Assembly: GCF_006476065.1 (NCBI RefSeq)
Contig: NZ_ML636798.1
Span: forward strand, 1,872,207-1,936,206
DNA length: 64,000 bases
Direction of reading: 5' to 3'
Source: Cognatiluteimonas lumbrici
GTDB taxonomy: Bacteria; Pseudomonadota; Gammaproteobacteria; Xanthomonadales; Xanthomonadaceae
Position 1 is the stretch's first letter, and each line of letters opens with the position of its first letter. The translations under genes and the position numbers were made by a program. Below the pieces are notes generated by a model. That model was not told where the DNA came from and made no database searches. It saw nothing but the letters and a program-made list of their open reading frames with translations. Shown in pieces: positions 1 to 64,000 of this stretch.

Positions 1-1
1 C

Positions 2-1567
2 TTCACGCTGGCCGCGAAGCAGATGGTGGAGAGCGGCGAGTGGCTGTTCCCGCATCGCGGCGGCGAGCTCTACCCGGACAAGCCGCCGCTGTTCATGTGG
101 CTGCAGGCCGCCGGCTACACGCTGTTCGGAAGCTGGCGCGTCGCGTTCCTGCTGCCGTCGCTGCTGGCCGCGCTCGGCACGCTGTGGCTGGTCGTGGACC
201 TGGGCACCCGGCTGTGGACCCGCCGCGTCGGCCTCTACGCCGGCTATGCGCTGCTGTTCGCGCTGCAGTTCACCTACCAGGCCAAGCGCGCGCAGATCGA
301 CCCGCTGGTGACGTTCTGGATCACGCTCGGGAACTACGCTCTCCTGCGCTTCTTCCTCGCACCCGCCGGCGACGACCGCGCACGCTGGGGCTTCTGGATG
401 CTCGGTTGGTTCGCCGCCGGCCTGGGCACGATCACCAAGGGCGTCGGCGCGCTGGTGCTGCTGATGCTGGTGCCCGGCATCTGGGCGGCGCTGCGCGGAT
501 GGCAGGGCGCGCGCGCGCCGCTGGCGAGCTGGAAGACGCTGCTCGGTCCGCTCGCGTTCCTGGTCGCGGTGTCGCTGTGGCTGGTGCCGATGGCCACCGC
601 GGCGCTCAACCATCCCGACCCGGCGTACCACGCCTACCTCGACAACATCCTGTTCAAACAGACCGCGCAGCGCTACGCGCAGTCCTGGGACCATCCGCAG
701 CCGCCCTGGTACCACCTGCAGGTGATGCTGACCGCGTGGCTGCCGGCGATGCTGGCGCTGCCCTGGGCGCTGCCGGCCTGGCGCCGGCGCCTGCGCCGCC
801 GCGACGCGCGCTACCTCTTGCCGATCGCCTGGTGGCTGCTGGCGGTGCTGTTCTTCTCGATCCCGAGCGGCAAGCGCGATGTCTACATCCTGCCCGCGCT
901 GCCGCTCGCCTGCCTGGCACTGGCGCCGCTGCTGCCGGGGATCGTGCGCAGGGTGGCGGCGCAGCGGCTGGCGCTCGCCTTCACCCTGGTGCTGGCGGTG
1001 CTGCTGCTCGCGGCGGGCGCGGGCATGCTGCTCGGCGAACCGCGCTTCGAGCAGAAGCTGGTGCAGGACCGCGGCATCGCGCCCGCGCTGCTGCAGGCGG
1101 GGGCGTGGATGCTCGCCGGGATGGGCAGTTGGGGCCTGGGCTGCGCGCTGTGGTTCGGGCGCCGGCGCGCGGTCGCCGGCGTGGTCGCGCTGCTGGCCGG
1201 CCTGTGGGTGGCCTACGGGTTGGTCGCCTACCCGCTGCTCAACGACTCCAGCTCCGCGCGCGGCCTGATGCGCGACGCCGGCGCGCGCATCGGTCCCGAC
1301 GCGCAGCTGGGGCTTGTGGCCTGGCGCGAGCAGAACCTGCTGATGGCCGACCGCAGCGTCGCCACCTTCGGCTTCAGCAAGCCGCCGCACGAGCAGATCC
1401 GGCTCGGCATCGAATGGCAGCAACAGGAACCCGCGTTGCGCTGGCTGCTGGTGCAGGACATCGCGATGCTGCCGTGCGTGGACCGCGCCCGCGCACAGGC
1501 GCTGGACAGCGCCAACCGCCGCGGCTGGTGGCTGCTACCCGCCGCCGCCACCGCCGGCTGCCCGTAG
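2..1567 (+). CDS. GT39/ArnT-type membrane glycosyltransferase, 5' end outside window
   Basis: The frame is open from base 2, so the true start lies upstream; 521 residues are visible. It is a polytopic membrane protein of the dolichyl-phosphate-mannose mannosyltransferase/ArnT superfamily, whose members move a sugar from a polyprenyl-phosphate carrier to a periplasmic acceptor. Near the visible N-terminus is the family pattern 'LYPDKPPL', followed by 'KRAQIDPL' and 'ITKGVGAL', which match the conserved luminal and loop motifs, then about ten hydrophobic segments. The acceptor cannot be read from sequence; lipid A or another envelope glycan is plausible given the lipid A acyltransferase and GT2 genes next door on the other strand. 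Its 3' end overlaps the convergent GT2 gene by 33 bases. Confidence 0.8.
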   Translation, partial: FTLAAKQMVESGEWLFPHRGGELYPDKPPLFMWLQAAGYTLFGSWRVAFLLPSLLAALGTLWLVVDLGTRLWTRRVGLYAGYALLFALQFTYQAKRAQIDPLVTFWITLGNYALLRFFLAPAGDDRARWGFWMLGWFAAGLGTITKGVGALVLLMLVPGIWAALRGWQGARAPLASWKTLLGPLAFLVAVSLWLVPMATAALNHPDPAYHAYLDNILFKQTAQRYAQSWDHPQPPWYHLQVMLTAWLPAMLALPWALPAWRRRLRRRDARYLLPIAWWLLAVLFFSIPSGKRDVYILPALPLACLALAPLLPGIVRRVAAQRLALAFTLVLAVLLLAAGAGMLLGEPRFEQKLVQDRGIAPALLQAGAWMLAGMGSWGLGCALWFGRRRAVAGVVALLAGLWVAYGLVAYPLLNDSSSARGLMRDAGARIGPDAQLGLVAWREQNLLMADRSVATFGFSKPPHEQIRLGIEWQQQEPALRWLLVQDIAMLPCVDRARAQALDSANRRGWWLLPAAATAGCP

Positions 1568-2311
1568 CAGCGCGTATTTCCGGTACACGTAGCGGGCGTG
1601 CAGGAAGTGGTAGCGCGGGGCGCTGCCGCCATCGAGGAAGCCGCCGCGCAGCACGAAGTTCTTGAGCCAGTGCGCGGCCGCGTGCAGCGGCGCGGCGAGC
1701 GGGCCGGCGCGCTTGCCCGCGGCGCGCCGCTGGCGCGCCCACAGCGCCGCGTAGCGGTCGAGCTTGGCGGCGTACTCGGCGTCGCTGCGCGCGGTGTCGT
1801 GCTCGATGCGCGCGGCGACGCCGGCGACGCGCCTGCCGGCCAGGTCGAGCTTCTCGTGCACGTCCGCGGGCAGGTAGCGCAGGTCGGGGCGGAACAGGCG
1901 CTCGACCGGCTCGCGTCCCCAGCCGCCATGGTCGAGCGCGGTGCCCAGGTAACGGGTGCGCCGCGGCAGGCGCCAGACGTCCGCGCGCTCCACGCCGCCA
2001 TCGGCGAACAGCGCGCGCAGCGCCGTGTCCGCGCCCTCGCCGAGCCATTCGTCGGCGTCGAGCAGCAGCACCCACGGTTGCGACGCCTGCAGGATCGCCG
2101 CGTTCTTCTGCGCCGCGAAACCGAGCCAGGGCTGCTGCACCACGCGCGCGCCGGCGGCCTCCGCCACCGCGACGGTGTCGTCGGTGGAGCCGGAGTCGAG
2201 CACCACCACTTCGGCGCACAACGCGGCCAGGCTGGCCACGCAGCGGCCGATGCGATCGCCCTCGTCCTTCGCGATCACGACGCCGCTGATCGGGAGCCGG
2301 TCGGCCTGCAT
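1535..2311 (-). CDS. Family 2 glycosyltransferase (LPS-core WaaE/KdtX-like)
   Basis: A 258-residue soluble GT-A transferase. The N-terminal nucleotide-sugar fold shows 'VVIAKDEGDRI', the 'DSGSTDDT' motif at residues 39-46 and the metal-binding DXD as 'LDADEW' (D85, D87). The downstream pattern with 'VHEKLDL' and 'RYHFLHARYVYRKY' resembles the WaaE/KdtX group that adds glucose or a heptose-linked sugar to the LPS inner core; the exact sugar is inference. The ATG lies 2 bases after the stop of the PH-domain gene; a GTG 6 bases upstream overlaps that stop and is an alternative start. It is the last gene of the reverse-strand chain that begins with a lipid A acyltransferase. The C-terminus is a run of six glycines encoded opposite the end of the convergent GT39 gene. 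Confidence 0.8.
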   Translation of the reverse strand: MQADRLPISGVVIAKDEGDRIGRCVASLAALCAEVVVLDSGSTDDTVAVAEAAGARVVQQPWLGFAAQKNAAILQASQPWVLLLDADEWLGEGADTALRALFADGGVERADVWRLPRRTRYLGTALDHGGWGREPVERLFRPDLRYLPADVHEKLDLAGRRVAGVAARIEHDTARSDAEYAAKLDRYAALWARQRRAAGKRAGPLAAPLHAAAHWLKNFVLRGGFLDGGSAPRYHFLHARYVYRKYALLRAAGGGGGG

Positions 2312-2313
2312 GC

Positions 2314-3837
2314 TCACCAGCGCAGCTTCCTGCGCGCGACCTCGGCACCGAGGCTTCGGTGCAGGGCGCGCGCGTCCTCCTCGCGCAGGTAGCGCAGGCG
2401 CAGCGGCGGCCCGAAGGCGCCGGCGCCGGCGGTGTCCAGGTGCAGCGTGGACATGCCGTAGAGCCGGTCGAGCGGCGAGCGCGAGAGCTGCAGTACCTGC
2501 AGCTTGTCGATCTCGGCGAAGCGCCAGTGGCGCGACCACCAGCCCGCGCGCCACGCCACCAGCGCGTGGTCGCGCGCGAACCCGGCGCGCGCGGCGTGGC
2601 GGCGCGCGGCGAACACGCTCCACGGGATCCAGGCCAGCGCCAGCAGTCCCCAGGCCCCGAAGCGCAGCGACAGCAGCAGCGCGGCCAGCAGCGCCACCGT
2701 GACGCCACCGGAGGCGAGCCGCAGCCACGCCAGCCGGTGCACCGGCGACCAGTCGACCAATGGCCAGGTCGCACGCGGAATCAGGTGCCGGACCAGCGCG
2801 TCGCAGGCGTCGGGCGTCGCGATCGGGGCGAGCTCGCGCAGCCCGCGGTGTTCGCCGCCTTCGCCGGTGCCGGTGGCGGTGTCCACGTGCAGGCTGCGCC
2901 GCCGGAGCAGGCGATGGACCACGCCTTCCTCCAGCGTCCAGGCCTGGATGCGGCGGCGCGGCACGCTGGTGCGCAGCCGCGAGAGCAGGCCGCGCTCCGC
3001 GGTGAGCCGGCGCCCTTCCTCCACCAGCCGGAAGCCGAAGAACTGCAGCAGCGCCAGCACCACCGAGAGCACCCGCATCAGCGCCAGGAACGCCACCACC
3101 AGGGTGCCGGCCGCGAGCAGGTAGTCGGCGGGCGCGAAGTCGTGCGACTCGGCCCAGCCGAACAGCGTCTGGCCCCAGTACTCCATCAGGTTGCCGACGA
3201 ACCGGCTGTCGAACTGCGTGCTTGCGGCGAACGCGCCGCCGAGTACCAGCAGGCCGCGGTTGGAGACCAGGCCCAGGCGCAGCACTTCGCCGGGCGGCAG
3301 TTCCAGCAGGGTGCGCGCGGCGGTCGCGGCCGCCGGCTCTGCGCCGTCGCCGGCCGCCGCCGCTTCCCCGGCCCGTGCATTCCCGCGCCGCCGCACCAGC
3401 GCCTCCAGCGCCATCGCGTCGTCGAGCCGCAGCACCTTCATCTGCGCCTCGGGCTTGTGCCCGCCGGCCGACTCCAGGCGCACCTCGGCGACCCCGAACA
3501 GCCGGTGCAGCAGGGTCTGGTGCAGGGCCACGTTCTGGATCCGCGCGAACGGGATCTCGCGCAGGTGCCGCTGCAGCAGCCCGCTGCGCACCACCAGGCT
3601 GCGTTCCTCGACCCGGTAGCGGTAGGTGAAGTAATGCACCACCGAGCCGACCGCGAGCACGGCCACGCCGATGAGCGCCCACCATTCGTAGGCATTGCCG
3701 CCGCCGCGGCCGAAGAACAGCAGCGCCACCAGCGGCACGATGAACTGGCGCAGGCTCGCCACCAGCTCGAACAGCCACGACATCGGATGCAGGCGCTGCT
3801 CCGGCGCCGCCACCGGCGCGGCGGTCTCAGTCGACAT
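2314..3837 (-). CDS. Membrane protein with three bacterial PH (bPH_2/DUF304) domains, YdbT-like
   Basis: 507 residues. The start is the ATG that overlaps the upstream gene by 11 bases; a longer frame exists but runs inside that gene. Two hydrophobic segments lie at about 25-70, then a first PH-like module beginning 'RYRVEERSLVVRSG', a second hydrophobic pair, a second module around 'GRRLTAERGLL', further membrane segments and a third module near 'HALVAWRAGWWSRH'. The repeated logic of a basic strand, 'R/P-x-x-R-I-Q', then 'L-x-x-R-L/F-G' is typical of the bPH_2 family (YdbS/YdbT of Bacillus). The biochemical role is not established; paired PH membrane proteins have been tied to envelope stress and antimicrobial-peptide resistance. 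Overlap with the 163-residue partner suggests co-translation and a complex. Confidence 0.75.
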   Translation of the reverse strand: MSTETAAPVAAPEQRLHPMSWLFELVASLRQFIVPLVALLFFGRGGGNAYEWWALIGVAVLAVGSVVHYFTYRYRVEERSLVVRSGLLQRHLREIPFARIQNVALHQTLLHRLFGVAEVRLESAGGHKPEAQMKVLRLDDAMALEALVRRRGNARAGEAAAAGDGAEPAAATAARTLLELPPGEVLRLGLVSNRGLLVLGGAFAASTQFDSRFVGNLMEYWGQTLFGWAESHDFAPADYLLAAGTLVVAFLALMRVLSVVLALLQFFGFRLVEEGRRLTAERGLLSRLRTSVPRRRIQAWTLEEGVVHRLLRRRSLHVDTATGTGEGGEHRGLRELAPIATPDACDALVRHLIPRATWPLVDWSPVHRLAWLRLASGGVTVALLAALLLSLRFGAWGLLALAWIPWSVFAARRHAARAGFARDHALVAWRAGWWSRHWRFAEIDKLQVLQLSRSPLDRLYGMSTLHLDTAGAGAFGPPLRLRYLREEDARALHRSLGAEVARRKLRW

Positions 3838-4318
3838 CGTCGTCGTCGTCCTGGCGCGCGAGCGCGTCGCGCAGGCGTTCGGCGTCTTCGGCATCGAGCC
3901 CGTCCACGGTGACCGCGCTGTAGCGGGTGCCGGCAGTGTGGATCACCAGCGTGGACAGGCCGAAGCGCCGTTGCAGCGGCCCGCGCCGCACGTCGAGGTG
4001 CTGCACCCGCGACTGCGGCACCCGGGTCTCGCTGCGCCACCACTGGCCGCGGCGCAGGTTGAACCCGGCCTCGTCTAGCAGCCAGCTCGTGCGCCGCCAG
4101 CGGCGCTGCCCGCGCCAGGCACCGAGCCCGGCGCCCAGCAGGATCGCGGCCGCGGTGTAGCCGGCGACCCGCCCGGGTTCGACGTCCGCCAGCAGCGTGC
4201 CCAGCAGCGCCAGCGCAGCCACCGGGAGCGCCCACCACAGGCCGCCCAGCACGTAGAGCGTGCAGGCGCGCCGCGGCAACGGCCGCCAGGCCTCGGCTTG
4301 TTCGGGACTGCTCTCCAT
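3827..4318 (-). CDS. Small membrane protein with one bacterial PH domain, YdbS-like
   Basis: 163 residues. Two hydrophobic segments (about 20-42 and 50-65) are followed by a single bPH_2 module: 'SWLLDEAGFNLRRGQWW', 'ETRVPQSRVQHLDVRRG', 'LQRRFGLSTLVIHTAG'. This is the classic small partner of the larger three-module protein encoded immediately downstream. The start ATG shares bases with the stop of the acyltransferase gene (ATGA), and its own stop lies 11 bases inside the next gene, so translational coupling along the chain is likely. The acidic C-terminus (five Asp in a row) is probably cytoplasmic. Function is not established. Confidence 0.75.
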   Translation of the reverse strand: MESSPEQAEAWRPLPRRACTLYVLGGLWWALPVAALALLGTLLADVEPGRVAGYTAAAILLGAGLGAWRGQRRWRRTSWLLDEAGFNLRRGQWWRSETRVPQSRVQHLDVRRGPLQRRFGLSTLVIHTAGTRYSAVTVDGLDAEDAERLRDALARQDDDDDVD

Positions 4319-5244
4319 CAGTGCCGCTCCAGGTCGCGATAGGGATTGGTTTCACCGCTGCCCGGCGGGCGCAGCGTATAGCGCTTGTAGGTCCACTGGT
4401 ACTGCGCCGGGTCGCGGCGGGCGATCGCCTCGATGGCGGCATTGAGCGCGGTGGCGCCGGCGACGGTGTCGTCCGTGCCGACGGCCTCCGGCGCGGCCTC
4501 GATCCGCAACGCGAACGCGGGGGCCGCACCGTCGGTCGCGAGGCGCTCGCAGTACGCCAGCAGCACCTTGGCGCGGGTGCGCGCGGCCAGCCGCGGCAGC
4601 AGCGCCATGGTCAGCGCCGGCTTGCCGAAGAACGGGGCAAACACGCCTTCCCCGGCCTTCGGCTGCTGGTCCGGCAGGATCCCGACCACGCCGCCGTCCT
4701 GCAGCACCCGCAGCAGGCGGCGCACCGCGGCGCCTTCGGCCGGCACCTGGGTGACGCGGCCGGCGGAGTCGGCGCGGACCCGCTGCAGGAAGGCCTCGCC
4801 GACCGCGGACTCCGGCGGCCGGTACAGCACCGAGATCGGCGTGCGCGAGGCCAGCCACTGGTTCAGCAGCTCCCAGTTGCCGTAGTGCGGCGCGGCGACG
4901 ATCACCCCCTCGCCGGCGGCGATGGCGGCATCGAACAGCGCCGTGCCGTGGGTTTCCCGGATCAGGGCCAAATTGGTCGCATGCGGCCGGGTCCACAGCC
5001 GCAGCGTCTCCAGCGCCTGGCGCGCGGTGGTGCGCAGGATCCGCCGTTGCAGGGCCTCGCGTTCCGCTTCCGCCATGGCCGGGAAGGCGAGCTCCAGGTT
5101 GCGCCGGGCCACCCGCGCCTCGCGCGCGTCCAGCCGCCGCCACAGCGCGGCCACGCCGTCGCCGAGCGCGTTCGACCAGGCCCAGGGCAGGCGTCCGGCC
5201 GCCGCGGCGAGCAGGTAGAGCAGGCTGGCGAGCACATCCTTCAC
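4318..5244 (-). CDS. lpxL: Lipid A biosynthesis lauroyl/myristoyl acyltransferase (LpxL/HtrB family)
   Basis: 308 residues, the usual length. Enzymes of this family transfer a secondary acyl chain from acyl-ACP to Kdo-lipid A at the inner face of the inner membrane. An N-terminal hydrophobic segment (about 4-22) anchors the protein. The catalytic H(X4)D/E is present as 'HYGNWE', H120 and E125. 'VLYRPPES' and 'GILPDQQP' are further family blocks. Whether it is the LpxL or LpxM member cannot be decided here. It is the first gene of the reverse-strand chain and is divergent from dtd; a palindromic repeat pair occupies the 92-base gap. Confidence 0.85.
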   Translation of the reverse strand: MKDVLASLLYLLAAAAGRLPWAWSNALGDGVAALWRRLDAREARVARRNLELAFPAMAEAEREALQRRILRTTARQALETLRLWTRPHATNLALIRETHGTALFDAAIAAGEGVIVAAPHYGNWELLNQWLASRTPISVLYRPPESAVGEAFLQRVRADSAGRVTQVPAEGAAVRRLLRVLQDGGVVGILPDQQPKAGEGVFAPFFGKPALTMALLPRLAARTRAKVLLAYCERLATDGAAPAFALRIEAAPEAVGTDDTVAGATALNAAIEAIARRDPAQYQWTYKRYTLRPPGSGETNPYRDLERH

Positions 5245-5254
5245 GCGACCATTC

Positions 5255-5328
5255 TGTAGGAGCGGCGCTGGCGCCGCGACCGGAAAGGCGGCGGGTGCCC
5301 GGGTCGCGGCGCGAGCGCCGCTCCTACA
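5255..5328. repeat. REP-like inverted pair between lpxL and dtd
   Basis: Left arm 5255-5281 begins TGTAGGAGCGGCGC and ends GCGCCGCGACC. Right arm 5302-5328 is its near-perfect reverse complement, separated by 20 bases. Each arm is itself palindromic (GGCGC/GCGCC). Single copies recur at 33650, 54121 and 63459. The last four bases of the right arm (TACA) form part of the dtd -10 hexamer. Confidence 0.85.
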
Positions 5329-5330
5329 AT
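5325..5330 (+). promoter_or_regulatory. -10 hexamer of dtd, leaderless configuration
   Basis: TACAAT ends 6 bases before the dtd ATG, so transcription would begin at or next to the A of the start codon. There is no convincing Shine-Dalgarno. The first four bases belong to the flanking repeat. No good -35 is visible. Confidence 0.45.
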
Positions 5331-5336
5331 GGGGTG

Positions 5337-5777
5337 ATGATCAGCGTGATCCAGCGGGTTTCCTCGGCTTCGGTCGCCGTGGCCGGCGAGACCGTCGGCG
5401 CCATCGGGCCCGGCCTGCTGGCCCTGGTGGCGGTCGAGCCCGGCGACGGCGAGGCCCAGGTCGAGCGGATGGCCCGCCGCCTGCTCGGCTACCGGGTGTT
5501 CGGCGACGACCGGGGCCGCATGAACCGTTCACTGGCCGATGTCGGCGGGGGCCTGCTGCTGGTGAGCCAGTTCACCCTCGCCGCGGACACCGGGTCGGGC
5601 ATGCGCCCGGGCTTCAGCACCGCGATGGCGCCGGCCGAGGCTGAACGGATCTTCGACGCGCTTCTGGCGAAATGCCGGGAAATGCACCCCGCGGGGGTGG
5701 AAACCGGCCGCTTCGGGGCCCATATGGTGGTGAGCCTGGCCAACGACGGCCCGGTGACGTTCCTGCTGCGGGCCTAG
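5337..5777 (+). CDS. dtd: D-aminoacyl-tRNA deacylase
   Basis: 146 residues, full family length. Dtd hydrolyses D-amino acids from mischarged tRNA in the cytoplasm, enforcing chirality. The two family signatures are present: 'SQFTLAA' at 77-83 and the C-terminal Gly-cisPro motif in 'NDGPVTF' at 136-142, with 'GMRPGFS' between them. I chose the ATG at 5337 because homologs begin at the equivalent of 'MISVIQRV'; the frame is open further upstream through the repeat. It precedes rpoD by 111 bases in the same direction. Confidence 0.92.
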   Translation: MISVIQRVSSASVAVAGETVGAIGPGLLALVAVEPGDGEAQVERMARRLLGYRVFGDDRGRMNRSLADVGGGLLLVSQFTLAADTGSGMRPGFSTAMAPAEAERIFDALLAKCREMHPAGVETGRFGAHMVVSLANDGPVTFLLRA

Positions 5778-5841
5778 GCCTTTCGAGGCGCCCGACTGCG
5801 TTGATCCAGGAGGAACGGCAGCATGTTTGGCCCCTGCGGAG

Positions 5842-5847
5842 TATAAT
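5842..5847 (+). promoter_or_regulatory. -10 hexamer of rpoD
   Basis: A perfect TATAAT lies 41 bases before the rpoD ATG. At 17-base spacing the upstream hexamer (5819-5824) is not like TTGACA. The TTGATC at 5801 is 35 bases away and too distant. Assigned on the -10 match and position only. Confidence 0.45.
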
Positions 5848-5888
5848 GCAGGGTTCTTTCCGCCATCACTTCCCCGGTGAACGCGCCC

Positions 5889-7772
<1,884 letters not shown>

Positions 7773-7794
7773 GTCAAGCGCCCGCCGGTCATGA

Positions 7795-7827
7795 CGAACG
7801 CCCCGCCCAGTGCGGGGCGTTCGCTTT
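7795..7827 (+). terminator. Rho-independent terminator of rpoD
   Basis: A perfect 12-bp stem, CGAACGCCCCGC (7795-7806) with GCGGGGCGTTCG (7812-7823), has a 5-base loop CCAGT and a short T tract. It begins 22 bases after the rpoD stop. Confidence 0.85.
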
Positions 7828-7900
7828 CCGGGGCCTTCACGGGCCAACCACGCATCGCGGGGCAAGGTCTCCGATGCCCCCAAGTCGAAGGAGTAATGGA

Positions 7901-8158
7901 ATGTCCCTGACCAGGAAGAACATGGCGCTCGGCATGGCGATCTTCGCCATCGTGGGCCTGTCCGGCTGCGCCACCTACACGGACGAGTTCGCAACGATCA
8001 ACTCGCGCCTCGACCAGTTGGATGCGCGGGTGCAGGGCGCGGCCCAGAGCGCCGAAGCCGCCAACCGCGAAGCCCAGCGGGCCAACCAGCGGCTCGACCA
8101 GATCGAAGGCCGGGTCCGGAACCTGGAATCGTCGCCTGGCCGCGTGCCGCGCGGCTGA
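7901..8158 (+). CDS. Lpp/OprI-like small outer-membrane lipoprotein
   Basis: 85 residues. The type II signal peptide has lipobox 'LSGC' with C23 as the lipidated residue. The mature part is one long helix with heptad spacing of Leu/Val ('[12 protein letters not shown]', '[12 protein letters not shown]') and Ala/Glu-rich turns, so a trimeric coiled coil of the murein-lipoprotein type is expected. A strong Shine-Dalgarno (AAGGAG at 7888-7893) precedes the ATG. Unlike E. coli Lpp the C-terminus ends 'VPRG' and has no terminal lysine, so the usual covalent link to peptidoglycan is not possible through that residue. The next gene encodes an L,D-transpeptidase only 3 bases downstream. Confidence 0.8.
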
Positions 8159-8161
8159 CCG

Positions 8162-8917
8162 GTGTCGCCTGATCCCGTGACGCACCGGCAGTTCGCGCTC
8201 CGGGCCACCTCCCGCTCGCTGGCGCTGGCACTCGTGCTGGCGTTCGCGAGCGTGGGCGTGGCGAGCGCCGAGGACGCCGACGCTCCCGCCGCGTCGAAAT
8301 CCGCGGTCGACCAGCTTCCGTCCGGCCAGGACGTGTCCGAGACGGTGATCGAACTCGCCGGGTGGGTCGTCGCGACCAACGACACCGAAGGCTATCCGTT
8401 CGCGATCATCGACAAGGCCGCCGCGCAGATCCTGGTGTTCGACGGAAAAGGACGGCTCCGTGGTGCCGCGCCCGGGTTGTTCGGGTCCGCGGTCGGCGAC
8501 CATTCGGCGCCCGGCATTGCAGGGCTCGCGCTCCGCGAAATCCCGGGCCGTGACCGGACCACGCCGGCCGGTCGTTTCGTCGGCGGTTTCGGGCCGTCGC
8601 TGGACGCCGGGCGCGTGCTGTGGGTGGACTACGACTCCGCGGTGTCCATGCATCCGACGGCGACCGGCGTGCCATCGGAGCGGCGTCCGCAACGCCTCGC
8701 GTCGCCGACCCCGGACGACAACCGCGTCACGCACGGCTGCATCAACGTCGCGCCCGACTTCTACGAGCAGGTCGTCGCCCCGGCGTTCGAGAAGGGCGGG
8801 GTGTTCTACATCCTGCCGGACAAGGAGCCGCTGGAGGAGACCTTCCCGGAGTTCGTGCAAAGCCGTGCCACCATGCAGGACAGCGACGGAAAACTCGCCC
8901 GTTCCGCGAGCCAGTGA
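8162..8917 (+). CDS. Periplasmic L,D-transpeptidase (YkuD fold)
   Basis: 251 residues from a GTG start; another GTG at 8177 is possible. A signal peptide ('[17 protein letters not shown]') precedes a YkuD catalytic domain. The conserved first His is H164 ('SMHPTATG') and the nucleophile is C193 in 'THGCIN', matching the family H-x(n)-S/T-HGC pattern. Such enzymes form 3-3 peptidoglycan cross-links or attach outer-membrane proteins to diaminopimelate. The coding region begins 3 bases after the stop of the Lpp-like lipoprotein, so the two are one transcript, closed by a hairpin at 8955. Which reaction it performs is not decided by the sequence. Confidence 0.82.
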
Positions 8918-8954
8918 GCAAAGGCTGAGCCAACCGCGCAGTCGCACCACACGG

Positions 8955-8983
8955 ACGCCCCGCCCAGCGCGGGGCGTTTGCTT
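8955..8983 (+). terminator. Rho-independent terminator after the L,D-transpeptidase gene
   Basis: A 9-bp perfect stem, ACGCCCCGC with GCGGGGCGT (8955-8963/8969-8977), has loop CCAGC and is followed by TTGCTTT. It is nearly the same hairpin as the one behind rpoD. Confidence 0.8.
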
Positions 8984-9005
8984 TCCTCCATAATCCGGCT
9001 GCTGG

Positions 9006-9078
9006 GGGCCTATAGCTCAATGGTTAGAGCAGAGGACTCATAATCCTTTGGTTCCAGGTTCGAGTCCTGGTGGGCCCA
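9006..9078 (+). tRNA. tRNA with CAU anticodon, probably tRNA-Ile2
   Basis: A complete cloverleaf: acceptor GGGCCTA (9006-9012) with TGGGCCC (9071-9077), D arm GCTC/GAGC, anticodon stem GAGGA/TCCTT with loop CTCATAA (anticodon at 9039-9041), variable loop TGGTT, T arm CCAGG/CCTGG with loop TTCGAGT, and discriminator A. No CCA is encoded. A CAU anticodon could mean elongator Met, initiator Met or Ile2. The acceptor pairs C4-G69 and C5-G68 are the known TilS positive determinants, and the body resembles E. coli ileX, so I favour tRNA-Ile2, read as AUA after lysidine modification. Elongator Met is the alternative. Confidence 0.8.
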
Positions 9079-9102
9079 GACACAACGACGGAGGCACGCG
9101 CG

Positions 9103-9345
9103 ATGGCCACGAAGCGGGTTGCGAAGCGCAAGCACCGGGTGCTCGCCGAGCTCACCAACGTCGAGCTGGTGAAGGCGAAGTCCGCGCTGAAGCTGGAAGT
9201 GTTCGCCAGTCGCCAGAAGCTTGGCGAACTGGAGGTCGGCCGCGGCTCGATCTACTGGCGCGGCGCCAGCCGGCAGACCAGGAAGCGCATCGACTGGACG
9301 CGCTTCGCCGAGATGATGGACGAACTGGCCTACGGCGCGCGCTAG
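9103..9345 (+). CDS. Small conserved basic protein, function unknown
   Basis: 80 residues beginning 'MATKRVAKRKHRV' with a Shine-Dalgarno GGAG 9 bases before the ATG. The frame is open 33 bases further upstream, but that would run into the tRNA 3' end, so the ATG at 9103 is chosen. The protein is very basic (many Lys/Arg) with a predicted helical N-terminal half and a 'GRGSIYWRG' turn followed by 'RIDWTRFAEMMDE'. I do not recognise a characterised family; a nucleic-acid-binding role would be a guess. It may be read through from the tRNA promoter. Its stop overlaps the convergent cupin gene's stop in a shared CTAG. Confidence 0.6.
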   Translation: MATKRVAKRKHRVLAELTNVELVKAKSALKLEVFASRQKLGELEVGRGSIYWRGASRQTRKRIDWTRFAEMMDELAYGAR

Positions 9346-9806
9346 CCGGCGTCGTACGGCGTGCCGTCGCGGTGGCGGTAGCCGCGGTCGCCCGCGTCCA
9401 GCCTGAGGTCGATGCCGGGATAGTCCACGGCGTCGTTGTCCGGGCGCCGGCTGCCGACTTCCAGCAGCACCACCCCGGCCTCACTGCGGTTCTGCAGGTG
9501 GTGGCCGTTTGCTTCGCCCGCGGGGAAGCCCGCGCAGTCGCCGGCACGCAGCGTCTCCTCGCCGTCGTCGGTCACCAGCACCACCTCGCCCTCGAGCACG
9601 TAGACGAACTCGTCCTCGGCCGAGTGCCAGTGGCGCTGGCTCGACCAGGCCCCCGGCGGCAGCCGCAGCAGGTTGACGCCGAACTGGGCGAGCCCGGCGG
9701 CATCGCCGAGACGCTGCCGCAGGCGCTCGCGGCACGCGGCGTCGAAGGGCGCTGGATAACCGCTGCCGCGGTGCACCGGGAGCGAGGCGACGTCGATCTT
9801 CTTCAA
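9342..9806 (-). CDS. Single-domain cupin protein
   Basis: 154 residues from a TTG start; GAGGAG stands about 7 bases upstream and no ATG is available in a sensible place, so TTG is preferred. The cupin motif 1 is 'HWHSAEDEFVYVLEG' (H59, H61, E66) and motif 2 falls around 'GFPAGEANGHHL' with H102, giving a 3-His/1-Glu metal site. Such proteins include sugar isomerases, dioxygenases and many uncharacterised small enzymes; nothing here narrows the substrate. It follows the NRDE gene on the same strand by 17 bases and may be co-transcribed with it. Confidence 0.75.
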   Translation of the reverse strand: MKKIDVASLPVHRGSGYPAPFDAACRERLRQRLGDAAGLAQFGVNLLRLPPGAWSSQRHWHSAEDEFVYVLEGEVVLVTDDGEETLRAGDCAGFPAGEANGHHLQNRSEAGVVLLEVGSRRPDNDAVDYPGIDLRLDAGDRGYRHRDGTPYDAG

Positions 9807-9823
9807 GGGAAAACTCCTCGTCG

Positions 9824-10609
9824 TCAGGGGTCGCGCGGCAGCCACGCGTCGCTTTCGCCGAGCACCTCCGCATCGGGGCCGAAGCGGCGCTCGACGAAGC
9901 GGATGCCGCCGTGCTGCACCAGCACCACCGTGCTGCAGCGCGTGCCGTAGGTCGGATCGCGCACGAACGGCGGCGACAGCCGGCGTTCCAGTTCCAGTCC
10001 GATGCCGGTGTCCGGCAGCGCGGCGTCCGGCGCCGGCGTGCGGTCGGCCAGCGAGTCGAGCAGCGGCGACACGTCGGCTTCGCGCGCGTCCGCGGGCGGG
10101 CCGCGCTCGAGCCACGCGGACAGCGCGCGGCTGGACAGGTTGCTCTTCGGCCATGGCGCATCGAAGGCGCCGTTGGACACCGCGTGCAGTCCAGGCGCTA
10201 CCGGTTGCCGTTCGAACCGTGGATGGTTGCTGGCGAACGCCAACGCATTTCCGTCCCACAGCAGCAGGTTGAACGGACCATGCTCGCCGGCCACCGGCGC
10301 GAGCGCATCGAGCCACGCATCGGCATCGCTTTCGTTCACCGCGAAGCCGCGCACGAGTTCGCCGCGCGAGCGCGGGAATGTCGCGTCGAGCGGACGCACG
10401 CGCACGTTGGTGACCGCCGCGAGCCGTCCGCGGCGCGAGGCCAGCAGCCAGCTTCCGCCCTGCAACAGGTCGCGCCCGCCGTACACCTGCGGGTGCTCCG
10501 GATCCGGCCCGGCCGGCGCGGCCGGGCGCGCGTGCAGCTCGTCGCGGTTGGCGATCAGCACCAGCGGGTAGGCCGGGTGCCGCCCGCTGGCGAGGGCGAT
10601 CAGGCACAT
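9824..10609 (-). CDS. NRDE/TANGO2 family protein
   Basis: 261 residues. The family name motif is present as 'ANRDELHARP' (N21-E24), and the protein begins 'MCLIAL', placing a Cys at position 2 as in other TANGO2-type proteins. Later blocks 'GGRDLLQGGSWL' and 'TYGTRCSTVVLV' are also conserved in the family. The molecular function is unsettled; roles in heme handling and lipid metabolism have been reported for relatives. The ATG at 10609 is chosen because homologs start with MC; the upstream extension of the frame is not conserved-looking. A -10 hexamer ends 6 bases before the start. Confidence 0.85.
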   Translation of the reverse strand: MCLIALASGRHPAYPLVLIANRDELHARPAAPAGPDPEHPQVYGGRDLLQGGSWLLASRRGRLAAVTNVRVRPLDATFPRSRGELVRGFAVNESDADAWLDALAPVAGEHGPFNLLLWDGNALAFASNHPRFERQPVAPGLHAVSNGAFDAPWPKSNLSSRALSAWLERGPPADAREADVSPLLDSLADRTPAPDAALPDTGIGLELERRLSPPFVRDPTYGTRCSTVVLVQHGGIRFVERRFGPDAEVLGESDAWLPRDP

Positions 10610-10615
10610 GCCGCC

Positions 10616-10621
10616 ATCATA
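10616..10621 (-). promoter_or_regulatory. -10 hexamer of the NRDE gene, leaderless configuration
   Basis: Read on the reverse strand this is TATGAT, 6 bases before the ATG. That places +1 at the start codon. No Shine-Dalgarno is seen. Confidence 0.4.
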
Positions 10622-10671
10622 GACGTGGCCGTTGGGTAGGATGGTGCATCGCCCGGTTGCAGGAGGCAGGC

Positions 10672-11217
10672 ATGGTCCGTCCCGTCGTCGCCACGGCGCT
10701 GTTGGTCGCGCTCGCGGCCTGTTCCCAGGTACCGGCACCCACGTCGCAGGGGGCCACGGCCGAAGCCCCGGCAGCGGCCCTGCAACTGCCGAACCTCGGG
10801 CACCCGCGGCCAGGCATCCACACGGCCGGCGATGTCGGCCCGGACGACGTGCCGGCGATCGCTGCGGCCGGCATCCGCCATGTGATCGACCTGCGCCCCG
10901 ACGGCGAGACGCCCGGTTTCGACGAAGCCGGAGCCATGCGCGCCGCCGGCATCCGCTACGACAACCTGCCCATCGCCGGCGCGGATGACCTGGGCCGCGA
11001 GCGCGTGGCCGCCTTCGACCGCCTGCTCGCCGAGGCCGATGGTCCCCTGCTGGTGCACTGCGCCAGCAGCAACCGCGTCGGCGCGATGGCAGCGCTGCGC
11101 GCCGCCTGGATCGAGGGCAAGCCGGTCGAGGAGGCGATTTCCGAAGGCCGCGCGTGGGGCTTGCGCTCGCTCGAGGGCGCGGTGCGCGAGCGGCTGGCGG
11201 CGATGCCCGACCAATAG
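10672..11217 (+). CDS. Lipoprotein with BLH/DUF442-type phosphatase-like domain
   Basis: 181 residues. The ATG follows a perfect AGGAGG. A short signal peptide ends in lipobox 'LAAC' with C17, so the protein is membrane-anchored. The domain carries the P-loop 'HCASSNRVGA' with C130 and R135, a CX4R arrangement like the small tyrosine-phosphatase-related family found with beta-lactamase-like hydrolases (TIGR01244/DUF442), preceded by 'HVIDLRPDGE', the usual strand before the loop. Substrate unknown. The envelope location is unusual for a phosphatase-like fold and suggests an extracytoplasmic substrate. The downstream gltS start lies 62 bases away. Confidence 0.65.
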   Translation: MVRPVVATALLVALAACSQVPAPTSQGATAEAPAAALQLPNLGHPRPGIHTAGDVGPDDVPAIAAAGIRHVIDLRPDGETPGFDEAGAMRAAGIRYDNLPIAGADDLGRERVAAFDRLLAEADGPLLVHCASSNRVGAMAALRAAWIEGKPVEEAISEGRAWGLRSLEGAVRERLAAMPDQ

Positions 11218-11279
11218 CGGTTGCGCGGATCGCGCGGGGCCGGCATCGTGGCCGGCCGCACGCCCGAGGGGACTCCGCC

Positions 11280-12473
11280 TTGCTGCAGCTCGATGCCGTC
11301 CAGACGCTGGCGGTCGCCGGCCTCGCCCTGTTTCTCGGCTACGGCCTGTGCCGCGCCATCCCCCTCCTCGGGCGCTACAACCTGCCGCCGCCGGTGATCG
11401 GCGGCCTGGTGTTCGCGCTGGTGGCGTGGTTCGCGCACTCGCGCGAAACGACGCTGTGGACGATGGACACGGCGCTGCAGACGCCGCTGATGATCGCGTT
11501 CTTCACCACGATCGGCTTCAACGCCAGCCTGAAGCTGCTGAAGATCAGCGGCGGCCAGGTGATCGTGTTCCTCGCGCTGGCCTCGGTGTTCGCGGTGGTG
11601 CAGAACCTGGTGGGCATGGCGGTGGCGGTCGGCTTCGACCTGCCGCCGCTGTTCGGCGTGCTCGCCGGCTCGACCACGCTGACCGGCGGCCCGGCCACCG
11701 GCCTTGCGTTCGCGCCGCTGTTCGAAGAAGCCGGCATCCGCGGGGCCGAGTCGATCGCGGTGGCCTCGGCGATGGCCGGCATCGTCCTCGGCGGCCTGGT
11801 CGGTGGACCGATCATCACGGTGCTGGTGCGGCGCTTCCGGCTGGTCGCGAGCGACCCGCGGGACCACGACGCGCCGACGGAAGGCGCCAGCGGCCACCTG
11901 CAGACCGAGGCGCAGCGCGAGTACAGCGCGCTGAAGAGCATCGTCGTGATCCTGGTGGCGATGTGGATCGGCGCCGGCGTCAGCGGCTGGATCTCGGCCA
12001 CGGGCGTGACGCTGCCGGCCTACGTCGGCGCGATGCTGGTCGGCGCGGTCATCCGCAACCTCGACGACGCCACCGGCTGGATCAAGCTGTCGGTGCCGAC
12101 GATCGAACTGGTCGGCAACGTCTGCCTGGCGCTGTTCCTGTCGGTGGCGCTGATGAACCTGCGGCTGTGGGAACTGGCCGGACTGGCGATGCCGCTGCTG
12201 GTGAACCTGGGCCTGCAGGTGGCGATCGTCGCCGCGTTCTGCCTGGTGGTGTTCCGGGTGATGGGGCGCGACTACGACGCCGCGGTGATGGGCGGCGGAT
12301 TCATCGGCTTCATGCTCGGCACCACCGCCAACGCGATGGCGGTGATGCGCACCCTGGTCGAGCGCTACGGCGCCGCGCCGCGCGCATTCCTGGTGGCACC
12401 GCTGGTGGGCGCCTTCTTCATCGACTTCACGAACGCGCTGATCATCACCTTCTTCATCAACGCGTTCGCCTGA
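11280..12473 (+). CDS. gltS: Sodium/glutamate symporter GltS
   Basis: 397 residues from a TTG start preceded by GAGGGG; no ATG fits and the predicted N-terminus 'MLQLDAVQTLAVAGLALFLG' matches GltS proteins. This inner-membrane secondary transporter imports glutamate with Na+. It has two inverted five-helix halves, with family motifs 'NLPPPVIGGL' near residue 36, 'TTIGFNASL' near 78, 'GGPATG' in the first re-entrant loop and 'GFMLGTTANAMA' near the end. Length is close to the E. coli protein (401). The stop is 4 bases from the stop of the convergent reductase gene. Confidence 0.9.
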   Translation: MLQLDAVQTLAVAGLALFLGYGLCRAIPLLGRYNLPPPVIGGLVFALVAWFAHSRETTLWTMDTALQTPLMIAFFTTIGFNASLKLLKISGGQVIVFLALASVFAVVQNLVGMAVAVGFDLPPLFGVLAGSTTLTGGPATGLAFAPLFEEAGIRGAESIAVASAMAGIVLGGLVGGPIITVLVRRFRLVASDPRDHDAPTEGASGHLQTEAQREYSALKSIVVILVAMWIGAGVSGWISATGVTLPAYVGAMLVGAVIRNLDDATGWIKLSVPTIELVGNVCLALFLSVALMNLRLWELAGLAMPLLVNLGLQVAIVAAFCLVVFRVMGRDYDAAVMGGGFIGFMLGTTANAMAVMRTLVERYGAAPRAFLVAPLVGAFFIDFTNALIITFFINAFA

Positions 12474-12477
12474 GGCC

Positions 12478-13050
12478 TCAGGCGTCGCGCGGCAGCACCG
12501 TCAGCACCCGCGCGACGAACTCGTGGAACTCGTCGAGGTAGTTGCGCAGGAACTTCGCCGTCGATTCGTCCGCGATTTCCCCGGCATCGTTGATCATGCC
12601 GTCCTTGAACTGGATGTAGGCCTCCGGCGCGTTCATCTGCGGCGAGTTGAGGAAGCCGAGGATGCTGCGCAGGTGCTGCTGGCCGACCGCGGTGCCGATC
12701 GCGCCGGGCGAGGTACCGATCACGCCCGAGGGGATGTGCGCGAACGAGTTCTTGCCCCAGGGACGGCTGGCCCAGTCGATGGCGTTCTTGAGGCCGCCGG
12801 GGATCGAGCGGTTGTACTCCGGGGTCACGATCAGGATCGCGTCGGAGCTCTCGATGTCCTTCTTGAAGCGGCGCCCGGCCTCGGGATAGTCGGCGTCGTA
12901 GTCGTAGCTGTAGATCGGCAGGTCGTCGAACCGGATCTCGCGGAACTTGAGCTGCTCCGGCGCGAGCTTGACCAGCGCCCCGGCAAGTTTCCGGTTGATC
13001 GACTCCTTGGCCATGCTGCCGACCAGATAACCGACGTTGTAGGTCTTCAT
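12478..13050 (-). CDS. NAD(P)H-dependent FMN reductase (ChrR/YieF-like)
   Basis: 190 residues with a flavodoxin-like fold. The phosphate-binding turn is 'VGSMAKESINR' near the N-terminus, and 'TPEYNRSIPGGLKNAIDW' is the isoalloxazine-binding loop typical of quinone and chromate reductases. Such enzymes reduce quinones by two electrons and limit superoxide formation. The ATG at 13050 has GAGGAG upstream; another ATG 15 bases earlier lies inside the catalase 3' end. It starts 11 bases after the catalase stop, so the two form an oxidative-stress operon. Confidence 0.85.
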   Translation of the reverse strand: MKTYNVGYLVGSMAKESINRKLAGALVKLAPEQLKFREIRFDDLPIYSYDYDADYPEAGRRFKKDIESSDAILIVTPEYNRSIPGGLKNAIDWASRPWGKNSFAHIPSGVIGTSPGAIGTAVGQQHLRSILGFLNSPQMNAPEAYIQFKDGMINDAGEIADESTAKFLRNYLDEFHEFVARVLTVLPRDA

Positions 13051-13061
13051 CGTCGTGCTCC

Positions 13062-14552
13062 TCATGCTTCGCCCATGCCCGCGGCGGGTTCCTCGGCGCC
13101 TCCTCGGCGCACGCGCTCCTCGATCCGCTGGCCGACATCGGGATCGATGTTCTTCCAGTACTCGAAGGCGCGCTCCAGCACGGGGCTGCGCACGCCACCG
13201 AGCAGGCTGCCGGCAACCTGTTCGACCAGCGCCTCGCGCTCCGCGTCCGTGAAGACACGGCGCACCAGGGTTCCGGCCTGGCCGAAGTCGTCATCATCCG
13301 CACGCAGGGTGTAGGCGGCGCGAACCATCGGGCCGTCGGCCTCCCAGCCGTCCTCGACCGGGCCGGTGGCGTCCGCCCAGGGACGACCGCCGCTGTTGGT
13401 GGCGTGGACCGGGGCGGCGCCGCTGTGGTGGTAGGCCATCGGGCCGTCGAACATGTAGGTGTTCACCGGCACCTTCGGCTGGTTGACTGGTAGCTGGTGG
13501 AAGTTCGCGCCGATCCGGTTGCGCTGGGCGTCGGCATAGGCGAACGAGCGCGCCAGCAGCATCTTGTCCGGCGACAGCCCGATGCCCGGCACCGTGTTGC
13601 CCGGCGAGAACGCCGCCTGCTCGACCTGGGCGAAGAAGTTCTCCGGGTTGCGGTTGAGCGTCAGCGTGCCGACCGGGATCAGCGGGTAGTCGGCGTGCGG
13701 CCACACCTTGGTCAGGTCGAAGGGGTTGAAGCGGTAGGTCTTCGCGTCCGCGTACGGCATCACCTGCACCGACAGCTTCCACTTCGGGAATTCGCCGCGC
13801 GCGATCGCCCCGAACAGGTCGCGGCGGTGGAAGTCGGCATCCAGCCCGGCCATCTCCACCGCGCCGGCGTTGTCCAGGAATTCCATGCCCTGCTCGGTGT
13901 GGAAGTGGTACTTGACCCAGGACTTCTCGCCAGCGGCGTTGATCCACAGGTAGGTGTGCGAGCCGTAGCCGTTCATGTGCCGCCAGGTGCGCGGCAGCCC
14001 GCGCGGGCCCATCAGGTAGGCGACCTGGTGCGCGGTCTCCGGATTGCTGGTCCAGAAGTCCCACTGCATGTGGTTGTCGCGCAGGCCGGAGTCGGGCAGG
14101 CGCTTCTGGCTGCGAATGAAGTGCGGGAACTTCATCGGGTCGCGCACGAAGAAGACCGGGGTGTTGTTGCCGACCAGGTCGTAGTTGCCTTCGGCGGTGT
14201 AGAACTTGATCGAGAAGCCACGCACGTCGCGCCAGGTGTCGGGGCTGCCCTGCTCGCCGGCGACGGTGGAGAAGCGCAGCAGCAGGTCGGTCCTGGCACC
14301 CGGCTGGAACAGCGAGGCCTTGGTGTACTTCGACACGTCGCCGGTGGTCTCGAACACGCCGAACGCGCCGGAGCCCTTGGCGTGCGGCTGGCGCTCGATC
14401 ACCTTCTCGCGGTTGAAGTGCGCGAGCTGCTCGACGAGGTGCACGTCGTGCAGGAGGATCGGGCCGTCGGGGCCCATGGTCAGGGAGTTGCGGTCGCTCG
14501 GCGCCGGGGCGCCCGCGCCCGTGGTGGAGGCGGCCTTGGGGTCGATTTTCAT
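13062..14552 (-). CDS. katA: Monofunctional heme catalase (small-subunit KatA type)
   Basis: 496 residues, typical of clade 3 small-subunit catalases, which dismutate hydrogen peroxide in the cytoplasm. The distal His is H57 in '[12 protein letters not shown]', the distal Asn is N130 in '[10 protein letters not shown]', and the proximal heme ligand is Y340 in '[14 protein letters not shown]' with R336. '[12 protein letters not shown]' and 'MNGYGSHTY' are further conserved blocks. The start is the ATG at 14552; the frame extends to 14642 but that part is not catalase-like. The gene heads a two-gene unit with the FMN reductase and is divergent from the DedA-rhodanese gene. I saw no clear OxyR site in the 130-base divergent region. 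Confidence 0.93.
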
Positions 14553-14670
14553 TGCTTTTCTCTCTTTTCGGTCGTCCCGCCCAGTCTGCGCTTCTCGCGC
14601 TCGTGCAGGACTCACGCCAGGGAGACGCTCTGATCCATGCATGGAACCGTGTCCCGGAACGCGCTGTCGC

Positions 14671-14676
14671 TAGAAT
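14671..14676 (+). promoter_or_regulatory. -10 hexamer of the DedA-rhodanese gene
   Basis: TAGAAT ends 8 bases before the ATG at 14685. The mRNA leader would be at most a base or two. Confidence 0.4.
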
Positions 14677-14684
14677 CCGCGGCC

Positions 14685-15611
14685 ATGGACGTCCTGCTGC
14701 CCCTGATCGCGGACTACGGCCTCTGGTTCGTGTTCCTGGCGGTGCTGCTCGACCAGGGCGGGATTCCGGTGCCGGCGTGGCCGCCGATCGTGCTCGCCAG
14801 CGCGGTGGCGGTGGAGCAGGGGCAGCCCGCCTGGCCGATCGTCGTGGTGGCGATGGTGGCGGCCGTGCTTGCCGATTTGCTGTGGTACGCCGGCGGGCGC
14901 CGCTTCGGTATGCGACTGATCGGGATGATGTGCAGGCTTTCCCTGTCCCCGGACTCGTGCGTCAGCACCACGCGCGGGATCTATGCGCGCTGGGGGCCGC
15001 CGGCGCTGATCGTCGCCAAATTCGTTCCTGGTTTCGCGGCGGTCGCGACCACCCTGGCCGGACATACGCGCACTCCGATCGCGCGATTCGCCCTGTTCGA
15101 CGGCATCGGCGCGGCGCTCTGGGCAGGGTTCGCGGTCGCGCTCGGCGTGCTGTTCCACGAGGCGGTGGGCGAGGTGCTGCTGACGATCGAGGCCATGGGC
15201 CGCGCAGGTGGATGGCTGGTGCTGGTCGCGCTGGCTGCCTTCATCGGCTGGAAATGGTGGAAGCGCAGGCGCTTCATGCGCCTGGTCGGCATGGCCAGGA
15301 TCACGCCGGCGGAACTCCATGGGCTGTTCCAGTCCGGGCAACGACCGCTGGTGGTGGACGTGCGTCCGGCGGCGATGCGGGAAGCGTCGGGCTGGATCCC
15401 CGGGGCGATCCTGGCGGACCGGATCGCGGAGCTCGCCCCGGGGGAGCAACAGGAAGTCGTCGTCTACTGCGACTGCCCCAACGAAGCTTCCGCCGCGCTG
15501 GTCGCGCGGCAACTGAAGGCGCACGGATTCCGGCGGGTGCGTCCGCTGGCGGGCGGCTTCGAGGCCTGGCACGCGGATGGCCGGCCGGTCGCCGGGGGTG
15601 CGCCCCGCTGA
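14685..15611 (+). CDS. DedA-family membrane protein fused to a rhodanese domain
   Basis: 308 residues. Residues 1-190 are a DedA (VTT/SNARE-associated) domain with four to five membrane segments, including 'KFVPGFAAVATTLAG', the conserved proton-linked Arg/Phe-Pro-Gly region (here Lys-Phe-Val-Pro-Gly). A basic 'WWKRRRF' stretch at 190-197 marks the exit to the cytoplasm. Residues about 205-305 are a rhodanese domain with 'VVDVRP' and the loop 'YCDCPNEAS' (C262, C264). DedA proteins of this fold flip polyprenyl phosphates or phospholipids. The sulfur-transfer role of the fused domain is unknown, though this fusion is recurrent in proteobacteria. The 17-residue upstream extension is not used. 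Confidence 0.82.
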   Translation: MDVLLPLIADYGLWFVFLAVLLDQGGIPVPAWPPIVLASAVAVEQGQPAWPIVVVAMVAAVLADLLWYAGGRRFGMRLIGMMCRLSLSPDSCVSTTRGIYARWGPPALIVAKFVPGFAAVATTLAGHTRTPIARFALFDGIGAALWAGFAVALGVLFHEAVGEVLLTIEAMGRAGGWLVLVALAAFIGWKWWKRRRFMRLVGMARITPAELHGLFQSGQRPLVVDVRPAAMREASGWIPGAILADRIAELAPGEQQEVVVYCDCPNEASAALVARQLKAHGFRRVRPLAGGFEAWHADGRPVAGGAPR

Positions 15612-15644
15612 TCCCAGCAGTCGCGCCGACGGCCCCGCGTGGCG

Positions 15645-15650
15645 CATAAT
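15645..15650 (+). promoter_or_regulatory. -10 hexamer of the DUF2946/TonB receptor operon
   Basis: CATAAT lies 8 bases before the first possible ATG. It abuts the Fur-like site, so bound Fur would cover the transcription start. Confidence 0.4.
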
Positions 15651-15654
15651 AGAC

Positions 15655-15673
15655 AGTAATGGTTCTCATTCGC
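15655..15673 (+). promoter_or_regulatory. Fur-box-like operator
   Basis: The 19-mer centred on AATGGTTCTCATT matches 12 of 19 positions of the classical Fur consensus, including both outer AAT/ATT hexamer cores. It overlaps the first possible ATG and the expected +1. This suggests iron repression of the DUF2946 gene and the downstream TonB receptor. Confidence 0.55.
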
Positions 15674-16132
15674 GCCACGGGCAGGTGGACCGGCTTCGCA
15701 CGGGCGATGGCCGCGCTGGCGCTGTTCGCGGTGCTGGCGCTGGTGCTGTTGCCGACCAGCGGGCGCCTGGCCGGGCAGGTCCCCGGCGGTCCGGCCCCTT
15801 CGGTTTCGGCGGCCGGGGAGATGGCCGGGCACGCGCACGACCACGGCCATGGGCATGACGCTGGCCACGAAGCTGCGCACGGCCACGCCGCCGGGTCGCC
15901 GGACGCGGGCGGGCCGGGCGAGGCGCCGGATTCGCCACGACCCGCCCCGCACGAGGGGCATGCCGACTGTGCCTACTGCCCGCTGCTCGCGTCGGTGCTG
16001 CCGGTCGCCGTCCTTCCCTTGCCGCCGGCCACCGGGCGGGAGCACGACCGCTGGTATCCGCCGTTGCGCACCGCGCGGCTGGGCTACCTGCACCCCTGCG
16101 GGCTCGGCTCCCGCGGGCCGCCCCTCTCCTGA
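15659..16132 (+). CDS. His-rich DUF2946-like protein, probably metal-related
   Basis: 157 residues from the first ATG, which lies inside the Fur-like site; an ATG at 15707 ('MAALALFAVLAL') would put the start just before the signal segment and is a good alternative. After one hydrophobic segment comes a metal-ligand-rich stretch at about residues 56-78 (His alternating with Ala, Gly and Asp) and then 'HADCAYCPLL', the CxxC motif of the DUF2946 family. DUF2946 genes commonly sit beside TonB receptors and copper or iron uptake loci, as here (57 bases before the receptor). Function is not established; periplasmic metal binding is inferred. Confidence 0.65.
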   Translation: MVLIRATGRWTGFARAMAALALFAVLALVLLPTSGRLAGQVPGGPAPSVSAAGEMAGHAHDHGHGHDAGHEAAHGHAAGSPDAGGPGEAPDSPRPAPHEGHADCAYCPLLASVLPVAVLPLPPATGREHDRWYPPLRTARLGYLHPCGLGSRGPPLS

Positions 16133-16188
16133 CACCGAAGGCGTTCGAACGCGCGCCAAGCGCGACCTTTCGTGTTCAGGAGATCCAG

Positions 16189-18348
16189 ATGTCCAGCCTT
16201 TTCCGCGCGGCGCTGCGTGCGTCGTGCCTGTCCGCGGCCGTCGTGGCCGTGCTGTGTTTTCCCCTGCCCGCCGTTGCGGACGCCCCCGCCGAGGCGGAGG
16301 CCGATGCCGACCCCGCGGCGGACCCCCAGATGACCACGCTCGAGGCGGTGCGGGTGAGCGGTACGCGCGACCCGAACGAGGCCGAGCGCGCGCTCGTCCC
16401 GGGCGGCGTCAGCCTGCTCGACGGCGAAGCCTTCTACCAGCGGCCCGTCAACAACATGTCGGACGCCCTGCGCTACGTGCCGGGGCTGTGGACGGAGAGC
16501 GGCACCGGCGGCGACGCGGTGTACTTCTCGAGCCGCGGTTCAAACCTCGACGCGACCGGCTACGACGGCAACGGCATGAAGCTGTTCCAGGACGGCCTGC
16601 CGGTGACCACCGCCGACGGCAACAACCACAACCGCGCGCTGGATCCGGCCGCGGCGCGGCACGTGGTCGTCGCGCGCGGCGCCAACGCGCTGACCTACGG
16701 CGCCAGCACCCTTGGCGGCGCGGTCGACTTCACCTCGCCGACCGCGCGCAACAGCCCCGGCAGCCAGGCGTTCCTGGCCGCGGGCAGCCATGGCCTGCGC
16801 AATGCGCGGGTGACGCTGGGCGGCGTATCGGGCGACTTCGACGGCATGGTGACGCTCGACGCGAAGGAGCGCGACGGCTACCGCGTGCACAGCCGGCAGG
16901 ACCGCGGCGCGCTGTACGCCAACGCGGGCTGGCAGCAGGGCGACGGCTTCGACCTGCGCGTGTTCGCCACCTGGATCGACAGCGACGAGGAACTCGCCGG
17001 CCCGCTCACGCGCGCGCAGTTCGACGCCGACCCGTACCAGGCGCAGCCGTCCGCGGTCTCCGGCAACTACCAGTTGAACGTGCGTACCACGAGGCTGGCG
17101 GCGAAGGGCACGTGGCACGCCGGTGACGGGCGCCGTTTCGAGTTCGGCGTGTCCCGCGACGACCAGCACCTCTACCACCCGATCGTGGACAAGGTGATGG
17201 TGGACTTCGACGGCCCGGGGCCGCAGCCGCCGACCGAGGTGTTCAGCCTGCTCAAGGACACCGACCAGCGCACGACGGCGGCCATGGCGCGCTACAACGC
17301 GCGCTTCGGCGACCACGACGTGCTGGCCGGCATCAACCTGGCCTGGACCCGCGAGTGGGGTGGGCAGTACCGCAACGACGGCGGTCGCCGCAACGGCCTG
17401 TCCACCCGCGTGGACAACCGTTCCGGCAGCGTCGAGCTGTTCGTCGTCGATCGCTGGAAGTTCGCGCCGGGCTGGACGCTGGTCTACGGCGGGCAGGGCG
17501 TCGCCACCAGCCGCGACGTCCGCAATACCGCGGTCGCCAGCGGCGAACTGCGCAACCCGAAGGCGGACTACGCGTCGTTCAACCCGCGACTGGGCGTGAT
17601 CCGCGCGCTGGGCAACGGCGCGGAGGCGTATGCCAGCCTCGGCAGGCTGTACGAGGCGCCGACCACGTTCGAACTGGAGGACGACGTCCGCGGCGACGGC
17701 TCCACGCTCGACGCGATGCACGGCAACGTGGTGGAGGCGGGCCTGCGCGGCACGATCGCCGGCGACGCGTCGCGGCCGCACTGGAAGTGGGACGTGTCCG
17801 CGTACTACGCGCGCGTCCACGACGAGATCCTCTCCGTCGACGATCCCGACGCGCCGGGCACCAGCCTGTCCTCGAACGTCGACCGCACCATCCATGCCGG
17901 GGTCGAGGTGCTCGCGGGCGCGATCCTGCCGCTGGGCGCGGGTGCGCACAGCATCGAGCCGCTGGTCAGCGCGAGCTGGAACGCCTTCTCCTTCGACGGC
18001 GACCCCGACTACGGCGACAACACCTTGCCCGGCGCGCCGCGCTACGTGGTCCGCGGCGAGGTGATGTACCGCCACGACAGCGGCTTCTACGCGGGGCCGA
18101 CGTTCGACCTGGTCGGCAGGCGCCATGCGGATTTCAGCAACACCTACGAGGTGGGCGCGCACCAGTTGCTGGGCCTGCGCGTCGGCGTCGAGCGCGAGCG
18201 CTGGTCGCTGTTCGGCGAGGTGCGCAACCTACGCGACGAGGCGTATGTCGGGCAGCTCGCGGTGCGCGACCGCGCGGGCGCGGGCGACGCGCTGCTGCAG
18301 GCGGGGGAAACGCGCTCGCTCTACGTCGGCATGCGGCTCAGGTTCTGA
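16189..18348 (+). CDS. TonB-dependent outer-membrane receptor (FecA-like)
   Basis: 719 residues. The signal peptide is followed by an acidic spacer and a TonB-box-like 'TTLEAVRVSG'. The plug domain holds 'MSDALRYVPGLWTES', 'SSRGSNLDATGYDGNGMKLFQDGLP' compressed into the usual plug order, and 'RGANALTYGASTLGGAVDF'. The remainder is a 22-strand barrel ending in Phe ('GMRLRF'). The plug pattern resembles ferric citrate or other siderophore receptors. AGGAG precedes the ATG. With the Fur-like site and DUF2946 gene upstream, a role in iron-chelate import is the best inference; the ligand is unknown. The 3' end overlaps the convergent ada-like gene by 11 bases. Confidence 0.87.
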   Translation: MSSLFRAALRASCLSAAVVAVLCFPLPAVADAPAEAEADADPAADPQMTTLEAVRVSGTRDPNEAERALVPGGVSLLDGEAFYQRPVNNMSDALRYVPGLWTESGTGGDAVYFSSRGSNLDATGYDGNGMKLFQDGLPVTTADGNNHNRALDPAAARHVVVARGANALTYGASTLGGAVDFTSPTARNSPGSQAFLAAGSHGLRNARVTLGGVSGDFDGMVTLDAKERDGYRVHSRQDRGALYANAGWQQGDGFDLRVFATWIDSDEELAGPLTRAQFDADPYQAQPSAVSGNYQLNVRTTRLAAKGTWHAGDGRRFEFGVSRDDQHLYHPIVDKVMVDFDGPGPQPPTEVFSLLKDTDQRTTAAMARYNARFGDHDVLAGINLAWTREWGGQYRNDGGRRNGLSTRVDNRSGSVELFVVDRWKFAPGWTLVYGGQGVATSRDVRNTAVASGELRNPKADYASFNPRLGVIRALGNGAEAYASLGRLYEAPTTFELEDDVRGDGSTLDAMHGNVVEAGLRGTIAGDASRPHWKWDVSAYYARVHDEILSVDDPDAPGTSLSSNVDRTIHAGVEVLAGAILPLGAGAHSIEPLVSASWNAFSFDGDPDYGDNTLPGAPRYVVRGEVMYRHDSGFYAGPTFDLVGRRHADFSNTYEVGAHQLLGLRVGVERERWSLFGEVRNLRDEAYVGQLAVRDRAGAGDALLQAGETRSLYVGMRLRF

Positions 18349-19225
18349 TCGCGCCTTCGCGCTCGAGCAGGCGACGCTTGCGCTCCACGCCCCATCGGTA
18401 GCCGGACAGGCCGCCGTCGCTGCGCACCACGCGGTGGCACGGGATCGCCACCGCGAGGTGGTTGGCGGCGCAGGCGCCGGCGACCGCGCGTACCGCGCGC
18501 GGCTCGCCGATGCGCCGCGCGATCTCCGCGTAGGTCGCCTTGCTGCCGGGCGGGATCTTGCGCAGTGCGCGCCACACGCGTTCCTGGAACGCGGTGCCGC
18601 GCACGTCGAGCGGCAGGTCGAGGCCGATGCGCGGCGCTTCGACGAAGCCGACCACGGTGGCGACCACGCGCTCGTAGTCCGGGTCGCCGCCCACCAGTTC
18701 GGCCTTGGGGAAGCGGTCCTGCAGGTCGCGCGCGAGCGCATCCGGATCGTCGCCGAGCAGGATCGCGCACACGCCCTTGTCGCTGCTGGCGACCAGGATC
18801 GCGCCGAGCGAGCACTGTCCGATCGCGAATCGGATGCGCGCCTCCGCACCGCCTGCGCGCCATGCGCTCGGCTGCATGCCCAGGCGCTCGCTGGAGCGCT
18901 CGTAGAAACGGCTGCTGGAGCCGAAGCCGGCGTCGTGGATGGCATCGGTGATGGTGCGGCTGCGCACGAGCCGCTCGCGCAGGCGGCCGGCGCGGTGCGC
19001 GTCGGCGTAGGCCTTGGGGGTCAGGCCGGTCTGCGCCTTGAACACGCGGTGGAAATGCCACGGACTCATGCCGGTCGGCGCCGCCAGTTCGGCCAGGCTG
19101 GGCGCGGCCTCGGCGCGCTCGATGCGCCGGCAGGCCTCGGCGACCAGCGCCGCGTGGCGGACGCCGCTCTCGGGGCGGGAGCGGCGGGGGGCGGTGCTGG
19201 CGGGCATCGGATCGGGCTTCGGCAT
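18338..19225 (-). CDS. Ada-like AraC regulator/O6-methylguanine-DNA methyltransferase without the N-terminal phosphotriester domain
   Basis: 295 residues from the ATG at 19225; an in-frame GTG 21 bases upstream is also possible and neither has a strong Shine-Dalgarno. An AraC-type helix-turn-helix occupies about 25-125 ('SLAELAAPTGMSPWHFHRVF'), and the methyltransferase domain about 130-290 has the active site 'IPCHRVV' with C263 plus 'GTAFQERVWRAL'. The N-terminal Cys-zinc domain of E. coli Ada, which senses methylphosphotriesters, is missing, so induction by that route is not expected. The protein should still repair O6-methylguanine and bind DNA. Confidence 0.87.
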   Translation of the reverse strand: MPKPDPMPASTAPRRSRPESGVRHAALVAEACRRIERAEAAPSLAELAAPTGMSPWHFHRVFKAQTGLTPKAYADAHRAGRLRERLVRSRTITDAIHDAGFGSSSRFYERSSERLGMQPSAWRAGGAEARIRFAIGQCSLGAILVASSDKGVCAILLGDDPDALARDLQDRFPKAELVGGDPDYERVVATVVGFVEAPRIGLDLPLDVRGTAFQERVWRALRKIPPGSKATYAEIARRIGEPRAVRAVAGACAANHLAVAIPCHRVVRSDGGLSGYRWGVERKRRLLEREGAIRT

Positions 19226-19390
19226 GGCGACGGAGCCATTGTGCACCCCCGGGGCACAGTGGCACTCCGCTCCTTGCGGTTCATTGCGAGCTCGTCCCGG
19301 TAACCTTTACACATAAGCACATGGAGCGTAGCGTCGGGGGCGCGCATGCTGGGTCCGTCGCGATCGGCGACCTGACCGGAGTCCCTTGCC

Positions 19391-20089
19391 ATGTCCCTTC
19401 CCCTGAAACCCCTCGCACTGACCGTCGCGCTGGTCCTGGCCGCCGGCTGCGACAGCGCGGCCTCCCCGGACGCCGCCGCGACGGCAGGCACCGACACCAG
19501 CGCCGTTGCCGCCGACGCCGCGCCGGCCCCCGACAGCGCTGCCTCCGAGGTGGCCGCGCCGCAACTGCAGGCCGCGATGCGCGACCTGTGGCACGGGCAC
19601 ATCGTGCATTCCCGCGACTACGCGCTGGCGGTGCACGCCGGCGACGAGGCCGCGGCCGATGCCGCGGCGGACGCGGTGGTCGCGAATGCCCGCCAGATCG
19701 CGGACGCGGTCGCCGGCTTCTACGGCGACGCCGGCGGAGAACAGATGATGACGCTGCTCGCCGGGCACTGGGGCGCGGTCAAGGCCATGACCGACGCGCG
19801 TGCCGGCGGCGACGAAGCCGCCGCGACCCAGGCGATGAACGACCTGACCGCGAACGCCGGCGCCATCGCGGCCTTCCTCGCGGGCGCCAATCCCAATCTG
19901 CCCGAAGATGCCGTGCGCGGCATGCTGCTGGCGCACGGCGCGCACCACGCGCAGCAGGTCGGCCTGATCATGAAGGGCGACACCGCCGGCGAGGCAGAGA
20001 GCTGGACGGCGATGCAGGCGCACATGGACATGATCGCCGACGCGCTGGCGGATGCGATCGCGAAGCAATTCCCGGACAAGGCGGCCTGA
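19391..20089 (+). CDS. His-rich helical-bundle lipoprotein, function unknown
   Basis: 232 residues. The lipobox is 'LAAGC' with C20. An Ala/Asp-rich linker leads to a helical domain (about 55-230) in which each predicted long helix carries His: 'LWHGHIVHSRDY' (H68, H70, H73), 'LLAGHWGAVK' (H126), 'LLAHGAHHAQQ' (H182, H185, H186) and 'MQAHMDMI' (H211). The pattern recalls soluble helical proteins in Bacillus and Paenibacillus that databases often mislabel as acetylglutamate kinase; that comparison is from memory. A metal or heme site within a four-helix bundle is a reasonable inference. The SufR-like regulator begins 3 bases after the stop. Confidence 0.7.
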   Translation: MSLPLKPLALTVALVLAAGCDSAASPDAAATAGTDTSAVAADAAPAPDSAASEVAAPQLQAAMRDLWHGHIVHSRDYALAVHAGDEAAADAAADAVVANARQIADAVAGFYGDAGGEQMMTLLAGHWGAVKAMTDARAGGDEAAATQAMNDLTANAGAIAAFLAGANPNLPEDAVRGMLLAHGAHHAQQVGLIMKGDTAGEAESWTAMQAHMDMIADALADAIAKQFPDKAA

Positions 20090-20092
20090 TCC

Positions 20093-20737
20093 ATGGCGCA
20101 AGGGCTCGCACGCTTCGGCGACACCCAGCAACGCCTCCTCCGGCAGTTGCTGCAGGCCCGCGACGGCCTGGGTGTCGAGGAGTTGTGCGAGCGCCTGCGC
20201 ATCACCCACAACGCGGTGCGCCAGCACCTCACCACCCTCACCGTGCGCGGCCTGGTGCAACGGATCGCCCCGCTGCGGACCGGGGGGCGTCCGCAGGCGC
20301 GCTACGCGCTCACCGGCGAAGGCCGCGAGCTGTTCCCGCGCAATTACGGCGCGATCGCCGCCGCGCTGGTCGCGCAGCTGCAGCTGAAGCTCGGCAACGA
20401 CGAGGTCGGGACCCTGCTGCAGGAGCTCGGCAGCACGGTGGCGGCGACCCAGCCGGCGCTTCCGGACGGAAGCAACGAGGCGCTGGCGCGGGCCCTGGCC
20501 GACCGCCTGGACGCGCTGGGATACGAGGCGATCCCGGCGCGCCACGGCGACGACTGGCAGGTGGAGGCCTTCAACTGCGTGTTCCATGGCCTGGCCAGGC
20601 GCCACCCGGAAGTGTGCCGCTTCGACATCGCCTACATGGAAGGCGTCAGCCGCCGGCGCGTGCACCACATGGAGTGCATCGTGCGCGGCGGGCACGTGTG
20701 CAGGTTCCGCCTGGGGAAAGAGGCGCCGCGCACCTGA
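20093..20737 (+). CDS. SufR-like iron-sulfur HTH transcriptional regulator
   Basis: 214 residues. The N-terminal winged helix (about 8-80) contains 'LRITHNAVRQHLTTLTVRGLV' and the wing 'GRPQARYALT'. The C-terminal sensor part has four cysteines, C162 ('FNCVF'), C175 ('EVCRF'), C195 ('MECIV') and C203 ('HVCRF'), arranged as in SufR-type repressors that ligate a [4Fe-4S] cluster and switch DNA binding with its state. It follows the His-rich lipoprotein by 3 bases and is surely co-transcribed. No suf genes are in the window, so its targets are unknown; it may regulate its own operon. Confidence 0.78.
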   Translation: MAQGLARFGDTQQRLLRQLLQARDGLGVEELCERLRITHNAVRQHLTTLTVRGLVQRIAPLRTGGRPQARYALTGEGRELFPRNYGAIAAALVAQLQLKLGNDEVGTLLQELGSTVAATQPALPDGSNEALARALADRLDALGYEAIPARHGDDWQVEAFNCVFHGLARRHPEVCRFDIAYMEGVSRRRVHHMECIVRGGHVCRFRLGKEAPRT

Positions 20738-20753
20738 CTGCAGGCGGGTCGGG

Positions 20754-20759
20754 CACAAT
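20754..20759 (+). promoter_or_regulatory. Weak -10-like hexamer before the carboxylesterase gene
   Basis: CACAAT ends 6 bases before the ATG at 20766. It fits the leaderless spacing but lacks the first T. Confidence 0.25.
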
Positions 20760-20765
20760 GCCCCC

Positions 20766-21452
20766 ATGGACCTGCTGCAGACCGTCGAACACGAGACCGG
20801 CCCGTCGCCCGGGTGGTGCGTCCTCTGGCTGCACGGCCTCGGGGCCGATGGACACGACTTCGCGCCGATCGTGCCGGAGCTGGTGCGGCCGGGCTGGCCG
20901 GCGCTGCGCTTCGTGTTCCCGCACGCGCCGGTGCGCCCGGTCACGATCAACAACGGCATGCGCATGCGTGCCTGGTACGACATCCGCAACTTCAGCGCCG
21001 ACGAGCTGGGCGGCGGCGACCGCGCCGACAGCGCCGGCGTGCTCGAGTCGGTCGCGCAGGTGGAGGCGCTGGTCGCGCGCGAGGCCGAGCGCGGGATCCC
21101 GCCGTCTCGGCTGCTGCTGGCCGGGTTCTCCCAGGGCGGCGCGATCACGCTCGCCGCGGGCCTGCGCCGCAAGCAGCCGCTGGCCGGACTGGTCGCCCTG
21201 TCCACCTACCTGCCGATGGCGCCGCAGGCCCAGGCCCACCTCGCGCCGGAGGCCCTGCGGCAGCCGGTGTTCATGGCCCACGGCAGCCAGGACCCGGTGG
21301 TGCCGCCCACCGCCGGCGAGCACAGCCGCAAGGTGCTCGAGTCGCTCGGCTTCGCGGTCGAGTGGCATGCCTACCCGATGGCCCACGCCGTCTGCCCCGA
21401 CGAGATCCGCGACCTGGGCGACTGGCTGGAACGGCGGTTCGCCAGCGGCTGA
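20766..21452 (+). CDS. Alpha/beta-hydrolase carboxylesterase (phospholipase/carboxylesterase family)
   Basis: 228 residues, standard size for the EstB/acyl-protein-thioesterase group. The nucleophile elbow is 'GFSQGG' with S122, the acid is D176 in 'HGSQDPVVP' and the base is H207 in 'YPMAHAVCP'. 'LHGLGADGHDF' forms the oxyanion region. It is a cytoplasmic hydrolase of short-chain esters with no signal peptide; the physiological substrate is unknown. Its stop precedes the algZ start by 2 bases, so it may head the algZ-algR-hemC transcript. Confidence 0.88.
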   Translation: MDLLQTVEHETGPSPGWCVLWLHGLGADGHDFAPIVPELVRPGWPALRFVFPHAPVRPVTINNGMRMRAWYDIRNFSADELGGGDRADSAGVLESVAQVEALVAREAERGIPPSRLLLAGFSQGGAITLAAGLRRKQPLAGLVALSTYLPMAPQAQAHLAPEALRQPVFMAHGSQDPVVPPTAGEHSRKVLESLGFAVEWHAYPMAHAVCPDEIRDLGDWLERRFASG

Positions 21453-21454
21453 GC

Positions 21455-22531
21455 ATGCAGGGGGCGCCGCGCCACGGGGAACCCTGGTTGCCGGACCTGT
21501 GCCGGCTGCCGCGGCTGGCGACCCTGTTCGGCGTGGCCGAGCTGGTGGTGCTGGTGTTGCTGCTGGCGCCGGGCAGTGATGGCGGCTGGACGCTGGAGCG
21601 CTTCGTGTCGGCCAGCGCGTTCGCTTTGTGGCTGTCGCTGACCATCGCGGTGCTGCTGTGCGCCGGACGCAGGGTGCTGTCGCGGCTGCCGGTGGCGCTC
21701 GGCGCGCTCGCCGCGGTGGGCGGCGCGTTCGCGATCGCCTTGCTCGGCGCGGCGATGGTCCACCAGCTCGACCGCAGCCTCGGTCAGGGGCTGGTGCCGG
21801 CGGTCGTCGGCCTGTTGCCGTGGGCCCTCGGCAGTGCGGCGATCGCCGCGCTGATCACCGCGGTGGTGCTGCGCTACCTGTACGTGCTCGAAGGCTGGCA
21901 GGCGCAGGTGCGGGCCAGCGCGCAGGCGCAGGCGGACGCGCTGCAGGCGCGCATCCGCCCGCACTTCCTGTTCAACAGCCTCAACGCCATCGTCGGGCTG
22001 GTGCGACGCGACCCGGTGGTGGCGGAGCAGGCGCTGCTCGACCTGTCCGACCTGTTCCGCGCCGCACTCGGTGCCGGCGAACCCGGCTCCGACCTCCGCG
22101 GCGAGGTGCACCTGGCCGAGCGCTACCTCGCGATCGAGGGGCTGCGGTTGGGGCCGCGCCTGCGGGTGGAATGGCGGCGCGAGGAGCCCCTGCCCTGGGA
22201 CGCGCCGTTGCCGCGCCTGGTGCTGCAGCCGCTGGTCGAGAACGCGGTCCTGCATGGCATCTCGCGGCTCGCGCAGGGCGGCACGGTCGAGATTTCGCTG
22301 CGCGTGGACGGCGACCTGCTGCGCATCGCGGTCGCCAACCCGGCGCCGCAGCCGCGGGCCGGCGAGCCGCCGCGCGAGGGCGCGCGACACGCCCAGCGCA
22401 GCATCGGCGACCGCCTCGCGCACGCCTTCGGCCCGCGCGCCGGCCTCAGCGCCGCGCACGCGGACGACGGCTACTATCGGTGCGAACTCCGGATTCCAAC
22501 AGGCGTGGCGCTGGCGCCGCGAACGCAATGA
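21455..22531 (+). CDS. algZ: AlgZ/FimS-type membrane histidine kinase (LytS family)
   Basis: 358 residues. Four membrane segments span about 22-145, followed by a His_kinase domain with 'RIRPHFLFNSLNAIVGL' holding the phospho-accepting His and 'LVLQPLVENAVLHGI' as the N box. The G boxes are weak, as is common for this family. In Pseudomonas, AlgZ with AlgR controls type IV pili, alginate and other envelope traits. The gene pair immediately precedes hemC, the same order as in P. aeruginosa, which supports the assignment. The start ATG is 2 bases after the esterase stop, and its stop overlaps the algR ATG. Confidence 0.85.
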   Translation: MQGAPRHGEPWLPDLCRLPRLATLFGVAELVVLVLLLAPGSDGGWTLERFVSASAFALWLSLTIAVLLCAGRRVLSRLPVALGALAAVGGAFAIALLGAAMVHQLDRSLGQGLVPAVVGLLPWALGSAAIAALITAVVLRYLYVLEGWQAQVRASAQAQADALQARIRPHFLFNSLNAIVGLVRRDPVVAEQALLDLSDLFRAALGAGEPGSDLRGEVHLAERYLAIEGLRLGPRLRVEWRREEPLPWDAPLPRLVLQPLVENAVLHGISRLAQGGTVEISLRVDGDLLRIAVANPAPQPRAGEPPREGARHAQRSIGDRLAHAFGPRAGLSAAHADDGYYRCELRIPTGVALAPRTQ

Positions 22532-23250
22532 AGGTCATCCTCGTCGACGACGAACCGCTCGCCCGCGACCGCCTGCGCGCGCTGCTCGCCGCCGAAGCCG
22601 ACGTCGAGATCGTCGCCGAGGCCGGCGACGGCCACGCCGCGCTGCACGCCTGCGCGGCGCACGATCCCGACCTGGTGCTGCTGGACATCTCGATGCCCGG
22701 CATCGACGGGCTGGAGGTGGCGCGCCACCTGGCCGCGTTCGAGCCGCGCCCCGCGGTGGTGTTCTGCACCGCCTACGACCAGCACGCGCTGTCGGCCTTC
22801 GACGCCCAGGCCATCGACTACCTGGTCAAGCCGGTGCGCGCCGAGCGCCTGGCCGACGCGCTCGCGCGGGTGCGCACCTTCACCGCCGGGCGCGCGCAGG
22901 ACGCCGGCGCGCACGGCAATGTGCGTACCCACCTGTGCGCGCGGCTGCGCGGCAGCCTGCGGCTGGTGCCGGTGGACGAAGTGCATTACCTGCAAGCCGA
23001 AGAGAAGTACGTGGTCGTGCACCACGCGCACGGCCAGGACCTGATCGAGGAATCGCTGAAGTCGCTGGAAGAAGAGTTCGGCGACCGCTTCGTGCGTATC
23101 CACCGCAACTGCCTGGTCGCGCGCCACGAGCTGGTCGAGTTGCGGCGCGACCCGCAGGGCAGGACCTTCGCGATCCTGCGCCACGGTGACCAGCCGCTGG
23201 AGGTCTCGCGCCGTTGCCTGGGCCCCCTGCGGCGCACGCTCGGGGGATAA
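22528..23250 (+). CDS. algR: AlgR/LytTR response regulator
   Basis: 240 residues. The receiver domain (1-115) has the acidic pocket 'VDDEP', phospho-acceptor D53 in 'LLDISMPG' and the conserved Lys in 'YLVKPV'. The LytTR DNA-binding domain (about 140-238) includes '[17 protein letters not shown]' and '[17 protein letters not shown]'. The ATG overlaps the algZ stop (ATGA). The histidine kinase next door is its presumed partner. Targets cannot be read here; regulation of surface motility and exopolysaccharide is known for the family. Confidence 0.9.
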
Positions 23251-23251
23251 T
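23246..23251 (+). promoter_or_regulatory. -10 hexamer of hemC, leaderless configuration
   Basis: GATAAT ends 6 bases before the hemC ATG and partly overlaps the algR stop codon. It would allow hemC expression independent of algZR. Confidence 0.4.
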
Positions 23252-23257
23252 GCGCGC

Positions 23258-24172
23258 ATGGCCCGCCTGCGCATCGCCACCCGCAAGAGCCCGCTCGCGT
23301 TGTGGCAGACCGAGCACGTGGCCGCGCGCCTGCGCGATGCCCACCCCGGGCTCGAGGTCGCGCTGGTGCCGCTGAGCACGCGCGGCGACGAGATCCTCGA
23401 CCGCTCGCTCGCCGACCTCGGCGGCAAGGGCCTGTTCCTCAAGGAACTGGAGCTGGCGATGCAGCGCGGCGAGGCCGACATCGCGGTGCATTCGCTCAAG
23501 GACGTGCCGATGGACCTCGAGCCCGGCTTCGCGCTGGCGGCGGTGCTGGCGCGCGCCGACCACGCCGACGCGCTGGTCTCCCCAAAGCATGGCAGCCTCG
23601 ATGCCTTGCCCCGCGGCGCCCGCGTCGGCACCTCGTCGCTGCGCCGCCAGGCGCAACTGCGTGCGCGCCGCCCCGACCTGGAACTGCTGGACCTGCGCGG
23701 CAACGTCAACACCCGGCTCGCCAAGCTGGACGCCGGCCAGTACGACGCCATCGTGCTGGCCTGCGCCGGGCTCGCGCGGCTGGGTTTCGAGGCGCGCATC
23801 GGCGAGCGGCTCGACACGCCCGCCTGGCTGCCCGCGCCGGCGCAGGGCGCGATCGCGATCGAATGCCGCGAAGGCGACGCCGCGACCATGGCCCTGTGCG
23901 CCGCGCTCGACGACGCGCCGACCCGGACCTGCACCCGCGCCGAGCGCGCGATGAACCGCGCCCTGCACGGCAGCTGCCACGTGCCGGTGGCGGCGTTCGC
24001 CCGCCTGCAGGATGGCGGGCTCGCGCTCGATGGCCTGGTCGGCTCCGCCGCAGACGGCCGCCTGGTCCGCGCAGGCGCCAGCGGCAGCGCCGACGATCCG
24101 GAAGCGCTCGGCGCCAGCGTGGCCCGCTCCCTGCTCGCGGCCGGTGCCGGCGACTTCCTGCCGCCGGCCTGA
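23258..24172 (+). CDS. hemC: Hydroxymethylbilane synthase (porphobilinogen deaminase)
   Basis: 304 residues. It condenses four porphobilinogens into hydroxymethylbilane in tetrapyrrole synthesis. '[13 protein letters not shown]' opens the protein. 'HSLKDVP' is the substrate-binding block, '[11 protein letters not shown]' the Arg cluster, and the dipyrromethane cofactor attaches to C240 in 'HGSCHVPVA', matching C242 of E. coli. The start at 23258 fits homologs. It follows algR by 7 bases. No hemD follows here, unlike the Pseudomonas arrangement I recall; an OMP gene on the other strand comes next. Confidence 0.95.
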
Positions 24173-24175
24173 GCC

Positions 24176-24205
24176 CACGGCGGGTCAGAACACGGCGGAT
24201 CAGAA
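24176..24205. repeat. 15-base tandem duplication at the end of the outer-membrane protein gene
   Basis: CACGGCGGGTCAGAA is followed at once by CACGGCGGATCAGAA, one mismatch in 15. The stop codon of the reverse-strand gene lies in the second copy. A small slippage duplication. Confidence 0.7.
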
Positions 24206-24844
24206 GGTGTAGCGGAGCTGCAGCAGGCTTTCGGTCGCGGTGCTGCCGGTGGCCTCGTGGTGCCTCAGCTCGAAGCGCGAGCGCAGGGTCCAGTTCGGCT
24301 GCAGTTCCACGTCCAGCGCCAGCGCGTTGCGCACGTAGGTGTCGTTGCGGCCGGCCTCGAAGCGCAGTTCCTGGTGCAGCAAGGCGAAGGCGCCCAGGCG
24401 CTGCTGCCATTCGACCCGGCCGCGCGCGACCGGGCCGGTCTCGCCGACGCCGTCGTCCACGTAGGGCTGCAGGCGGTAGCCGCTGCCGATCTCGACCCGC
24501 ACCGCGGTGTCGGGGTCGCGGATCTCCATGCCGTAGCGCGCGCCGACGCGGGAATTGCTGCCGTGGGTCGCGGTCCACTCGATGCGCGAGGCCGGGGCGC
24601 GCAGCCCGTGACCGCGCGAGGGCGGCAGTGGGCGGCGCGGGACGAACGGATTGCGCCCGGCCAGCAACGGCTCCGCCGGCAGCGGGGTCCAGCCGGCGCG
24701 CAGGCACGCGAGGCTGTGGCAGGGGCGCCGGAGCGACACCCGCGAGCTCGCGATCGCGACCACGGCCGGGGTCGCGGGGGCCTCGGGGAACGGCAGCAGG
24801 AACACGGGCTGGCCCAGCACCGCGAACCACATCGCGGAGAACAT
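24200..24844 (-). CDS. Probable small outer-membrane beta-barrel protein (DUF481-like)
   Basis: 214 residues. The N-terminal part has a short hydrophobic stretch ('MWFAVLGQPVFLLPF') that could serve as a signal. The C-terminal half shows alternating strands ('GRVEWQQRLGAFALLHQELRFEAG', broken here by turns) and ends 'LQLRYTF', the terminal Phe recognised by the BAM complex. The last 40 residues resemble DUF481 proteins. Residues 30-80 are Pro/Arg-rich and do not look like that family, so either the protein is unusual or the true start is downstream. Treat the family call as tentative. Confidence 0.5.
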   Translation of the reverse strand: MFSAMWFAVLGQPVFLLPFPEAPATPAVVAIASSRVSLRRPCHSLACLRAGWTPLPAEPLLAGRNPFVPRRPLPPSRGHGLRAPASRIEWTATHGSNSRVGARYGMEIRDPDTAVRVEIGSGYRLQPYVDDGVGETGPVARGRVEWQQRLGAFALLHQELRFEAGRNDTYVRNALALDVELQPNWTLRSRFELRHHEATGSTATESLLQLRYTF

Positions 24845-24875
24845 CGGGCCATTATGGCCTCGCCGCGCGCTGCGC

Positions 24876-24881
24876 CATAAT
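24876..24881 (+). promoter_or_regulatory. -10 hexamer of the WYL regulator, leaderless configuration
   Basis: CATAAT ends 6 bases before the ATG. No Shine-Dalgarno stands in the gap. Confidence 0.35.
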
Positions 24882-24887
24882 CCGGCC

Positions 24888-25856
24888 ATGGACCGCTACG
24901 AACGCATCATCGCCCTGCATCGCACCCTGCGCGCCGCGCGCGTGCCGGTGACGGTGCCGCGGCTGCAGGACGAGCTCGGCTGCTCGCGTGCCACCGTGTA
25001 CCGCGACCTCGCGTTCCTGCGCGATGCGTTGATGGCGCCGGTGGTCGGCAACGGCGAGGCCGGGTTCCGCTACGACCCGGCCGAGGGCGACCGCTTCGAG
25101 CTGCCCGGGCTGTGGCTCAACTCCGAGGAGCTGCACGCGCTGCTGGCCGCGCAGCAGCTGCTGGCGCGCAACTCGGGCGGCATGCTGTCCACCGCGCTGG
25201 CGCCGCTGCAGGCGCGGATCGAGAAGCTGCTCGACGAGCATTCGCCGGGACGGGAACTGCCGATGCAGCGCGTGCGCGTGATCCCGCACCGCGGGCGCCG
25301 GATGGACGAGGCGGCGTTCCGCATCGTGTGCTCGGCGGTGCTGGAGCGGCGCCAGCTCGGCTTCGAGTACCGCGCGCGCTCCACCGGCGAGAAGACCCGG
25401 CGGACGGTGTCGCCGCAGCGCATCACCCACTACCGCGACAACTGGTACCTGGACGCCTGGGACCACGAGCGCGAGGGCCTGCGCAGCTTCTCGGTGGACC
25501 GCATCTCCGGCGCGCGCATGCTCGAGGCCGCCGCCCGCGACATCGAGGAAGCCACCCTCGACGAGCACCTGTCGGGCAGCTACGGGATCTTCTCGGGCGC
25601 GCCCAAGGGTTGGGCGACGATCGTGTTCAACGAGCGCGCCGCGCGCTGGGTCGCCGACGAACACTGGCATTCGCAGCAGCAGGGCCGCTGGCTGCCCGAC
25701 GGCCGCTACGAGCTGAAGGTGCCCTACAGCAACGCGCGCGAGCTGCTGATGGACGTGCTGCATTACGGCGCCGACGCCGAGATCCTCGAGCCGGCGCCGC
25801 TGCGCGAGCAGGCGCGCGCGCTGCTCGCGCTGGCCCTGTCCAACTACGACCGCTGA
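24888..25856 (+). CDS. WYL-domain transcriptional regulator (YafY type)
   Basis: 322 residues. An N-terminal winged helix (about 1-60) with 'VTVPRLQDELGCSRATVYRDLAFLR' is followed by a WYL domain at about 145-230 ('FEYRARSTGE', 'RITHYRDNWYLDAWD', 'RSFSVDRI') and a C-terminal extension (WCX) ending 'LLALALSNYDR'. WYL domains bind nucleic acid or nucleotide ligands, and such regulators often answer to DNA damage or phage, but no defence genes are nearby. The neighbour downstream is a patatin gene beginning 1 base after the stop, so they are one unit. Confidence 0.85.
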   Translation: MDRYERIIALHRTLRAARVPVTVPRLQDELGCSRATVYRDLAFLRDALMAPVVGNGEAGFRYDPAEGDRFELPGLWLNSEELHALLAAQQLLARNSGGMLSTALAPLQARIEKLLDEHSPGRELPMQRVRVIPHRGRRMDEAAFRIVCSAVLERRQLGFEYRARSTGEKTRRTVSPQRITHYRDNWYLDAWDHEREGLRSFSVDRISGARMLEAAARDIEEATLDEHLSGSYGIFSGAPKGWATIVFNERAARWVADEHWHSQQQGRWLPDGRYELKVPYSNARELLMDVLHYGADAEILEPAPLREQARALLALALSNYDR

Positions 25857-25857
25857 C

Positions 25858-26736
25858 ATGCGGGAGGCCGACGGCGCACCACGGATCGGACTGGTACTGG
25901 GGTCCGGCGGTGCCCGCGGACTGGCGCAGATCGGGGTGATCGAGGAGATCGAGGCGCGCGGGCTGCGCATCGCCTCGATCGCCGGTACCTCCATCGGCGC
26001 GCTGGTCGGCGGGCTGCACGCCGCCGGCAAGCTCGGCGCCTACCGCGACTGGCTGCTGGGCATGGACCGCAACGCGATGCTGCGGCTGCTGGATCCGGGC
26101 TGGGGGCGCTCCTCGCTGTTCACCGGACAGCGGCTGCTGGCTGCGCTGCGCGAGGTCTGCGGCTCGCCGCGCATCGAGGAGCTGCCGATCGACTTCACCG
26201 CGGTCGCGGTGGACCTGATGCGCCACCGCGAGGTCTGGCTGCGCCAGGGCGACATGTGGGACGCGGTGCGCGCCTCGTTCGCGATCCCGGGCGTGTTCAC
26301 GCCGCAGGTAATCAACGGCCGCGCGCTGGTGGACGGCGGCCTGCTGGCGCCGCTGCCGCTGACCGCGATGCGCATGGCCGACGCCGACACCGTGATTGCG
26401 GTGGACCTCAACGGGCCGCCGCGGGAACGCGAGCAGCAGGCGCCGGTCGAGACCGAGGGCGGCGCCACCCGGCGCTGGTGGCCGTTGCGGCGCCATGGCT
26501 CGGACGAAGGCCATGGCGCCAGTGGCGCGCGCCTGGGCTTCCTCCAGTTGATGACCGAATCCCTGGACGCGATGCAGGGCCGGATCGCGCGGGTGCAGCT
26601 GGCGCTGGACCCGCCGGGCGTGGAAGTGCGGATCGCGCGCGACGCGGCCGAGTTCTACGAGTTCTGGCGCGCGGCAGAGCTGATCGCGCTGGGCCGCGAG
26701 GAAGCTGCCAGCGCCCTCGACGACGCCGGGTACTGA
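25858..26736 (+). CDS. Patatin-like phospholipase (RssA family)
   Basis: 292 residues. The Gly-rich oxyanion turn 'GSGGARG' (15-21), nucleophile S45 in 'GTSIG' and D159 in 'LVDGG' give the Ser-Asp dyad of patatins. No signal peptide is evident, so it acts in the cytoplasm, probably at the membrane. Family members hydrolyse lysophospholipids or other acyl esters. The gene is coupled to the WYL regulator (ATG one base after its stop). The 3' end overlaps a reverse-strand small membrane-protein gene by 82 bases. Confidence 0.85.
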   Translation: MREADGAPRIGLVLGSGGARGLAQIGVIEEIEARGLRIASIAGTSIGALVGGLHAAGKLGAYRDWLLGMDRNAMLRLLDPGWGRSSLFTGQRLLAALREVCGSPRIEELPIDFTAVAVDLMRHREVWLRQGDMWDAVRASFAIPGVFTPQVINGRALVDGGLLAPLPLTAMRMADADTVIAVDLNGPPREREQQAPVETEGGATRRWWPLRRHGSDEGHGASGARLGFLQLMTESLDAMQGRIARVQLALDPPGVEVRIARDAAEFYEFWRAAELIALGREEAASALDDAGY

Positions 26737-27008
26737 CGCCAGCGCCGCGCCTGCGGCGCGCGCCGCCGCCGCGGGCGCACCGGGTCGGCGGCGTCGCGGG
26801 GCCAGCGCGGTAGGCGGAAGCCGTGCAGCGCCCACAGGCTGGCCAGCGGCATCGCCACCAGCCACAGCGGCCAGGCACCGAGCCAGGGGTTGGCGCCGCG
26901 CGCCGCCGGCACCGCCACCACCATGGCGGCACCCAGCAGCACGGCGCGGCGCAGCAGCAACACCAGGCGCGGATCGGGGGAGGGCAGCGTGCGGGGTGCG
27001 CGGGTCAT
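26655..27008 (-). CDS. Possible small membrane protein
   Basis: 117 residues with GGAGA upstream of the ATG. Two hydrophobic segments (about 15-38 and 42-62) are followed by an Arg/Pro-rich tail. I do not recognise a family. The 3' 82 bases run opposite the patatin gene, and that part of the protein (Ser/Ala/Arg-rich) looks like a shadow of coding sequence, so the true protein may be shorter in function. The presence of membrane segments and a good ribosome-binding site makes it a plausible gene. Confidence 0.45.
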   Translation of the reverse strand: MTRAPRTLPSPDPRLVLLLRRAVLLGAAMVVAVPAARGANPWLGAWPLWLVAMPLASLWALHGFRLPRWPRDAADPVRPRRRRAPQARRWRQYPASSRALAASSRPSAISSAARQNS

Positions 27009-27073
27009 GGCAGGTCTCCGGTTCGGTTGCCCGCAGGGTCCGCCGCCCCCATCTCATGGCCCGCGACTCCCAT

Positions 27074-27121
27074 TGTGGGAGCGCGCCTTGCGCGCGATCG
27101 CGGCCAAGGGCCGCTCCCACA
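27074..27121. repeat. REP-like palindromic element before the first S9 peptidase gene
   Basis: TGTGGGAGCGCGCC... to ...GGCCGCTCCCACA, 48 bases with GCGATCGC in the middle. It is the near-exact reverse complement of the element at 34555-34603 (one base longer). Partial copies of its right arm (AAGGGCCGCTCC, AAGGGCCGC) follow to 27143. Confidence 0.85.
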
Positions 27122-27194
27122 AGGGCCGCTCCAACAAGGGCCGCCGTGGTAGCGTTGGCGGTTCGATGAAACCCCCATTGCTGGAGCCTGTTGC

Positions 27195-29330
27195 ATGCCC
27201 AAGCTGACGTCCGCCTGCCGCGCGCTTGCCGCCGCGGGCCTGGTCGCCTCGACCGCCGCCTTCGCCGTTCCGGCCCTCGCCGCAGACCAGGAGAACCCCG
27301 CCGTGGCCGAGACCACCCCCGCTGATCCCTGGGCCTGGCTCGAGGACGTCACCGGCGACAAGGCCCTCGGCTGGGCTCGCGCCCAGAACGCGCGCACCGA
27401 CGCCGAGCTGGCGCAGGGCCCCGAGTTCGAGAAGCTCAAGGCCGACATCCTCGCGATCCTCGATTCCGACGCCAAGATCCCGGGCGTCCAGAAGATCGGC
27501 GACTACTACTACAACTTCTGGAAGGACGCGCAGCACGAGCGCGGCCTGTGGCGCCGCACCACGCTCGAGGAGTACCGCAAGCCCGAGCCGGAGTGGGAGA
27601 CCGTCATCGACCTCGACGCGCTCAGCGCCGCCGAGGGCGAGAACTGGGTGTGGCACGGCGCCGACTGCCTGCGCCCCGCCTACGACCGCTGCCTGGTCGC
27701 GCTCTCGCGCGGCGGCGCCGACGCCGACGTCACCCGCGAGTTCGACATGACCGCGAAGCAGTGGGTCGAGGGCGGCTTCTTCCGGCCCGAGGCCAAGGGC
27801 GGCACCAGCTGGATCGATCGCGACACGCTGTTCGTGTTCACGGATTTCGGCGACGGCAGCATGACCTCGTCCGGCTACCCGCGGATCGTCAAGAAGTGGA
27901 AGCGCGGCACCCCGCTGGAAGCCGCGGAGGTGGTCTACGAAGGCACCGCGGACGACATGTACATCGCCGGCTACCACGACGACACGCCCGGCCATGAGCG
28001 CAACTTCGTCAGCCGCACCATCGCCTTCTACAACGACGAGCTGTACCTGCTGCGCGACGACGGCGAGCTGGTGAAGATCGACGCGCCGAACTCGGCCAGC
28101 AAGTCGGTGCACAAGGACTGGCTGCTGCTGCAGCCGCGCGAGCCGATGACCGTCGGCAGCACCACCTACCCGGCGGGTTCGCTGCTGGTTGCCGACTTCG
28201 ACGACTACATGTCGGGCAAGCGCGGGTTCGAGGTCCTGTTCCAGCCCACCGAGACCACCTCGCTCGACGCCTACACCTGGACGAAGTCGCACCTGGTGCT
28301 GAACGTGCTCGACGACGTCAAGAACCGCCTGCGCGTGCTGACCCCGGGCGAAGGCGGCTGGACCGCCTCGGAATTCGTCGGCGCGCCCGACATCGGCACC
28401 ATCGGCGTGCGCGCCGTGGACCGCGACGAGAGCGACGCGGTGTGGCTGACCGCCACCGACTACATCACCCCGACCACGCTGTCGATCGCCGAGATCGGCA
28501 AGCAGCCCGAGCAGCTCAAGTCCATGCCGGTGTTCTTCGACGCTTCCGGCCTGGAGATGGAGCAGCGCTTCGCCACCAGCGAGGACGGCACCCGCGTGCC
28601 GTACTTCATCGTGCACCGCAAGGACATGCCGCGCGACGGCAGGCAGCCGACCCTGCTGTACGGCTACGGCGGCTTCGAGGTCTCGCTGACCCCGGCCTAC
28701 TCGGGCGCCATCGGCAAGGGCTGGCTCGAGAAGGGCGGCGTCTACGTGGTCGCCAACATCCGCGGCGGCGGCGAGTACGGCCCGCGCTGGCACCAGGCCG
28801 CGCTCAAGCAGAACCGGCACAAGGCCTACGAGGACTTCGCCGCGGTCGCCAAGGCGCTGGTCGCCGACGGCATCACCTCGCCGGAGCACCTGGGCATCAT
28901 GGGCGGCAGCAACGGCGGCCTGCTCACCGGCAACATGCTGACGCAGTACCCGGAGCTGTTCGGCGCGGTCGTGATCCAGGTGCCGCTGCTCGACATGAAG
29001 CGCTACAGCCACCTGCTGGCCGGCGCTTCGTGGATGGCCGAGTACGGCGATCCCGACACCGCCGACTGGGAGTACATCAAGACGTTCTCGCCGTACCACC
29101 TGTTCGATGCGTCGAAGGACTATCCGGCAACCTTCATCTGGACCACCACGCGCGACGACCGCGTGCACCCGGGCCACGCGCGCAAGATGGCGGCCAGGAT
29201 GCTCGAGGCCGACAAGGACGTGCGCTACTACGAGAACACCGAGGGCGGCCACGGCGCCGGCGCCACCAACGCGCAGCAGGCGCACGTGTGGGCGCTGACC
29301 TACCGGTTCCTGTGGAGGGAGCTTCAATGA
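27195..29330 (+). CDS. Secreted prolyl-oligopeptidase family S9 peptidase
   Basis: 711 residues. The signal peptide ('RALAAAGLVASTAAFAVPALA') indicates export. The S9A beta-propeller (about 75-450) precedes the alpha/beta-hydrolase catalytic domain with 'GGSNGG' (S572), 'TRDDRVHPGH' (D655) and 'GGHGAG' (H686). 'YGYGGFEVSLTP' and 'NIRGGGEYGPRWHQ' are hallmark strands. It should cleave short peptides after proline or similar residues in the periplasm. It stands directly before the oligopeptidase B gene, a tandem of two S9 clades. Its own promoter is not obvious; a palindromic repeat lies upstream. Confidence 0.88.
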   Translation: MPKLTSACRALAAAGLVASTAAFAVPALAADQENPAVAETTPADPWAWLEDVTGDKALGWARAQNARTDAELAQGPEFEKLKADILAILDSDAKIPGVQKIGDYYYNFWKDAQHERGLWRRTTLEEYRKPEPEWETVIDLDALSAAEGENWVWHGADCLRPAYDRCLVALSRGGADADVTREFDMTAKQWVEGGFFRPEAKGGTSWIDRDTLFVFTDFGDGSMTSSGYPRIVKKWKRGTPLEAAEVVYEGTADDMYIAGYHDDTPGHERNFVSRTIAFYNDELYLLRDDGELVKIDAPNSASKSVHKDWLLLQPREPMTVGSTTYPAGSLLVADFDDYMSGKRGFEVLFQPTETTSLDAYTWTKSHLVLNVLDDVKNRLRVLTPGEGGWTASEFVGAPDIGTIGVRAVDRDESDAVWLTATDYITPTTLSIAEIGKQPEQLKSMPVFFDASGLEMEQRFATSEDGTRVPYFIVHRKDMPRDGRQPTLLYGYGGFEVSLTPAYSGAIGKGWLEKGGVYVVANIRGGGEYGPRWHQAALKQNRHKAYEDFAAVAKALVADGITSPEHLGIMGGSNGGLLTGNMLTQYPELFGAVVIQVPLLDMKRYSHLLAGASWMAEYGDPDTADWEYIKTFSPYHLFDASKDYPATFIWTTTRDDRVHPGHARKMAARMLEADKDVRYYENTEGGHGAGATNAQQAHVWALTYRFLWRELQ

Positions 29331-29336
29331 CGTCGG

Positions 29337-29368
29337 GACGCGGCACGAGCGCCGCTCCGACCGGAGCG
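29337..29368. repeat. Possible degenerate REP arm between the two S9 peptidase genes
   Basis: The gap holds GCGGCACGAGCGCCGCTCC, similar to the right arm GCGGCGCGAGCGCCGCTCC at 5306-5324. Too diverged to be certain. Confidence 0.35.
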
Positions 29369-29370
29369 CC

Positions 29371-31464
29371 ATGAGCACCACGCCGCCGGACGTCGAGCAG
29401 CGCCCGCACCAGGTCCGCGCCCCCTTCGGCGCGGTCCGCGACGACGCCTACTACTGGCTGCGCGACGACCAGCGCGCACGGCCGGAGGTGATCGCCTACC
29501 TCGAGGCCGAGAACGCCCACGCCGACGCGGTGATGGCGCCGCTGAAGCCGCTGCAGGACGCGCTGTACGAAGAGTTCGTCGGCCGCATCAAGCAGGACGA
29601 CGCCAGCGTCCCCTACCGCGAGCGCGGCTGGTGGTACTACACCCGCTACGAGACCGGTCAGGACTATCCGGTGCACGCGCGCCGGCGCGACGCGCAGGGG
29701 ATGGACGCGCTCGCGGTGCAGCGCGACGTCGAGGCGGGCGCGCCCGGCGAGCAGGTGCTGCTCGACGTCAACGCGATGGCCGCCGGCAAGGACTACTTCA
29801 GCGTCGGCGACTACGAGGTCAGCCAGGACAACCGCGTGCTGGCCTGGGCCGAGGACGCCGTCGGCCGCCGCCAGTACACGATCCGCTTCCGCGACCTCGA
29901 GACCGGGGAGGTCCATCCGGACGTGATCGATGGCGTGTCGCCCAACCTGGTCTGGGCCGACGACAACCGGACCCTGTTCTACGTCGAGAACGACCCGGAG
30001 ACGCTGCTCACCGTGCGCGTGCGCAAGCACGTGCTCGGCACGCCGGTGGCCGACGATCCGGTCGTGTACGAGGAGCACGACGACAGCTTCTACATGGGCG
30101 TGGACCGCACCCGCGACGACCGCTTCATCTGCATCGAGGTCGAGAGCACGGTCTCCAGCGAGCTGCGCTGCGCGCCGGCCGCCGATCCGCGCGAGTTCAC
30201 CGTGCTGGCCCCGCGCGAGCGCGACGTCGAGTACCAGGCCGACCACCTCGGCGACCGCTGGGTGATCCGCACCAACGACGCCGGCGCCAGCAACTTCAAG
30301 CTGGTGACCGCGCCCACGGACGCCACCTCGCGCGCGCAATGGACCGACCTGGTGCCGCACCGCGAGGACGTCTACATCGAGGACTACGACCTGTTCGACG
30401 GCTTCATCGCCATCGGGGAGCGCAGCGGCGGGCTGGAGCGCATCCGCATCCTGCGCGACGGTGCCGAGGAATTCGTCAAGGCCGACGAGGACGCCTACTC
30501 GATGGGCCTGGACGTCAACTCCGAGCCCGACAGCGAGTGGCTGCGCTACGGCTACACCTCGATGACCACGCCGGAGACCACGTACGAGATGAACGTGCGC
30601 ACCGGCGAGCGCCGCCTGCTCAAGCAGCAGCCGGTGCCCGGTTACGACGCGTCCCTGTACGAGACGCAGCGCCTGTGGGCGACCGCGCGCGACGGCACGA
30701 AGGTCCCGGTGTCGTTGGTCTACCGCAAGGGCTACGTGCCGGACGGCACCGGCGCGCTGCTGCAGTACGCGTACGGGAGCTACGGCCACTCGATCGATCC
30801 GTCCTTCAGCAGCACCGCGGTGAGCCTGCTCGACCGCGGGGTGGCCTACGCCATCGCCCACATCCGCGGCGGCCAGGAGATGGGCCGCGCCTGGTACGAC
30901 GACGGCAAGCTGCTCAACAAGAAGAACACCTTCACCGACTTCATCGACGTCACCGACTTCCTCGTGCGCGAGGGCTGGGCCGCACCCGGGCGGGTGGCCG
31001 CGCACGGCGGCAGCGCCGGCGGCCTGCTGATGGGCGCGATCGCCAACATGGCGCCGGACCGCTACCGGGTGATCCTGTCGCAGGTGCCGTTCGTGGACGT
31101 GGTCACGACCATGCTCGACCCGAGCATCCCGCTGACCACCAACGAGTACGACGAGTGGGGCAACCCGGAGCAGCGCGAGTACTACGACTACATGCTCTCG
31201 TACTCGCCGTACGACAACCTGGCGAAGCAGGCCTACCCGGCGATGTTCATCGGCACCGGGCTGTGGGACTCGCAGGTGCAGTACTGGGAGCCGGCCAAGT
31301 ACGTGGCGAAGCTGCGCGACCTCGACACCGGCGATGGCCCGATCGTGTTCCGGACCAACATGGACGCCGGCCACGGCGGCAAGTCCGGGCGCTTCCGCCG
31401 CTACCGCGAGCTGGCCGAGATGTACGCGTTCGCGCTCGACCGGCTCGGCGTCGCCGGCGAGTAG
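29371..31464 (+). CDS. ptrB: Oligopeptidase B (protease II)
   Basis: 697 residues, cytoplasmic (no signal). It cleaves short peptides after Lys and Arg. 'LRDDQRARPEVIAYLEAEN' at the N-terminus is the S9A entry block of PtrB; the propeller follows, then the catalytic domain with 'HGGSAGG' (S548), 'IRGGQEMGRAWYDDGKL' and the C-terminal His in 'GHGGKSGRF'. The acidic S1-determining residues are in the expected region but I did not map them. Starts 41 bases after the upstream S9 gene and probably shares its transcript. Confidence 0.9.
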   Translation: MSTTPPDVEQRPHQVRAPFGAVRDDAYYWLRDDQRARPEVIAYLEAENAHADAVMAPLKPLQDALYEEFVGRIKQDDASVPYRERGWWYYTRYETGQDYPVHARRRDAQGMDALAVQRDVEAGAPGEQVLLDVNAMAAGKDYFSVGDYEVSQDNRVLAWAEDAVGRRQYTIRFRDLETGEVHPDVIDGVSPNLVWADDNRTLFYVENDPETLLTVRVRKHVLGTPVADDPVVYEEHDDSFYMGVDRTRDDRFICIEVESTVSSELRCAPAADPREFTVLAPRERDVEYQADHLGDRWVIRTNDAGASNFKLVTAPTDATSRAQWTDLVPHREDVYIEDYDLFDGFIAIGERSGGLERIRILRDGAEEFVKADEDAYSMGLDVNSEPDSEWLRYGYTSMTTPETTYEMNVRTGERRLLKQQPVPGYDASLYETQRLWATARDGTKVPVSLVYRKGYVPDGTGALLQYAYGSYGHSIDPSFSSTAVSLLDRGVAYAIAHIRGGQEMGRAWYDDGKLLNKKNTFTDFIDVTDFLVREGWAAPGRVAAHGGSAGGLLMGAIANMAPDRYRVILSQVPFVDVVTTMLDPSIPLTTNEYDEWGNPEQREYYDYMLSYSPYDNLAKQAYPAMFIGTGLWDSQVQYWEPAKYVAKLRDLDTGDGPIVFRTNMDAGHGGKSGRFRRYRELAEMYAFALDRLGVAGE

Positions 31465-31467
31465 CCG

Positions 31468-31824
31468 ATGCGCTGGGCGTGGTGGCTGCTGGCCTACGCC
31501 GCGCTGGCGCTGGGCATCGTCGGCATCGTGGTGCCCGGGCTGCCGACGGTGCCGTTCGTGCTGCTGTCGGCGTTCGCCGCCGCGCGCGGTTCGGAACGGC
31601 TGCACGCCTGGCTGCTGGCGCATCCGCGCTTCGGGCCGATGATCCGCGACTGGCAGTCGCAGGGCGCGGTGAGCCGCAAGGCGAAATGGCTGGCCACCGT
31701 GATGATGGCGGTGGCGGCCGTGGTGATGTTCCTGACCGCGCCGGAATGGTGGATGGCCGCGACCGGCACCGGGATCATGGCGGTCACCGCCACCTGGCTG
31801 TGGCTGCGCCCGGAACCACGCTGA
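31468..31824 (+). CDS. DUF454 inner-membrane protein (YbaN-like)
   Basis: 118 residues with four hydrophobic stretches in two pairs. The family signature 'GIVGIVVPGLPTVPFVLLSAF' (positions 16-36, split here only by Gly/Pro) and 'HPRFGPMIRDWQ' are present. YbaN-type proteins are widespread inner-membrane proteins of unknown function. The ATG is 3 bases after the ptrB stop, so it belongs to that unit. Confidence 0.8.
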   Translation: MRWAWWLLAYAALALGIVGIVVPGLPTVPFVLLSAFAAARGSERLHAWLLAHPRFGPMIRDWQSQGAVSRKAKWLATVMMAVAAVVMFLTAPEWWMAATGTGIMAVTATWLWLRPEPR

Positions 31825-31841
31825 CCCGGGCGACGCCGCGC

Positions 31842-31847
31842 TACACT
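31842..31847 (+). promoter_or_regulatory. -10 hexamer of lptM, leaderless configuration
   Basis: TACACT ends 6 bases before the lptM ATG. This would be the promoter of lptM-dapF-DUF484-xerC. Confidence 0.4.
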
Positions 31848-31853
31848 CGGCGC

Positions 31854-32114
31854 ATGGACAAGCCCGCCCCCCGGATCGTTCTCCCGCTGGCCCTCGCGGC
31901 CGCCGTCCTCCTGCTCGCGGCCTGCGGCAACAAGGGGCCGCTGACCCATGTCGCCGAACCGCCGCCGGTCGTGCCGATGGAGGTGGACGACACCCTCCCT
32001 GACACCACCCCGCCCGAGCAGCCGCCGGCCACCGACGTGGCGGTGCCGCCGCCCGCGGACGACATCGACGAGACCCCGCCGCCGCCGGCGACCGGCGACG
32101 ACGACGGCGGCTGA
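31854..32114 (+). CDS. lptM: LptM-like lipoprotein (YifL)
   Basis: 86 residues. Lipobox 'LAAC' is followed by the LptM hallmark 'CGNKGPL' and then a Pro/Asp-rich unstructured tail. In E. coli LptM assists oxidative maturation and assembly of LptD in the LPS export pore. The gene stands directly before dapF exactly as yifL does in E. coli, with DUF484 and xerC after it. The tail is longer than the E. coli protein's and highly acidic. Confidence 0.75.
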   Translation: MDKPAPRIVLPLALAAAVLLLAACGNKGPLTHVAEPPPVVPMEVDDTLPDTTPPEQPPATDVAVPPPADDIDETPPPPATGDDDGG

Positions 32115-32117
32115 GCG

Positions 32118-32969
32118 ATGCCGGCAGGGCCGCGCCCGCCGTTGCGCTTCAGCAAGATGCATGGCGCCGGCAACGACTTCGTGGTGCTCGACCTGCGCGA
32201 CGGCACCCCGCCGCCCGATGCCGCGCTCGGCCGCGCGCTGGGCGACCGCCACAAGGGCGTCGGCTGCGACCAGATCCTGACCATCGAGCCGCCGCGCAGC
32301 GCCGGCGCGGTGGCCTCGTACCGGATCTGGAACTCCGACGGCAGTGCCGCGATCCAGTGCGGCAACGGCGCACGCTGCGTCGCCGCGTGGCTGGTGCGCG
32401 ATGGCAGCGCGCGCGGCGAACGCTTCGAGGTGGACAGCCCGTCCGGCACCCATCCGGTGGAGGTGCTCGGCGACGGCGAGTACCGGATCGAGATGGGGCG
32501 GCCGCGGTTCGAGCTGGCGGACATTCCGCTGCACGGCTTCGGGGAAGTCCGCGACGCCTACGAGCTCGAGCTCGACGGCACCCGCGTGGTTTTCGGCGCG
32601 GTCGCGGTCGGCAACCCGCACGCGGTGGTCGAGGTGGCGGATGTCGCCGCGGCGCCGGTGCAAATCCTGGGGCCGGCCCTGCAGCGCAGCGGCGCGTTCC
32701 CGGAGTCGGTCAACGTCGGCTTCGCGGAAGTGGTGTCGCGCGACGCGATCCGGCTGCGCGTATACGAACGCGGCGCGGGCGAGACCCTGGCCTGCGGCAG
32801 CGGCGCCTGCGCCGCCGCGGCGGTGCTGATGCGGCGCGGCCGCGTCGCGCGCGAGGTCGCGGTGCAGCTTCCCGGCGGCACGCTGCACATCGGCTGGCGC
32901 GACGACGCGTCCCCGATCACAATGGCGGGGCCGGCGGCATTCGTCTTCGAGGGGGAGTTCGGTCCATGA
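32118..32969 (+). CDS. dapF: Diaminopimelate epimerase
   Basis: 283 residues. It converts LL- to meso-diaminopimelate for lysine and peptidoglycan. The two catalytic Cys motifs are 'CGNGARC' (C81) and 'LACGSGAC' (C226), related by the two-fold domain repeat; '[10 protein letters not shown]' opens the protein and 'GNPHAVV' lies between. ATG 3 bases after the lptM stop; its stop overlaps the next ATG (ATGA). Confidence 0.95.
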
Positions 32970-33652
32970 GCGAAAAACTCGGCGCGCACGAAGTCGCCGC
33001 CTTCCTGCGCCGGCACCCGAAGTTCCTGCAGCAGTTCCCGGACCTCGCGCTGAGCATGGTGGTGCCGCGCGAGGAGGGGCCGGCGGCATCGCTGGCCAGC
33101 TACCAGCTCGAGGTGCTGCGCGACAAGAACCGCGAGCTGTCGCGGCGGTTGCAGGAACTGTTCGCCAACGCGCAGGAGAACGAGCGCCTGGCCGTGCGCA
33201 CGCACCAGCTCACGCTGGCGCTGATGAAGCAGTCCAGCGCCGCCGACGCGCTGCGCGCGATGGCGGCCTCGCTGGCCGAGGATTTCCAGGGCGACCTGGT
33301 GCGGATCGTGCTGTTCGACGCCGTGGACGGGGTCGACGACGTCGACTGGCTGCGCATCGCCGCGCGCAACGACGCCGGCCTCGAGGCGTTCCGCGACTGC
33401 CTCGCCGACGGCAACCCGCTGTGCGGACGCCTGCAGCCGGAGAAGAACGCCTTCCTGTACGGCGACCGCGTCGAGGAGGTGCAGTCGAGCGCGCTGGTGC
33501 CGCTGGCCGCCGGCGACGCCAGCCCGATCGGCCTGCTGGCGGTCGGCAGCCGCGATCCCAACCGGTTCTACCCGGGCATGGGCACCCTGTTCCTGCGCAT
33601 GATGGGCGAGGCCCTCGCCACCGCCCTCCAGCGCTACCGGAACCCCCGATAG
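32966..33652 (+). CDS. DUF484 family protein (YigA-like)
   Basis: 228 residues. N-terminal '[18 protein letters not shown]' is the family marker, followed by a short coiled-coil (about 50-85) and a GAF-like domain with 'SALVPLAAG' and '[18 protein letters not shown]'. The role is unknown; the gene is nearly always between dapF and xerC. The ATG overlaps the dapF stop. Its TAG stop is the first triplet of a palindromic repeat. Confidence 0.85.
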
Positions 33653-33674
33653 GAGCGGCGCTTGCGCCGCGACC
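33650..33674. repeat. REP-like element across the DUF484/xerC junction
   Basis: TAGGAGCGGCGCTTGCGCCGCGACC. The TAG is the stop codon of the DUF484 gene, GGAG can act as Shine-Dalgarno, and the central TTG is the first possible start of xerC. The same sequence occurs at 54121 and 63459 and as a pair at 5255-5328. Confidence 0.85.
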
Positions 33675-34546
33675 AGCCAGTGCAGCAATACCTCGACCAC
33701 CTCGCGGTCGAGCGCCAGCTCTCGCCCAACACCCTGGACGGCTATCGCCGCGACCTCGACGCGCTGTCGGCCTTTGCCGATGGTCGCGGGCAGGAGCCGG
33801 AAGCGCTCGGCAGCGAGGACATCCGCGCCTTCGTCGCCGACGGGCATCGCCGCGGGCTATCGCCGAAGAGCCTGCAGCGGCGCCTGTCCGCGGTACGCAG
33901 CTTCTACCGGTGGCTGCTCAGGCACGGCCGCGTGAAGGCCAATCCGGCGGCCGCGGTGCGCGCGCCCAAGGCACCCCGCAAGCTGCCGCAGGTGCTGGAC
34001 CCGGACGAGGCGAGGGCGCTGGTCGAAGTGCCCACCGACGCGCCGCTGGGCCTGCGCGACCGCGCCCTGCTGGAGCTGTTCTATTCCTCCGGCCTGCGCC
34101 TCTCGGAACTGTGCGCGCTGCGCTGGCACGACCTCGACCTCGCGGAGGGCCTGGTCACGGTGCTCGGCAAGGGCCGCAAGCAGCGCACCGTGCCGGTGGG
34201 CTCGCACGCCTGCCGGGCGCTGGCCGAATGGCGCAGCGACAGCGGCGGCAAGGACGACGCCCCGGTGTTCCCCGGCCGCAACGGCCCGATCACCCCACGC
34301 GCGGTGCAGCTGCGCCTGCGCCAGCTCGCGCAGCGCCAGGGCCTGTTCAAGCGCGTGCACCCGCACCTGCTGCGGCACTCGTTCGCCAGCCACGTGCTGG
34401 AATCCTCGGGCGACCTGCGCGCGGTGCAGGAGCTGCTCGGCCACGCCGACATCGCCACCACCCAGATCTACACCCACCTGGACTACCAGCACCTGGCCCG
34501 CGTCTACGACGCCGCCCATCCGCGCGCCAAGCGCAAGAAGGTGTAG
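33662..34546 (+). CDS. xerC: Tyrosine recombinase XerC
   Basis: 294 residues from the TTG inside the repeat; the GTG at 33680 (288 residues, '[15 protein letters not shown]') is a strong alternative. XerC with XerD resolves chromosome dimers at dif. The SAM-like core-binding domain (1-90) has '[20 protein letters not shown]'. The catalytic domain holds Arg in '[10 protein letters not shown]', Lys in 'LGKGRKQR', His-x-x-Arg in '[10 protein letters not shown]', the second His in 'LLGHADI' and the nucleophile in 'TQIYTH'. The order after DUF484 matches E. coli. The TAG stop falls in another TGTAGGAG sequence. Confidence 0.93.
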
Positions 34547-34554
34547 GAGCAGTC

Positions 34555-34603
34555 TGTGGGAGCGGCCCCTTGGCCGCGATCGCGCGCAAGGCGCGCTCCC
34601 ACA
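34555..34603. repeat. REP-like palindromic element between xerC and hslV
   Basis: TGTGGGAGCGGCC... to ...GCGCGCTCCCACA, 49 bases. It is the inverted near-copy of the 27074-27121 element, one base longer. A short TGTAGGAG lies just before it and includes the xerC stop codon. Confidence 0.85.
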
Positions 34604-34610
34604 GGGAGGC

Positions 34611-34639
34611 CTTGTCTGTCCGCCCTGCCATCCCCACCT
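34611..34639 (+). promoter_or_regulatory. Sigma-32 (RpoH)-like promoter before hslVU
   Basis: CTTGTCT (34611-34617), 14 bases, then CCCCACCT (34632-34639). The consensus is CTTGAAA, 11-15 bases, CCCCATNT. The -10 matches 7 of 8 positions and the -35 at least the CTTG core. hslVU is a classic heat-shock operon. Confidence 0.5.
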
Positions 34640-34666
34640 CTTGGGTTCAGCCCCCGGGAGCCCGTG

Positions 34667-35218
34667 ATGGACCCCAGCCAGAACCCCAACGTCTTCCACG
34701 CCACGACCATCGTCTCGGTGCGCCGCAACGGCAAGGTCGTGGTCGCCGGCGACGGCCAGGTCACGCTCGGCAACACGGTGATGAAGGCCAACGCGCGCAA
34801 GGTGCGCCGCCTCGGCCGCGACGGCCAGGTGCTGGCCGGTTTCGCCGGCGCCGCCGCCGACGCGTTCACGCTGTTCGAACTGTTCGAGGCCAAGCTCGAG
34901 AAGCACGGCCAGCTCACCCGCGCCGCGGTCGAGCTCGCCAAGGACTGGCGCACCGAGCGCCGCTTCGGGAAGCTCGAGGCGCTGCTGGTCGTCGCCGACG
35001 CCGAGACCTCGCTGGTCGTCTCCGGCACCGGCGACGTGATCGAGCCCGAGGACGGCCTGGTCGCGATCGGTTCCGGCGGCAGCTTCGCCCTGGCCGCGGC
35101 GCGCGCGCTGGCCGCGCACACCGAACTGGATGCCAAGGCGATCGCGGAGCATGCGCTGAAGATCGCCGGCGAGATCTGCATCTACACCAACGGCAACATC
35201 GTGGTCGAGGAGCTCTGA
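34667..35218 (+). CDS. hslV: ATP-dependent protease proteolytic subunit HslV (ClpQ)
   Basis: 183 residues. HslV forms a dodecamer with an N-terminal threonine nucleophile and degrades unfolded proteins with HslU. The mature N-terminus is T13 in '[11 protein letters not shown]', leaving a 12-residue propeptide, longer than in E. coli. '[15 protein letters not shown]', '[14 protein letters not shown]' and '[15 protein letters not shown]' are the core blocks. GGGAG precedes the ATG; the upstream extension of the frame runs into the repeat and is rejected. hslU follows by 3 bases. Confidence 0.95.
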
Positions 35219-35221
35219 CCG

Positions 35222-36613
35222 ATGCAAAAACTGGAGAACACCTCCGCCACCATGACCCCGCGCGAGATCGTGCAGGAGCTGGACAAGCACATCGTCGGCC
35301 AGCAGGACGCCAAGCGCGCGGTCGCGATCGCGCTGCGCAACCGCTGGCGGCGCATGCAGCTCGCGCCGGAGCTGCGCAACGAAGTGATGCCGAAGAACAT
35401 CCTGATGATCGGCCCCACCGGCGTCGGCAAGACCGAGATCGCGCGCCGCCTGGCGACCCTGGCCAACGCGCCGTTCGTCAAGGTCGAAGCGACCCGCTTC
35501 ACCGAGGTCGGTTACGTCGGCAAGGACGTCGAGCAGATCATCCGCGACCTCGCCGACACCGCGGTCAAGCTGTACCGCGAGCAGGCCAAGCAGCGCGTGC
35601 GCACGCAGGCCGAGGAGCGCGCCGAGGACCGCATCCTCGACGCACTGCTGCCGCGCCGGGAAGTGCCGGCGAGCGGCTTCGGCTTCGGCAACTCCGCCAC
35701 CGTGGACATCGGCGCCGAGCCGTCCGCGCAGGGCAACGACAGCGAGACCCGCGCCAAGCTGCGCCGCCGCCTGCGCGCCGGCGAGCTAGACGAGCGCGAG
35801 ATCGAGCTGGAGCTGGCCGCCAACGTCGGCGTGGACATCATGACCCCGCCCGGCATGGAGGAGATGGGCCAGCAGTTGCGGCAGATGTTCTCCAACCTGG
35901 GCGGCGGCAGGACCAGCAAGCGCAGCATGACCATCGCCGCCGCGCGTCCGCTGCTGGTGGAGGAGGAGGCGTCGAAGCTGGTCAACGAGGACGAGGTGCG
36001 CGAGGCCGCGATCGAAGCCTGCGAGCAGCACGGCATCGTGTTCCTCGACGAGATCGACAAGGTCGCCAAGCGCAGCGAGGGCATGGGTGCGGACGTCAGC
36101 CGCGAGGGCGTGCAGCGCGACCTGCTGCCGCTGGTCGAAGGCTCCACGGTCAGCACCAAGTACGGACCGGTGAAGACCGACCACATCCTGTTCATCGCCT
36201 CCGGCGCGTTCCACCTGGCCAAGCCGAGCGACCTGATCCCGGAAATGCAGGGCCGCTTCCCGATCCGCGTCGAACTGGGTGCGCTGAGCAAGGACGACTT
36301 CGTGCGCATCCTCACCGAGCCGCGCGCGGCGCTGACCACCCAGTACCGGGAACTGCTCAGGACCGAGGGCGTGGAACTGGAGTTCGCGCCGGACGCGATC
36401 GACCGCCTCGCGGACATCGCCGCCCAGGTCAACGAGCGCCAGGAGAACATCGGCGCCCGCCGCCTGCACACCGTGCTCGAGCGCCTGCTCGACACCCTCA
36501 GCTACGAGGCCCCCGACCGCGGCGGCGAGCGCATCACCATCGACCGCGCCTACGTCGACGCCCACCTCGGCGAGCTGATGCAGGACCAGGACCTCAGCAA
36601 GTACATCCTCTGA
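35222..36613 (+). CDS. hslU: ATPase subunit HslU (ClpY)
   Basis: 463 residues. An AAA+ unfoldase that feeds HslV. '[16 protein letters not shown]' starts the protein; Walker A 'GPTGVGKTE' spans 64-72 and Walker B is 'IVFLDEIDK', with the pore loop 'GYVGKD'. The intermediate domain (about 110-240) is present in full. The C-terminal 'DLSKYIL' is the tail that inserts into HslV, and it is intact. Short Shine-Dalgarno within the hslV end. Confidence 0.96.
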
Positions 36614-36620
36614 CCTATTC

Positions 36621-36646
36621 CCTTCTCCCCGCAAGCGGGGAGAAGG
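36621..36646. repeat. Inverted repeat after hslU
   Basis: CCTTCTCCCCGC (36621-36632), two bases, then GCGGGGAGAAGG (36635-36646), a 12-bp perfect stem, followed by GGTGCCCCCAAGGGGC, a second short palindrome. It lies between convergent hslU and the deaminase gene. There is no T tract, so it may be a mobile repeat or a bidirectional structure rather than a standard terminator. Confidence 0.7.
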
Positions 36647-36676
36647 TGCCCCCAAGGGGCGGACGAGGGGCGAGCC

Positions 36677-37129
36677 CTACTCCCCGATGTCCTCGTTCCA
36701 CACTTCGGGGTTCGCCGCGATCCAGCTGCCGAGCATCTCGATGCACTCGGCGTCCTGCAGGTCCACCACTTCGACCCCGGCCTCGCGCAGCCAGTCGAGC
36801 CCGCCGGCGAAGTTGACCGATTCCCCGACCACCACGGTGCCGATGTTGAACTGGCGCACCAGGCCGCTGCAGTACCAGCAGGGGGCGAGGGTGGTGACCA
36901 TGATGGTGTCCCGGTAGCGGCGCTGGCGACCGGCCTTGCGGAAGGCGTCGGTCTCGCCATGCACGGAGGGGTCTCCCTCCTGCACCCGGCGGTTGTGGCC
37001 GCAGCCGAGCAGGCGGCCGTCCTGGTGGTAGAGCGCGGCGCCGATCGGGATGCCGCCCTCGGCCAGACCCTGGCGGGCCTCGGCGATGGCGGTGTCGAGC
37101 AGGGCGCGGTAGTCGGGCGTGGCGATCAT
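36677..37129 (-). CDS. Cytidine/deoxycytidylate-family deaminase, cytosine-deaminase-like
   Basis: 150 residues. The zinc site is H57-x-E59 in 'VHGETDAF' and C84-x2-C87 in 'APCWYC'. The pattern '[19 protein letters not shown]' with '[15 protein letters not shown]' is close to yeast-type cytosine deaminase (Fcy1) rather than tRNA adenosine deaminase TadA, which carries a different motif. It deaminates a free base or nucleoside; substrate assignment is tentative. The ATG at 37129 is 28 bases from the divergent ubiE start, so the two promoters must overlap. Confidence 0.82.
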
Positions 37130-37145
37130 GCGGGCAACGATAGGG

Positions 37146-37151
37146 GATAAT
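37146..37151 (+). promoter_or_regulatory. -10 hexamer of ubiE, leaderless configuration
   Basis: GATAAT ends 6 bases before the ubiE ATG. It lies in the 28-base gap to the divergent deaminase gene. Confidence 0.45.
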
Positions 37152-37157
37152 CGCCCC

Positions 37158-37919
37158 ATGAGCGACCCCGCACGCGACGACGGCACCACCCATTTCGGCT
37201 TCCGCGAGGTGCCGACCGCGCAGAAGCAGAAGCTGGTCGGCGAGGTGTTCTCGTCGGTGGCCGGCAAGTACGACCTGATGAACGACCTGATGTCGCTGGG
37301 CATCCACCGGGTCTGGAAGCGCTTCTTCGTCGCGACCGCGCAGGTGGCCAAGGGCGACCGTGTGCTCGACCTCGCCGGCGGCACCGGCGACATCGCCGCG
37401 CTGCTGCGCGAGCGGGTCGGCGAGTCCGGCGAGATCGTGCTCGGCGACATCAACGGCGACATGCTGCGCGTCGGCCGCGACCGCATGGTCGACCGCGGCA
37501 ACGTGCGCGGCTTCGAGTACGTGCAGTGCAATGCCGAGGCGCTGCCGTTCCCGGACCGCAGTTTCGACCTGGTGACGATTGCCTTCGGCCTGCGCAACGT
37601 CACCGACAAGGACGCCGCGCTGCGCGAGATGCACCGCGTGCTCAAGGTCGGCGGCCAGGCGCGGGTGCTGGAGTTCTCGGAGGTGAAGGCGGACTGGTTC
37701 AGGCCGCTGTACGACTTCCACTCGTTCCAGGTGCTGCCGCGCCTGGGGCGGCTGTTCGCGCAGGACGCCGGCAGCTACCAGTACCTGGCCGAGTCCATCC
37801 GCAAGCATCCGCCACAGGAAGAACTGAAGGCGATGATGGAAGAGGCGGGTTTCGACCGGGTGTCGTACCGCAACCTCAACGCCGGCATCGTCGCCATCCA
37901 CACCGGCTATCGCACCTGA
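37158..37919 (+). CDS. ubiE: UbiE methyltransferase of ubiquinone/menaquinone synthesis
   Basis: 253 residues. A SAM-dependent C-methyltransferase of quinone synthesis. '[26 protein letters not shown]' region (here '[17 protein letters not shown]') is diagnostic; motif I is '[11 protein letters not shown]', and '[20 protein letters not shown]' is the second UbiE signature. The C-terminus 'HTGYRT' is typical. The stop TGA abuts the stop of the convergent DUF5694 gene. The 13-residue upstream extension reaches into the deaminase gene and is rejected. Confidence 0.95.
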
Positions 37920-39005
37920 TCACGGCGTCGGCGGGCCCAGCACCTCCAGCGCGTCGACGATCTCCACCCCCTGCAGCTGCCCCAGCCAGTCGTCGAACCA
38001 CGGCTTGTGCGACGCACCGACGATCGACAGCACGCGCGCGTCCGGATCGTCGTGGAAGGTCTTGCGGATGTTGGCGACCATGCGCAGGTTGCGCACTTCC
38101 CAACCGCCGACCCAGATGCGCGGGTAATCACCGGGCGAGTCCGCGCCCATGGTGGCGTGGACGTTGATCTCGGCCAGCTTCCGCAGGTGCCCCGGATCGT
38201 TGACGAAGCGGTAAAGCGGCAACAGGTCACCGGCCCGCAAGAGCGCGTGCTCCTCTTCCTCGCGCATGTCGAACCGGGCGCGGCCGGCGTCCCAGGCCTC
38301 GCGCAGCGCCCTGGCGAAGGCGGGGACGTCATCCTCGGCGATGTCGAGGTTGTCGCCAGTGTGGTTGTCCACCGGATGCACGCGTTCCAGGCCGAGCCGC
38401 GCGGCCAGGCGCGCGCCGATCAGGTAGCTCTCGTTCCGGCGCGTGGAGATGTCCCGCAGCAGCGCGACCAGGCTGTCGTCGAGGCCGTCGCCGGCATGGC
38501 GTTCCGCCTCCGGGAGCCGCAGCCACTGCACATAGGCCGAGGCCCGGTCGCCGGCCGCCAGGAACAGCGACGCGAGCTCCCGGCGTTGCGCAGGCGTCGG
38601 ACGCTCGGGCCAGTCGGCGAGCACGTCGTCCACCCTGGCGATCGCAGCCGGGATGTCGAGCCCCGTGGCCGCGCGCGCGACTTCGGTGGATGCGCAGTAG
38701 TCGTCGCCGTAGATCTCCGGGTAGCGCGAGACGAAATCGCACTCCTCGCCGGACAGCGCCTCGATCGTGATGATCTGCGGGTCGAACGCGGCCAGCCGGT
38801 CGAGCAGGCCGTCGAGCACCGCCGGGTCGAAGTCGTCGGGCGCTTCGCGCAGGTGCACCGATCCCAGCACGAGCACCTTCGCCGGCTCGCCGACCATGTC
38901 CCGGTCGAGCGTCGTCAGGTCGATCGCATCCTGCGCAAGCGCGGCGGCCGGAGCGGCCAGCGCCATCGCCACCGCTGCGGCCAAGTTCTTCAGGATACTG
39001 CCCAT
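37920..39005 (-). CDS. Secreted DUF5694 (TraB/ChaN-related) protein
   Basis: 361 residues. The signal peptide 'NLAAAVAMALAAPAAALA' suggests a periplasmic protein. The body has 'VLVLGSVHLREA' near residue 50, 'IITIEALSGEECDFV', 'LGLERVHPVDNHTGDN' and 'RVLSIVGASHKPWF'. These His/Glu blocks are the order seen in TraB/Tiki/erythromycin-esterase-like hydrolases, so a metal-dependent hydrolase is likely, but no substrate is known. The start at 39005 has GGGAGG before it; an ATG 21 bases upstream overlaps the DUF5916 stop and is a real alternative. It is in one unit with the DUF5916 gene. Confidence 0.65.
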   Translation of the reverse strand: MGSILKNLAAAVAMALAAPAAALAQDAIDLTTLDRDMVGEPAKVLVLGSVHLREAPDDFDPAVLDGLLDRLAAFDPQIITIEALSGEECDFVSRYPEIYGDDYCASTEVARAATGLDIPAAIARVDDVLADWPERPTPAQRRELASLFLAAGDRASAYVQWLRLPEAERHAGDGLDDSLVALLRDISTRRNESYLIGARLAARLGLERVHPVDNHTGDNLDIAEDDVPAFARALREAWDAGRARFDMREEEEHALLRAGDLLPLYRFVNDPGHLRKLAEINVHATMGADSPGDYPRIWVGGWEVRNLRMVANIRKTFHDDPDARVLSIVGASHKPWFDDWLGQLQGVEIVDALEVLGPPTP

Positions 39006-39022
39006 CGAGGCCTCCCTTGTCT

Positions 39023-41251
39023 TCATGGTTGCCAGCCGTAGCTGAGCTTGAGGAACACGCCGCGGCTGCTGTTGAAGAAGGTCGGGTTGTCGTCGTCGAG
39101 GAAGCCGCCGAGGGTCGCGCCGGCATACAGCGCGGTGCGCGGATTCACCTTGTACGAATAGATGACCTGGGCGGCGACGTCGCGCGCGTGGCGGTTGACC
39201 GGATCCTCGTACAGCGCCGGATCCTTGTCCACCCGGCTGCCCTGGATGGCGACGCGCAGGCGCTGGCGTGGATCGATCTGCCACCCGAAGCGGGTGTCGA
39301 ACACCGTCGCCGCGAACGCCGTGCCGCCGTCGCGCAGCAGGTCCTGGCGGAACAGGTCGAACTCGATGCTGTAGCCGAGGCCGAGCGAGAATTCGCCCCA
39401 AACGTCGAAGTAGCGGCCATGGCCACGGCGTGCCGCCTGCAGGTCGATCTGCGGGCCGACGCGCAGGTTTGCGCCGAGCTTGACGCCCGAACGCGGAGTG
39501 AAGTTGCCGTAGGCGTTGAGGTAGGACTCGTCGAACAGCCGGTCTTCCCAGAAGCGTTTGCGGGTGAGGCCGTGGATGCCGAAGGAGCTCTGCAGCGGAC
39601 CGTTGAACCAGAGCTCCGCCTCCCACTCGCGTTCGAGCAGTTGTCCGTCGGCGCGGTGGGTGACGTCGTAGTCGCCGTTGAGGCCGATGCGCGTCAGCCT
39701 GGCCCCGTCGTCGCCGAACCAGGTGTGCCCCAGGCCCACCAGCGAGGTGTCGTAGCCGACCTTGCCCATGAAGCCCAGGTCGGCGCGGAAGCCGGGGTCC
39801 ACCGCCTCGTGCAGGGCGTCGAACGACCAGGCCCGGCCGTCGTACTCGTAGGCGGCGCGCCAGGCGTTGCCGCCCGGGGCGTGGTCGTCCACCTCGAGCG
39901 CGTCCGGGTAGCGCGACTCGCTGCGCAGGAACTGGCCGCCGAGCTTGTGCTTTCCCGACTGCCAGCGCGCGTCCACGCCGGCGACGTCGTTGGCGTAGTC
40001 GTCGCCGCGGCGCGAGGTGGCGATCATGCCGATGCTGGTCTCTGTGTTGAGGTCGTGGCGGTAGCGCACCGCGCCGACGTTGGCCGGCTGCCGCAGGACG
40101 GTGAAGCTGGAGCCCAGCGAGCCGGGCAGCAGCAGCTGCGTGACCGCGTCGCGCGCCACGAATGCGCCGTATGCACCGTCCCCGGTGCGGCCGGTGGCGC
40201 GCAGCCCGTAGTCGGGATCGGCGACCTGGCGGGTGTAGAGCACGTCGAACTGGGTGTTGAAGTAGTCCGCGCCCTCCATGAAGAACGGACGCTTCTCGGG
40301 AAAGTACAACGCGAAGTTGCTGGACAGGTCGAGCTGCGCCTGGTCTGACTCGACCTGGGAGAAGTCGGGATTGAGGGTGGCGTTGAGAGTGAGGTCGGGA
40401 CTCGGCGCCCAGGACACGTCCACGCCGGGTTCCACCTGCAGGCCGTCGCCATGCCACTCCCCGTCGCGGGCGTCGCGCACCTGCACGTCGGTGACGGTCA
40501 GCGTCGGTACCACCTCCAGGTTGCGTCCCTGTTCGACGCCGGCCATGCCCTCCACCTTGCCGGCATGGCACATCAGGCAGTTGCCGTCGCGCGGTACCAC
40601 GACGCTGGCAATCTGGTGGCGGATGTTGCGCGGATAGTTCCGGAAGGCGATCACGCCCCAGCGGCGGGCACCGTCGGTGTCGCGGAAGCGCAGGGTCGAG
40701 AACGGAATCCGGATCTCGACCTGGTAGCCGCCGGGCGTGATCCGGCCGGCGCTGGTCCACAGGCCGTCCCAGGACGGATCCTCGTTGTTGGTCGCGTCCT
40801 CGCGGACCAGGTCCATCTGCACGCCCAGCGGGTTGACGAAGATTTCGTAGGCGCGGCGCTGGTCGTCGAAGGTGTCCAGCATGACGCCGACGAAGTCGTC
40901 GCTGAAGGAAGAGTCGCGGTCGGCGAGGTGCGCGCGGATCCTCGAGGGGTCCGGGTCGCGGGCGTCGAACGCCATGTACAGCGCGTCGCGGGTATGGCCG
41001 ATGCGCAGGACGGTGGCAACCGGGGCCGGGACGTTGTCGCCGGGGTTGATCTCGTACGCCAGGTCGATGGTCGCCGCCTGTTGCCAGGCGCCTTCATCGA
41101 TGACGCCGTCGATGGCGATGTCGCCGGTCAGTTGCGGGATCGTCGTGGGCGTGGCTTGCGCGGCCCCGTCGCGAGCCAGGGCGGCGGCGGGCAGTGCGAG
41201 CAGCAGGCAGCAGGACAGGGCCTGGAGGAGGCGCAGGGTGGGGGCGTGCAC
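39023..41251 (-). CDS. Outer-membrane DUF5916 protein with CBM9-like domain and a CXXCH motif
   Basis: 742 residues from a GTG start with AAGGAA upstream. A signal peptide is followed by a CBM9-like carbohydrate-binding domain (about 40-220: 'GDIAIDGVIDEGAW', 'YMAFDARDPDPS', 'RIPFSTLRF'). 'NCLMCHAG' at C225-H229 is a c-type heme motif. The rest (about 240-742) is the DUF5916 beta-barrel with 'LNATLNPDFSQVESD', 'FFMEGADYFNT' and a C-terminus that lacks the usual Phe but ends in aromatic-rich 'LSYGWQP'. Such proteins are probable outer-membrane sugar or envelope proteins of unknown function. It is co-transcribed with DUF5694. Confidence 0.8.
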   Translation of the reverse strand: MHAPTLRLLQALSCCLLLALPAAALARDGAAQATPTTIPQLTGDIAIDGVIDEGAWQQAATIDLAYEINPGDNVPAPVATVLRIGHTRDALYMAFDARDPDPSRIRAHLADRDSSFSDDFVGVMLDTFDDQRRAYEIFVNPLGVQMDLVREDATNNEDPSWDGLWTSAGRITPGGYQVEIRIPFSTLRFRDTDGARRWGVIAFRNYPRNIRHQIASVVVPRDGNCLMCHAGKVEGMAGVEQGRNLEVVPTLTVTDVQVRDARDGEWHGDGLQVEPGVDVSWAPSPDLTLNATLNPDFSQVESDQAQLDLSSNFALYFPEKRPFFMEGADYFNTQFDVLYTRQVADPDYGLRATGRTGDGAYGAFVARDAVTQLLLPGSLGSSFTVLRQPANVGAVRYRHDLNTETSIGMIATSRRGDDYANDVAGVDARWQSGKHKLGGQFLRSESRYPDALEVDDHAPGGNAWRAAYEYDGRAWSFDALHEAVDPGFRADLGFMGKVGYDTSLVGLGHTWFGDDGARLTRIGLNGDYDVTHRADGQLLEREWEAELWFNGPLQSSFGIHGLTRKRFWEDRLFDESYLNAYGNFTPRSGVKLGANLRVGPQIDLQAARRGHGRYFDVWGEFSLGLGYSIEFDLFRQDLLRDGGTAFAATVFDTRFGWQIDPRQRLRVAIQGSRVDKDPALYEDPVNRHARDVAAQVIYSYKVNPRTALYAGATLGGFLDDDNPTFFNSSRGVFLKLSYGWQP

Positions 41252-41395
41252 GCGGGTTCCTTCGCGATGGTGTCGAGGGTGGAGATGCCCGGGACGCCGC
41301 CATGGTTGCCATGACGGAAGTTGGCCAACCATCGGCACCGCGGCGTTCGCAGTACACTCGAAGGTCTGTTCCCCGCCGTTCCGGAGCCCCCCTCC

Positions 41396-43333
41396 ATGCG
41401 CAAGACCCTGCTGCTGTTGTCCGCCGCCGCGCTGCTCGCCGCCTCCGCCTGCGCGCGCGATCCCGCACCCGCCGACGCCACAGCGCAGCCGGGCGCCACG
41501 GCCGCCGCGGACCCGGCCGAGGACGCACTCTCGTACGCCGAGCCCGGCAAGGTCACGACCACGGCGCTGGCCCTCGACCTGGCGCTCGATTTCGACCAGC
41601 GCACCATCGCCGGTACCGCCACCTACACCCTCGACTGGCTGGACGACGCGGCCACCGAACTGGTGCTCGACACCCGCGACCTCACCATCGAGAGCGTCGA
41701 GGGCGAGGGCGCCGACGGCAGCTGGCAGCCGTTGCAGTACACCCTGGCCGACGCCGACTCGCTGCTCGGCAGCAAGCTGACCATCGAGGCGCCGGAGCGC
41801 AACGCCAGCATCCGCGTCGCCTACCGCACCTCGCCCGAGGCCTCCGGCCTGCAGTGGCTGACCCCGGCGATGACGGAGGGCGGCAAGCAGCCCTTCATGT
41901 TCAGCCAGTCGCAGCAGATCCACGCGCGTTCGTGGGTGCCGCTGCAGGACACGCCGAGCGTCCGCTTCACCTACACCGCGCACGTCACCGCCCCGGCCGA
42001 CGCCATGGTGCTGATGAGCGCCGACAACGACCCGCAGGCCGAGCGCGACGGCGACTACAGCTTCGAGATGCCGCAGCCGATCCCGTCCTACCTGCTCGCG
42101 ATCGCCGCCGGCGACCTGGTGTTCGAGCCGATCAGCGCCCGCAGCGGCGTCTGGGCCGAGCCGGCGATGGTGTCCCGCGCCGCCGCCGAGTTCGCCGACA
42201 CCGAGAAGATGATCGAGGTCACCGAACAGCTCTACGGCCCCTACCGCTGGGAGCGCTACGACATGCTGGTGCTGCCGCCCTCGTTCCCCTACGGCGGCAT
42301 GGAGAACCCGCGCATCAGCTTCATCACCCCGACCGTGATCGTCGGCGACAAGTCGCTGGTGTCGCTGATCGCGCACGAGCTGGCGCACAGCTGGTCCGGC
42401 AACCTGGTCACCTTCTCGACGCCCAAGGACGCCTGGCTCAACGAGGGCGTGACCAGCTACGTCGAGAACCGCATCATCGAGGAGCTCTACGGCAAGGAGC
42501 TGGCCGACATGGAGTTCGTGATCGCGCGCAACGCACTGAGCGCCGGGCTGGAGGACATGCCGGAACAGGCGCGCGCGCTGGCGATCCGCCCCGACGTGCG
42601 CGTCGCCGCCGGCGATCCGCTGACCGAGGTCGCCTACGACAAGGGCGCGTGGTTCCTGGAGTTCCTCGAGGAGCGCTTCGGGCGCGAGGCCTTCGATCCG
42701 TTCCTGCGTGGCTACTTCGACCACTTCGCGTTCCAGTCGATCCCGACCACCACCTTCATCGCGTACGCGCAGGAGCACCTGCTCGACAAGCATCCCGGCA
42801 AGGTCACCCGCGAGGAGCTGGAGGAGTGGATCTACGGCACCACGATTCCGGACTCGGCGCCGGAGATCGTGTCGGCGCCGCTGCAGGCAGTGGACGATGC
42901 GCGCGCGGCCTGGCTGGCCGACGGCACACTGCCGCCGCGTAGCGCCACCGATGCCTGGAGCACCCAGGAGTGGCTGCACTTCCTGGACGGCATGCCGCAG
43001 ACGCTCACGCAGGAGCAGATGGCGGCGCTCGACGCGGCCTACGAGTTCACCGGCACGCGCAACGGCGAGGTCGCGATGCGTTGGTACCCGCTGGCGGTGC
43101 GCAGCGGCTACGACGTCGTCAACGACGACATGGCCGCGTTCATGCAGCGCGTCGGTCGCCGCAAGCTGATCATGCCGATCTACCACGCGCTGGTGCAGGC
43201 GCCGGAAGGCCTCGCGTTCGCCAAGGACGTGTTCGCGAAGGCGCGCCCCGGTTACCACCCGATCACAACCGGCTCGGTGGAGGCCGCGATCGCCGCCGCC
43301 GAGGGCGTCGAGATCCCGCAGGTCGCGCAGTGA
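41396..43333 (+). CDS. M1-family aminopeptidase lipoprotein (LTA4-hydrolase-like)
   Basis: 645 residues. The signal ends 'LAASAC' with C19 a plausible lipidation site. The catalytic domain holds 'GGMEN' (substrate N-terminus), zinc motif 'HELAH' at 327-331 and the third ligand E350 in 'WLNEG'. The N-terminal saddle and a C-terminal helical domain ('EWLHFLDGMPQTLT...', HEAT-like) follow the leukotriene-A4-hydrolase type. It should trim amino-terminal residues from peptides in the periplasm. A TACACT hexamer sits about 37 bases upstream of the ATG. The stop overlaps the next gene's GTG. Confidence 0.88.
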   Translation: MRKTLLLLSAAALLAASACARDPAPADATAQPGATAAADPAEDALSYAEPGKVTTTALALDLALDFDQRTIAGTATYTLDWLDDAATELVLDTRDLTIESVEGEGADGSWQPLQYTLADADSLLGSKLTIEAPERNASIRVAYRTSPEASGLQWLTPAMTEGGKQPFMFSQSQQIHARSWVPLQDTPSVRFTYTAHVTAPADAMVLMSADNDPQAERDGDYSFEMPQPIPSYLLAIAAGDLVFEPISARSGVWAEPAMVSRAAAEFADTEKMIEVTEQLYGPYRWERYDMLVLPPSFPYGGMENPRISFITPTVIVGDKSLVSLIAHELAHSWSGNLVTFSTPKDAWLNEGVTSYVENRIIEELYGKELADMEFVIARNALSAGLEDMPEQARALAIRPDVRVAAGDPLTEVAYDKGAWFLEFLEERFGREAFDPFLRGYFDHFAFQSIPTTTFIAYAQEHLLDKHPGKVTREELEEWIYGTTIPDSAPEIVSAPLQAVDDARAAWLADGTLPPRSATDAWSTQEWLHFLDGMPQTLTQEQMAALDAAYEFTGTRNGEVAMRWYPLAVRSGYDVVNDDMAAFMQRVGRRKLIMPIYHALVQAPEGLAFAKDVFAKARPGYHPITTGSVEAAIAAAEGVEIPQVAQ

Positions 43334-44055
43334 GCCGGGCGCGCCTCCCGGCGGCCGTCGTGCTGGGGCTGGCCATCGCGGCCGGCGCCGGCTGCAACCG
43401 CGAGGAGCGCCTGGCCGAGCAGGCCGCGGCCCAGGCGGCCGCGGCGGAACGCGCGGCGGAGGAGGGCGCGGCGGCGTTCGACGCCGCCGTGGCCGACAAG
43501 AACTGGCAGCTGGCCAAGGCCCAGGGCGACGTGCTGCTGGCCAAGTACCCGACCAGCGCAGCCGCCGCCCGCGTGGGCGAACGCATGCCCGAGGTCACCG
43601 CGAAAGCCGAGGCGCAGCGCGAGGAGGCGCGGCTTGCCGGCCTCTGGAGCTATCCGCGCCAGGCGGCCGGCGCCGGCGAGCAGCGCTCGGCGGTGATCTG
43701 GTCGAAGGAGGAGGTGGACCTCGGCGACGGCGCGCCGTCGCGCGTGCAGCTGGTGTTCCGCGACCACCCGGAGTGGGGCCGCAGCAGTTACCTGGTGCTG
43801 CAGTCCGGCGACTTCGACTGTTATCGCAAGTGCCGGGTGCCGGTGACCGTGGACGACGGCGCGGCCTCGCGCATGTCGGCCTACCGCCCGGATACCGACG
43901 AAGCCATCGCCATGTTCATCGAGGACGACGCCGCGCTCTGGCGCATGGCACGGGAGGCCGGGACGCTGGCGATCGAGTTCCCGGTCGAGGCCGGCGGCAC
44001 CCGCACCGCCACCTTCGAGACCGGCGGCCTCGACCCCGGCCGCATGCCCTGGTAG
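43330..44055 (+). CDS. Uncharacterised lipoprotein coupled to the M1 aminopeptidase
   Basis: 241 residues from a GTG that shares bases with the aminopeptidase stop. The signal ends 'AGAGC' with C22. A long Ala/Glu helix (about 28-90) has TPR-like spacing, and the rest contains 'LVFRDHPEWGRSSYLVLQSGDFDCYRKC' with two Cys close together, followed by 'AYRPDTDEAIAMFIED'. I do not recognise a family. Coupling to the aminopeptidase suggests a shared envelope function. The stop is the base before the convergent PfkB gene's stop. Confidence 0.65.
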   Translation: MSRARLPAAVVLGLAIAAGAGCNREERLAEQAAAQAAAAERAAEEGAAAFDAAVADKNWQLAKAQGDVLLAKYPTSAAAARVGERMPEVTAKAEAQREEARLAGLWSYPRQAAGAGEQRSAVIWSKEEVDLGDGAPSRVQLVFRDHPEWGRSSYLVLQSGDFDCYRKCRVPVTVDDGAASRMSAYRPDTDEAIAMFIEDDAALWRMAREAGTLAIEFPVEAGGTRTATFETGGLDPGRMPW

Positions 44056-44988
44056 CTACAGCGCGTAGCCGAACTGGCGGCGGAACTCTTCGGCGAACTC
44101 GTCGTAGCTGAAGCGCTGGTTCTGGGTGCCGTGGTGCTCGACCTTGAGCGAGCCCATCAGGTTGCCGATGCGGCCGATGGTCTTCCAGTCGTAGCCGCGC
44201 TCGATGCCGAAGATCAGCCCGGCGCGGAAGGCGTCGCCGCAGCCGGTGGGGTCGGCGATGCAGCGCTCCTTGGCCGGCGGCGCCTCGATCACCTCGCCAT
44301 CGGCGTAGATCACCGCGCCCTTGGGGCCGCGGGTGGCGATGTAGGCCTTCACCTTGCCGGCGATGGTGGCCTCGTCCCAGCCGGTGCGCTCCTGCAGTAG
44401 GTTGGACTCGTAGTCGTTGACGGTGACGTAGTCGGCCTGCTCGATGAACTCGCGCAGCTCGGCGCCGTTGAACAGCGGCATGGCCTGGCCCGGGTCGAAC
44501 ACGAACGGGATCCCGGCCTCGCGGAACTCGCGCGCGTTCTGGATCATGCCGTCGCGGCCGTCGGGGCTGACGATGCCGATGGTGACCCCGGGCACGTCGC
44601 GGACGTGGTTCTCGTGCGAGCGCATCATCGCCCCCGGGTGGAAGGCGGTGATCTGGTTGTTGTCGTGGTCGGTGGTGATGAAGGCCTGCGGGGTGAACAG
44701 CTCCGGGATCTCCTTGACCCGCGACAGGTCGATGCCCAGCCCGGCGAAGTACTCCCGGTAGGGGCCGAAATCCTGGCCCACGGTGGCCATCGGGATGGGG
44801 TCCCCGCCCAGCAGCTTGAGGTTGTAGGCAATGTTGCCGGCGCAGCCCCCGAATTCCCGCCGCATCCTCGGCACCAGGAAGGACACGTTGAGGATGTGCA
44901 CCTTGTCCGGGAGGATGTGGTTCTTGAACTGGTCGGGGAAGACCATGATGGTGTCGTAGGCGAGGGAGCCGCAGATCAGCGCAGCCAT
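44056..44988 (-). CDS. PfkB-family carbohydrate/nucleoside kinase (adenosine-kinase-like)
   Basis: 310 residues. 'GSLAYDTIMVFP' and 'GGCAGNIAYNLKLLGGDP' near the N-terminus are the substrate-binding signature, and 'DPTGCGDAFRAGL' near residue 245 carries the catalytic Asp and the anion hole. The pattern 'NVSFLVPRMRREFGGCAGN' resembles bacterial adenosine kinases rather than ribokinase. It would phosphorylate a sugar or nucleoside with ATP in the cytoplasm. Divergent from mreB across 158 bases. Confidence 0.8.
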   Translation of the reverse strand: MAALICGSLAYDTIMVFPDQFKNHILPDKVHILNVSFLVPRMRREFGGCAGNIAYNLKLLGGDPIPMATVGQDFGPYREYFAGLGIDLSRVKEIPELFTPQAFITTDHDNNQITAFHPGAMMRSHENHVRDVPGVTIGIVSPDGRDGMIQNAREFREAGIPFVFDPGQAMPLFNGAELREFIEQADYVTVNDYESNLLQERTGWDEATIAGKVKAYIATRGPKGAVIYADGEVIEAPPAKERCIADPTGCGDAFRAGLIFGIERGYDWKTIGRIGNLMGSLKVEHHGTQNQRFSYDEFAEEFRRQFGYAL

Positions 44989-46193
<1,205 letters not shown>

Positions 46194-46202
46194 GCGGACG
46201 CC

Positions 46203-47048
46203 GTGCCTTCCTACGGTTCCGCCTCGCCCCGCCCCAGCGATGTCGCCGGAACCCTGCGCCTGCTCGCCTACCTGGCGCTGGCGGTGGCGCTGATCGTGCT
46301 CGACCACCGCGGCGGCTGGCTGTCGCAGGCACGGCAGCAGGCCACGGTGCTGGCGCAGCCGCTGTGGTGGCTGGCGGGGCTGCCCTCGCGCATCGGCGAT
46401 GCGCTCGGCGACAACGCCACCACCCGCGCCCGCCTGGCGGAAGAGAACCGCACGCTGCGCAACGCGCTGCTGCTCAGCGGCGCGCGGGTCTCGCGGCTGC
46501 AGACCGCGGCCGCCGAGAACGAGCGCCTGCGCGGGCTGCTCGGCGCCGCGCGCCGCGGCGGCCTCGACGTGCAGCTTGCGCCGATCCTCGACATCGACCT
46601 CGACCCCACCCGCCAGCGGCTGGTGCTCGACGCCGGCAGCAACGACGGCGTGCGCGCCGGGCAGAGCGTGATCGACGCCGGCGGGCTGGTGGGGCAGGTG
46701 ATCGCGGTGCGCCCGGACAACGCCACCGTGCTGCTGCTCACCGATCCCGACCACGCCGTGCCGGTGATGGTCGCGCGCACCGGCGTGCGCCTGGTCGCCT
46801 ACGGCAAGGGCCGCAGCGGCACGCTCGAGCTGGCCAACATCCCGCTGTCGGCGGACGTGCGGGTCGGCGATGCGGTGATCACCTCGGGCATCGGCGGGCG
46901 CTTCCCGGCCGGGTTCCCGGTAGGCACCGTCACCGCGCTGCACCCCGACGACAGCCACGCCTTCCTTGTCGGCGACCTGACACCGGCGGCACAGCTGGAC
47001 CGCGGCCGCGACGTGCTGCTGCTGCGCGAGCAGGGGGTGGGCCCGTGA
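46203..47048 (+). CDS. mreC: Rod-shape-determining protein MreC
   Basis: 281 residues, GTG start 9 bases after mreB. A single N-terminal membrane segment (about 20-40), a coiled coil ('ARLAEENRTLRNALLLSGARVSRLQ') and the beta domain with 'VLDAGSNDGVRAGQSV' and 'GRFPAGFPVGTV'. MreC bridges MreB/RodA-PBP2 in the periplasm. The stop overlaps the mreD GTG. Confidence 0.92.
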   Translation: MPSYGSASPRPSDVAGTLRLLAYLALAVALIVLDHRGGWLSQARQQATVLAQPLWWLAGLPSRIGDALGDNATTRARLAEENRTLRNALLLSGARVSRLQTAAAENERLRGLLGAARRGGLDVQLAPILDIDLDPTRQRLVLDAGSNDGVRAGQSVIDAGGLVGQVIAVRPDNATVLLLTDPDHAVPVMVARTGVRLVAYGKGRSGTLELANIPLSADVRVGDAVITSGIGGRFPAGFPVGTVTALHPDDSHAFLVGDLTPAAQLDRGRDVLLLREQGVGP

Positions 47049-47524
47049 GCCGCCAGCGCAATCCCTGGCTGCTGCCGGTGAGCATCCTCGCCGCGCTGCT
47101 GCTCGGCCTGCTGCCGCTGCCGGAAATGCTGCAGGCGCTGCGTCCGTACTGGCTGGCGCTGGTGCTGGTCTACTGGCTGATCGAGGCGCCCGAGCGCGCC
47201 GGCCTCGGGCTCGCCTTCCTGACCGGGCTGTGCGCGGACCTGGCCTTCGGCAGCATCCTCGGCGAGCAGGCGCTGCGGCTGGTGATCATGGCCTTCATCG
47301 TCGGCCGCTTCCGCGCCCAGCTCCGCTTCTTCCCGTTGTCGCAGCAGGCGCTGGCGATCGGCGGCCTGCTGCTCAACGACCGCGTGGTCGCCGCGGTGCT
47401 TCACCTGATGCTCGACGAGCCGCAACTGCCCGCGAGCTTCTGGTGGTCGCCGTTGACCGGCATGCTGCTGTGGCCGCCGGTGTTCGTGCTGCTCGACCGG
47501 TTCCGGCTCGGCGGCCGGGGCTGA
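47045..47524 (+). CDS. mreD: Rod-shape-determining membrane protein MreD
   Basis: 159 residues from a GTG overlapping the mreC stop. Four to five hydrophobic segments with 'PYWLALVLVYWLIEAP' and 'GLCADLAFGSILGEQAL', the MreD signature. It completes the elongasome core. Confidence 0.9.
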   Translation: MSRQRNPWLLPVSILAALLLGLLPLPEMLQALRPYWLALVLVYWLIEAPERAGLGLAFLTGLCADLAFGSILGEQALRLVIMAFIVGRFRAQLRFFPLSQQALAIGGLLLNDRVVAAVLHLMLDEPQLPASFWWSPLTGMLLWPPVFVLLDRFRLGGRG

Positions 47525-47528
47525 GCGC

Positions 47529-49442
47529 ATGCGCCCGCGCCGCCGACAGCTCAAGTCGCCCGCCGCGGAGGCCGCGCAGTTCCGCCGCCGCGCGCTGCTC
47601 GGCTTCGTGGTGGTGGTGGTGTCGCTGCTGGGCCTGGCCGGGTGGTACTACCGGCTGCAGGTGCTCGAGCACACCCGCTACGCGCTGCAGTCCGAGGCCA
47701 ACCGGCTGAAGCTGCGCCCGGTGCTGCCGGGGCGCGGACTGATCCTCGATCGCAAGGGCCGAGTACTGGCCGACAACGTGCCCGCGTACCGGCTCGACGT
47801 CACCCCGCTGGAGGCCGGGCCGCCCGGGGACTGGCTGCCGCAGCTGCGCCGGATCGTGGCCCTGGACGACGAGGCCGTCGCCCGGTTCGAGGAGGCGCGG
47901 CGCACCGGCAAGCGCTTCCGCCCGATCACGCTGAAGCCGCGGGTGGGGCCGGAGGAAGTCGCGCGCTTCGCGGTGGACCGCTGGCGCTTCCCCGGCGTCG
48001 AGCTCGTGCCCTACCTCAACCGGCGCTATCCGCACGGGCAGTTGCTGGCGCACGTGATCGGCTACGTCGGCCGCGTCGACGAGGACGACCTCGCGCAGCT
48101 GGGCGAGGGCGAACGCGCCTTCACCCACGTCGGCAAGACCGGCATCGAGCGCTACTACGACGAGATCCTGCGCGGGCGCATCGGATACGAGCAGGTCGAG
48201 ACCAACGTCGAGGGCCGCGCGCTGGCCACCGTCGGACGCGTGCCGGCGGTGCCGGGCACCGACCTGCGGCTGTCCATCGACCTCGACCTGCAACGGGCCA
48301 TGGTCACCGCGTTCGGCGACCACGACGGCTCGGCGGTGGCGGTGGACCCGCGCACCGGCGAGATCCTGGCGATGGTCAGCCTGCCGTCCTACGACCCCAA
48401 CCTGTTCGTCAACGGCATCTCGCACGCGGCCTACCGCGCGCTGATGGACAACCCGTCGCGGCCGCTGTTCAACCGCAACGTGCTCGGCGGGGGACCGCCG
48501 GGCTCGACGGTGAAGCCGTTCATGGCGCTGGCCGGGCTCGACAGCGGGCTGCGCACGCCGGAGGACCGCGTCATGTCCACCGGCGAATTCCACATCCCGG
48601 GCCAGCGCCGCGGCTACCGCGACTCGCACGCCGGCGGCCACGGCTGGACCGACCTGCGCAAGTCCATCGCCGCCTCGGTCAATACCTACTATTACCAGCT
48701 GGCGCTGGACATGGGCATCGAGCGGCTCGCGCAGTGGATGCGGCGCTACGGCTTCGGCCAGCGCACCGGCATCGACCTGGTCGGCGAGAGCGAGGGCATC
48801 GTGCCGTCGCCGGAGTGGAAGCGGCAGAACAGCCGCGAGCCCTGGTACACCGGCGAGACCGTGATCGCGGGCATCGGCCAGGGCTTCTGGAAGGCGACCA
48901 CGCTGCAGCTCGCGCGTGCGACCGCGGCGCTCGCCGACGACGGCCACCTGCGCCGGCTGCACTTGGCGAGCGAACGGCGCGACGGCTACGAGGCGCCGTG
49001 GCGACCGATGGCCCAGCCCGCGCCGGTGTCCATCAGCGACGACCCGCAGCACATGCAGGCGGTGCGCGAGGGCATGGAGATGACCATGCAGCCCGGCGGC
49101 ACCGGCTACTACTCGGCCGGGCGCGGCGCGCCGTACACCATCGCCGGCAAGACCGGCACCGCGCAGCGCGTCAGCCGCACCGGCTCGGTCAGCGTGGATC
49201 CGCACCAGTTGCCGCTGGCGCTGCGCCACCAGGCCTGGTTCATCGGCTACGCACCGGCGGACAAGCCGACCATCGCGGTCGCGGTCGCGGTCGAGCACGG
49301 TGGCTTCGGCTCGAGCACCGCGGCGCCGATCGCGCGCGCGGTGATGGACGCCTGGATCCTGGGACGCTCGCCGCAACCGGTGGCGCCGGCCGCGGGCCAG
49401 CAGGTGGTGTCGTTCGGCAACGTCGAGGGGCGCGTGCGATGA
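47529..49442 (+). CDS. mrdA: Penicillin-binding protein 2 (elongation transpeptidase)
   Basis: 637 residues. One N-terminal membrane segment (about 20-42), the pedestal (about 60-230: 'VLPGRGLILDRKGRVLADN'), and the transpeptidase domain with the SxxK Ser in 'GSTVKP', SxN as 'SVN' before 'TYYYQ' and 'KTGTAQ' near the C-terminus. ATG 4 bases after mreD. It cross-links lateral-wall peptidoglycan with RodA, encoded next; the stop overlaps the rodA ATG. Confidence 0.95.
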   Translation: MRPRRRQLKSPAAEAAQFRRRALLGFVVVVVSLLGLAGWYYRLQVLEHTRYALQSEANRLKLRPVLPGRGLILDRKGRVLADNVPAYRLDVTPLEAGPPGDWLPQLRRIVALDDEAVARFEEARRTGKRFRPITLKPRVGPEEVARFAVDRWRFPGVELVPYLNRRYPHGQLLAHVIGYVGRVDEDDLAQLGEGERAFTHVGKTGIERYYDEILRGRIGYEQVETNVEGRALATVGRVPAVPGTDLRLSIDLDLQRAMVTAFGDHDGSAVAVDPRTGEILAMVSLPSYDPNLFVNGISHAAYRALMDNPSRPLFNRNVLGGGPPGSTVKPFMALAGLDSGLRTPEDRVMSTGEFHIPGQRRGYRDSHAGGHGWTDLRKSIAASVNTYYYQLALDMGIERLAQWMRRYGFGQRTGIDLVGESEGIVPSPEWKRQNSREPWYTGETVIAGIGQGFWKATTLQLARATAALADDGHLRRLHLASERRDGYEAPWRPMAQPAPVSISDDPQHMQAVREGMEMTMQPGGTGYYSAGRGAPYTIAGKTGTAQRVSRTGSVSVDPHQLPLALRHQAWFIGYAPADKPTIAVAVAVEHGGFGSSTAAPIARAVMDAWILGRSPQPVAPAAGQQVVSFGNVEGRVR

Positions 49443-50551
49443 GCGCCATCCTGCGCTGGCTGTTCGACCTCGCCGCGCGCCTGCTGCGCACGCTGGACTG
49501 GCAGCTGTGCGCCGCGCTGTTCGCGTTGATGGGCATCGGCCTGGCGGTGCTGTACAGCGCCGGCGGCGGATCGAAGTCGCTGGTGGTCGCGCAGGCCGCG
49601 CGCTACGCGGTCGGCTTCGGCGCGCTGTGGGCGTTGTCGCGGATCCCGCCGCACCGCCTGCGCAACGCCACCCCCGCGGCCTACGTGCTGACCATCGTGC
49701 CGCTGCTGCTGGTGCTGGCGATCGGCACCGGCCGCCATGGCCGCCACTGGATCGACCTGGGCGTGTTCTTCTTCCAGCCAGCCGAACTGCTCAAGCTGAG
49801 CCTGCCGATGATGGTGGCGTGGTACCTCAACGGCGAGCCGCTGCCGCCGCGCTTCCGGGTGGTGCTGGTGGCGCTGGGCATCATCTTCGTGCCGACCGCG
49901 CTGATCCTGCTGCAGCCCGACTTCGGCACCGCGATGCTGGTCGCCGCGAGCGGCGCGTTCGTGCTGTTCCTGGCGGGGCTGTCGTGGTGGTGGTTCGGCG
50001 CCGCGTTCGCGGGCCTCGCGGCGGCCGCGCCGGCGGCGTGGTTCTGGGTGCTCAAGCCGTACCAGAAGGATCGCATCCTCACCTTCCTGGACCCGGAGTC
50101 GGATCCGCTCGGTGCCGGCTGGAACATCATCCAGTCGAAGATCGCGATCGGCGCCGGCGGGCTGACCGGGAAGGGCTGGCTGCAGGGCTCGCAGTCGCAC
50201 CTGGACTACCTGCCCGAGCACACCACCGACTTCATCTTCGCGGTGCTCAGCGAGGAGTTCGGCTGGGCCGGGGTGGCCACGGTGCTGGCGCTGTACCTGT
50301 TCATCATCGGCCGTTGCCTGTGGATCGCGGCCGAGGCGCGCGACGGCTATTCGCGCCTGCTCGCGGGCAGCCTCGGTTTGGCGCTGTTCGTGTACGTGAT
50401 CGTGAATGGGGGCATGATCTCCGGGCTGTTGCCGGTGGTGGGCGTGCCGATGCCGCTGCTCAGCTACGGCGGCACTTCTGCGGTGTCGCTGCTGGCCGGA
50501 ATGGGCGTGGTGATGGCGGTGCGCGCGCACAAGCCGATGCACGGGCATTAA
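49439..50551 (+). CDS. rodA: SEDS glycosyltransferase RodA
   Basis: 370 residues with ten hydrophobic segments. RodA polymerises lipid II for lateral-wall growth. 'FFQPAELLKLSLPMM', 'LQPDFGTAMLVAASG', 'SQSHLDYLPEHTTDFIFAV' and 'LPVVGVPMPLLSYGGTS' are the SEDS blocks in order. The ATG overlaps the mrdA stop (ATGA). Confidence 0.95.
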   Translation: MSAILRWLFDLAARLLRTLDWQLCAALFALMGIGLAVLYSAGGGSKSLVVAQAARYAVGFGALWALSRIPPHRLRNATPAAYVLTIVPLLLVLAIGTGRHGRHWIDLGVFFFQPAELLKLSLPMMVAWYLNGEPLPPRFRVVLVALGIIFVPTALILLQPDFGTAMLVAASGAFVLFLAGLSWWWFGAAFAGLAAAAPAAWFWVLKPYQKDRILTFLDPESDPLGAGWNIIQSKIAIGAGGLTGKGWLQGSQSHLDYLPEHTTDFIFAVLSEEFGWAGVATVLALYLFIIGRCLWIAAEARDGYSRLLAGSLGLALFVYVIVNGGMISGLLPVVGVPMPLLSYGGTSAVSLLAGMGVVMAVRAHKPMHGH

Positions 50552-50563
50552 GCGGCTGCGTGA

Positions 50564-50569
50564 TAACCT
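50564..50569 (+). promoter_or_regulatory. Possible -10 of mltB
   Basis: TAACCT (also readable as GATAAC at 50562) stands 7 bases before the ATG. A secondary promoter inside the cell-wall cluster. Confidence 0.25.
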
Positions 50570-50576
50570 CGTGAGC

Positions 50577-51725
50577 ATGAAGATCGCCCTGATTCCAGCG
50601 CTCGCGATGGCCTTGGCCGCGTGTGCCACGCCCGCCCCGCCGCCGCCCGCCGACACCGCCGTGGTGGCACCGGAACCGCCGCCCGCAGCCGGGCCCGGAC
50701 CGGTCGCGACGCCCGACGTGGATCCGCTGCCCGAGCCGCGCGACCGCCCACCGGCCCCGGCCGCGGTGACCGACCCGTCGTTGCCGCTGGAGCAGCGCCA
50801 GGCGAACTTCGTGGCCTACGCGGTCGAGCATTACGGCGCCGACGCCGACACCGTGCGCGCGGCGCTGGCCCAGGCCGAGTACAAGCAGTCGATCATCGAC
50901 GCGATCAGCCGTCCGGCGGAGAAGGTCCGCTCCTGGGCCGACTACCGCCCGATCTTCATGACCGATGCGCGCATCTCCGGCGGCCAGGCCTTCTACCGCG
51001 AGCACCGCGAGGCGCTGGAGCGGGTCGCCGCGGACAGCGGCGTGCCGGCCGAGTACATCGTCGCGATCATCGGGGTGGAAACCAGCTACGGGCGCATCAC
51101 CGGCAACTACCGCGTGCTCGACGCGCTGACCACGTTGGCCTTCCACTATCCGAAGCGGGCGCCGTTCTTCGCCGCCGAGCTCGCGCACCTGTTCGCGCTG
51201 TCGCGGGAAGAGGGGCTGGACATCGCGACCATCAAGGGCAGCTACGCCGGCGCCATGGGCTGGGGCCAGTTCATGCCGTCGAGCTACCGCATCTGGGGCA
51301 AGGACGGCGACGGCGACGGCCGCCGCGACCTGCTCGGCGACACCAACGACATCTTCGCCTCCATCGCCAACTACTTCGCCGACCACGGCTGGCAGCGCGG
51401 GCAACCGGTGGCGGCGCGCGCCGACCGCGACCCGGGCGCGCGCGACCTGGCGCCGGATTCGCCGAAGCCGCAGTGGACGCTGTCCGAGCTCGCGGCGATG
51501 GGCTACTCGGTGCGCCCGGGCGAGCCGGTCCCGGGCGATGCCGGGCCGCGCGCGACCCTGGTGGCCTTCGACGGCGCCGACGGCCGCGAGTACTGGATCG
51601 GCTACCGCAACTTCTACGTGATCACCCGCTACAACCACTCGCCGATGTACGCGATGGCCGTGCACCAGCTGGCGCAGGCGATCCGCGACGGCGTCGGCGC
51701 GCCGCCGGGAGCCGCCGGCGCATGA
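50577..51725 (+). CDS. mltB: Membrane-bound lytic transglycosylase B
   Basis: 382 residues from the ATG; a GTG 6 bases earlier is possible. Lipobox 'LAAC' (C16) makes it an outer-membrane lipoprotein. The catalytic Glu is in 'IIGVETSYGRITGNYRVLDAL', with 'AGAMGWGQFMPSSYR' downstream, the MltB pattern. It cleaves glycan strands to 1,6-anhydromuramyl products. The Pro-rich linker (20-55) spans from membrane to domain. The stop overlaps the rlpA ATG. Confidence 0.92.
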   Translation: MKIALIPALAMALAACATPAPPPPADTAVVAPEPPPAAGPGPVATPDVDPLPEPRDRPPAPAAVTDPSLPLEQRQANFVAYAVEHYGADADTVRAALAQAEYKQSIIDAISRPAEKVRSWADYRPIFMTDARISGGQAFYREHREALERVAADSGVPAEYIVAIIGVETSYGRITGNYRVLDALTTLAFHYPKRAPFFAAELAHLFALSREEGLDIATIKGSYAGAMGWGQFMPSSYRIWGKDGDGDGRRDLLGDTNDIFASIANYFADHGWQRGQPVAARADRDPGARDLAPDSPKPQWTLSELAAMGYSVRPGEPVPGDAGPRATLVAFDGADGREYWIGYRNFYVITRYNHSPMYAMAVHQLAQAIRDGVGAPPGAAGA

Positions 51726-52852
51726 GCGCCGCGCGCTGCGCGCGACTGCTGGTGGCGGCCTGCGCGGCCGCAGGCATCGCGGCCTGCGGCAGCACGCCAC
51801 CGAAGCCGCCGCCGCCCGGGACCAAGGTGGTGGTCGAGAACCACGGCACCGCCGGCAAGCGCAGCAACCCGCCGCGCCGCTCGCCGTATCCGCCGGCGCA
51901 GGAAGACCTGTCCAAGCGCGGCAACTACGTCGCCGGCGGCCTGTACGCGCCGGGCGTGAAGGACAGCGCGCCGGAAGGCGGCATCCCCGACGTGCACCTG
52001 ATCCCGGAGCCGGAAGTGCGCGCCGAGCCGCGCTCGAAGTACGGCAACCGCTCGCCCTACAAGGTGCTCGGCAAGAGCTACTACGTGCGCGACAGCGCCG
52101 AGGGCTACGACGAGGTCGGCATCGCCTCCTATTACGGCAGCAAGTTCCATGGCCGCCGCACCTCGAGCCTGGAGGTGTACGACATGTACGCGTTCACGGC
52201 CGCGCACAAGACGCTGCCGCTGCCCAGCTACGCGCGCGTGACCAACCTTGGCAACGGGCAGTCGGTGGTGGTGCGCGTCAACGACCGCGGACCGTTCCAC
52301 GACGGCCGCATCATCGATCTCAGCTACGCCGCGGCGGTGAAGCTGGGCGTGGACCGCGCCGGCACCGCGCGCGTGCGCGTGGTCGGCCTGAGCCCGGGCG
52401 AGAACGCGCGCGTCGAGCACGACGCGGTGGCCGCCGCCGTGCAGGAGGCGCCACGGCCCGCCGCGGTCGAGCCGCTGCCGGAGTCGCCGATGGACGCGCT
52501 GGTCGGCGAGCTGCCGGCGCAACTGGTCGCCAGCGCCACCCCGGTCGCCGGCGGCCCGAGCGCGGCCCCGCCCACCCCCGCGCCCACCCCCGCGCCCGCG
52601 CCCGCGCAGCCGCCGGTCGCGCCGGGCGTCGAATTCCAGGTCGCCAGCTTCGGCAGCCGCGAGAACGCGGAGCGCGCGCTGGCCGTGCTCGCGGGGGCCG
52701 GCATCGACGGCGCCCGCCTGCTCGACGCCGATGCCGGCGGCCGCCGCGTCTGGCGCCTGCGCGTGGGCCCGGTCGCCGAATCCGCGGCCGACGCCCTCGC
52801 CGCGCGCATCAGCGGGCTCGGCTTCGGCCAGCCCCAGCCCGTGCGCGAGTAG
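51722..52852 (+). CDS. rlpA: RlpA septal lytic transglycosylase lipoprotein with SPOR domain
   Basis: 376 residues. Lipobox 'IAAC' (C22). The double-psi beta-barrel (about 120-225) carries 'GIASYYGSKFHGRRTSS' and 'RVNDRGPFHDGRIIDLSYAAA', with the catalytic Asp in 'NDRGPF'. A Pro-rich stretch (about 275-300) leads to a C-terminal SPOR domain (about 305-375) that binds denuded glycan at the septum. The lipoprotein works on peptidoglycan without stem peptides. ATG overlaps the mltB stop. Confidence 0.9.
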   Translation: MSAARCARLLVAACAAAGIAACGSTPPKPPPPGTKVVVENHGTAGKRSNPPRRSPYPPAQEDLSKRGNYVAGGLYAPGVKDSAPEGGIPDVHLIPEPEVRAEPRSKYGNRSPYKVLGKSYYVRDSAEGYDEVGIASYYGSKFHGRRTSSLEVYDMYAFTAAHKTLPLPSYARVTNLGNGQSVVVRVNDRGPFHDGRIIDLSYAAAVKLGVDRAGTARVRVVGLSPGENARVEHDAVAAAVQEAPRPAAVEPLPESPMDALVGELPAQLVASATPVAGGPSAAPPTPAPTPAPAPAQPPVAPGVEFQVASFGSRENAERALAVLAGAGIDGARLLDADAGGRRVWRLRVGPVAESAADALAARISGLGFGQPQPVRE

Positions 52853-52900
52853 ACTTTCCCTTTCGCTCCACGCATTCCGTCCAGAAGAAGAGCCGTTGTC

Positions 52901-54124
52901 TTGAAGAAAACTGCCGCCACCCTCGTCCTCGCCCTTGCTGCGACATTCACCGCGGCCACCGGGATCGCCGTTGCCCAGGACCAGCCGCCCCAGCCGTCGA
53001 AGCCGCAGCCGGCCGCGCTGAGCGAGACGCTGCCGATCCCGCCGGCGCCGGTGCCGGGCAAGGCCGCGGCCTGGGTGCTGATGGATTACGCCACCGGCCA
53101 GGTACTCGCCGGCGAGAACATCCATGCGCGCCGCGAGCCGGCCAGCATCACCAAGGTCATGACCTCGTACGTGATCGCCGCGGAAATGGCCGCCGGCAAG
53201 ATCAGCGAGGACGACGAGGTGATGATGAGCGAGCACGCCTGGCGGACCGGCGGCGCCGGCACCGACGGCAGCTACAGCGGCTTCCCGGTCAACAAGACCG
53301 CGCCGCTGGTGCAGATGGAGAAGGGCATGGTGGTGCAGTCCGGCAACGACGCCGCGATCGCGCTCGCCGAGCACGTCGCCGGCAGCGAGGAGGCCTTCGC
53401 CGCGCTGATGAACGCCTACGCGAAGCGCATCGGCATGGAGAACACCCACTTCGTCAATCCGCACGGCCTGCCGCACGAGGACCACTACTCCACCGCCTAC
53501 GACCTGGCGCTGCTCGGCCGCGCGCTGATCCGCGACTACCCGAAGGCGTACTCGTACAACAGCATCAAGGAATTCACCGTCGGCCCGATCACCCAGCCCA
53601 ACCGCAACGTGCTGCTGTGGCGCGACAAGTCGGTGGACGGGATCAAGACCGGCCACACCAACGCCGCCGGCTACTGCCTGATGGCGTCGGCCAAGCGCGG
53701 CGACCAGCGCCTGATCTCGGTGGTGCTCGGCGACACCAGCGAGAACCAGCGCGCGGTGCATTCGCAGGCGCTGCTCAACTGGGGCTTCCGCTTCTACGAG
53801 ACCCACAAGCTGTACGACGCCGGGCAGGCGGTGGCCACGCAGAAGCTGTGGAAGGGCCAGGCCAACGAAGTCAGGCTGGGCGTGGCCGAGCCGCTCCTGG
53901 TCAGCACGCCGCGCGGCAAGTACGAACAGCTCAAGCCGACCATGGACGTGCCGCAGACCCTGGTCGCGCCGATCGCCAAGGGCCAGCGGATCGGCACGGT
54001 GAAGGTGTCGCTGGACGGCAAGGTGGTCGCCGAACGGCCGCTGGTGGCGCTGGAGGCGGTCGAGGAAGCGGGTTTCTTCAAGCGCCTGTGGCACGAGTTC
54101 CTGATGTGGTGGAACTCCCTGTAG
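52901..54124 (+). CDS. dacA: D-alanyl-D-alanine carboxypeptidase (PBP5/6)
   Basis: 407 residues from a TTG. Signal peptide ending 'AVAQ'. The penicillin-binding domain has SxxK 'SITK', SxN 'SGND' and 'KTGH'; a beta-sandwich domain (about 310-380) follows and the C-terminus '[16 protein letters not shown]' is the amphipathic membrane anchor. It trims pentapeptides. The TAG stop forms the start of the palindromic repeat at 54121. Confidence 0.94.
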
Positions 54125-54147
54125 GAGCGGCGCTCGCGCCGCGACCA
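54121..54147. repeat. REP-like element between dacA and ybeD
   Basis: GTAGGAGCGGCGCTCGCGCCGCGACC, preceded by T at 54120. The TAG is the dacA stop codon. It separates dacA from ybeD without breaking the operon. Confidence 0.85.
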
Positions 54148-54153
54148 ATCCAT

Positions 54154-54432
54154 ATGGAAATCAAATCCGACAATCCGGAACACGGCTTCCAGTTCCCCGG
54201 CGAGTTCGAGATCACCGCGATGGGCCCGGCCGGCACCGGCCTGGAGGAGATCATCCCGTCGCTGCTCGAGGCCGCGGACCTGGCGGTGCTGCGCGAGACC
54301 GTGAGCACGCGCGAGTCCAGCGGCGGCAAGTTCGTCTCCGTGCGGGTGAGCTTCCGCGCCGAGTCGCGCGAGCAGTACGAAGTGGCGCACGCGGTGCTGC
54401 GCGAACACCCCGAAGTGAAGTGGACGCTGTAG
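54154..54432 (+). CDS. ybeD: DUF493 family protein YbeD
   Basis: 92 residues, an alpha/beta small protein with '[11 protein letters not shown]' and '[18 protein letters not shown]'. Always linked to lipB in gammaproteobacteria; a regulatory role in lipoate or phosphoserine metabolism has been suggested but not shown. It starts within 10 bases of the repeat. Its 3' end overlaps lipB by 13 bases. Confidence 0.88.
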
Positions 54433-55082
54433 CGGGCCGCCGCGACTGCCTGGTCCGCGACCTCGGCAGGCAGCCGTACGAGCCGGTGTGGCGGGCGATG
54501 CAGCGCTTCACCGACGCGCGCACCGAGGCCACCCCCGACGAGCTGTGGCTGGTCGAGCACGATCCCGTGTTCACCCTCGGCCAGGCCGGCCGTCCCGAGC
54601 ACGTGCTGGCCGCCGGCGACATCCCGGTGGTCCGCGTTGACCGCGGCGGCCAGGTCACCTACCACGGGCCCGGCCAGATCGTGGCCTACCCGCTGCTGGA
54701 CCTGCGCCGGCTGAAACTCGGCGTGCGCGACTACGTCTGCCGCATCGAGCAGGCGGTGATCGATACCCTGGCCGAGTGGAACATCGAGGGCCGGCGCCGC
54801 GACGGCGCGCCCGGCGTCTACGTCAACGGCGCCAAGGTCGCCGCGCTCGGCATCCGCGTGCGCCGCGGCTGCTGCTTCCACGGCCTGGCCTTCAACATCG
54901 CCATGGACCTGGAGCCCTTCCACCGCATCAATCCCTGCGGCTACGCCGGGCTGGAGGTGGTGGCGATGGCGGACCTGGGCGGTCCCGGCAGCGTCGAGGC
55001 GGTGAAGCCGGTGCTGCTGGCGGCGATGGGCGAGGCCCTGGGCCTGCGCCCGGTGCCCGCCGATGCGACAATGGCGGCATGA
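54420..55082 (+). CDS. lipB: Octanoyl-ACP:protein N-octanoyltransferase LipB
   Basis: 220 residues, GTG start inside ybeD. It transfers octanoate from ACP to lipoyl domains. '[12 protein letters not shown]' (76-87) binds the acyl group, and the catalytic pair is K139 ('NGAKVAALG') and C173 ('INPCGY'). The stop overlaps the lipA ATG. Confidence 0.94.
55067..55072 (+). promoter_or_regulatory. -10-like hexamer before lipA
   Basis: GACAAT ends 6 bases before the lipA ATG, inside lipB. Same spacing as the other leaderless candidates. Coincidence is possible because the bases are coding. Confidence 0.2.
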
Positions 55083-56062
55083 GCAAGGCCATCCCGATCA
55101 CCACCCTGGAGCCGGCCAGCCTCGAGCCCGGCGCGCGCCAGGTCGCGGCCGACAAGATCGCGCGTTCGCCGGTGCAGTTCGCCGACGCGCCGGTGCTGCG
55201 CAAGCCGTCCTGGATCCGGGTCCGGATACCGTCCGGCAACGCCGTGCAGAAGCTCAAGGAGAAGCTGCGCGCGAACCGCCTGGTGACGGTGTGCGAGGAG
55301 GCGAGCTGCCCGAACATCCACGAGTGCTTCGGCCACGGCACCGCCACCTTCATGATCCTCGGCGAGGTCTGCACCCGCCGCTGCTCGTTCTGCGACGTCG
55401 CCCACGGCCGCCCGAAGCCGCCGGACCCGGCCGAGCCGCTGCACCTGGCGCAGACGGTCAAGGACATGGGCCTGAAGTACGTGGTGGTCACCAGCGTGGA
55501 CCGCGACGACCTGCGCGACGGTGGCGCCGGCCACTTCGTGGACTGCATCACCGCCATCCGCGAGATGAGCCCGGGCACGAAGATCGAGATCCTGACCCCG
55601 GACTTCCGCGGCAAGGGCCGCATGGAGCGCGCGCTGGAGATCCTGGCCGCGAACCCGCCGGACGTGTTCAACCACAACATCGAGACCGTGCCCGACCTGT
55701 ACCGGAACGTGCGCCCGGGCGCGGACTACCAGTGGTCGCTGACCCTGCTCCGGAAGTTCAAGCAGCAGCACCCCGGGATCCCGACCAAGTCCGGGATCAT
55801 GCTCGGCCTCGGCGAGACCCTGGAGCAGGTCCACCAGACCCTGCGCGACCTGCGCGCCCACGACGTGGACATGGTCACCATCGGCCAGTACCTGCAGCCC
55901 AGCCCCCACCACCATCCGGTCCTGCGCTACTGGACCCCGGACGAGTACAAGGCGCTGGAGGCGTTCGGCATGGGCCTGGGCTTCAGCCACGTGGCCTCCG
56001 GGCCCATGGTCCGTTCGTCATACCATGCCGATCGGCAGGCGGCAGAGGCCGGCGCCGCGTAG
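55079..56062 (+). CDS. lipA: Lipoyl synthase (radical SAM)
   Basis: 327 residues. It inserts two sulfurs into octanoyl groups. The radical SAM cluster is 'CTRRCSFC' (C98, C102, C105), and the auxiliary cluster ligands are C72, C77 and C83 in '[13 protein letters not shown]'. The C-terminal 'RSSYHAD' holds the Ser that also binds the auxiliary cluster. The ATG overlaps the lipB stop. Ends the rod-shape/lipoate run. Confidence 0.96.
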
Positions 56063-56067
56063 CAAGC

Positions 56068-56092
56068 TGTGGGAGCGGCGGAAGCCGCGATC
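56068..56092. repeat. Short REP-like element after lipA
   Basis: TGTGGGAGCGGCGGAAGCCGCGATC. GCGGC/GCCGC form a small stem. It is a shorter member of the TGTGGGAG class. Confidence 0.7.
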
Positions 56093-56130
56093 GGGCAGCC
56101 ACTGTTCACCTCACGCCTTTGCCGGGCAGG

Positions 56131-56136
56131 TAGAGT
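56131..56136 (+). promoter_or_regulatory. -10 hexamer of prc, leaderless configuration
   Basis: TAGAGT ends 6 bases before the prc ATG. No Shine-Dalgarno lies between. Confidence 0.4.
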
Positions 56137-56142
56137 CGAGCC

Positions 56143-58335
56143 ATGAAGACCCCCCGCACCCTGCTGGTCCTCGCCCTGGTGGCCCCGCTGGCCTTGCTCG
56201 CACGCCCACAGGCGGCGACCTCGCAGGCCGGCGAGTCGCTTGGGCAGGGCCCCACCGCCGACCAGGTCACCACCGCCAAGCTGGTCTACGGACTGCTCTC
56301 GGACAGCCGCTACGCCTACCGGCCGCAGCCGCTCGACGACGCGCTCTCGGCCGACATCTTCGACCGCTACCTCGAGGCGCTCGACCCCGGCCGCATGCTG
56401 TTCACGGCCGCGGACGTGGAGCGCTTCGCGCGCTACCGCACGGCGCTGGACGACGCCATCAAGTCCGGCAAGCTCGAGCCCGCGTACGCGATGTTCGCGC
56501 TGTACCAGCAACGCATGAACGAGCGTTCCGCCTACGCGCGAAAGCTGCTCGGGCAGGACATCTTCGACTTCACCGGCGACGACCGCTGGCACTACGACCG
56601 CGAGGACGTGCCGTGGGCCAAGTCGGCGGCGGAGCTCGACAAGGCGTGGCGGCAGTCGGTGCGCAACGACTGGCTGCGCCTGAAGCTCGCCGGCAAGGAG
56701 CCGGCCGAGATCCGCAAGACGCTGGACAAGCGCTACGCCAACATGGCCGAGAATGCGAACGAGCTCGACGCCACCGACGCGTTCACCAGCTTCATCAACG
56801 CCTACACCGGCTCGATCGATCCGCACACCGATTACTTCGATCCGCGCAGCGCGGAGCGCTTCAACCAGTCCATGTCGCTGTCGCTCGAGGGCATCGGCGC
56901 GCAGCTGCAGAAGCAGGACGACGTGGTGGTGATCCGCGAGGTGCTGCCGGGCGGCCCGGCGATCAAGAGCGGCCAGCTCGAGGCCGGCGACCGCATCGTC
57001 GGCGTCGGCCAGGGCGACAGCGGGCCGATGGAGGACGTGGTCGGCTGGCGCATCGACGACGTGGTCGCCAAGATCAAGGGACCAAAGGGCACCAAGGTGC
57101 GCCTGGACATCATCCCGCCCGAGGCCGGCATGGACAGCAAGCCCCGGCGCGTGGTGCTGGTGCGCGACAGGATCCGCCTGACCGAGCAGGCCGCCAAGTC
57201 GAAGATCCTCGAGGTGCCGGCGCGCGGCGACCTGCCGGCGCGGCGCATCGGCGTGATCGAGCTGCCCGGCTTCTACCAGGACTTCGCCGGCCGCCGCAGC
57301 AACAAGGCCGACTACGTGTCCGCCACCCGTGACGTCGCCCGCCTGCTGGCGCAGTTCCGCGAGCGCAAGGTGGACGGGGTGGTCATGGACCTGCGCAACA
57401 ACGGCGGCGGCTCGCTGGCAGAGGCGGTGGAACTCACCGGCCTGTTCATCGACCAGGGCCCGGTGGTGCAGGTGCGCGAGTCCGGCGGCCGCGTCAGCGT
57501 CGAGTCCGACCGCGACCCGGGCGTGGCCTGGGACGGCCCGCTGGCGGTGCTGGTCAACCGCGGCTCGGCCTCGGCCTCGGAGATCTTCGCCGGCGCCATC
57601 CAGGACTACGGCCGCGGCCTGGTGGTCGGTGAGCCGACCTTCGGCAAGGGCACGGTGCAGAACCTGGTGGACCTGGACCGCTGGCCCGGCAACGAGGAAA
57701 CCCGCTTCGGTCAGGTCAAGCTGACCATCGCGCAGTTCTTCCTGCCCGGCGGCAGCAGCACCCAGAACAAGGGCGTCATCCCCGACATCACCTTCCCGGT
57801 GAGCGTGGACGCCAGCGAGTTCGGCGAGAGCACCTACGACAACGCGCTGCCGTGGACCCGGATCGCGCCGGTGCCGCACAAGCGCTACGGCAACTTCACC
57901 CCGATGCTGGCGCAGCTCGACGCCCTGCACGATGCGCGCGTGCGCGAGAACAAGGAGTTCCAGTGGTGGGCCGAGGACGTGGCCCGCTTCCGCAGCGAGC
58001 GCGCCAAGGGCTTCGTCTCGCTCAACGAGGCCGAGCGCCGCGCCGAGCGCGACGCCGAGGCCGCGCGCCGCAAGCAGCGCCAGGAGCTGCGCAAGGAGCT
58101 CGGTCTGAAGCTGGACCCGCTGGCGACCACCGTGCTCGACGACGGCCTCCAGGCCAACGAGCGCAACGTGGTCGAGGACGCGGCGCGCGAGAAGGCCGCC
58201 GAGGACCGCCCGGACCCGCTGCTGCGCGAGGCCGCGGCGATCCTGGCCGACGCCACCGCGCTGCTGGTCGAGGACCAGAAACTGGCCGCGCAAGTTCTGA
58301 CCGAGACCGGCCGCGCGACGCACTGGGCGGAGTAG
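56143..58335 (+). CDS. prc: Carboxy-terminal processing protease Prc (Tsp)
   Basis: 730 residues. The signal peptide is followed by an N-terminal helical domain (about 35-240), a PDZ domain (about 245-330 with 'GIGAQLQ'), the S41 catalytic core with serine cluster 'GSASASE' and Lys in 'TFGKGTVQ', and a long C-terminal domain. Prc degrades tagged or misfolded periplasmic proteins and trims PBP3 and lipoproteins. Length is somewhat over E. coli Prc (682). Stands alone after lipA, before a divergently unrelated EamA gene in the same direction. Confidence 0.92.
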   Translation: MKTPRTLLVLALVAPLALLARPQAATSQAGESLGQGPTADQVTTAKLVYGLLSDSRYAYRPQPLDDALSADIFDRYLEALDPGRMLFTAADVERFARYRTALDDAIKSGKLEPAYAMFALYQQRMNERSAYARKLLGQDIFDFTGDDRWHYDREDVPWAKSAAELDKAWRQSVRNDWLRLKLAGKEPAEIRKTLDKRYANMAENANELDATDAFTSFINAYTGSIDPHTDYFDPRSAERFNQSMSLSLEGIGAQLQKQDDVVVIREVLPGGPAIKSGQLEAGDRIVGVGQGDSGPMEDVVGWRIDDVVAKIKGPKGTKVRLDIIPPEAGMDSKPRRVVLVRDRIRLTEQAAKSKILEVPARGDLPARRIGVIELPGFYQDFAGRRSNKADYVSATRDVARLLAQFRERKVDGVVMDLRNNGGGSLAEAVELTGLFIDQGPVVQVRESGGRVSVESDRDPGVAWDGPLAVLVNRGSASASEIFAGAIQDYGRGLVVGEPTFGKGTVQNLVDLDRWPGNEETRFGQVKLTIAQFFLPGGSSTQNKGVIPDITFPVSVDASEFGESTYDNALPWTRIAPVPHKRYGNFTPMLAQLDALHDARVRENKEFQWWAEDVARFRSERAKGFVSLNEAERRAERDAEAARRKQRQELRKELGLKLDPLATTVLDDGLQANERNVVEDAAREKAAEDRPDPLLREAAAILADATALLVEDQKLAAQVLTETGRATHWAE

Positions 58336-58338
58336 AAT
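58333..58338 (+). promoter_or_regulatory. -10 hexamer of the EamA gene
   Basis: TAGAAT overlaps the prc stop and ends 9 bases before the EamA ATG. It would give a very short leader. Confidence 0.3.
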
Positions 58339-58347
58339 CCGCCCACC

Positions 58348-59274
58348 ATGGACTCCCCCGCCTCGACTGCCCGCACGGGCGGCATCGCCGTCGCGATGGC
58401 GCTCGTCGCCGTCTACCTCATCTGGGGGTCCACCTACCTCGGCATCCGTTTCGCGCTGGAAGGCGGCTGGCCGCCGCTGCTGATGGCCGGCATCCGCTTC
58501 ATCGTCGCCGGCGGCGCGTTCTACGCGTTCCTGCGCTGGCGCGGCGTGCCCGCGCCGACCCGCGCGCAATGGCCGACGCTGGTGGCCATGGCGGTCATGC
58601 TGCTGGGCCTGGGCAACGCCCTGGTCTGCGTCGCCGAGCAGACCGTGGACTCCGGGCTCGCGGCGGTGGCGGTCGCCTCCGCGCCGTTGTGGATGGCGCT
58701 GTTCGCGGCGCTGCGCGGCGACCGCCCGACGCGCGTCGAATGGGTGGGCCTGGCGATCGGTTTCGTCGGCGTCGTGTGGCTCAACGCCGGCAGCGCCGCC
58801 CTGGCCGCGTCGAAGACCGGGCTGGTGGCGCTGATGGTGGCGACCGTCGCGTGGGCCTTCGGCTCGATCTGGAGCCGCGGCCGCGACCTGCCGTCGCCGT
58901 TCATGTCCGCGGCCGCGCAGATGCTCGCCGGCGGCATGCTCATCACCGCCGCGGGCTGGGTCCTGGGCGAACGCTTCGACGGCATGCCCACGCTCAAGGG
59001 CACGCTCTCGGTCGCCTACCTGGCCAGCTTCGGCTCGATCGTCGCCTTCAGCGCCTACATCTGGTTGCTGCACAACGTGCGCCCGGCGCTGGCCGGCAGC
59101 TACGCCTACGTCAATCCCGCGATCGCGGTGCTGCTCGGCGCCTGGCTGGCGCGCGAGCGCTTCAGCACCGGCGAACTGGCGGCGATGGGCGTGATCCTGC
59201 TCGGCGTGGTCGCGATCAACCTGGCCAAGGCGCGCAGGCCACGGCCGCCGGTGCCCGCGAAGGCGGGTGCGTGA
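58348..59274 (+). CDS. EamA/DMT-family transporter (YedA-like)
   Basis: 308 residues with ten hydrophobic segments in two EamA repeats. 'VYLIWGSTYLGIRFAL' and 'YAYVNPAIAVLLGAWL' are family blocks. Such inner-membrane transporters export amino acids or metabolites; the substrate is unknown. It is coupled to rarD (GTG overlapping its stop). Confidence 0.85.
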   Translation: MDSPASTARTGGIAVAMALVAVYLIWGSTYLGIRFALEGGWPPLLMAGIRFIVAGGAFYAFLRWRGVPAPTRAQWPTLVAMAVMLLGLGNALVCVAEQTVDSGLAAVAVASAPLWMALFAALRGDRPTRVEWVGLAIGFVGVVWLNAGSAALAASKTGLVALMVATVAWAFGSIWSRGRDLPSPFMSAAAQMLAGGMLITAAGWVLGERFDGMPTLKGTLSVAYLASFGSIVAFSAYIWLLHNVRPALAGSYAYVNPAIAVLLGAWLARERFSTGELAAMGVILLGVVAINLAKARRPRPPVPAKAGA

Positions 59275-60194
59275 GCGCGGCGCGGATCGACCGCCGCGGG
59301 GTCTGGGTCGCCGTCGCCGCCTACGTCATCTGGGGCGTGATGCCGCTGTACTGGCACCTGCTCAAGGCGGTGCCGTCGCTGCAGATCATCATGCACCGCA
59401 TCGTCTGGAGCACGGTGCTGGTCGCGGGCTGGCTCGGCTGGCGCTACGGCCGCGGCTGGATCCGCCAGACGCTGGCGCTCCCGCGCGCGGCCTGGATGCT
59501 GGCGATCAGCGGCATGCTCATCGCGTTCAACTGGGGCCTGTACATCTGGGCGGTCAACGCCGGCCACGTGGTCGAGACCAGCCTGGGCTACTTCATCAAT
59601 CCGCTGATCAACGTGGTGCTGGGCGTGGCGCTGCTGCGCGAGCGGCTCACCCGCATGCAATGGGTCGCGGTCGGCATCGCCACCTGCGGCGTGCTGTGGC
59701 TGACCTTCAACTACGGCAGCTTCCCGTGGATCGCCATCACCCTGGCCTGCACCTTCGCCGCCTACGGGCTGGTGCGCAAGCTGGTGAACGTGCCGCCGGT
59801 GCGCGGCCTCGGCATCGAGAGCCTGTACCTGTTCCTGCCGGCACTCGGGTTGCTGCTGTGGGGTGAGTTCCACGGCCTCGGCGGGTTCGTGCCGCACGGC
59901 GACATCCCCGGCTGGGGCTGGGGCGTCGCCGCGCTGCTGGTCGTCGGCGGCCTGCTGACCGCGCTGCCGCTGATCGGCTTCGCCGACGCGGTGCAGCGCA
60001 TTCCCTATTCGCTGGTCGGCGTGCTGCAGTACATCGCGCCGACCCTGCAGCTGCTGTGCGGCGTGCTGCTGCTCGGCGAGCCATTCGGCAGCGACCGCGC
60101 GATCGGCTTCGGCTTCATCTGGCTGGCGCTCGCGGTGTACGCGGGCGACGGCCTGTGGCGGGCCCGCAAGCCGGTCAACCCGCCGCCCCTGTAG
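59271..60194 (+). CDS. rarD: RarD-type EamA transporter
   Basis: 307 residues, GTG overlapping the upstream EamA stop. Ten membrane segments. 'WGVMPLYWHLLKAVPSLQIIMHRIVWS' and 'ETSLGYFINPLINVVLG' are diagnostic of RarD. Linked in other bacteria with chloramphenicol sensitivity; natural substrate unknown. The TAG stop is the start of a palindromic repeat. Confidence 0.9.
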   Translation: MSAARIDRRGVWVAVAAYVIWGVMPLYWHLLKAVPSLQIIMHRIVWSTVLVAGWLGWRYGRGWIRQTLALPRAAWMLAISGMLIAFNWGLYIWAVNAGHVVETSLGYFINPLINVVLGVALLRERLTRMQWVAVGIATCGVLWLTFNYGSFPWIAITLACTFAAYGLVRKLVNVPPVRGLGIESLYLFLPALGLLLWGEFHGLGGFVPHGDIPGWGWGVAALLVVGGLLTALPLIGFADAVQRIPYSLVGVLQYIAPTLQLLCGVLLLGEPFGSDRAIGFGFIWLALAVYAGDGLWRARKPVNPPPL

Positions 60195-60217
60195 GAGCCG
60201 CCATGGCGGCTCCCACA
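60190..60217. repeat. REP-like element after rarD
   Basis: TGTAGGAGCCGCCATGGCGGCTCCCACA, a near-perfect palindrome. Its TAG is the rarD stop. It lies between convergent rarD and the permease gene and could also act as a bidirectional hairpin, but it has no T tract. Confidence 0.85.
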
Positions 60218-60224
60218 GGAAGCC

Positions 60225-61550
60225 TCAGGCCGCGCGCAGCGCGTCGGTCACCGGCAGGCGCGCGGCGCGCAGGGCGGGGAACAGGCCGCCGACGAAGCCG
60301 ATCGCCAGCGCCCACTTGAGCCCGGTCCACAGCACCGGCAGCGAGACGTCGAACTCGAAGTTGAGCTGGCCGACGCCGCCGGCGATGGTGGAGGCGGTGT
60401 AGCCGTTGAACACGATCCAGGCCAGCAGTCCGCCGAGCAATCCGCCGAGCAGCGCGAGCAGCATCGTCTCAAGCATCACCGCCACCACCACCGGCACGCT
60501 GCGGAAGCCGATCGCGCGCAGGGTCGCGATCTCGCGCATCCGCGAGGCCACGGTGGCGAACATCGTGTTGAGCGCGCCGAACACCGCGCCGATGCCCATG
60601 ATCGCGCCGACGACCATGCCGACCACGCGGATGATCATGGTCATGACCTTCGATTGTTCGGTGAAGTAGTCGAGCGTGGTCTGGGTATCCACGTCCAGGC
60701 GCGGATCGCCGGCCAGCGCCGCCTTGAACGCCTTGAACCCGGAGGCGCGCTCGAGCCTGGCGGTGACCGAACTGCGGGTGCTGCCACGCTCGTAGGTGGA
60801 GGCGACCACGCCGGCGTCGGCCCAGATCTCCGAGTCCAGCGCGTCGCCGGAACGGAACACGCCGACGACGGTCCAGTCCTGGCTGCCGATGTGCAGCGTG
60901 TTGCCCGGCTCCAGCCCCGCGAACTGGCGTTGCGCGCCGACGCCTGCGACCAGTTCCCGGCGGCCGCTCTCGAACTTGCGGCCGGCGACCAGCTCGATGT
61001 TCGGCCGCACCGCCCAGGCGCGCTCGTCGACGCCGCGCAGCTGCACGCTGCCTTCCTCGTCGGGCGCGCCGTCGCGCAACGGCAGGTTGGCCGCCACCAG
61101 CAGCTCGGCCGACGCCAGCGGCCGGCCCTCGTCGTCGCGGGCGATTCCCGGCGCCTGGGTGATGACGTTGATGCTGGCGTTGTCCAGCGTGGACATCACC
61201 TCGGCGGCGGAGGCGCCGCGCATGACCAGCGCGGTGTCCTCGCTGCCGGACTTCTGCAGCGTCTCCCGGTAGCCCTCGGCCATCGCCAGCAGCGCGACCA
61301 GCACCGCGACCACGCCGGCGATGCCGACCACCACCACGGAGGAGGCGCCGATGCGCTGGCGCAGCGTGCTCAGGCCAACCTGGGTGACGGAACTTGCCTG
61401 GCGGCCGCGGCGGGTCAACGCCATCCAGGCGCCGAACAGCACCGCGATCGCCAGCAGCACGTACCACGGCAGCGCCAGCCAGGCGTAGATGCCGGCCACC
61501 ACGACCAGGGCCAGCAACAGGCCGCGGAGGATTCCCTTGATCTTGTTCAT
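60225..61550 (-). CDS. ABC transporter permease, MacB/FtsX type (second permease)
   Basis: 441 residues. An extra N-terminal membrane pair (about 8-45) precedes the MacB-like layout: one segment near 70-95, a periplasmic domain (about 100-270) and three C-terminal segments ending 'VGGLFPALRAARLPVTDALRAA', the FtsX signature. With the other permease, the ATPase and the adaptor it forms a four-gene export unit on the reverse strand. Substrate unknown; drugs, lipoproteins or peptides are all seen in the superfamily. Confidence 0.8.
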   Translation of the reverse strand: MNKIKGILRGLLLALVVVAGIYAWLALPWYVLLAIAVLFGAWMALTRRGRQASSVTQVGLSTLRQRIGASSVVVVGIAGVVAVLVALLAMAEGYRETLQKSGSEDTALVMRGASAAEVMSTLDNASINVITQAPGIARDDEGRPLASAELLVAANLPLRDGAPDEEGSVQLRGVDERAWAVRPNIELVAGRKFESGRRELVAGVGAQRQFAGLEPGNTLHIGSQDWTVVGVFRSGDALDSEIWADAGVVASTYERGSTRSSVTARLERASGFKAFKAALAGDPRLDVDTQTTLDYFTEQSKVMTMIIRVVGMVVGAIMGIGAVFGALNTMFATVASRMREIATLRAIGFRSVPVVVAVMLETMLLALLGGLLGGLLAWIVFNGYTASTIAGGVGQLNFEFDVSLPVLWTGLKWALAIGFVGGLFPALRAARLPVTDALRAA

Positions 61551-61562
61551 GCGCGTGGCTCC

Positions 61563-62729
61563 CTAGCGTCCGGCCAGTGCATCGACGATGTTCAGGCGCA
61601 TGGCGCGCAGCGCCGGCAATGCGCCCACCAGCAACCCGATCGCCACCATCAGCCCGAGTGCGGTCAGCCAGCCCTGCGGCCCCAGCGGCGGCACGGTCAC
61701 CGCGCCCTGCGTGGCCTGGGTGACGCCCGGCCCGAACAGGGTGGACAGGGCCACCCCGATGACGCCGCCGATCAGCACCAGCAGCACCGACTCGGCCAGC
61801 ACCATCGCCAGCACGCTGCGGTCGGAGAAGCCGATGGTCTTGAACACCGCCAGCTCCGGGATGCGCTCGCGCACCGCCTGGGCCATGGTGTTGCCGGTCA
61901 GCAGCACCAGGGTGAAGAACACCGCACCCATGATCGAGCCGACGATCAGGCCGATGTCGGCCATCTGCTTCACCCAGGACTGCGCCGCCGCCTGCTCGGT
62001 CATGGTCTTGGTCTCGTGGTCGGAGTTCACCGACAGCGCATCGATCGCCTTGGCGACGCGGTCGGCCTGGTCGACGTCGGCCACGCGCACCACGTACCAG
62101 CCGACGTCGCCGTCCACGTACGGGGTCGACTCCTCGAAGTACTTGTAGTGCAGCAACAGCATCTGGTCGAACCAGGCCTGCGAGTCCTCGTCGGCCACGC
62201 GGACGGTGCCGACGATGTCGAAGGCCCAGTTCTTGCTGCCGTCCGCGTTCGGGAAGATCGTGGACTGCAGCGGGATCTTCTGCCCGACCTCCCAGCCGAA
62301 GCGCTGCATCAGCTTCTCGCCGACCAGGACGCCGGTGCGGGTGGCGTCGAACCGGGCGCGCTCCGCCGGATCCACCTGCATCTCCGGGAACAGGTCGAGG
62401 TAGTTCGGCGCGACCGCGAAGCTGAAGATCTGGTTGCGCGGGTCCTGGTAGGCCCCGCCGAACCAGTTGGCGTACGAGACGGCACTGACGCCGTCCACCC
62501 GTTCGATCCGCGGCAGCAGCGAGATCGGCAGCGTCTGGATGAACGACAGCCGCGACTGCGTCTGCAGCCGTTGCGCGCCGTTGGCGGTCTGCCCCGCCTG
62601 CGCGAAGCTGCTGCGCACGCCGTCGAGCAGGCCGAACAGCAGGAACGCGGCCAGGATCGAGACCAGGGTCAGGAAGGTGCGGGTCTTGCGCCGGAACAGC
62701 GCCGCCCAGATCAGGTGCATGTACTTCAT
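61563..62729 (-). CDS. ABC transporter permease, MacB/FtsX type (first permease)
   Basis: 388 residues. First membrane segment at about 18-38 after 'FRRKTRTFLTLVSIL', a large periplasmic domain (about 45-270) and three C-terminal segments with 'GALPALRAMRLNIVDALAGR'. It shares the C-terminal motif with the downstream permease but little else, so the two probably form a heterodimer. Twelve bases separate the genes. Confidence 0.82.
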   Translation of the reverse strand: MKYMHLIWAALFRRKTRTFLTLVSILAAFLLFGLLDGVRSSFAQAGQTANGAQRLQTQSRLSFIQTLPISLLPRIERVDGVSAVSYANWFGGAYQDPRNQIFSFAVAPNYLDLFPEMQVDPAERARFDATRTGVLVGEKLMQRFGWEVGQKIPLQSTIFPNADGSKNWAFDIVGTVRVADEDSQAWFDQMLLLHYKYFEESTPYVDGDVGWYVVRVADVDQADRVAKAIDALSVNSDHETKTMTEQAAAQSWVKQMADIGLIVGSIMGAVFFTLVLLTGNTMAQAVRERIPELAVFKTIGFSDRSVLAMVLAESVLLVLIGGVIGVALSTLFGPGVTQATQGAVTVPPLGPQGWLTALGLMVAIGLLVGALPALRAMRLNIVDALAGR

Positions 62730-62757
62730 GTGTCTTGCCCCCGTGTCAGTGGGCGGC

Positions 62758-63447
62758 TCAGGCCGCGTGGACGACCTGTTCGACCAGGGTGCCCTTGTCG
62801 AGGTGCAGGGTGTGGCTGGCGTACTCGGCGGCCTTCGGGTCGTGGGTGACCATCACGATGGTCTTGCCGTGCTCGCGGTTGAGCGTCTGCAGCAGGCCCA
62901 GGATCTCCTCGGCCGACTGGCGGTCGAGGTCGCCGGTGGGCTCGTCGCAGATCAGCAGGGTCGGGTCGGAGACGATCGCGCGCGCGATCGCGACGCGCTG
63001 CTGCTGGCCGCCGGACAGTTCGTTCGGCTTGTGCGACCTGCGGTCGGCCAGCCCGACCAGGGTCAGCGCGATCTCCGCGTTGCGCTTGCGCTGGGCGCCG
63101 GACAGGTTGGTCAGCAGCAGCGGCAGCTCGACGTTGCGCTGCGCGCTCAGCATCGGCATCAGGTTGTAGAACTGGAACACGTAGCCGACGTTCTGGCTGC
63201 GCCAGTGCGCGAGCTGCCCGGCCTTCATGGCGTCGATGCGCTGGCCGTCCACGGAAATCTCGCCGCCGGTCGGGGTGTCGAGCCCGCCGATCAGGTTGAG
63301 CAGCGTGGTCTTGCCCGAGCCGGACGGCCCCATGAGGGCGACGAAGTCGCCGGCGGCGATGTCCAGGTCCAGGCCGTGCAGCACGTCGACCCGCTCCGGG
63401 CCGCGCTGGTAGGTCTTGGTGAGGTTGCGGATGCTGACCAGTGCCAT
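62758..63447 (-). CDS. ABC transporter ATP-binding protein (LolD/MacB class)
   Basis: 229 residues. Walker A 'GPSGSGKTT' (40-48), signature 'LSGGQQQRVAIARA', Walker B 'LLICDEPTGDLD' and the switch His in 'VTHDP'. The class energises FtsX-type permeases for extrusion rather than import. Twenty-eight bases precede the first permease; a REP-like element lies between this gene and the adaptor. Confidence 0.92.
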   Translation of the reverse strand: MALVSIRNLTKTYQRGPERVDVLHGLDLDIAAGDFVALMGPSGSGKTTLLNLIGGLDTPTGGEISVDGQRIDAMKAGQLAHWRSQNVGYVFQFYNLMPMLSAQRNVELPLLLTNLSGAQRKRNAEIALTLVGLADRRSHKPNELSGGQQQRVAIARAIVSDPTLLICDEPTGDLDRQSAEEILGLLQTLNREHGKTIVMVTHDPKAAEYASHTLHLDKGTLVEQVVHAA

Positions 63448-63458
63448 ATGCCTTGTCC

Positions 63459-63484
63459 TGTAGGAGCGGCGCTAGCGCCGCGAT
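63459..63484. repeat. REP-like element between the adaptor and ATPase genes
   Basis: TGTAGGAGCGGCGCTAGCGCCGCGAT. GGCGCTAGCGCC is a perfect palindrome. It lies inside the ABC gene unit without interrupting it. Confidence 0.85.
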
Positions 63485-63495
63485 TCGAGAATCGG

Positions 63496-64000
63496 TTACT
63501 GCGAAACCACCACCCGGCTCCCGTCGGCCAGCGAGGCCGGCGGATCCAGGACCACCTCTTCGCCCGCGGAGAGCCCGGACAGCACCTGCTGCCCGTTGCC
63601 GCCGAGCGCGCGGCCGACCTCGACCTCGCGCAGTTCCACTTCCTCGCCGTCGCCGGCGAGCACGAAGGCGACGTCGCGGCCGTCGCGTTCGGCGATCGCG
63701 CGGGCCGGTGCGCGCACGCCGCGCGGTGCCGCGGCCTGCTCCTGCTCCGGTGGCTTCTCGAGGAAGCTGACCGCGACGCCCATCTCGGGAACGATGCGCT
63801 CGTCGCGCTCGTCAAGCGCGATGCGCACCTTGACCGTGGCCTTGCCGCGGTCGGCGGCGGGGACGATCGCGATCACGTGCGCCGGGATCTTCCAGTCCGG
63901 ATAGGCGTTGAGCGTGGCCTGCACCGGCATCCCCGGCTTGACCCGGCCGATGTACTGCTCGCCGACGTCCACCTCGACCTCGAGCGAATCCATGTCCACG
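63496..64000 (-). CDS. Periplasmic adaptor of the ABC export system (HlyD/MacA type), 5' end outside window
   Basis: About 168 C-terminal residues are visible; the frame stays open to base 64000. 'LEVEVDVGEQYIGRVKPGMPVQATL' is the first beta strand of the membrane-proximal domain, and 'AIVPAADRGKATVKVRIAL' and 'VLSGLSAGEEVVLDPP' are common to MacA and RND adaptors. It should bridge the two permeases to an outer-membrane channel, not encoded here. The gene heads the ATPase-permease-permease unit. Confidence 0.8.
   Translation of the reverse strand, partial: VDMDSLEVEVDVGEQYIGRVKPGMPVQATLNAYPDWKIPAHVIAIVPAADRGKATVKVRIALDERDERIVPEMGVAVSFLEKPPEQEQAAAPRGVRAPARAIAERDGRDVAFVLAGDGEEVELREVEVGRALGGNGQQVLSGLSAGEEVVLDPPASLADGSRVVVSQ

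Follow-up and report, generated by a model that had tools for sequence, protein, structure and literature searches.

In the 64,000-nucleotide stretch of Cognatiluteimonas lumbrici DNA analysed here (the window; the genome carrying it is 2.36 Mb), a gene for a SufR-like regulator directly follows a gene for an exported protein bearing several His residues. This arrangement raises the question of whether a repressor of the Fe-S type controls an envelope protein that binds metal. A first-pass annotation had proposed such a pairing, with a SufR four-Cys pattern in the regulator and a buried metal or heme site in a four-helix lipoprotein. Both of the open reading frames that it described were recovered. 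The gene for the exported protein (232 aa) occupies 19391-20089 on the plus strand, and its product is predicted to comprise a signal peptide with AAGC (C20), a linker and three 56-residue hairpin repeats. The gene for the winged-helix regulator (214 aa) lies at 20093-20737 on the same strand, and the gap between the two genes is 3 bases. The residues named as candidate ligands (H70, H73, H126, H182, H186 and H211 in the exported protein; C162, C175, C195 and C203 in the regulator) are all present.

The regulator gene accompanies the exported protein gene in all close loci

To examine the pairing, 58 loci were reduced to 46 distinct exported-protein sequences, of which 40 were close and 6 distant. 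The regulator gene lay directly downstream of the exported protein gene, on the same strand, in all 40 distinct close loci. Intergenic distances ranged from -4 to 88 nt across these 40 loci, as counted from the start of the BLAST match, which is not a proven start codon. Loci with the exported protein gene in the named collection came from Luteimonas, Lysobacter, Thermomonas, Frateuria and other Lysobacteraceae. No downstream same-strand regulator gene was present at the 6 distant loci (L020-L024 and L067, the last from Bradyrhizobium), and none was found within 8.5 kb at 6 further distant plasmid loci.

The pairing was also followed in samples of genomes. In the family sample, the exported protein was found in 22 of 149 genomes, 19 with a close homolog and 3 with a distant homolog only (G008, G095 and G121). 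The regulator was found in 19 of the 149, and these were the same 19 genomes that carried a close exported-protein homolog. In the order sample, the exported protein was found in 17 of 250 genomes and the regulator in 25. The 17 strong regulators (at least 45% identity) fell in exactly the 17 genomes with the exported protein; the other 8 genomes had weak regulator homologs only (22-33% identity) and were without the exported protein. One Lysobacteraceae genome held a second regulator copy (42%). The first-pass annotation had named, as a finding that would speak against its proposal, homologs that never co-occur with the regulator. This was looked for, and the pairing was constant in the 40 close loci and in both genome samples. 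A search of the open-licence literature, limited in scope, returned nothing on the pairing, which does not prove its absence there.

Short intergenic spacing by itself is common in bacteria. That two unrelated genes are adjacent here by chance is vanishingly improbable and was rejected on the locus counts, since the pair was adjacent in every distinct close locus, whereas the best-conserved flanking genes reached 6 of 14 long loci. These flanking genes encode an esterase, a kinase, a LytTR protein and hemC, each near the pair in 6 of the 14. A DedA-rhodanese gene was near the pair in 2 of 14, and the TonB receptor, DUF2946 protein and Ada-like genes were near the orthologous pair in none. A wider conserved operon was rejected, the pair being the sole constant across the 14 long loci.

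Other genes were observed beside the pair. A His-rich DUF2946 protein and then a TonB-dependent receptor are encoded at 15659-18348 of the window, two genes upstream of the pair, and are likely to form a metal- or cofactor-uptake pair. In a divergent Ada-like gene at 18338-19246, a helix-turn-helix of the AraC type is joined to a domain of the O6-methylguanine DNA methyltransferase kind.

A conserved element upstream of the pair is a probable operator

Upstream regions were first aligned for 24 of 27 distinct close loci, with L017-L019 omitted, as their start codons were unsettled; the later count covered all 40. CTTTACACA was present in all 24 aligned upstream regions and was followed by T in 23 of them, within surrounding sequence that had diverged. 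It was found upstream of the pair in 39 of the 40 distinct close loci. The remaining locus, L082, carries CTTTGCACAT instead, and ATTGTGCG stands on the right of it. In the window, the probable operator spans 19305-19328 on the plus strand and consists of CTTTACACAT at 19305-19314 and a weak right arm. The right part of the element had T at +16 in 23, G at +18 in 19 and G at +20 in 17 of the 24 regions. L009 and L011 have the full dyad (TTACACA-N9-TGTGTAA); in the window copy it is weak. The element was absent from the 6 distant loci and from the 6 further distant plasmid loci. In its own genome, CTTTACACAT occurred once and the reversed control did not occur; an extended pattern, allowed up to 3 mismatches, likewise occurred once, as did its control pattern.

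A -35-like TTTACA (19306-19311) lies inside the candidate operator. A putative -10 (TAGCGT, 19329-19334, plus strand) is placed 17 bases after TTTACA, with its T conserved in 18, its A in 18 and its final T in 13 of 24 regions. A scan for consensus promoters and terminators made no call, including at the element and the putative -10. Read as the operator of the regulator over the promoter, the element would imply repression and autoregulation. It is probable, from its position and conservation, that the CTTTACACAT element is the operator of the neighbouring regulator. We consider a local operon, with the regulator acting at its own promoter, to be highly probable on these sequence data.

The leader also contains a hairpin, GTCGC-N5-GCGAC (19357-19371, plus strand), 19 bases before the ATG and just upstream of the ribosome-binding region. 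The hairpin pattern was found in 20 of 24 orthologous leaders, and the single hairpins were mostly not better than shuffled sequences. An Rfam scan of 19200-20900 gave no match.

The regulator resembles SufR in part and lies apart from suf

The regulator matched TIGR02702 (SufR_cyano) with an E value of 8.5e-16 over model positions 1-205 of 208, and its score of 58.3 bits was below the membership cut-off of 178.8. In the structural model, a MarR-type winged helix is followed by a C-terminal domain of lower certainty (mean pLDDT 83.0). The codons of C162, C175, C195 and C203, the candidate cluster ligands, lie at 20576-20701 on the plus strand. These four Cys, together with C32, were invariant in all 40 regulators.

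A study of M. tuberculosis SufR reports that C203, C216 and C244 are essential and that C242 is not (PMC6034842). The spacing of C162, C175 and C203 in the regulator, 13 and 28, is the same as that of these three essential residues, and it was held in all 40 regulators. One review gives the SufR four-Cys pattern as C-X12-C-X13-C-X14-C (PMC8593673), which the C-X12-C-X19-C-X7-C of the regulator does not match. A second review gives the SufR ligands as C164, C171 and C206 (PMC13421787), and the two reviews disagree. As far as these sources go, the claim of a SufR four-Cys pattern held for the three Cys spaced as in M. tuberculosis SufR, but not for the four-Cys pattern of the review or for the TIGR02702 cut-off. 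Judging from its sequence, the regulator has a reasonably good probability of carrying an Fe-S cluster.

The same four Cys were found in L059, L070 and L071, which are relatives in other contexts, so the Cys residues are no argument for this particular pairing. The SufR-like L070 and L071 adjoin acyl-CoA dehydrogenase genes (in Shinella and Paraburkholderia), and this type is perhaps another SufR-like group outside suf. For the relative L059, Pfam gave a match to MetOD1 (Methanogen output domain 1) at E 1.4e-4. An unexpected fold link was observed for the C-terminal domain of the regulator (20093-20737, model m4e9662656d05): Foldseek matched a portion of it to BcsD/CesD, a subunit of cellulose synthase, with E about 2e-4 and TM about 0.44-0.47.

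We then considered suf in the same genome. The sufB gene lies about 276 kb from the pair, so that the earlier statement that no suf or isc gene is near holds for sufB; a search of the genome for a NifU_N (IscU-type) gene gave none. The suf genes are headed by the gene for an Rrf2-family regulator that matches TIGR02944 above its cut-off. None of the element variants that were searched for occurred across the 8.5 kb suf region. SufR would be expected to lie with suf; here suf has its own TIGR02944 Rrf2 regulator. By position, the Rrf2 protein is the evident suf regulator, which leaves the SufR-like protein to its own operon. Control of suf by the SufR-like regulator was rejected on the distance, the Rrf2 head gene and the lack of element variants in that region.

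The exported protein is predicted to consist of three hairpin repeats

In the 232-residue exported protein, an Ala-rich linker of some 36 residues joins the signal peptide, which bears AAGC, to a helical domain. The lipobox of the window copy is AAGC (C20) with Ala at -3. The lipid Cys is present in several Luteimonas-type relatives, and a signal peptide without this Cys was found in, for example, L008, L010, L012, L036 and L037. The description of the protein as a lipoprotein thus fits the window copy but is not general. Orthologs without the lipid Cys (L008, L010, L012, L016 and L017) are His-rich after the signal peptide, with stretches such as QAHEGPH, AHHADE and QDAHHAAH; in L008, L010 and L012, cleavage after Ala would give an N-terminal His.

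The helical domain had been described as four helices. A profile shift scan gave peaks at 56 residues (z 5.0) and 112 residues (z 4.1), and hhalign paired three 56-residue pieces without gaps, so that H70, H126 and H182 correspond to one another, as do N99, N155 and H211. On the plus strand, repeat 1 (residues 57-112, 19559-19726) carries H70 and N99, repeat 2 (residues 113-168, 19727-19894) carries H126 and N155, and repeat 3 (residues 169-225, 19895-20065) carries H182, H186 and H211. The hhalign probabilities were 97.4% for repeats 1 and 2, 75.9% for repeats 1 and 3 and 85.7% for repeats 2 and 3. When single sequences were scanned, a shift of 56 was best in 11 of 17 and was outside the top three in L016, L064 and L066. 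The AlphaFold model (mean pLDDT 95.4) has hairpin loops at 83-85, 139-141 and 195-197, which lie midway, within half a residue, between positions 70 and 99, 126 and 155, and 182 and 211. These six residues should therefore share one level of the bundle. DSSP on the model gave helices 2 and 3 as continuous through Y111-G112; judged by its homology to the loop that separates repeats 2 and 3, Y111-G112 may be the corner between these helices. By repeat homology, the mature domain is predicted to contain three hairpins, six helices in all. The four-helix bundle was rejected on the repeat scan, the hhalign pairing and the hairpin loops of the model.

Pfam and NCBIfam scans of the exported protein and its relatives gave no family, only weak unrelated matches. 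The best E value in a PDB sequence search with the exported protein was 0.32, and the helical protein 9dm3 (PDB sequence match, E 0.0073) was not accepted as a relative. Foldseek returned nothing for the exported protein at E 0.001. The best structural match was the designed six-helix barrel 8qad (Z 9.7, 143 residues, rmsd 4.5); microbial rhodopsins followed with Z values of up to 9.2, and scores of this size may reflect no more than a common helical arrangement.

Homologs with 24-44% identity are located on plasmids of Paenibacillus, Cytobacillus, Niallia, Planococcus, Nocardioides, Methylocystis and Bradyrhizobium. The plasmid collection held 11 records with the family, of which 7 were examined. 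The family was found in 2 of 299 genomes of the phylum sample, its own genome and one more of the order, so that the Bacillota and Actinomycetota members are known from the plasmid collection alone. The neighbours of the distant relatives were mixed. On the Planococcus plasmid, a gene annotated as copper amine oxidase (L066:3908-5269) encodes the exported domain duplicated in tandem, with a C-terminus that resembles a sorting signal, and it adjoins a gene annotated as plastocyanin/azurin. At L024:1405-3286, the gene for a distant paralog with a His-rich N-terminus precedes, on the same strand, one for a protein of outer-membrane type (Phenol_MetA_deg), which carries a CASCGC motif close to its start.

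Conserved His residues suggest a metal site

In a 17-sequence alignment covering three phyla, H70, N99, Y111, G112, H126, F162, A166, H182, H211 and F227 were invariant. Among the 40 distinct close orthologs, H70, H126, H182, H186 and H211 were present in all, and N99 was replaced by Asp in one. H73, which the first-pass annotation had counted among the candidates, was present in 27 of the 40 and was rejected as a conserved ligand. H186 forms an i,i+4 pair with H182; it was present throughout the regulated clade (40 of 40) and in 1 of 6 distant relatives. The conserved His residues sit in helices 1, 3, 5 and 6.

By helical phase, H70, H126 and H182 lie 23 degrees from the hydrophobic moment (p 0.003), which makes it very likely that these three symmetric His face the core. 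For N99, N155 and H211, the deviation from the moments is 57-67 degrees when averaged over repeats; taken alone, H211 deviates by 77-107 degrees. Being off the core-facing side, this fourth His may stay outside the site. The invariant His residues suggest that a metal is held by the exported protein, and we lean towards the presence of a metal site.

Discussion

In the model proposed here, a self-contained two-gene operon would encode the exported protein and then a SufR-like repressor. The repressor would bind CTTTACACAT and the partly symmetric right arm over the -35, controlling both genes. Its Fe-S cluster would be held by C162, C175 and C203, with C195 as a candidate fourth ligand, and the repressor would release DNA when the cluster is lost or changed through oxidants, NO, copper or iron shortage. 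In the exported protein, H70, H126 and H182 would face the core, and H211, joined in the regulated clade by H186, would lie at or near the same level and might complete a transition-metal site. The exported protein may then buffer, scavenge or use metal in the envelope during attack on cytoplasmic Fe-S clusters.

Copper attacks Fe-S clusters, and a paper so titled is among the references of PMC8593673. Copper is our first guess for the metal because of this attack, the all-His ligands, the export of the protein and the plastocyanin/azurin-annotated gene beside the Planococcus relative. The whole chain, in which an Fe-S-type repressor controls an exported, probably metal-binding, six-helix protein, stands a little short of an even chance in our estimate. 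It is somewhat unlikely that the protein represents a class of envelope metalloproteins not described before, in which a naturally occurring six-helix bundle of pseudo-threefold symmetry carries a His ring at its waist, with members in Pseudomonadota, Bacillota and Actinomycetota. The same degree of doubt applies to the accompanying idea that, in Lysobacterales, such a protein is under a dedicated SufR-type Fe-S sensor, through which damage to cytoplasmic Fe-S clusters switches on metal capture outside the inner membrane.

The four Cys could instead be a zinc site or a thiol switch, or the regulator could sense metal directly, giving a metal- or oxidant-inducible operon with no Fe-S cluster. 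The invariant Cys are four and not three, H165 (40 of 40 regulators) and H192 (37 of 40) lie near them, the TIGR02702 score is far under the SufR cut-off, and the C-terminal domain is predicted at lower confidence. Against this, three of the Cys are spaced like the essential ligands of M. tuberculosis SufR (PMC6034842), and the match to the SufR model covers almost all of that model. We judge this alternative unlikely and prefer an Fe-S cluster in the regulator.

For the exported protein, heme or a hemerythrin-like di-iron centre, as in a gas or redox protein, would be an alternative to a mononuclear metal. Hemerythrin is a helical bundle with several His residues, an HxxxH pair, a later Asp and an HxxxE ligand pair. 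The exported protein is likewise a predicted helical bundle, with five His in the clade, an HxxxH pair (H182/H186) and a later invariant D217. However, no Glu follows a conserved His by four residues, and position 130 is Val in all 27 close orthologs compared, so that the Glu ligand position of hemerythrin is missing. The protein also differs from hemerythrin in its three-hairpin repeat, 17 members gave no hemerythrin Pfam match at E 0.1, its sequence contains no CxxCH, and H186 is missing from 5 of the 6 distant relatives. We judge a heme or di-iron protein unlikely. Equally unlikely is a purely structural role for the conserved His, or one in binding a small organic molecule, the polar ring merely holding the bundle together with no metal. 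Asn at two of the six symmetric positions would suit such a ring, as would the mixed neighbours of the distant relatives and the lack of an identified metal partner, but four His are invariant across phyla, and three of them are symmetric and on the buried side.

SufR binds a [4Fe-4S] cluster and works at its own promoter through an inverted repeat. The regulator is like the SufR of cyanobacteria, Mycobacterium and Streptomyces as a predicted winged-helix repressor with a C-terminal Cys site, and it is probably autoregulated. It differs in the place of its fourth Cys, its non-suf target, its gammaproteobacterial host and its sub-cut-off score. It is therefore SufR-like in its candidate ligands and in a likely site at its own promoter, and stands outside SufR by cut-off, four-Cys pattern and suf linkage. 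One review gives the SufR site as CAAC-N6-GTTG and describes SufR as a regulator that occurs only in Cyanobacteria and some Actinobacteria and serves suf alone (PMC8593673). The candidate operator here, a partial dyad, differs in sequence from that site. The Rrf2-type suf regulator of Xanthomonads (TIGR02944), which heads suf in the same genome, belongs to another protein family.

Taken together, these results suggest that the regulator probably controls the adjoining exported protein in relatives of Luteimonas and Dyella. It would be a known kind of sensor with a new target, and the family of the target is unnamed in Pfam and NCBIfam. That family is widespread and conserved; its repeat architecture is simple and its candidate ligands number four or five, so that two small proteins and a single promoter suffice for direct tests of both signal and ligand. 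If the model is true, a SufR-like type of sensor has been recruited to an envelope protein in a gammaproteobacterium that has another family of suf regulator, and these cells may link the state of their Fe-S clusters to metal handling in the envelope.
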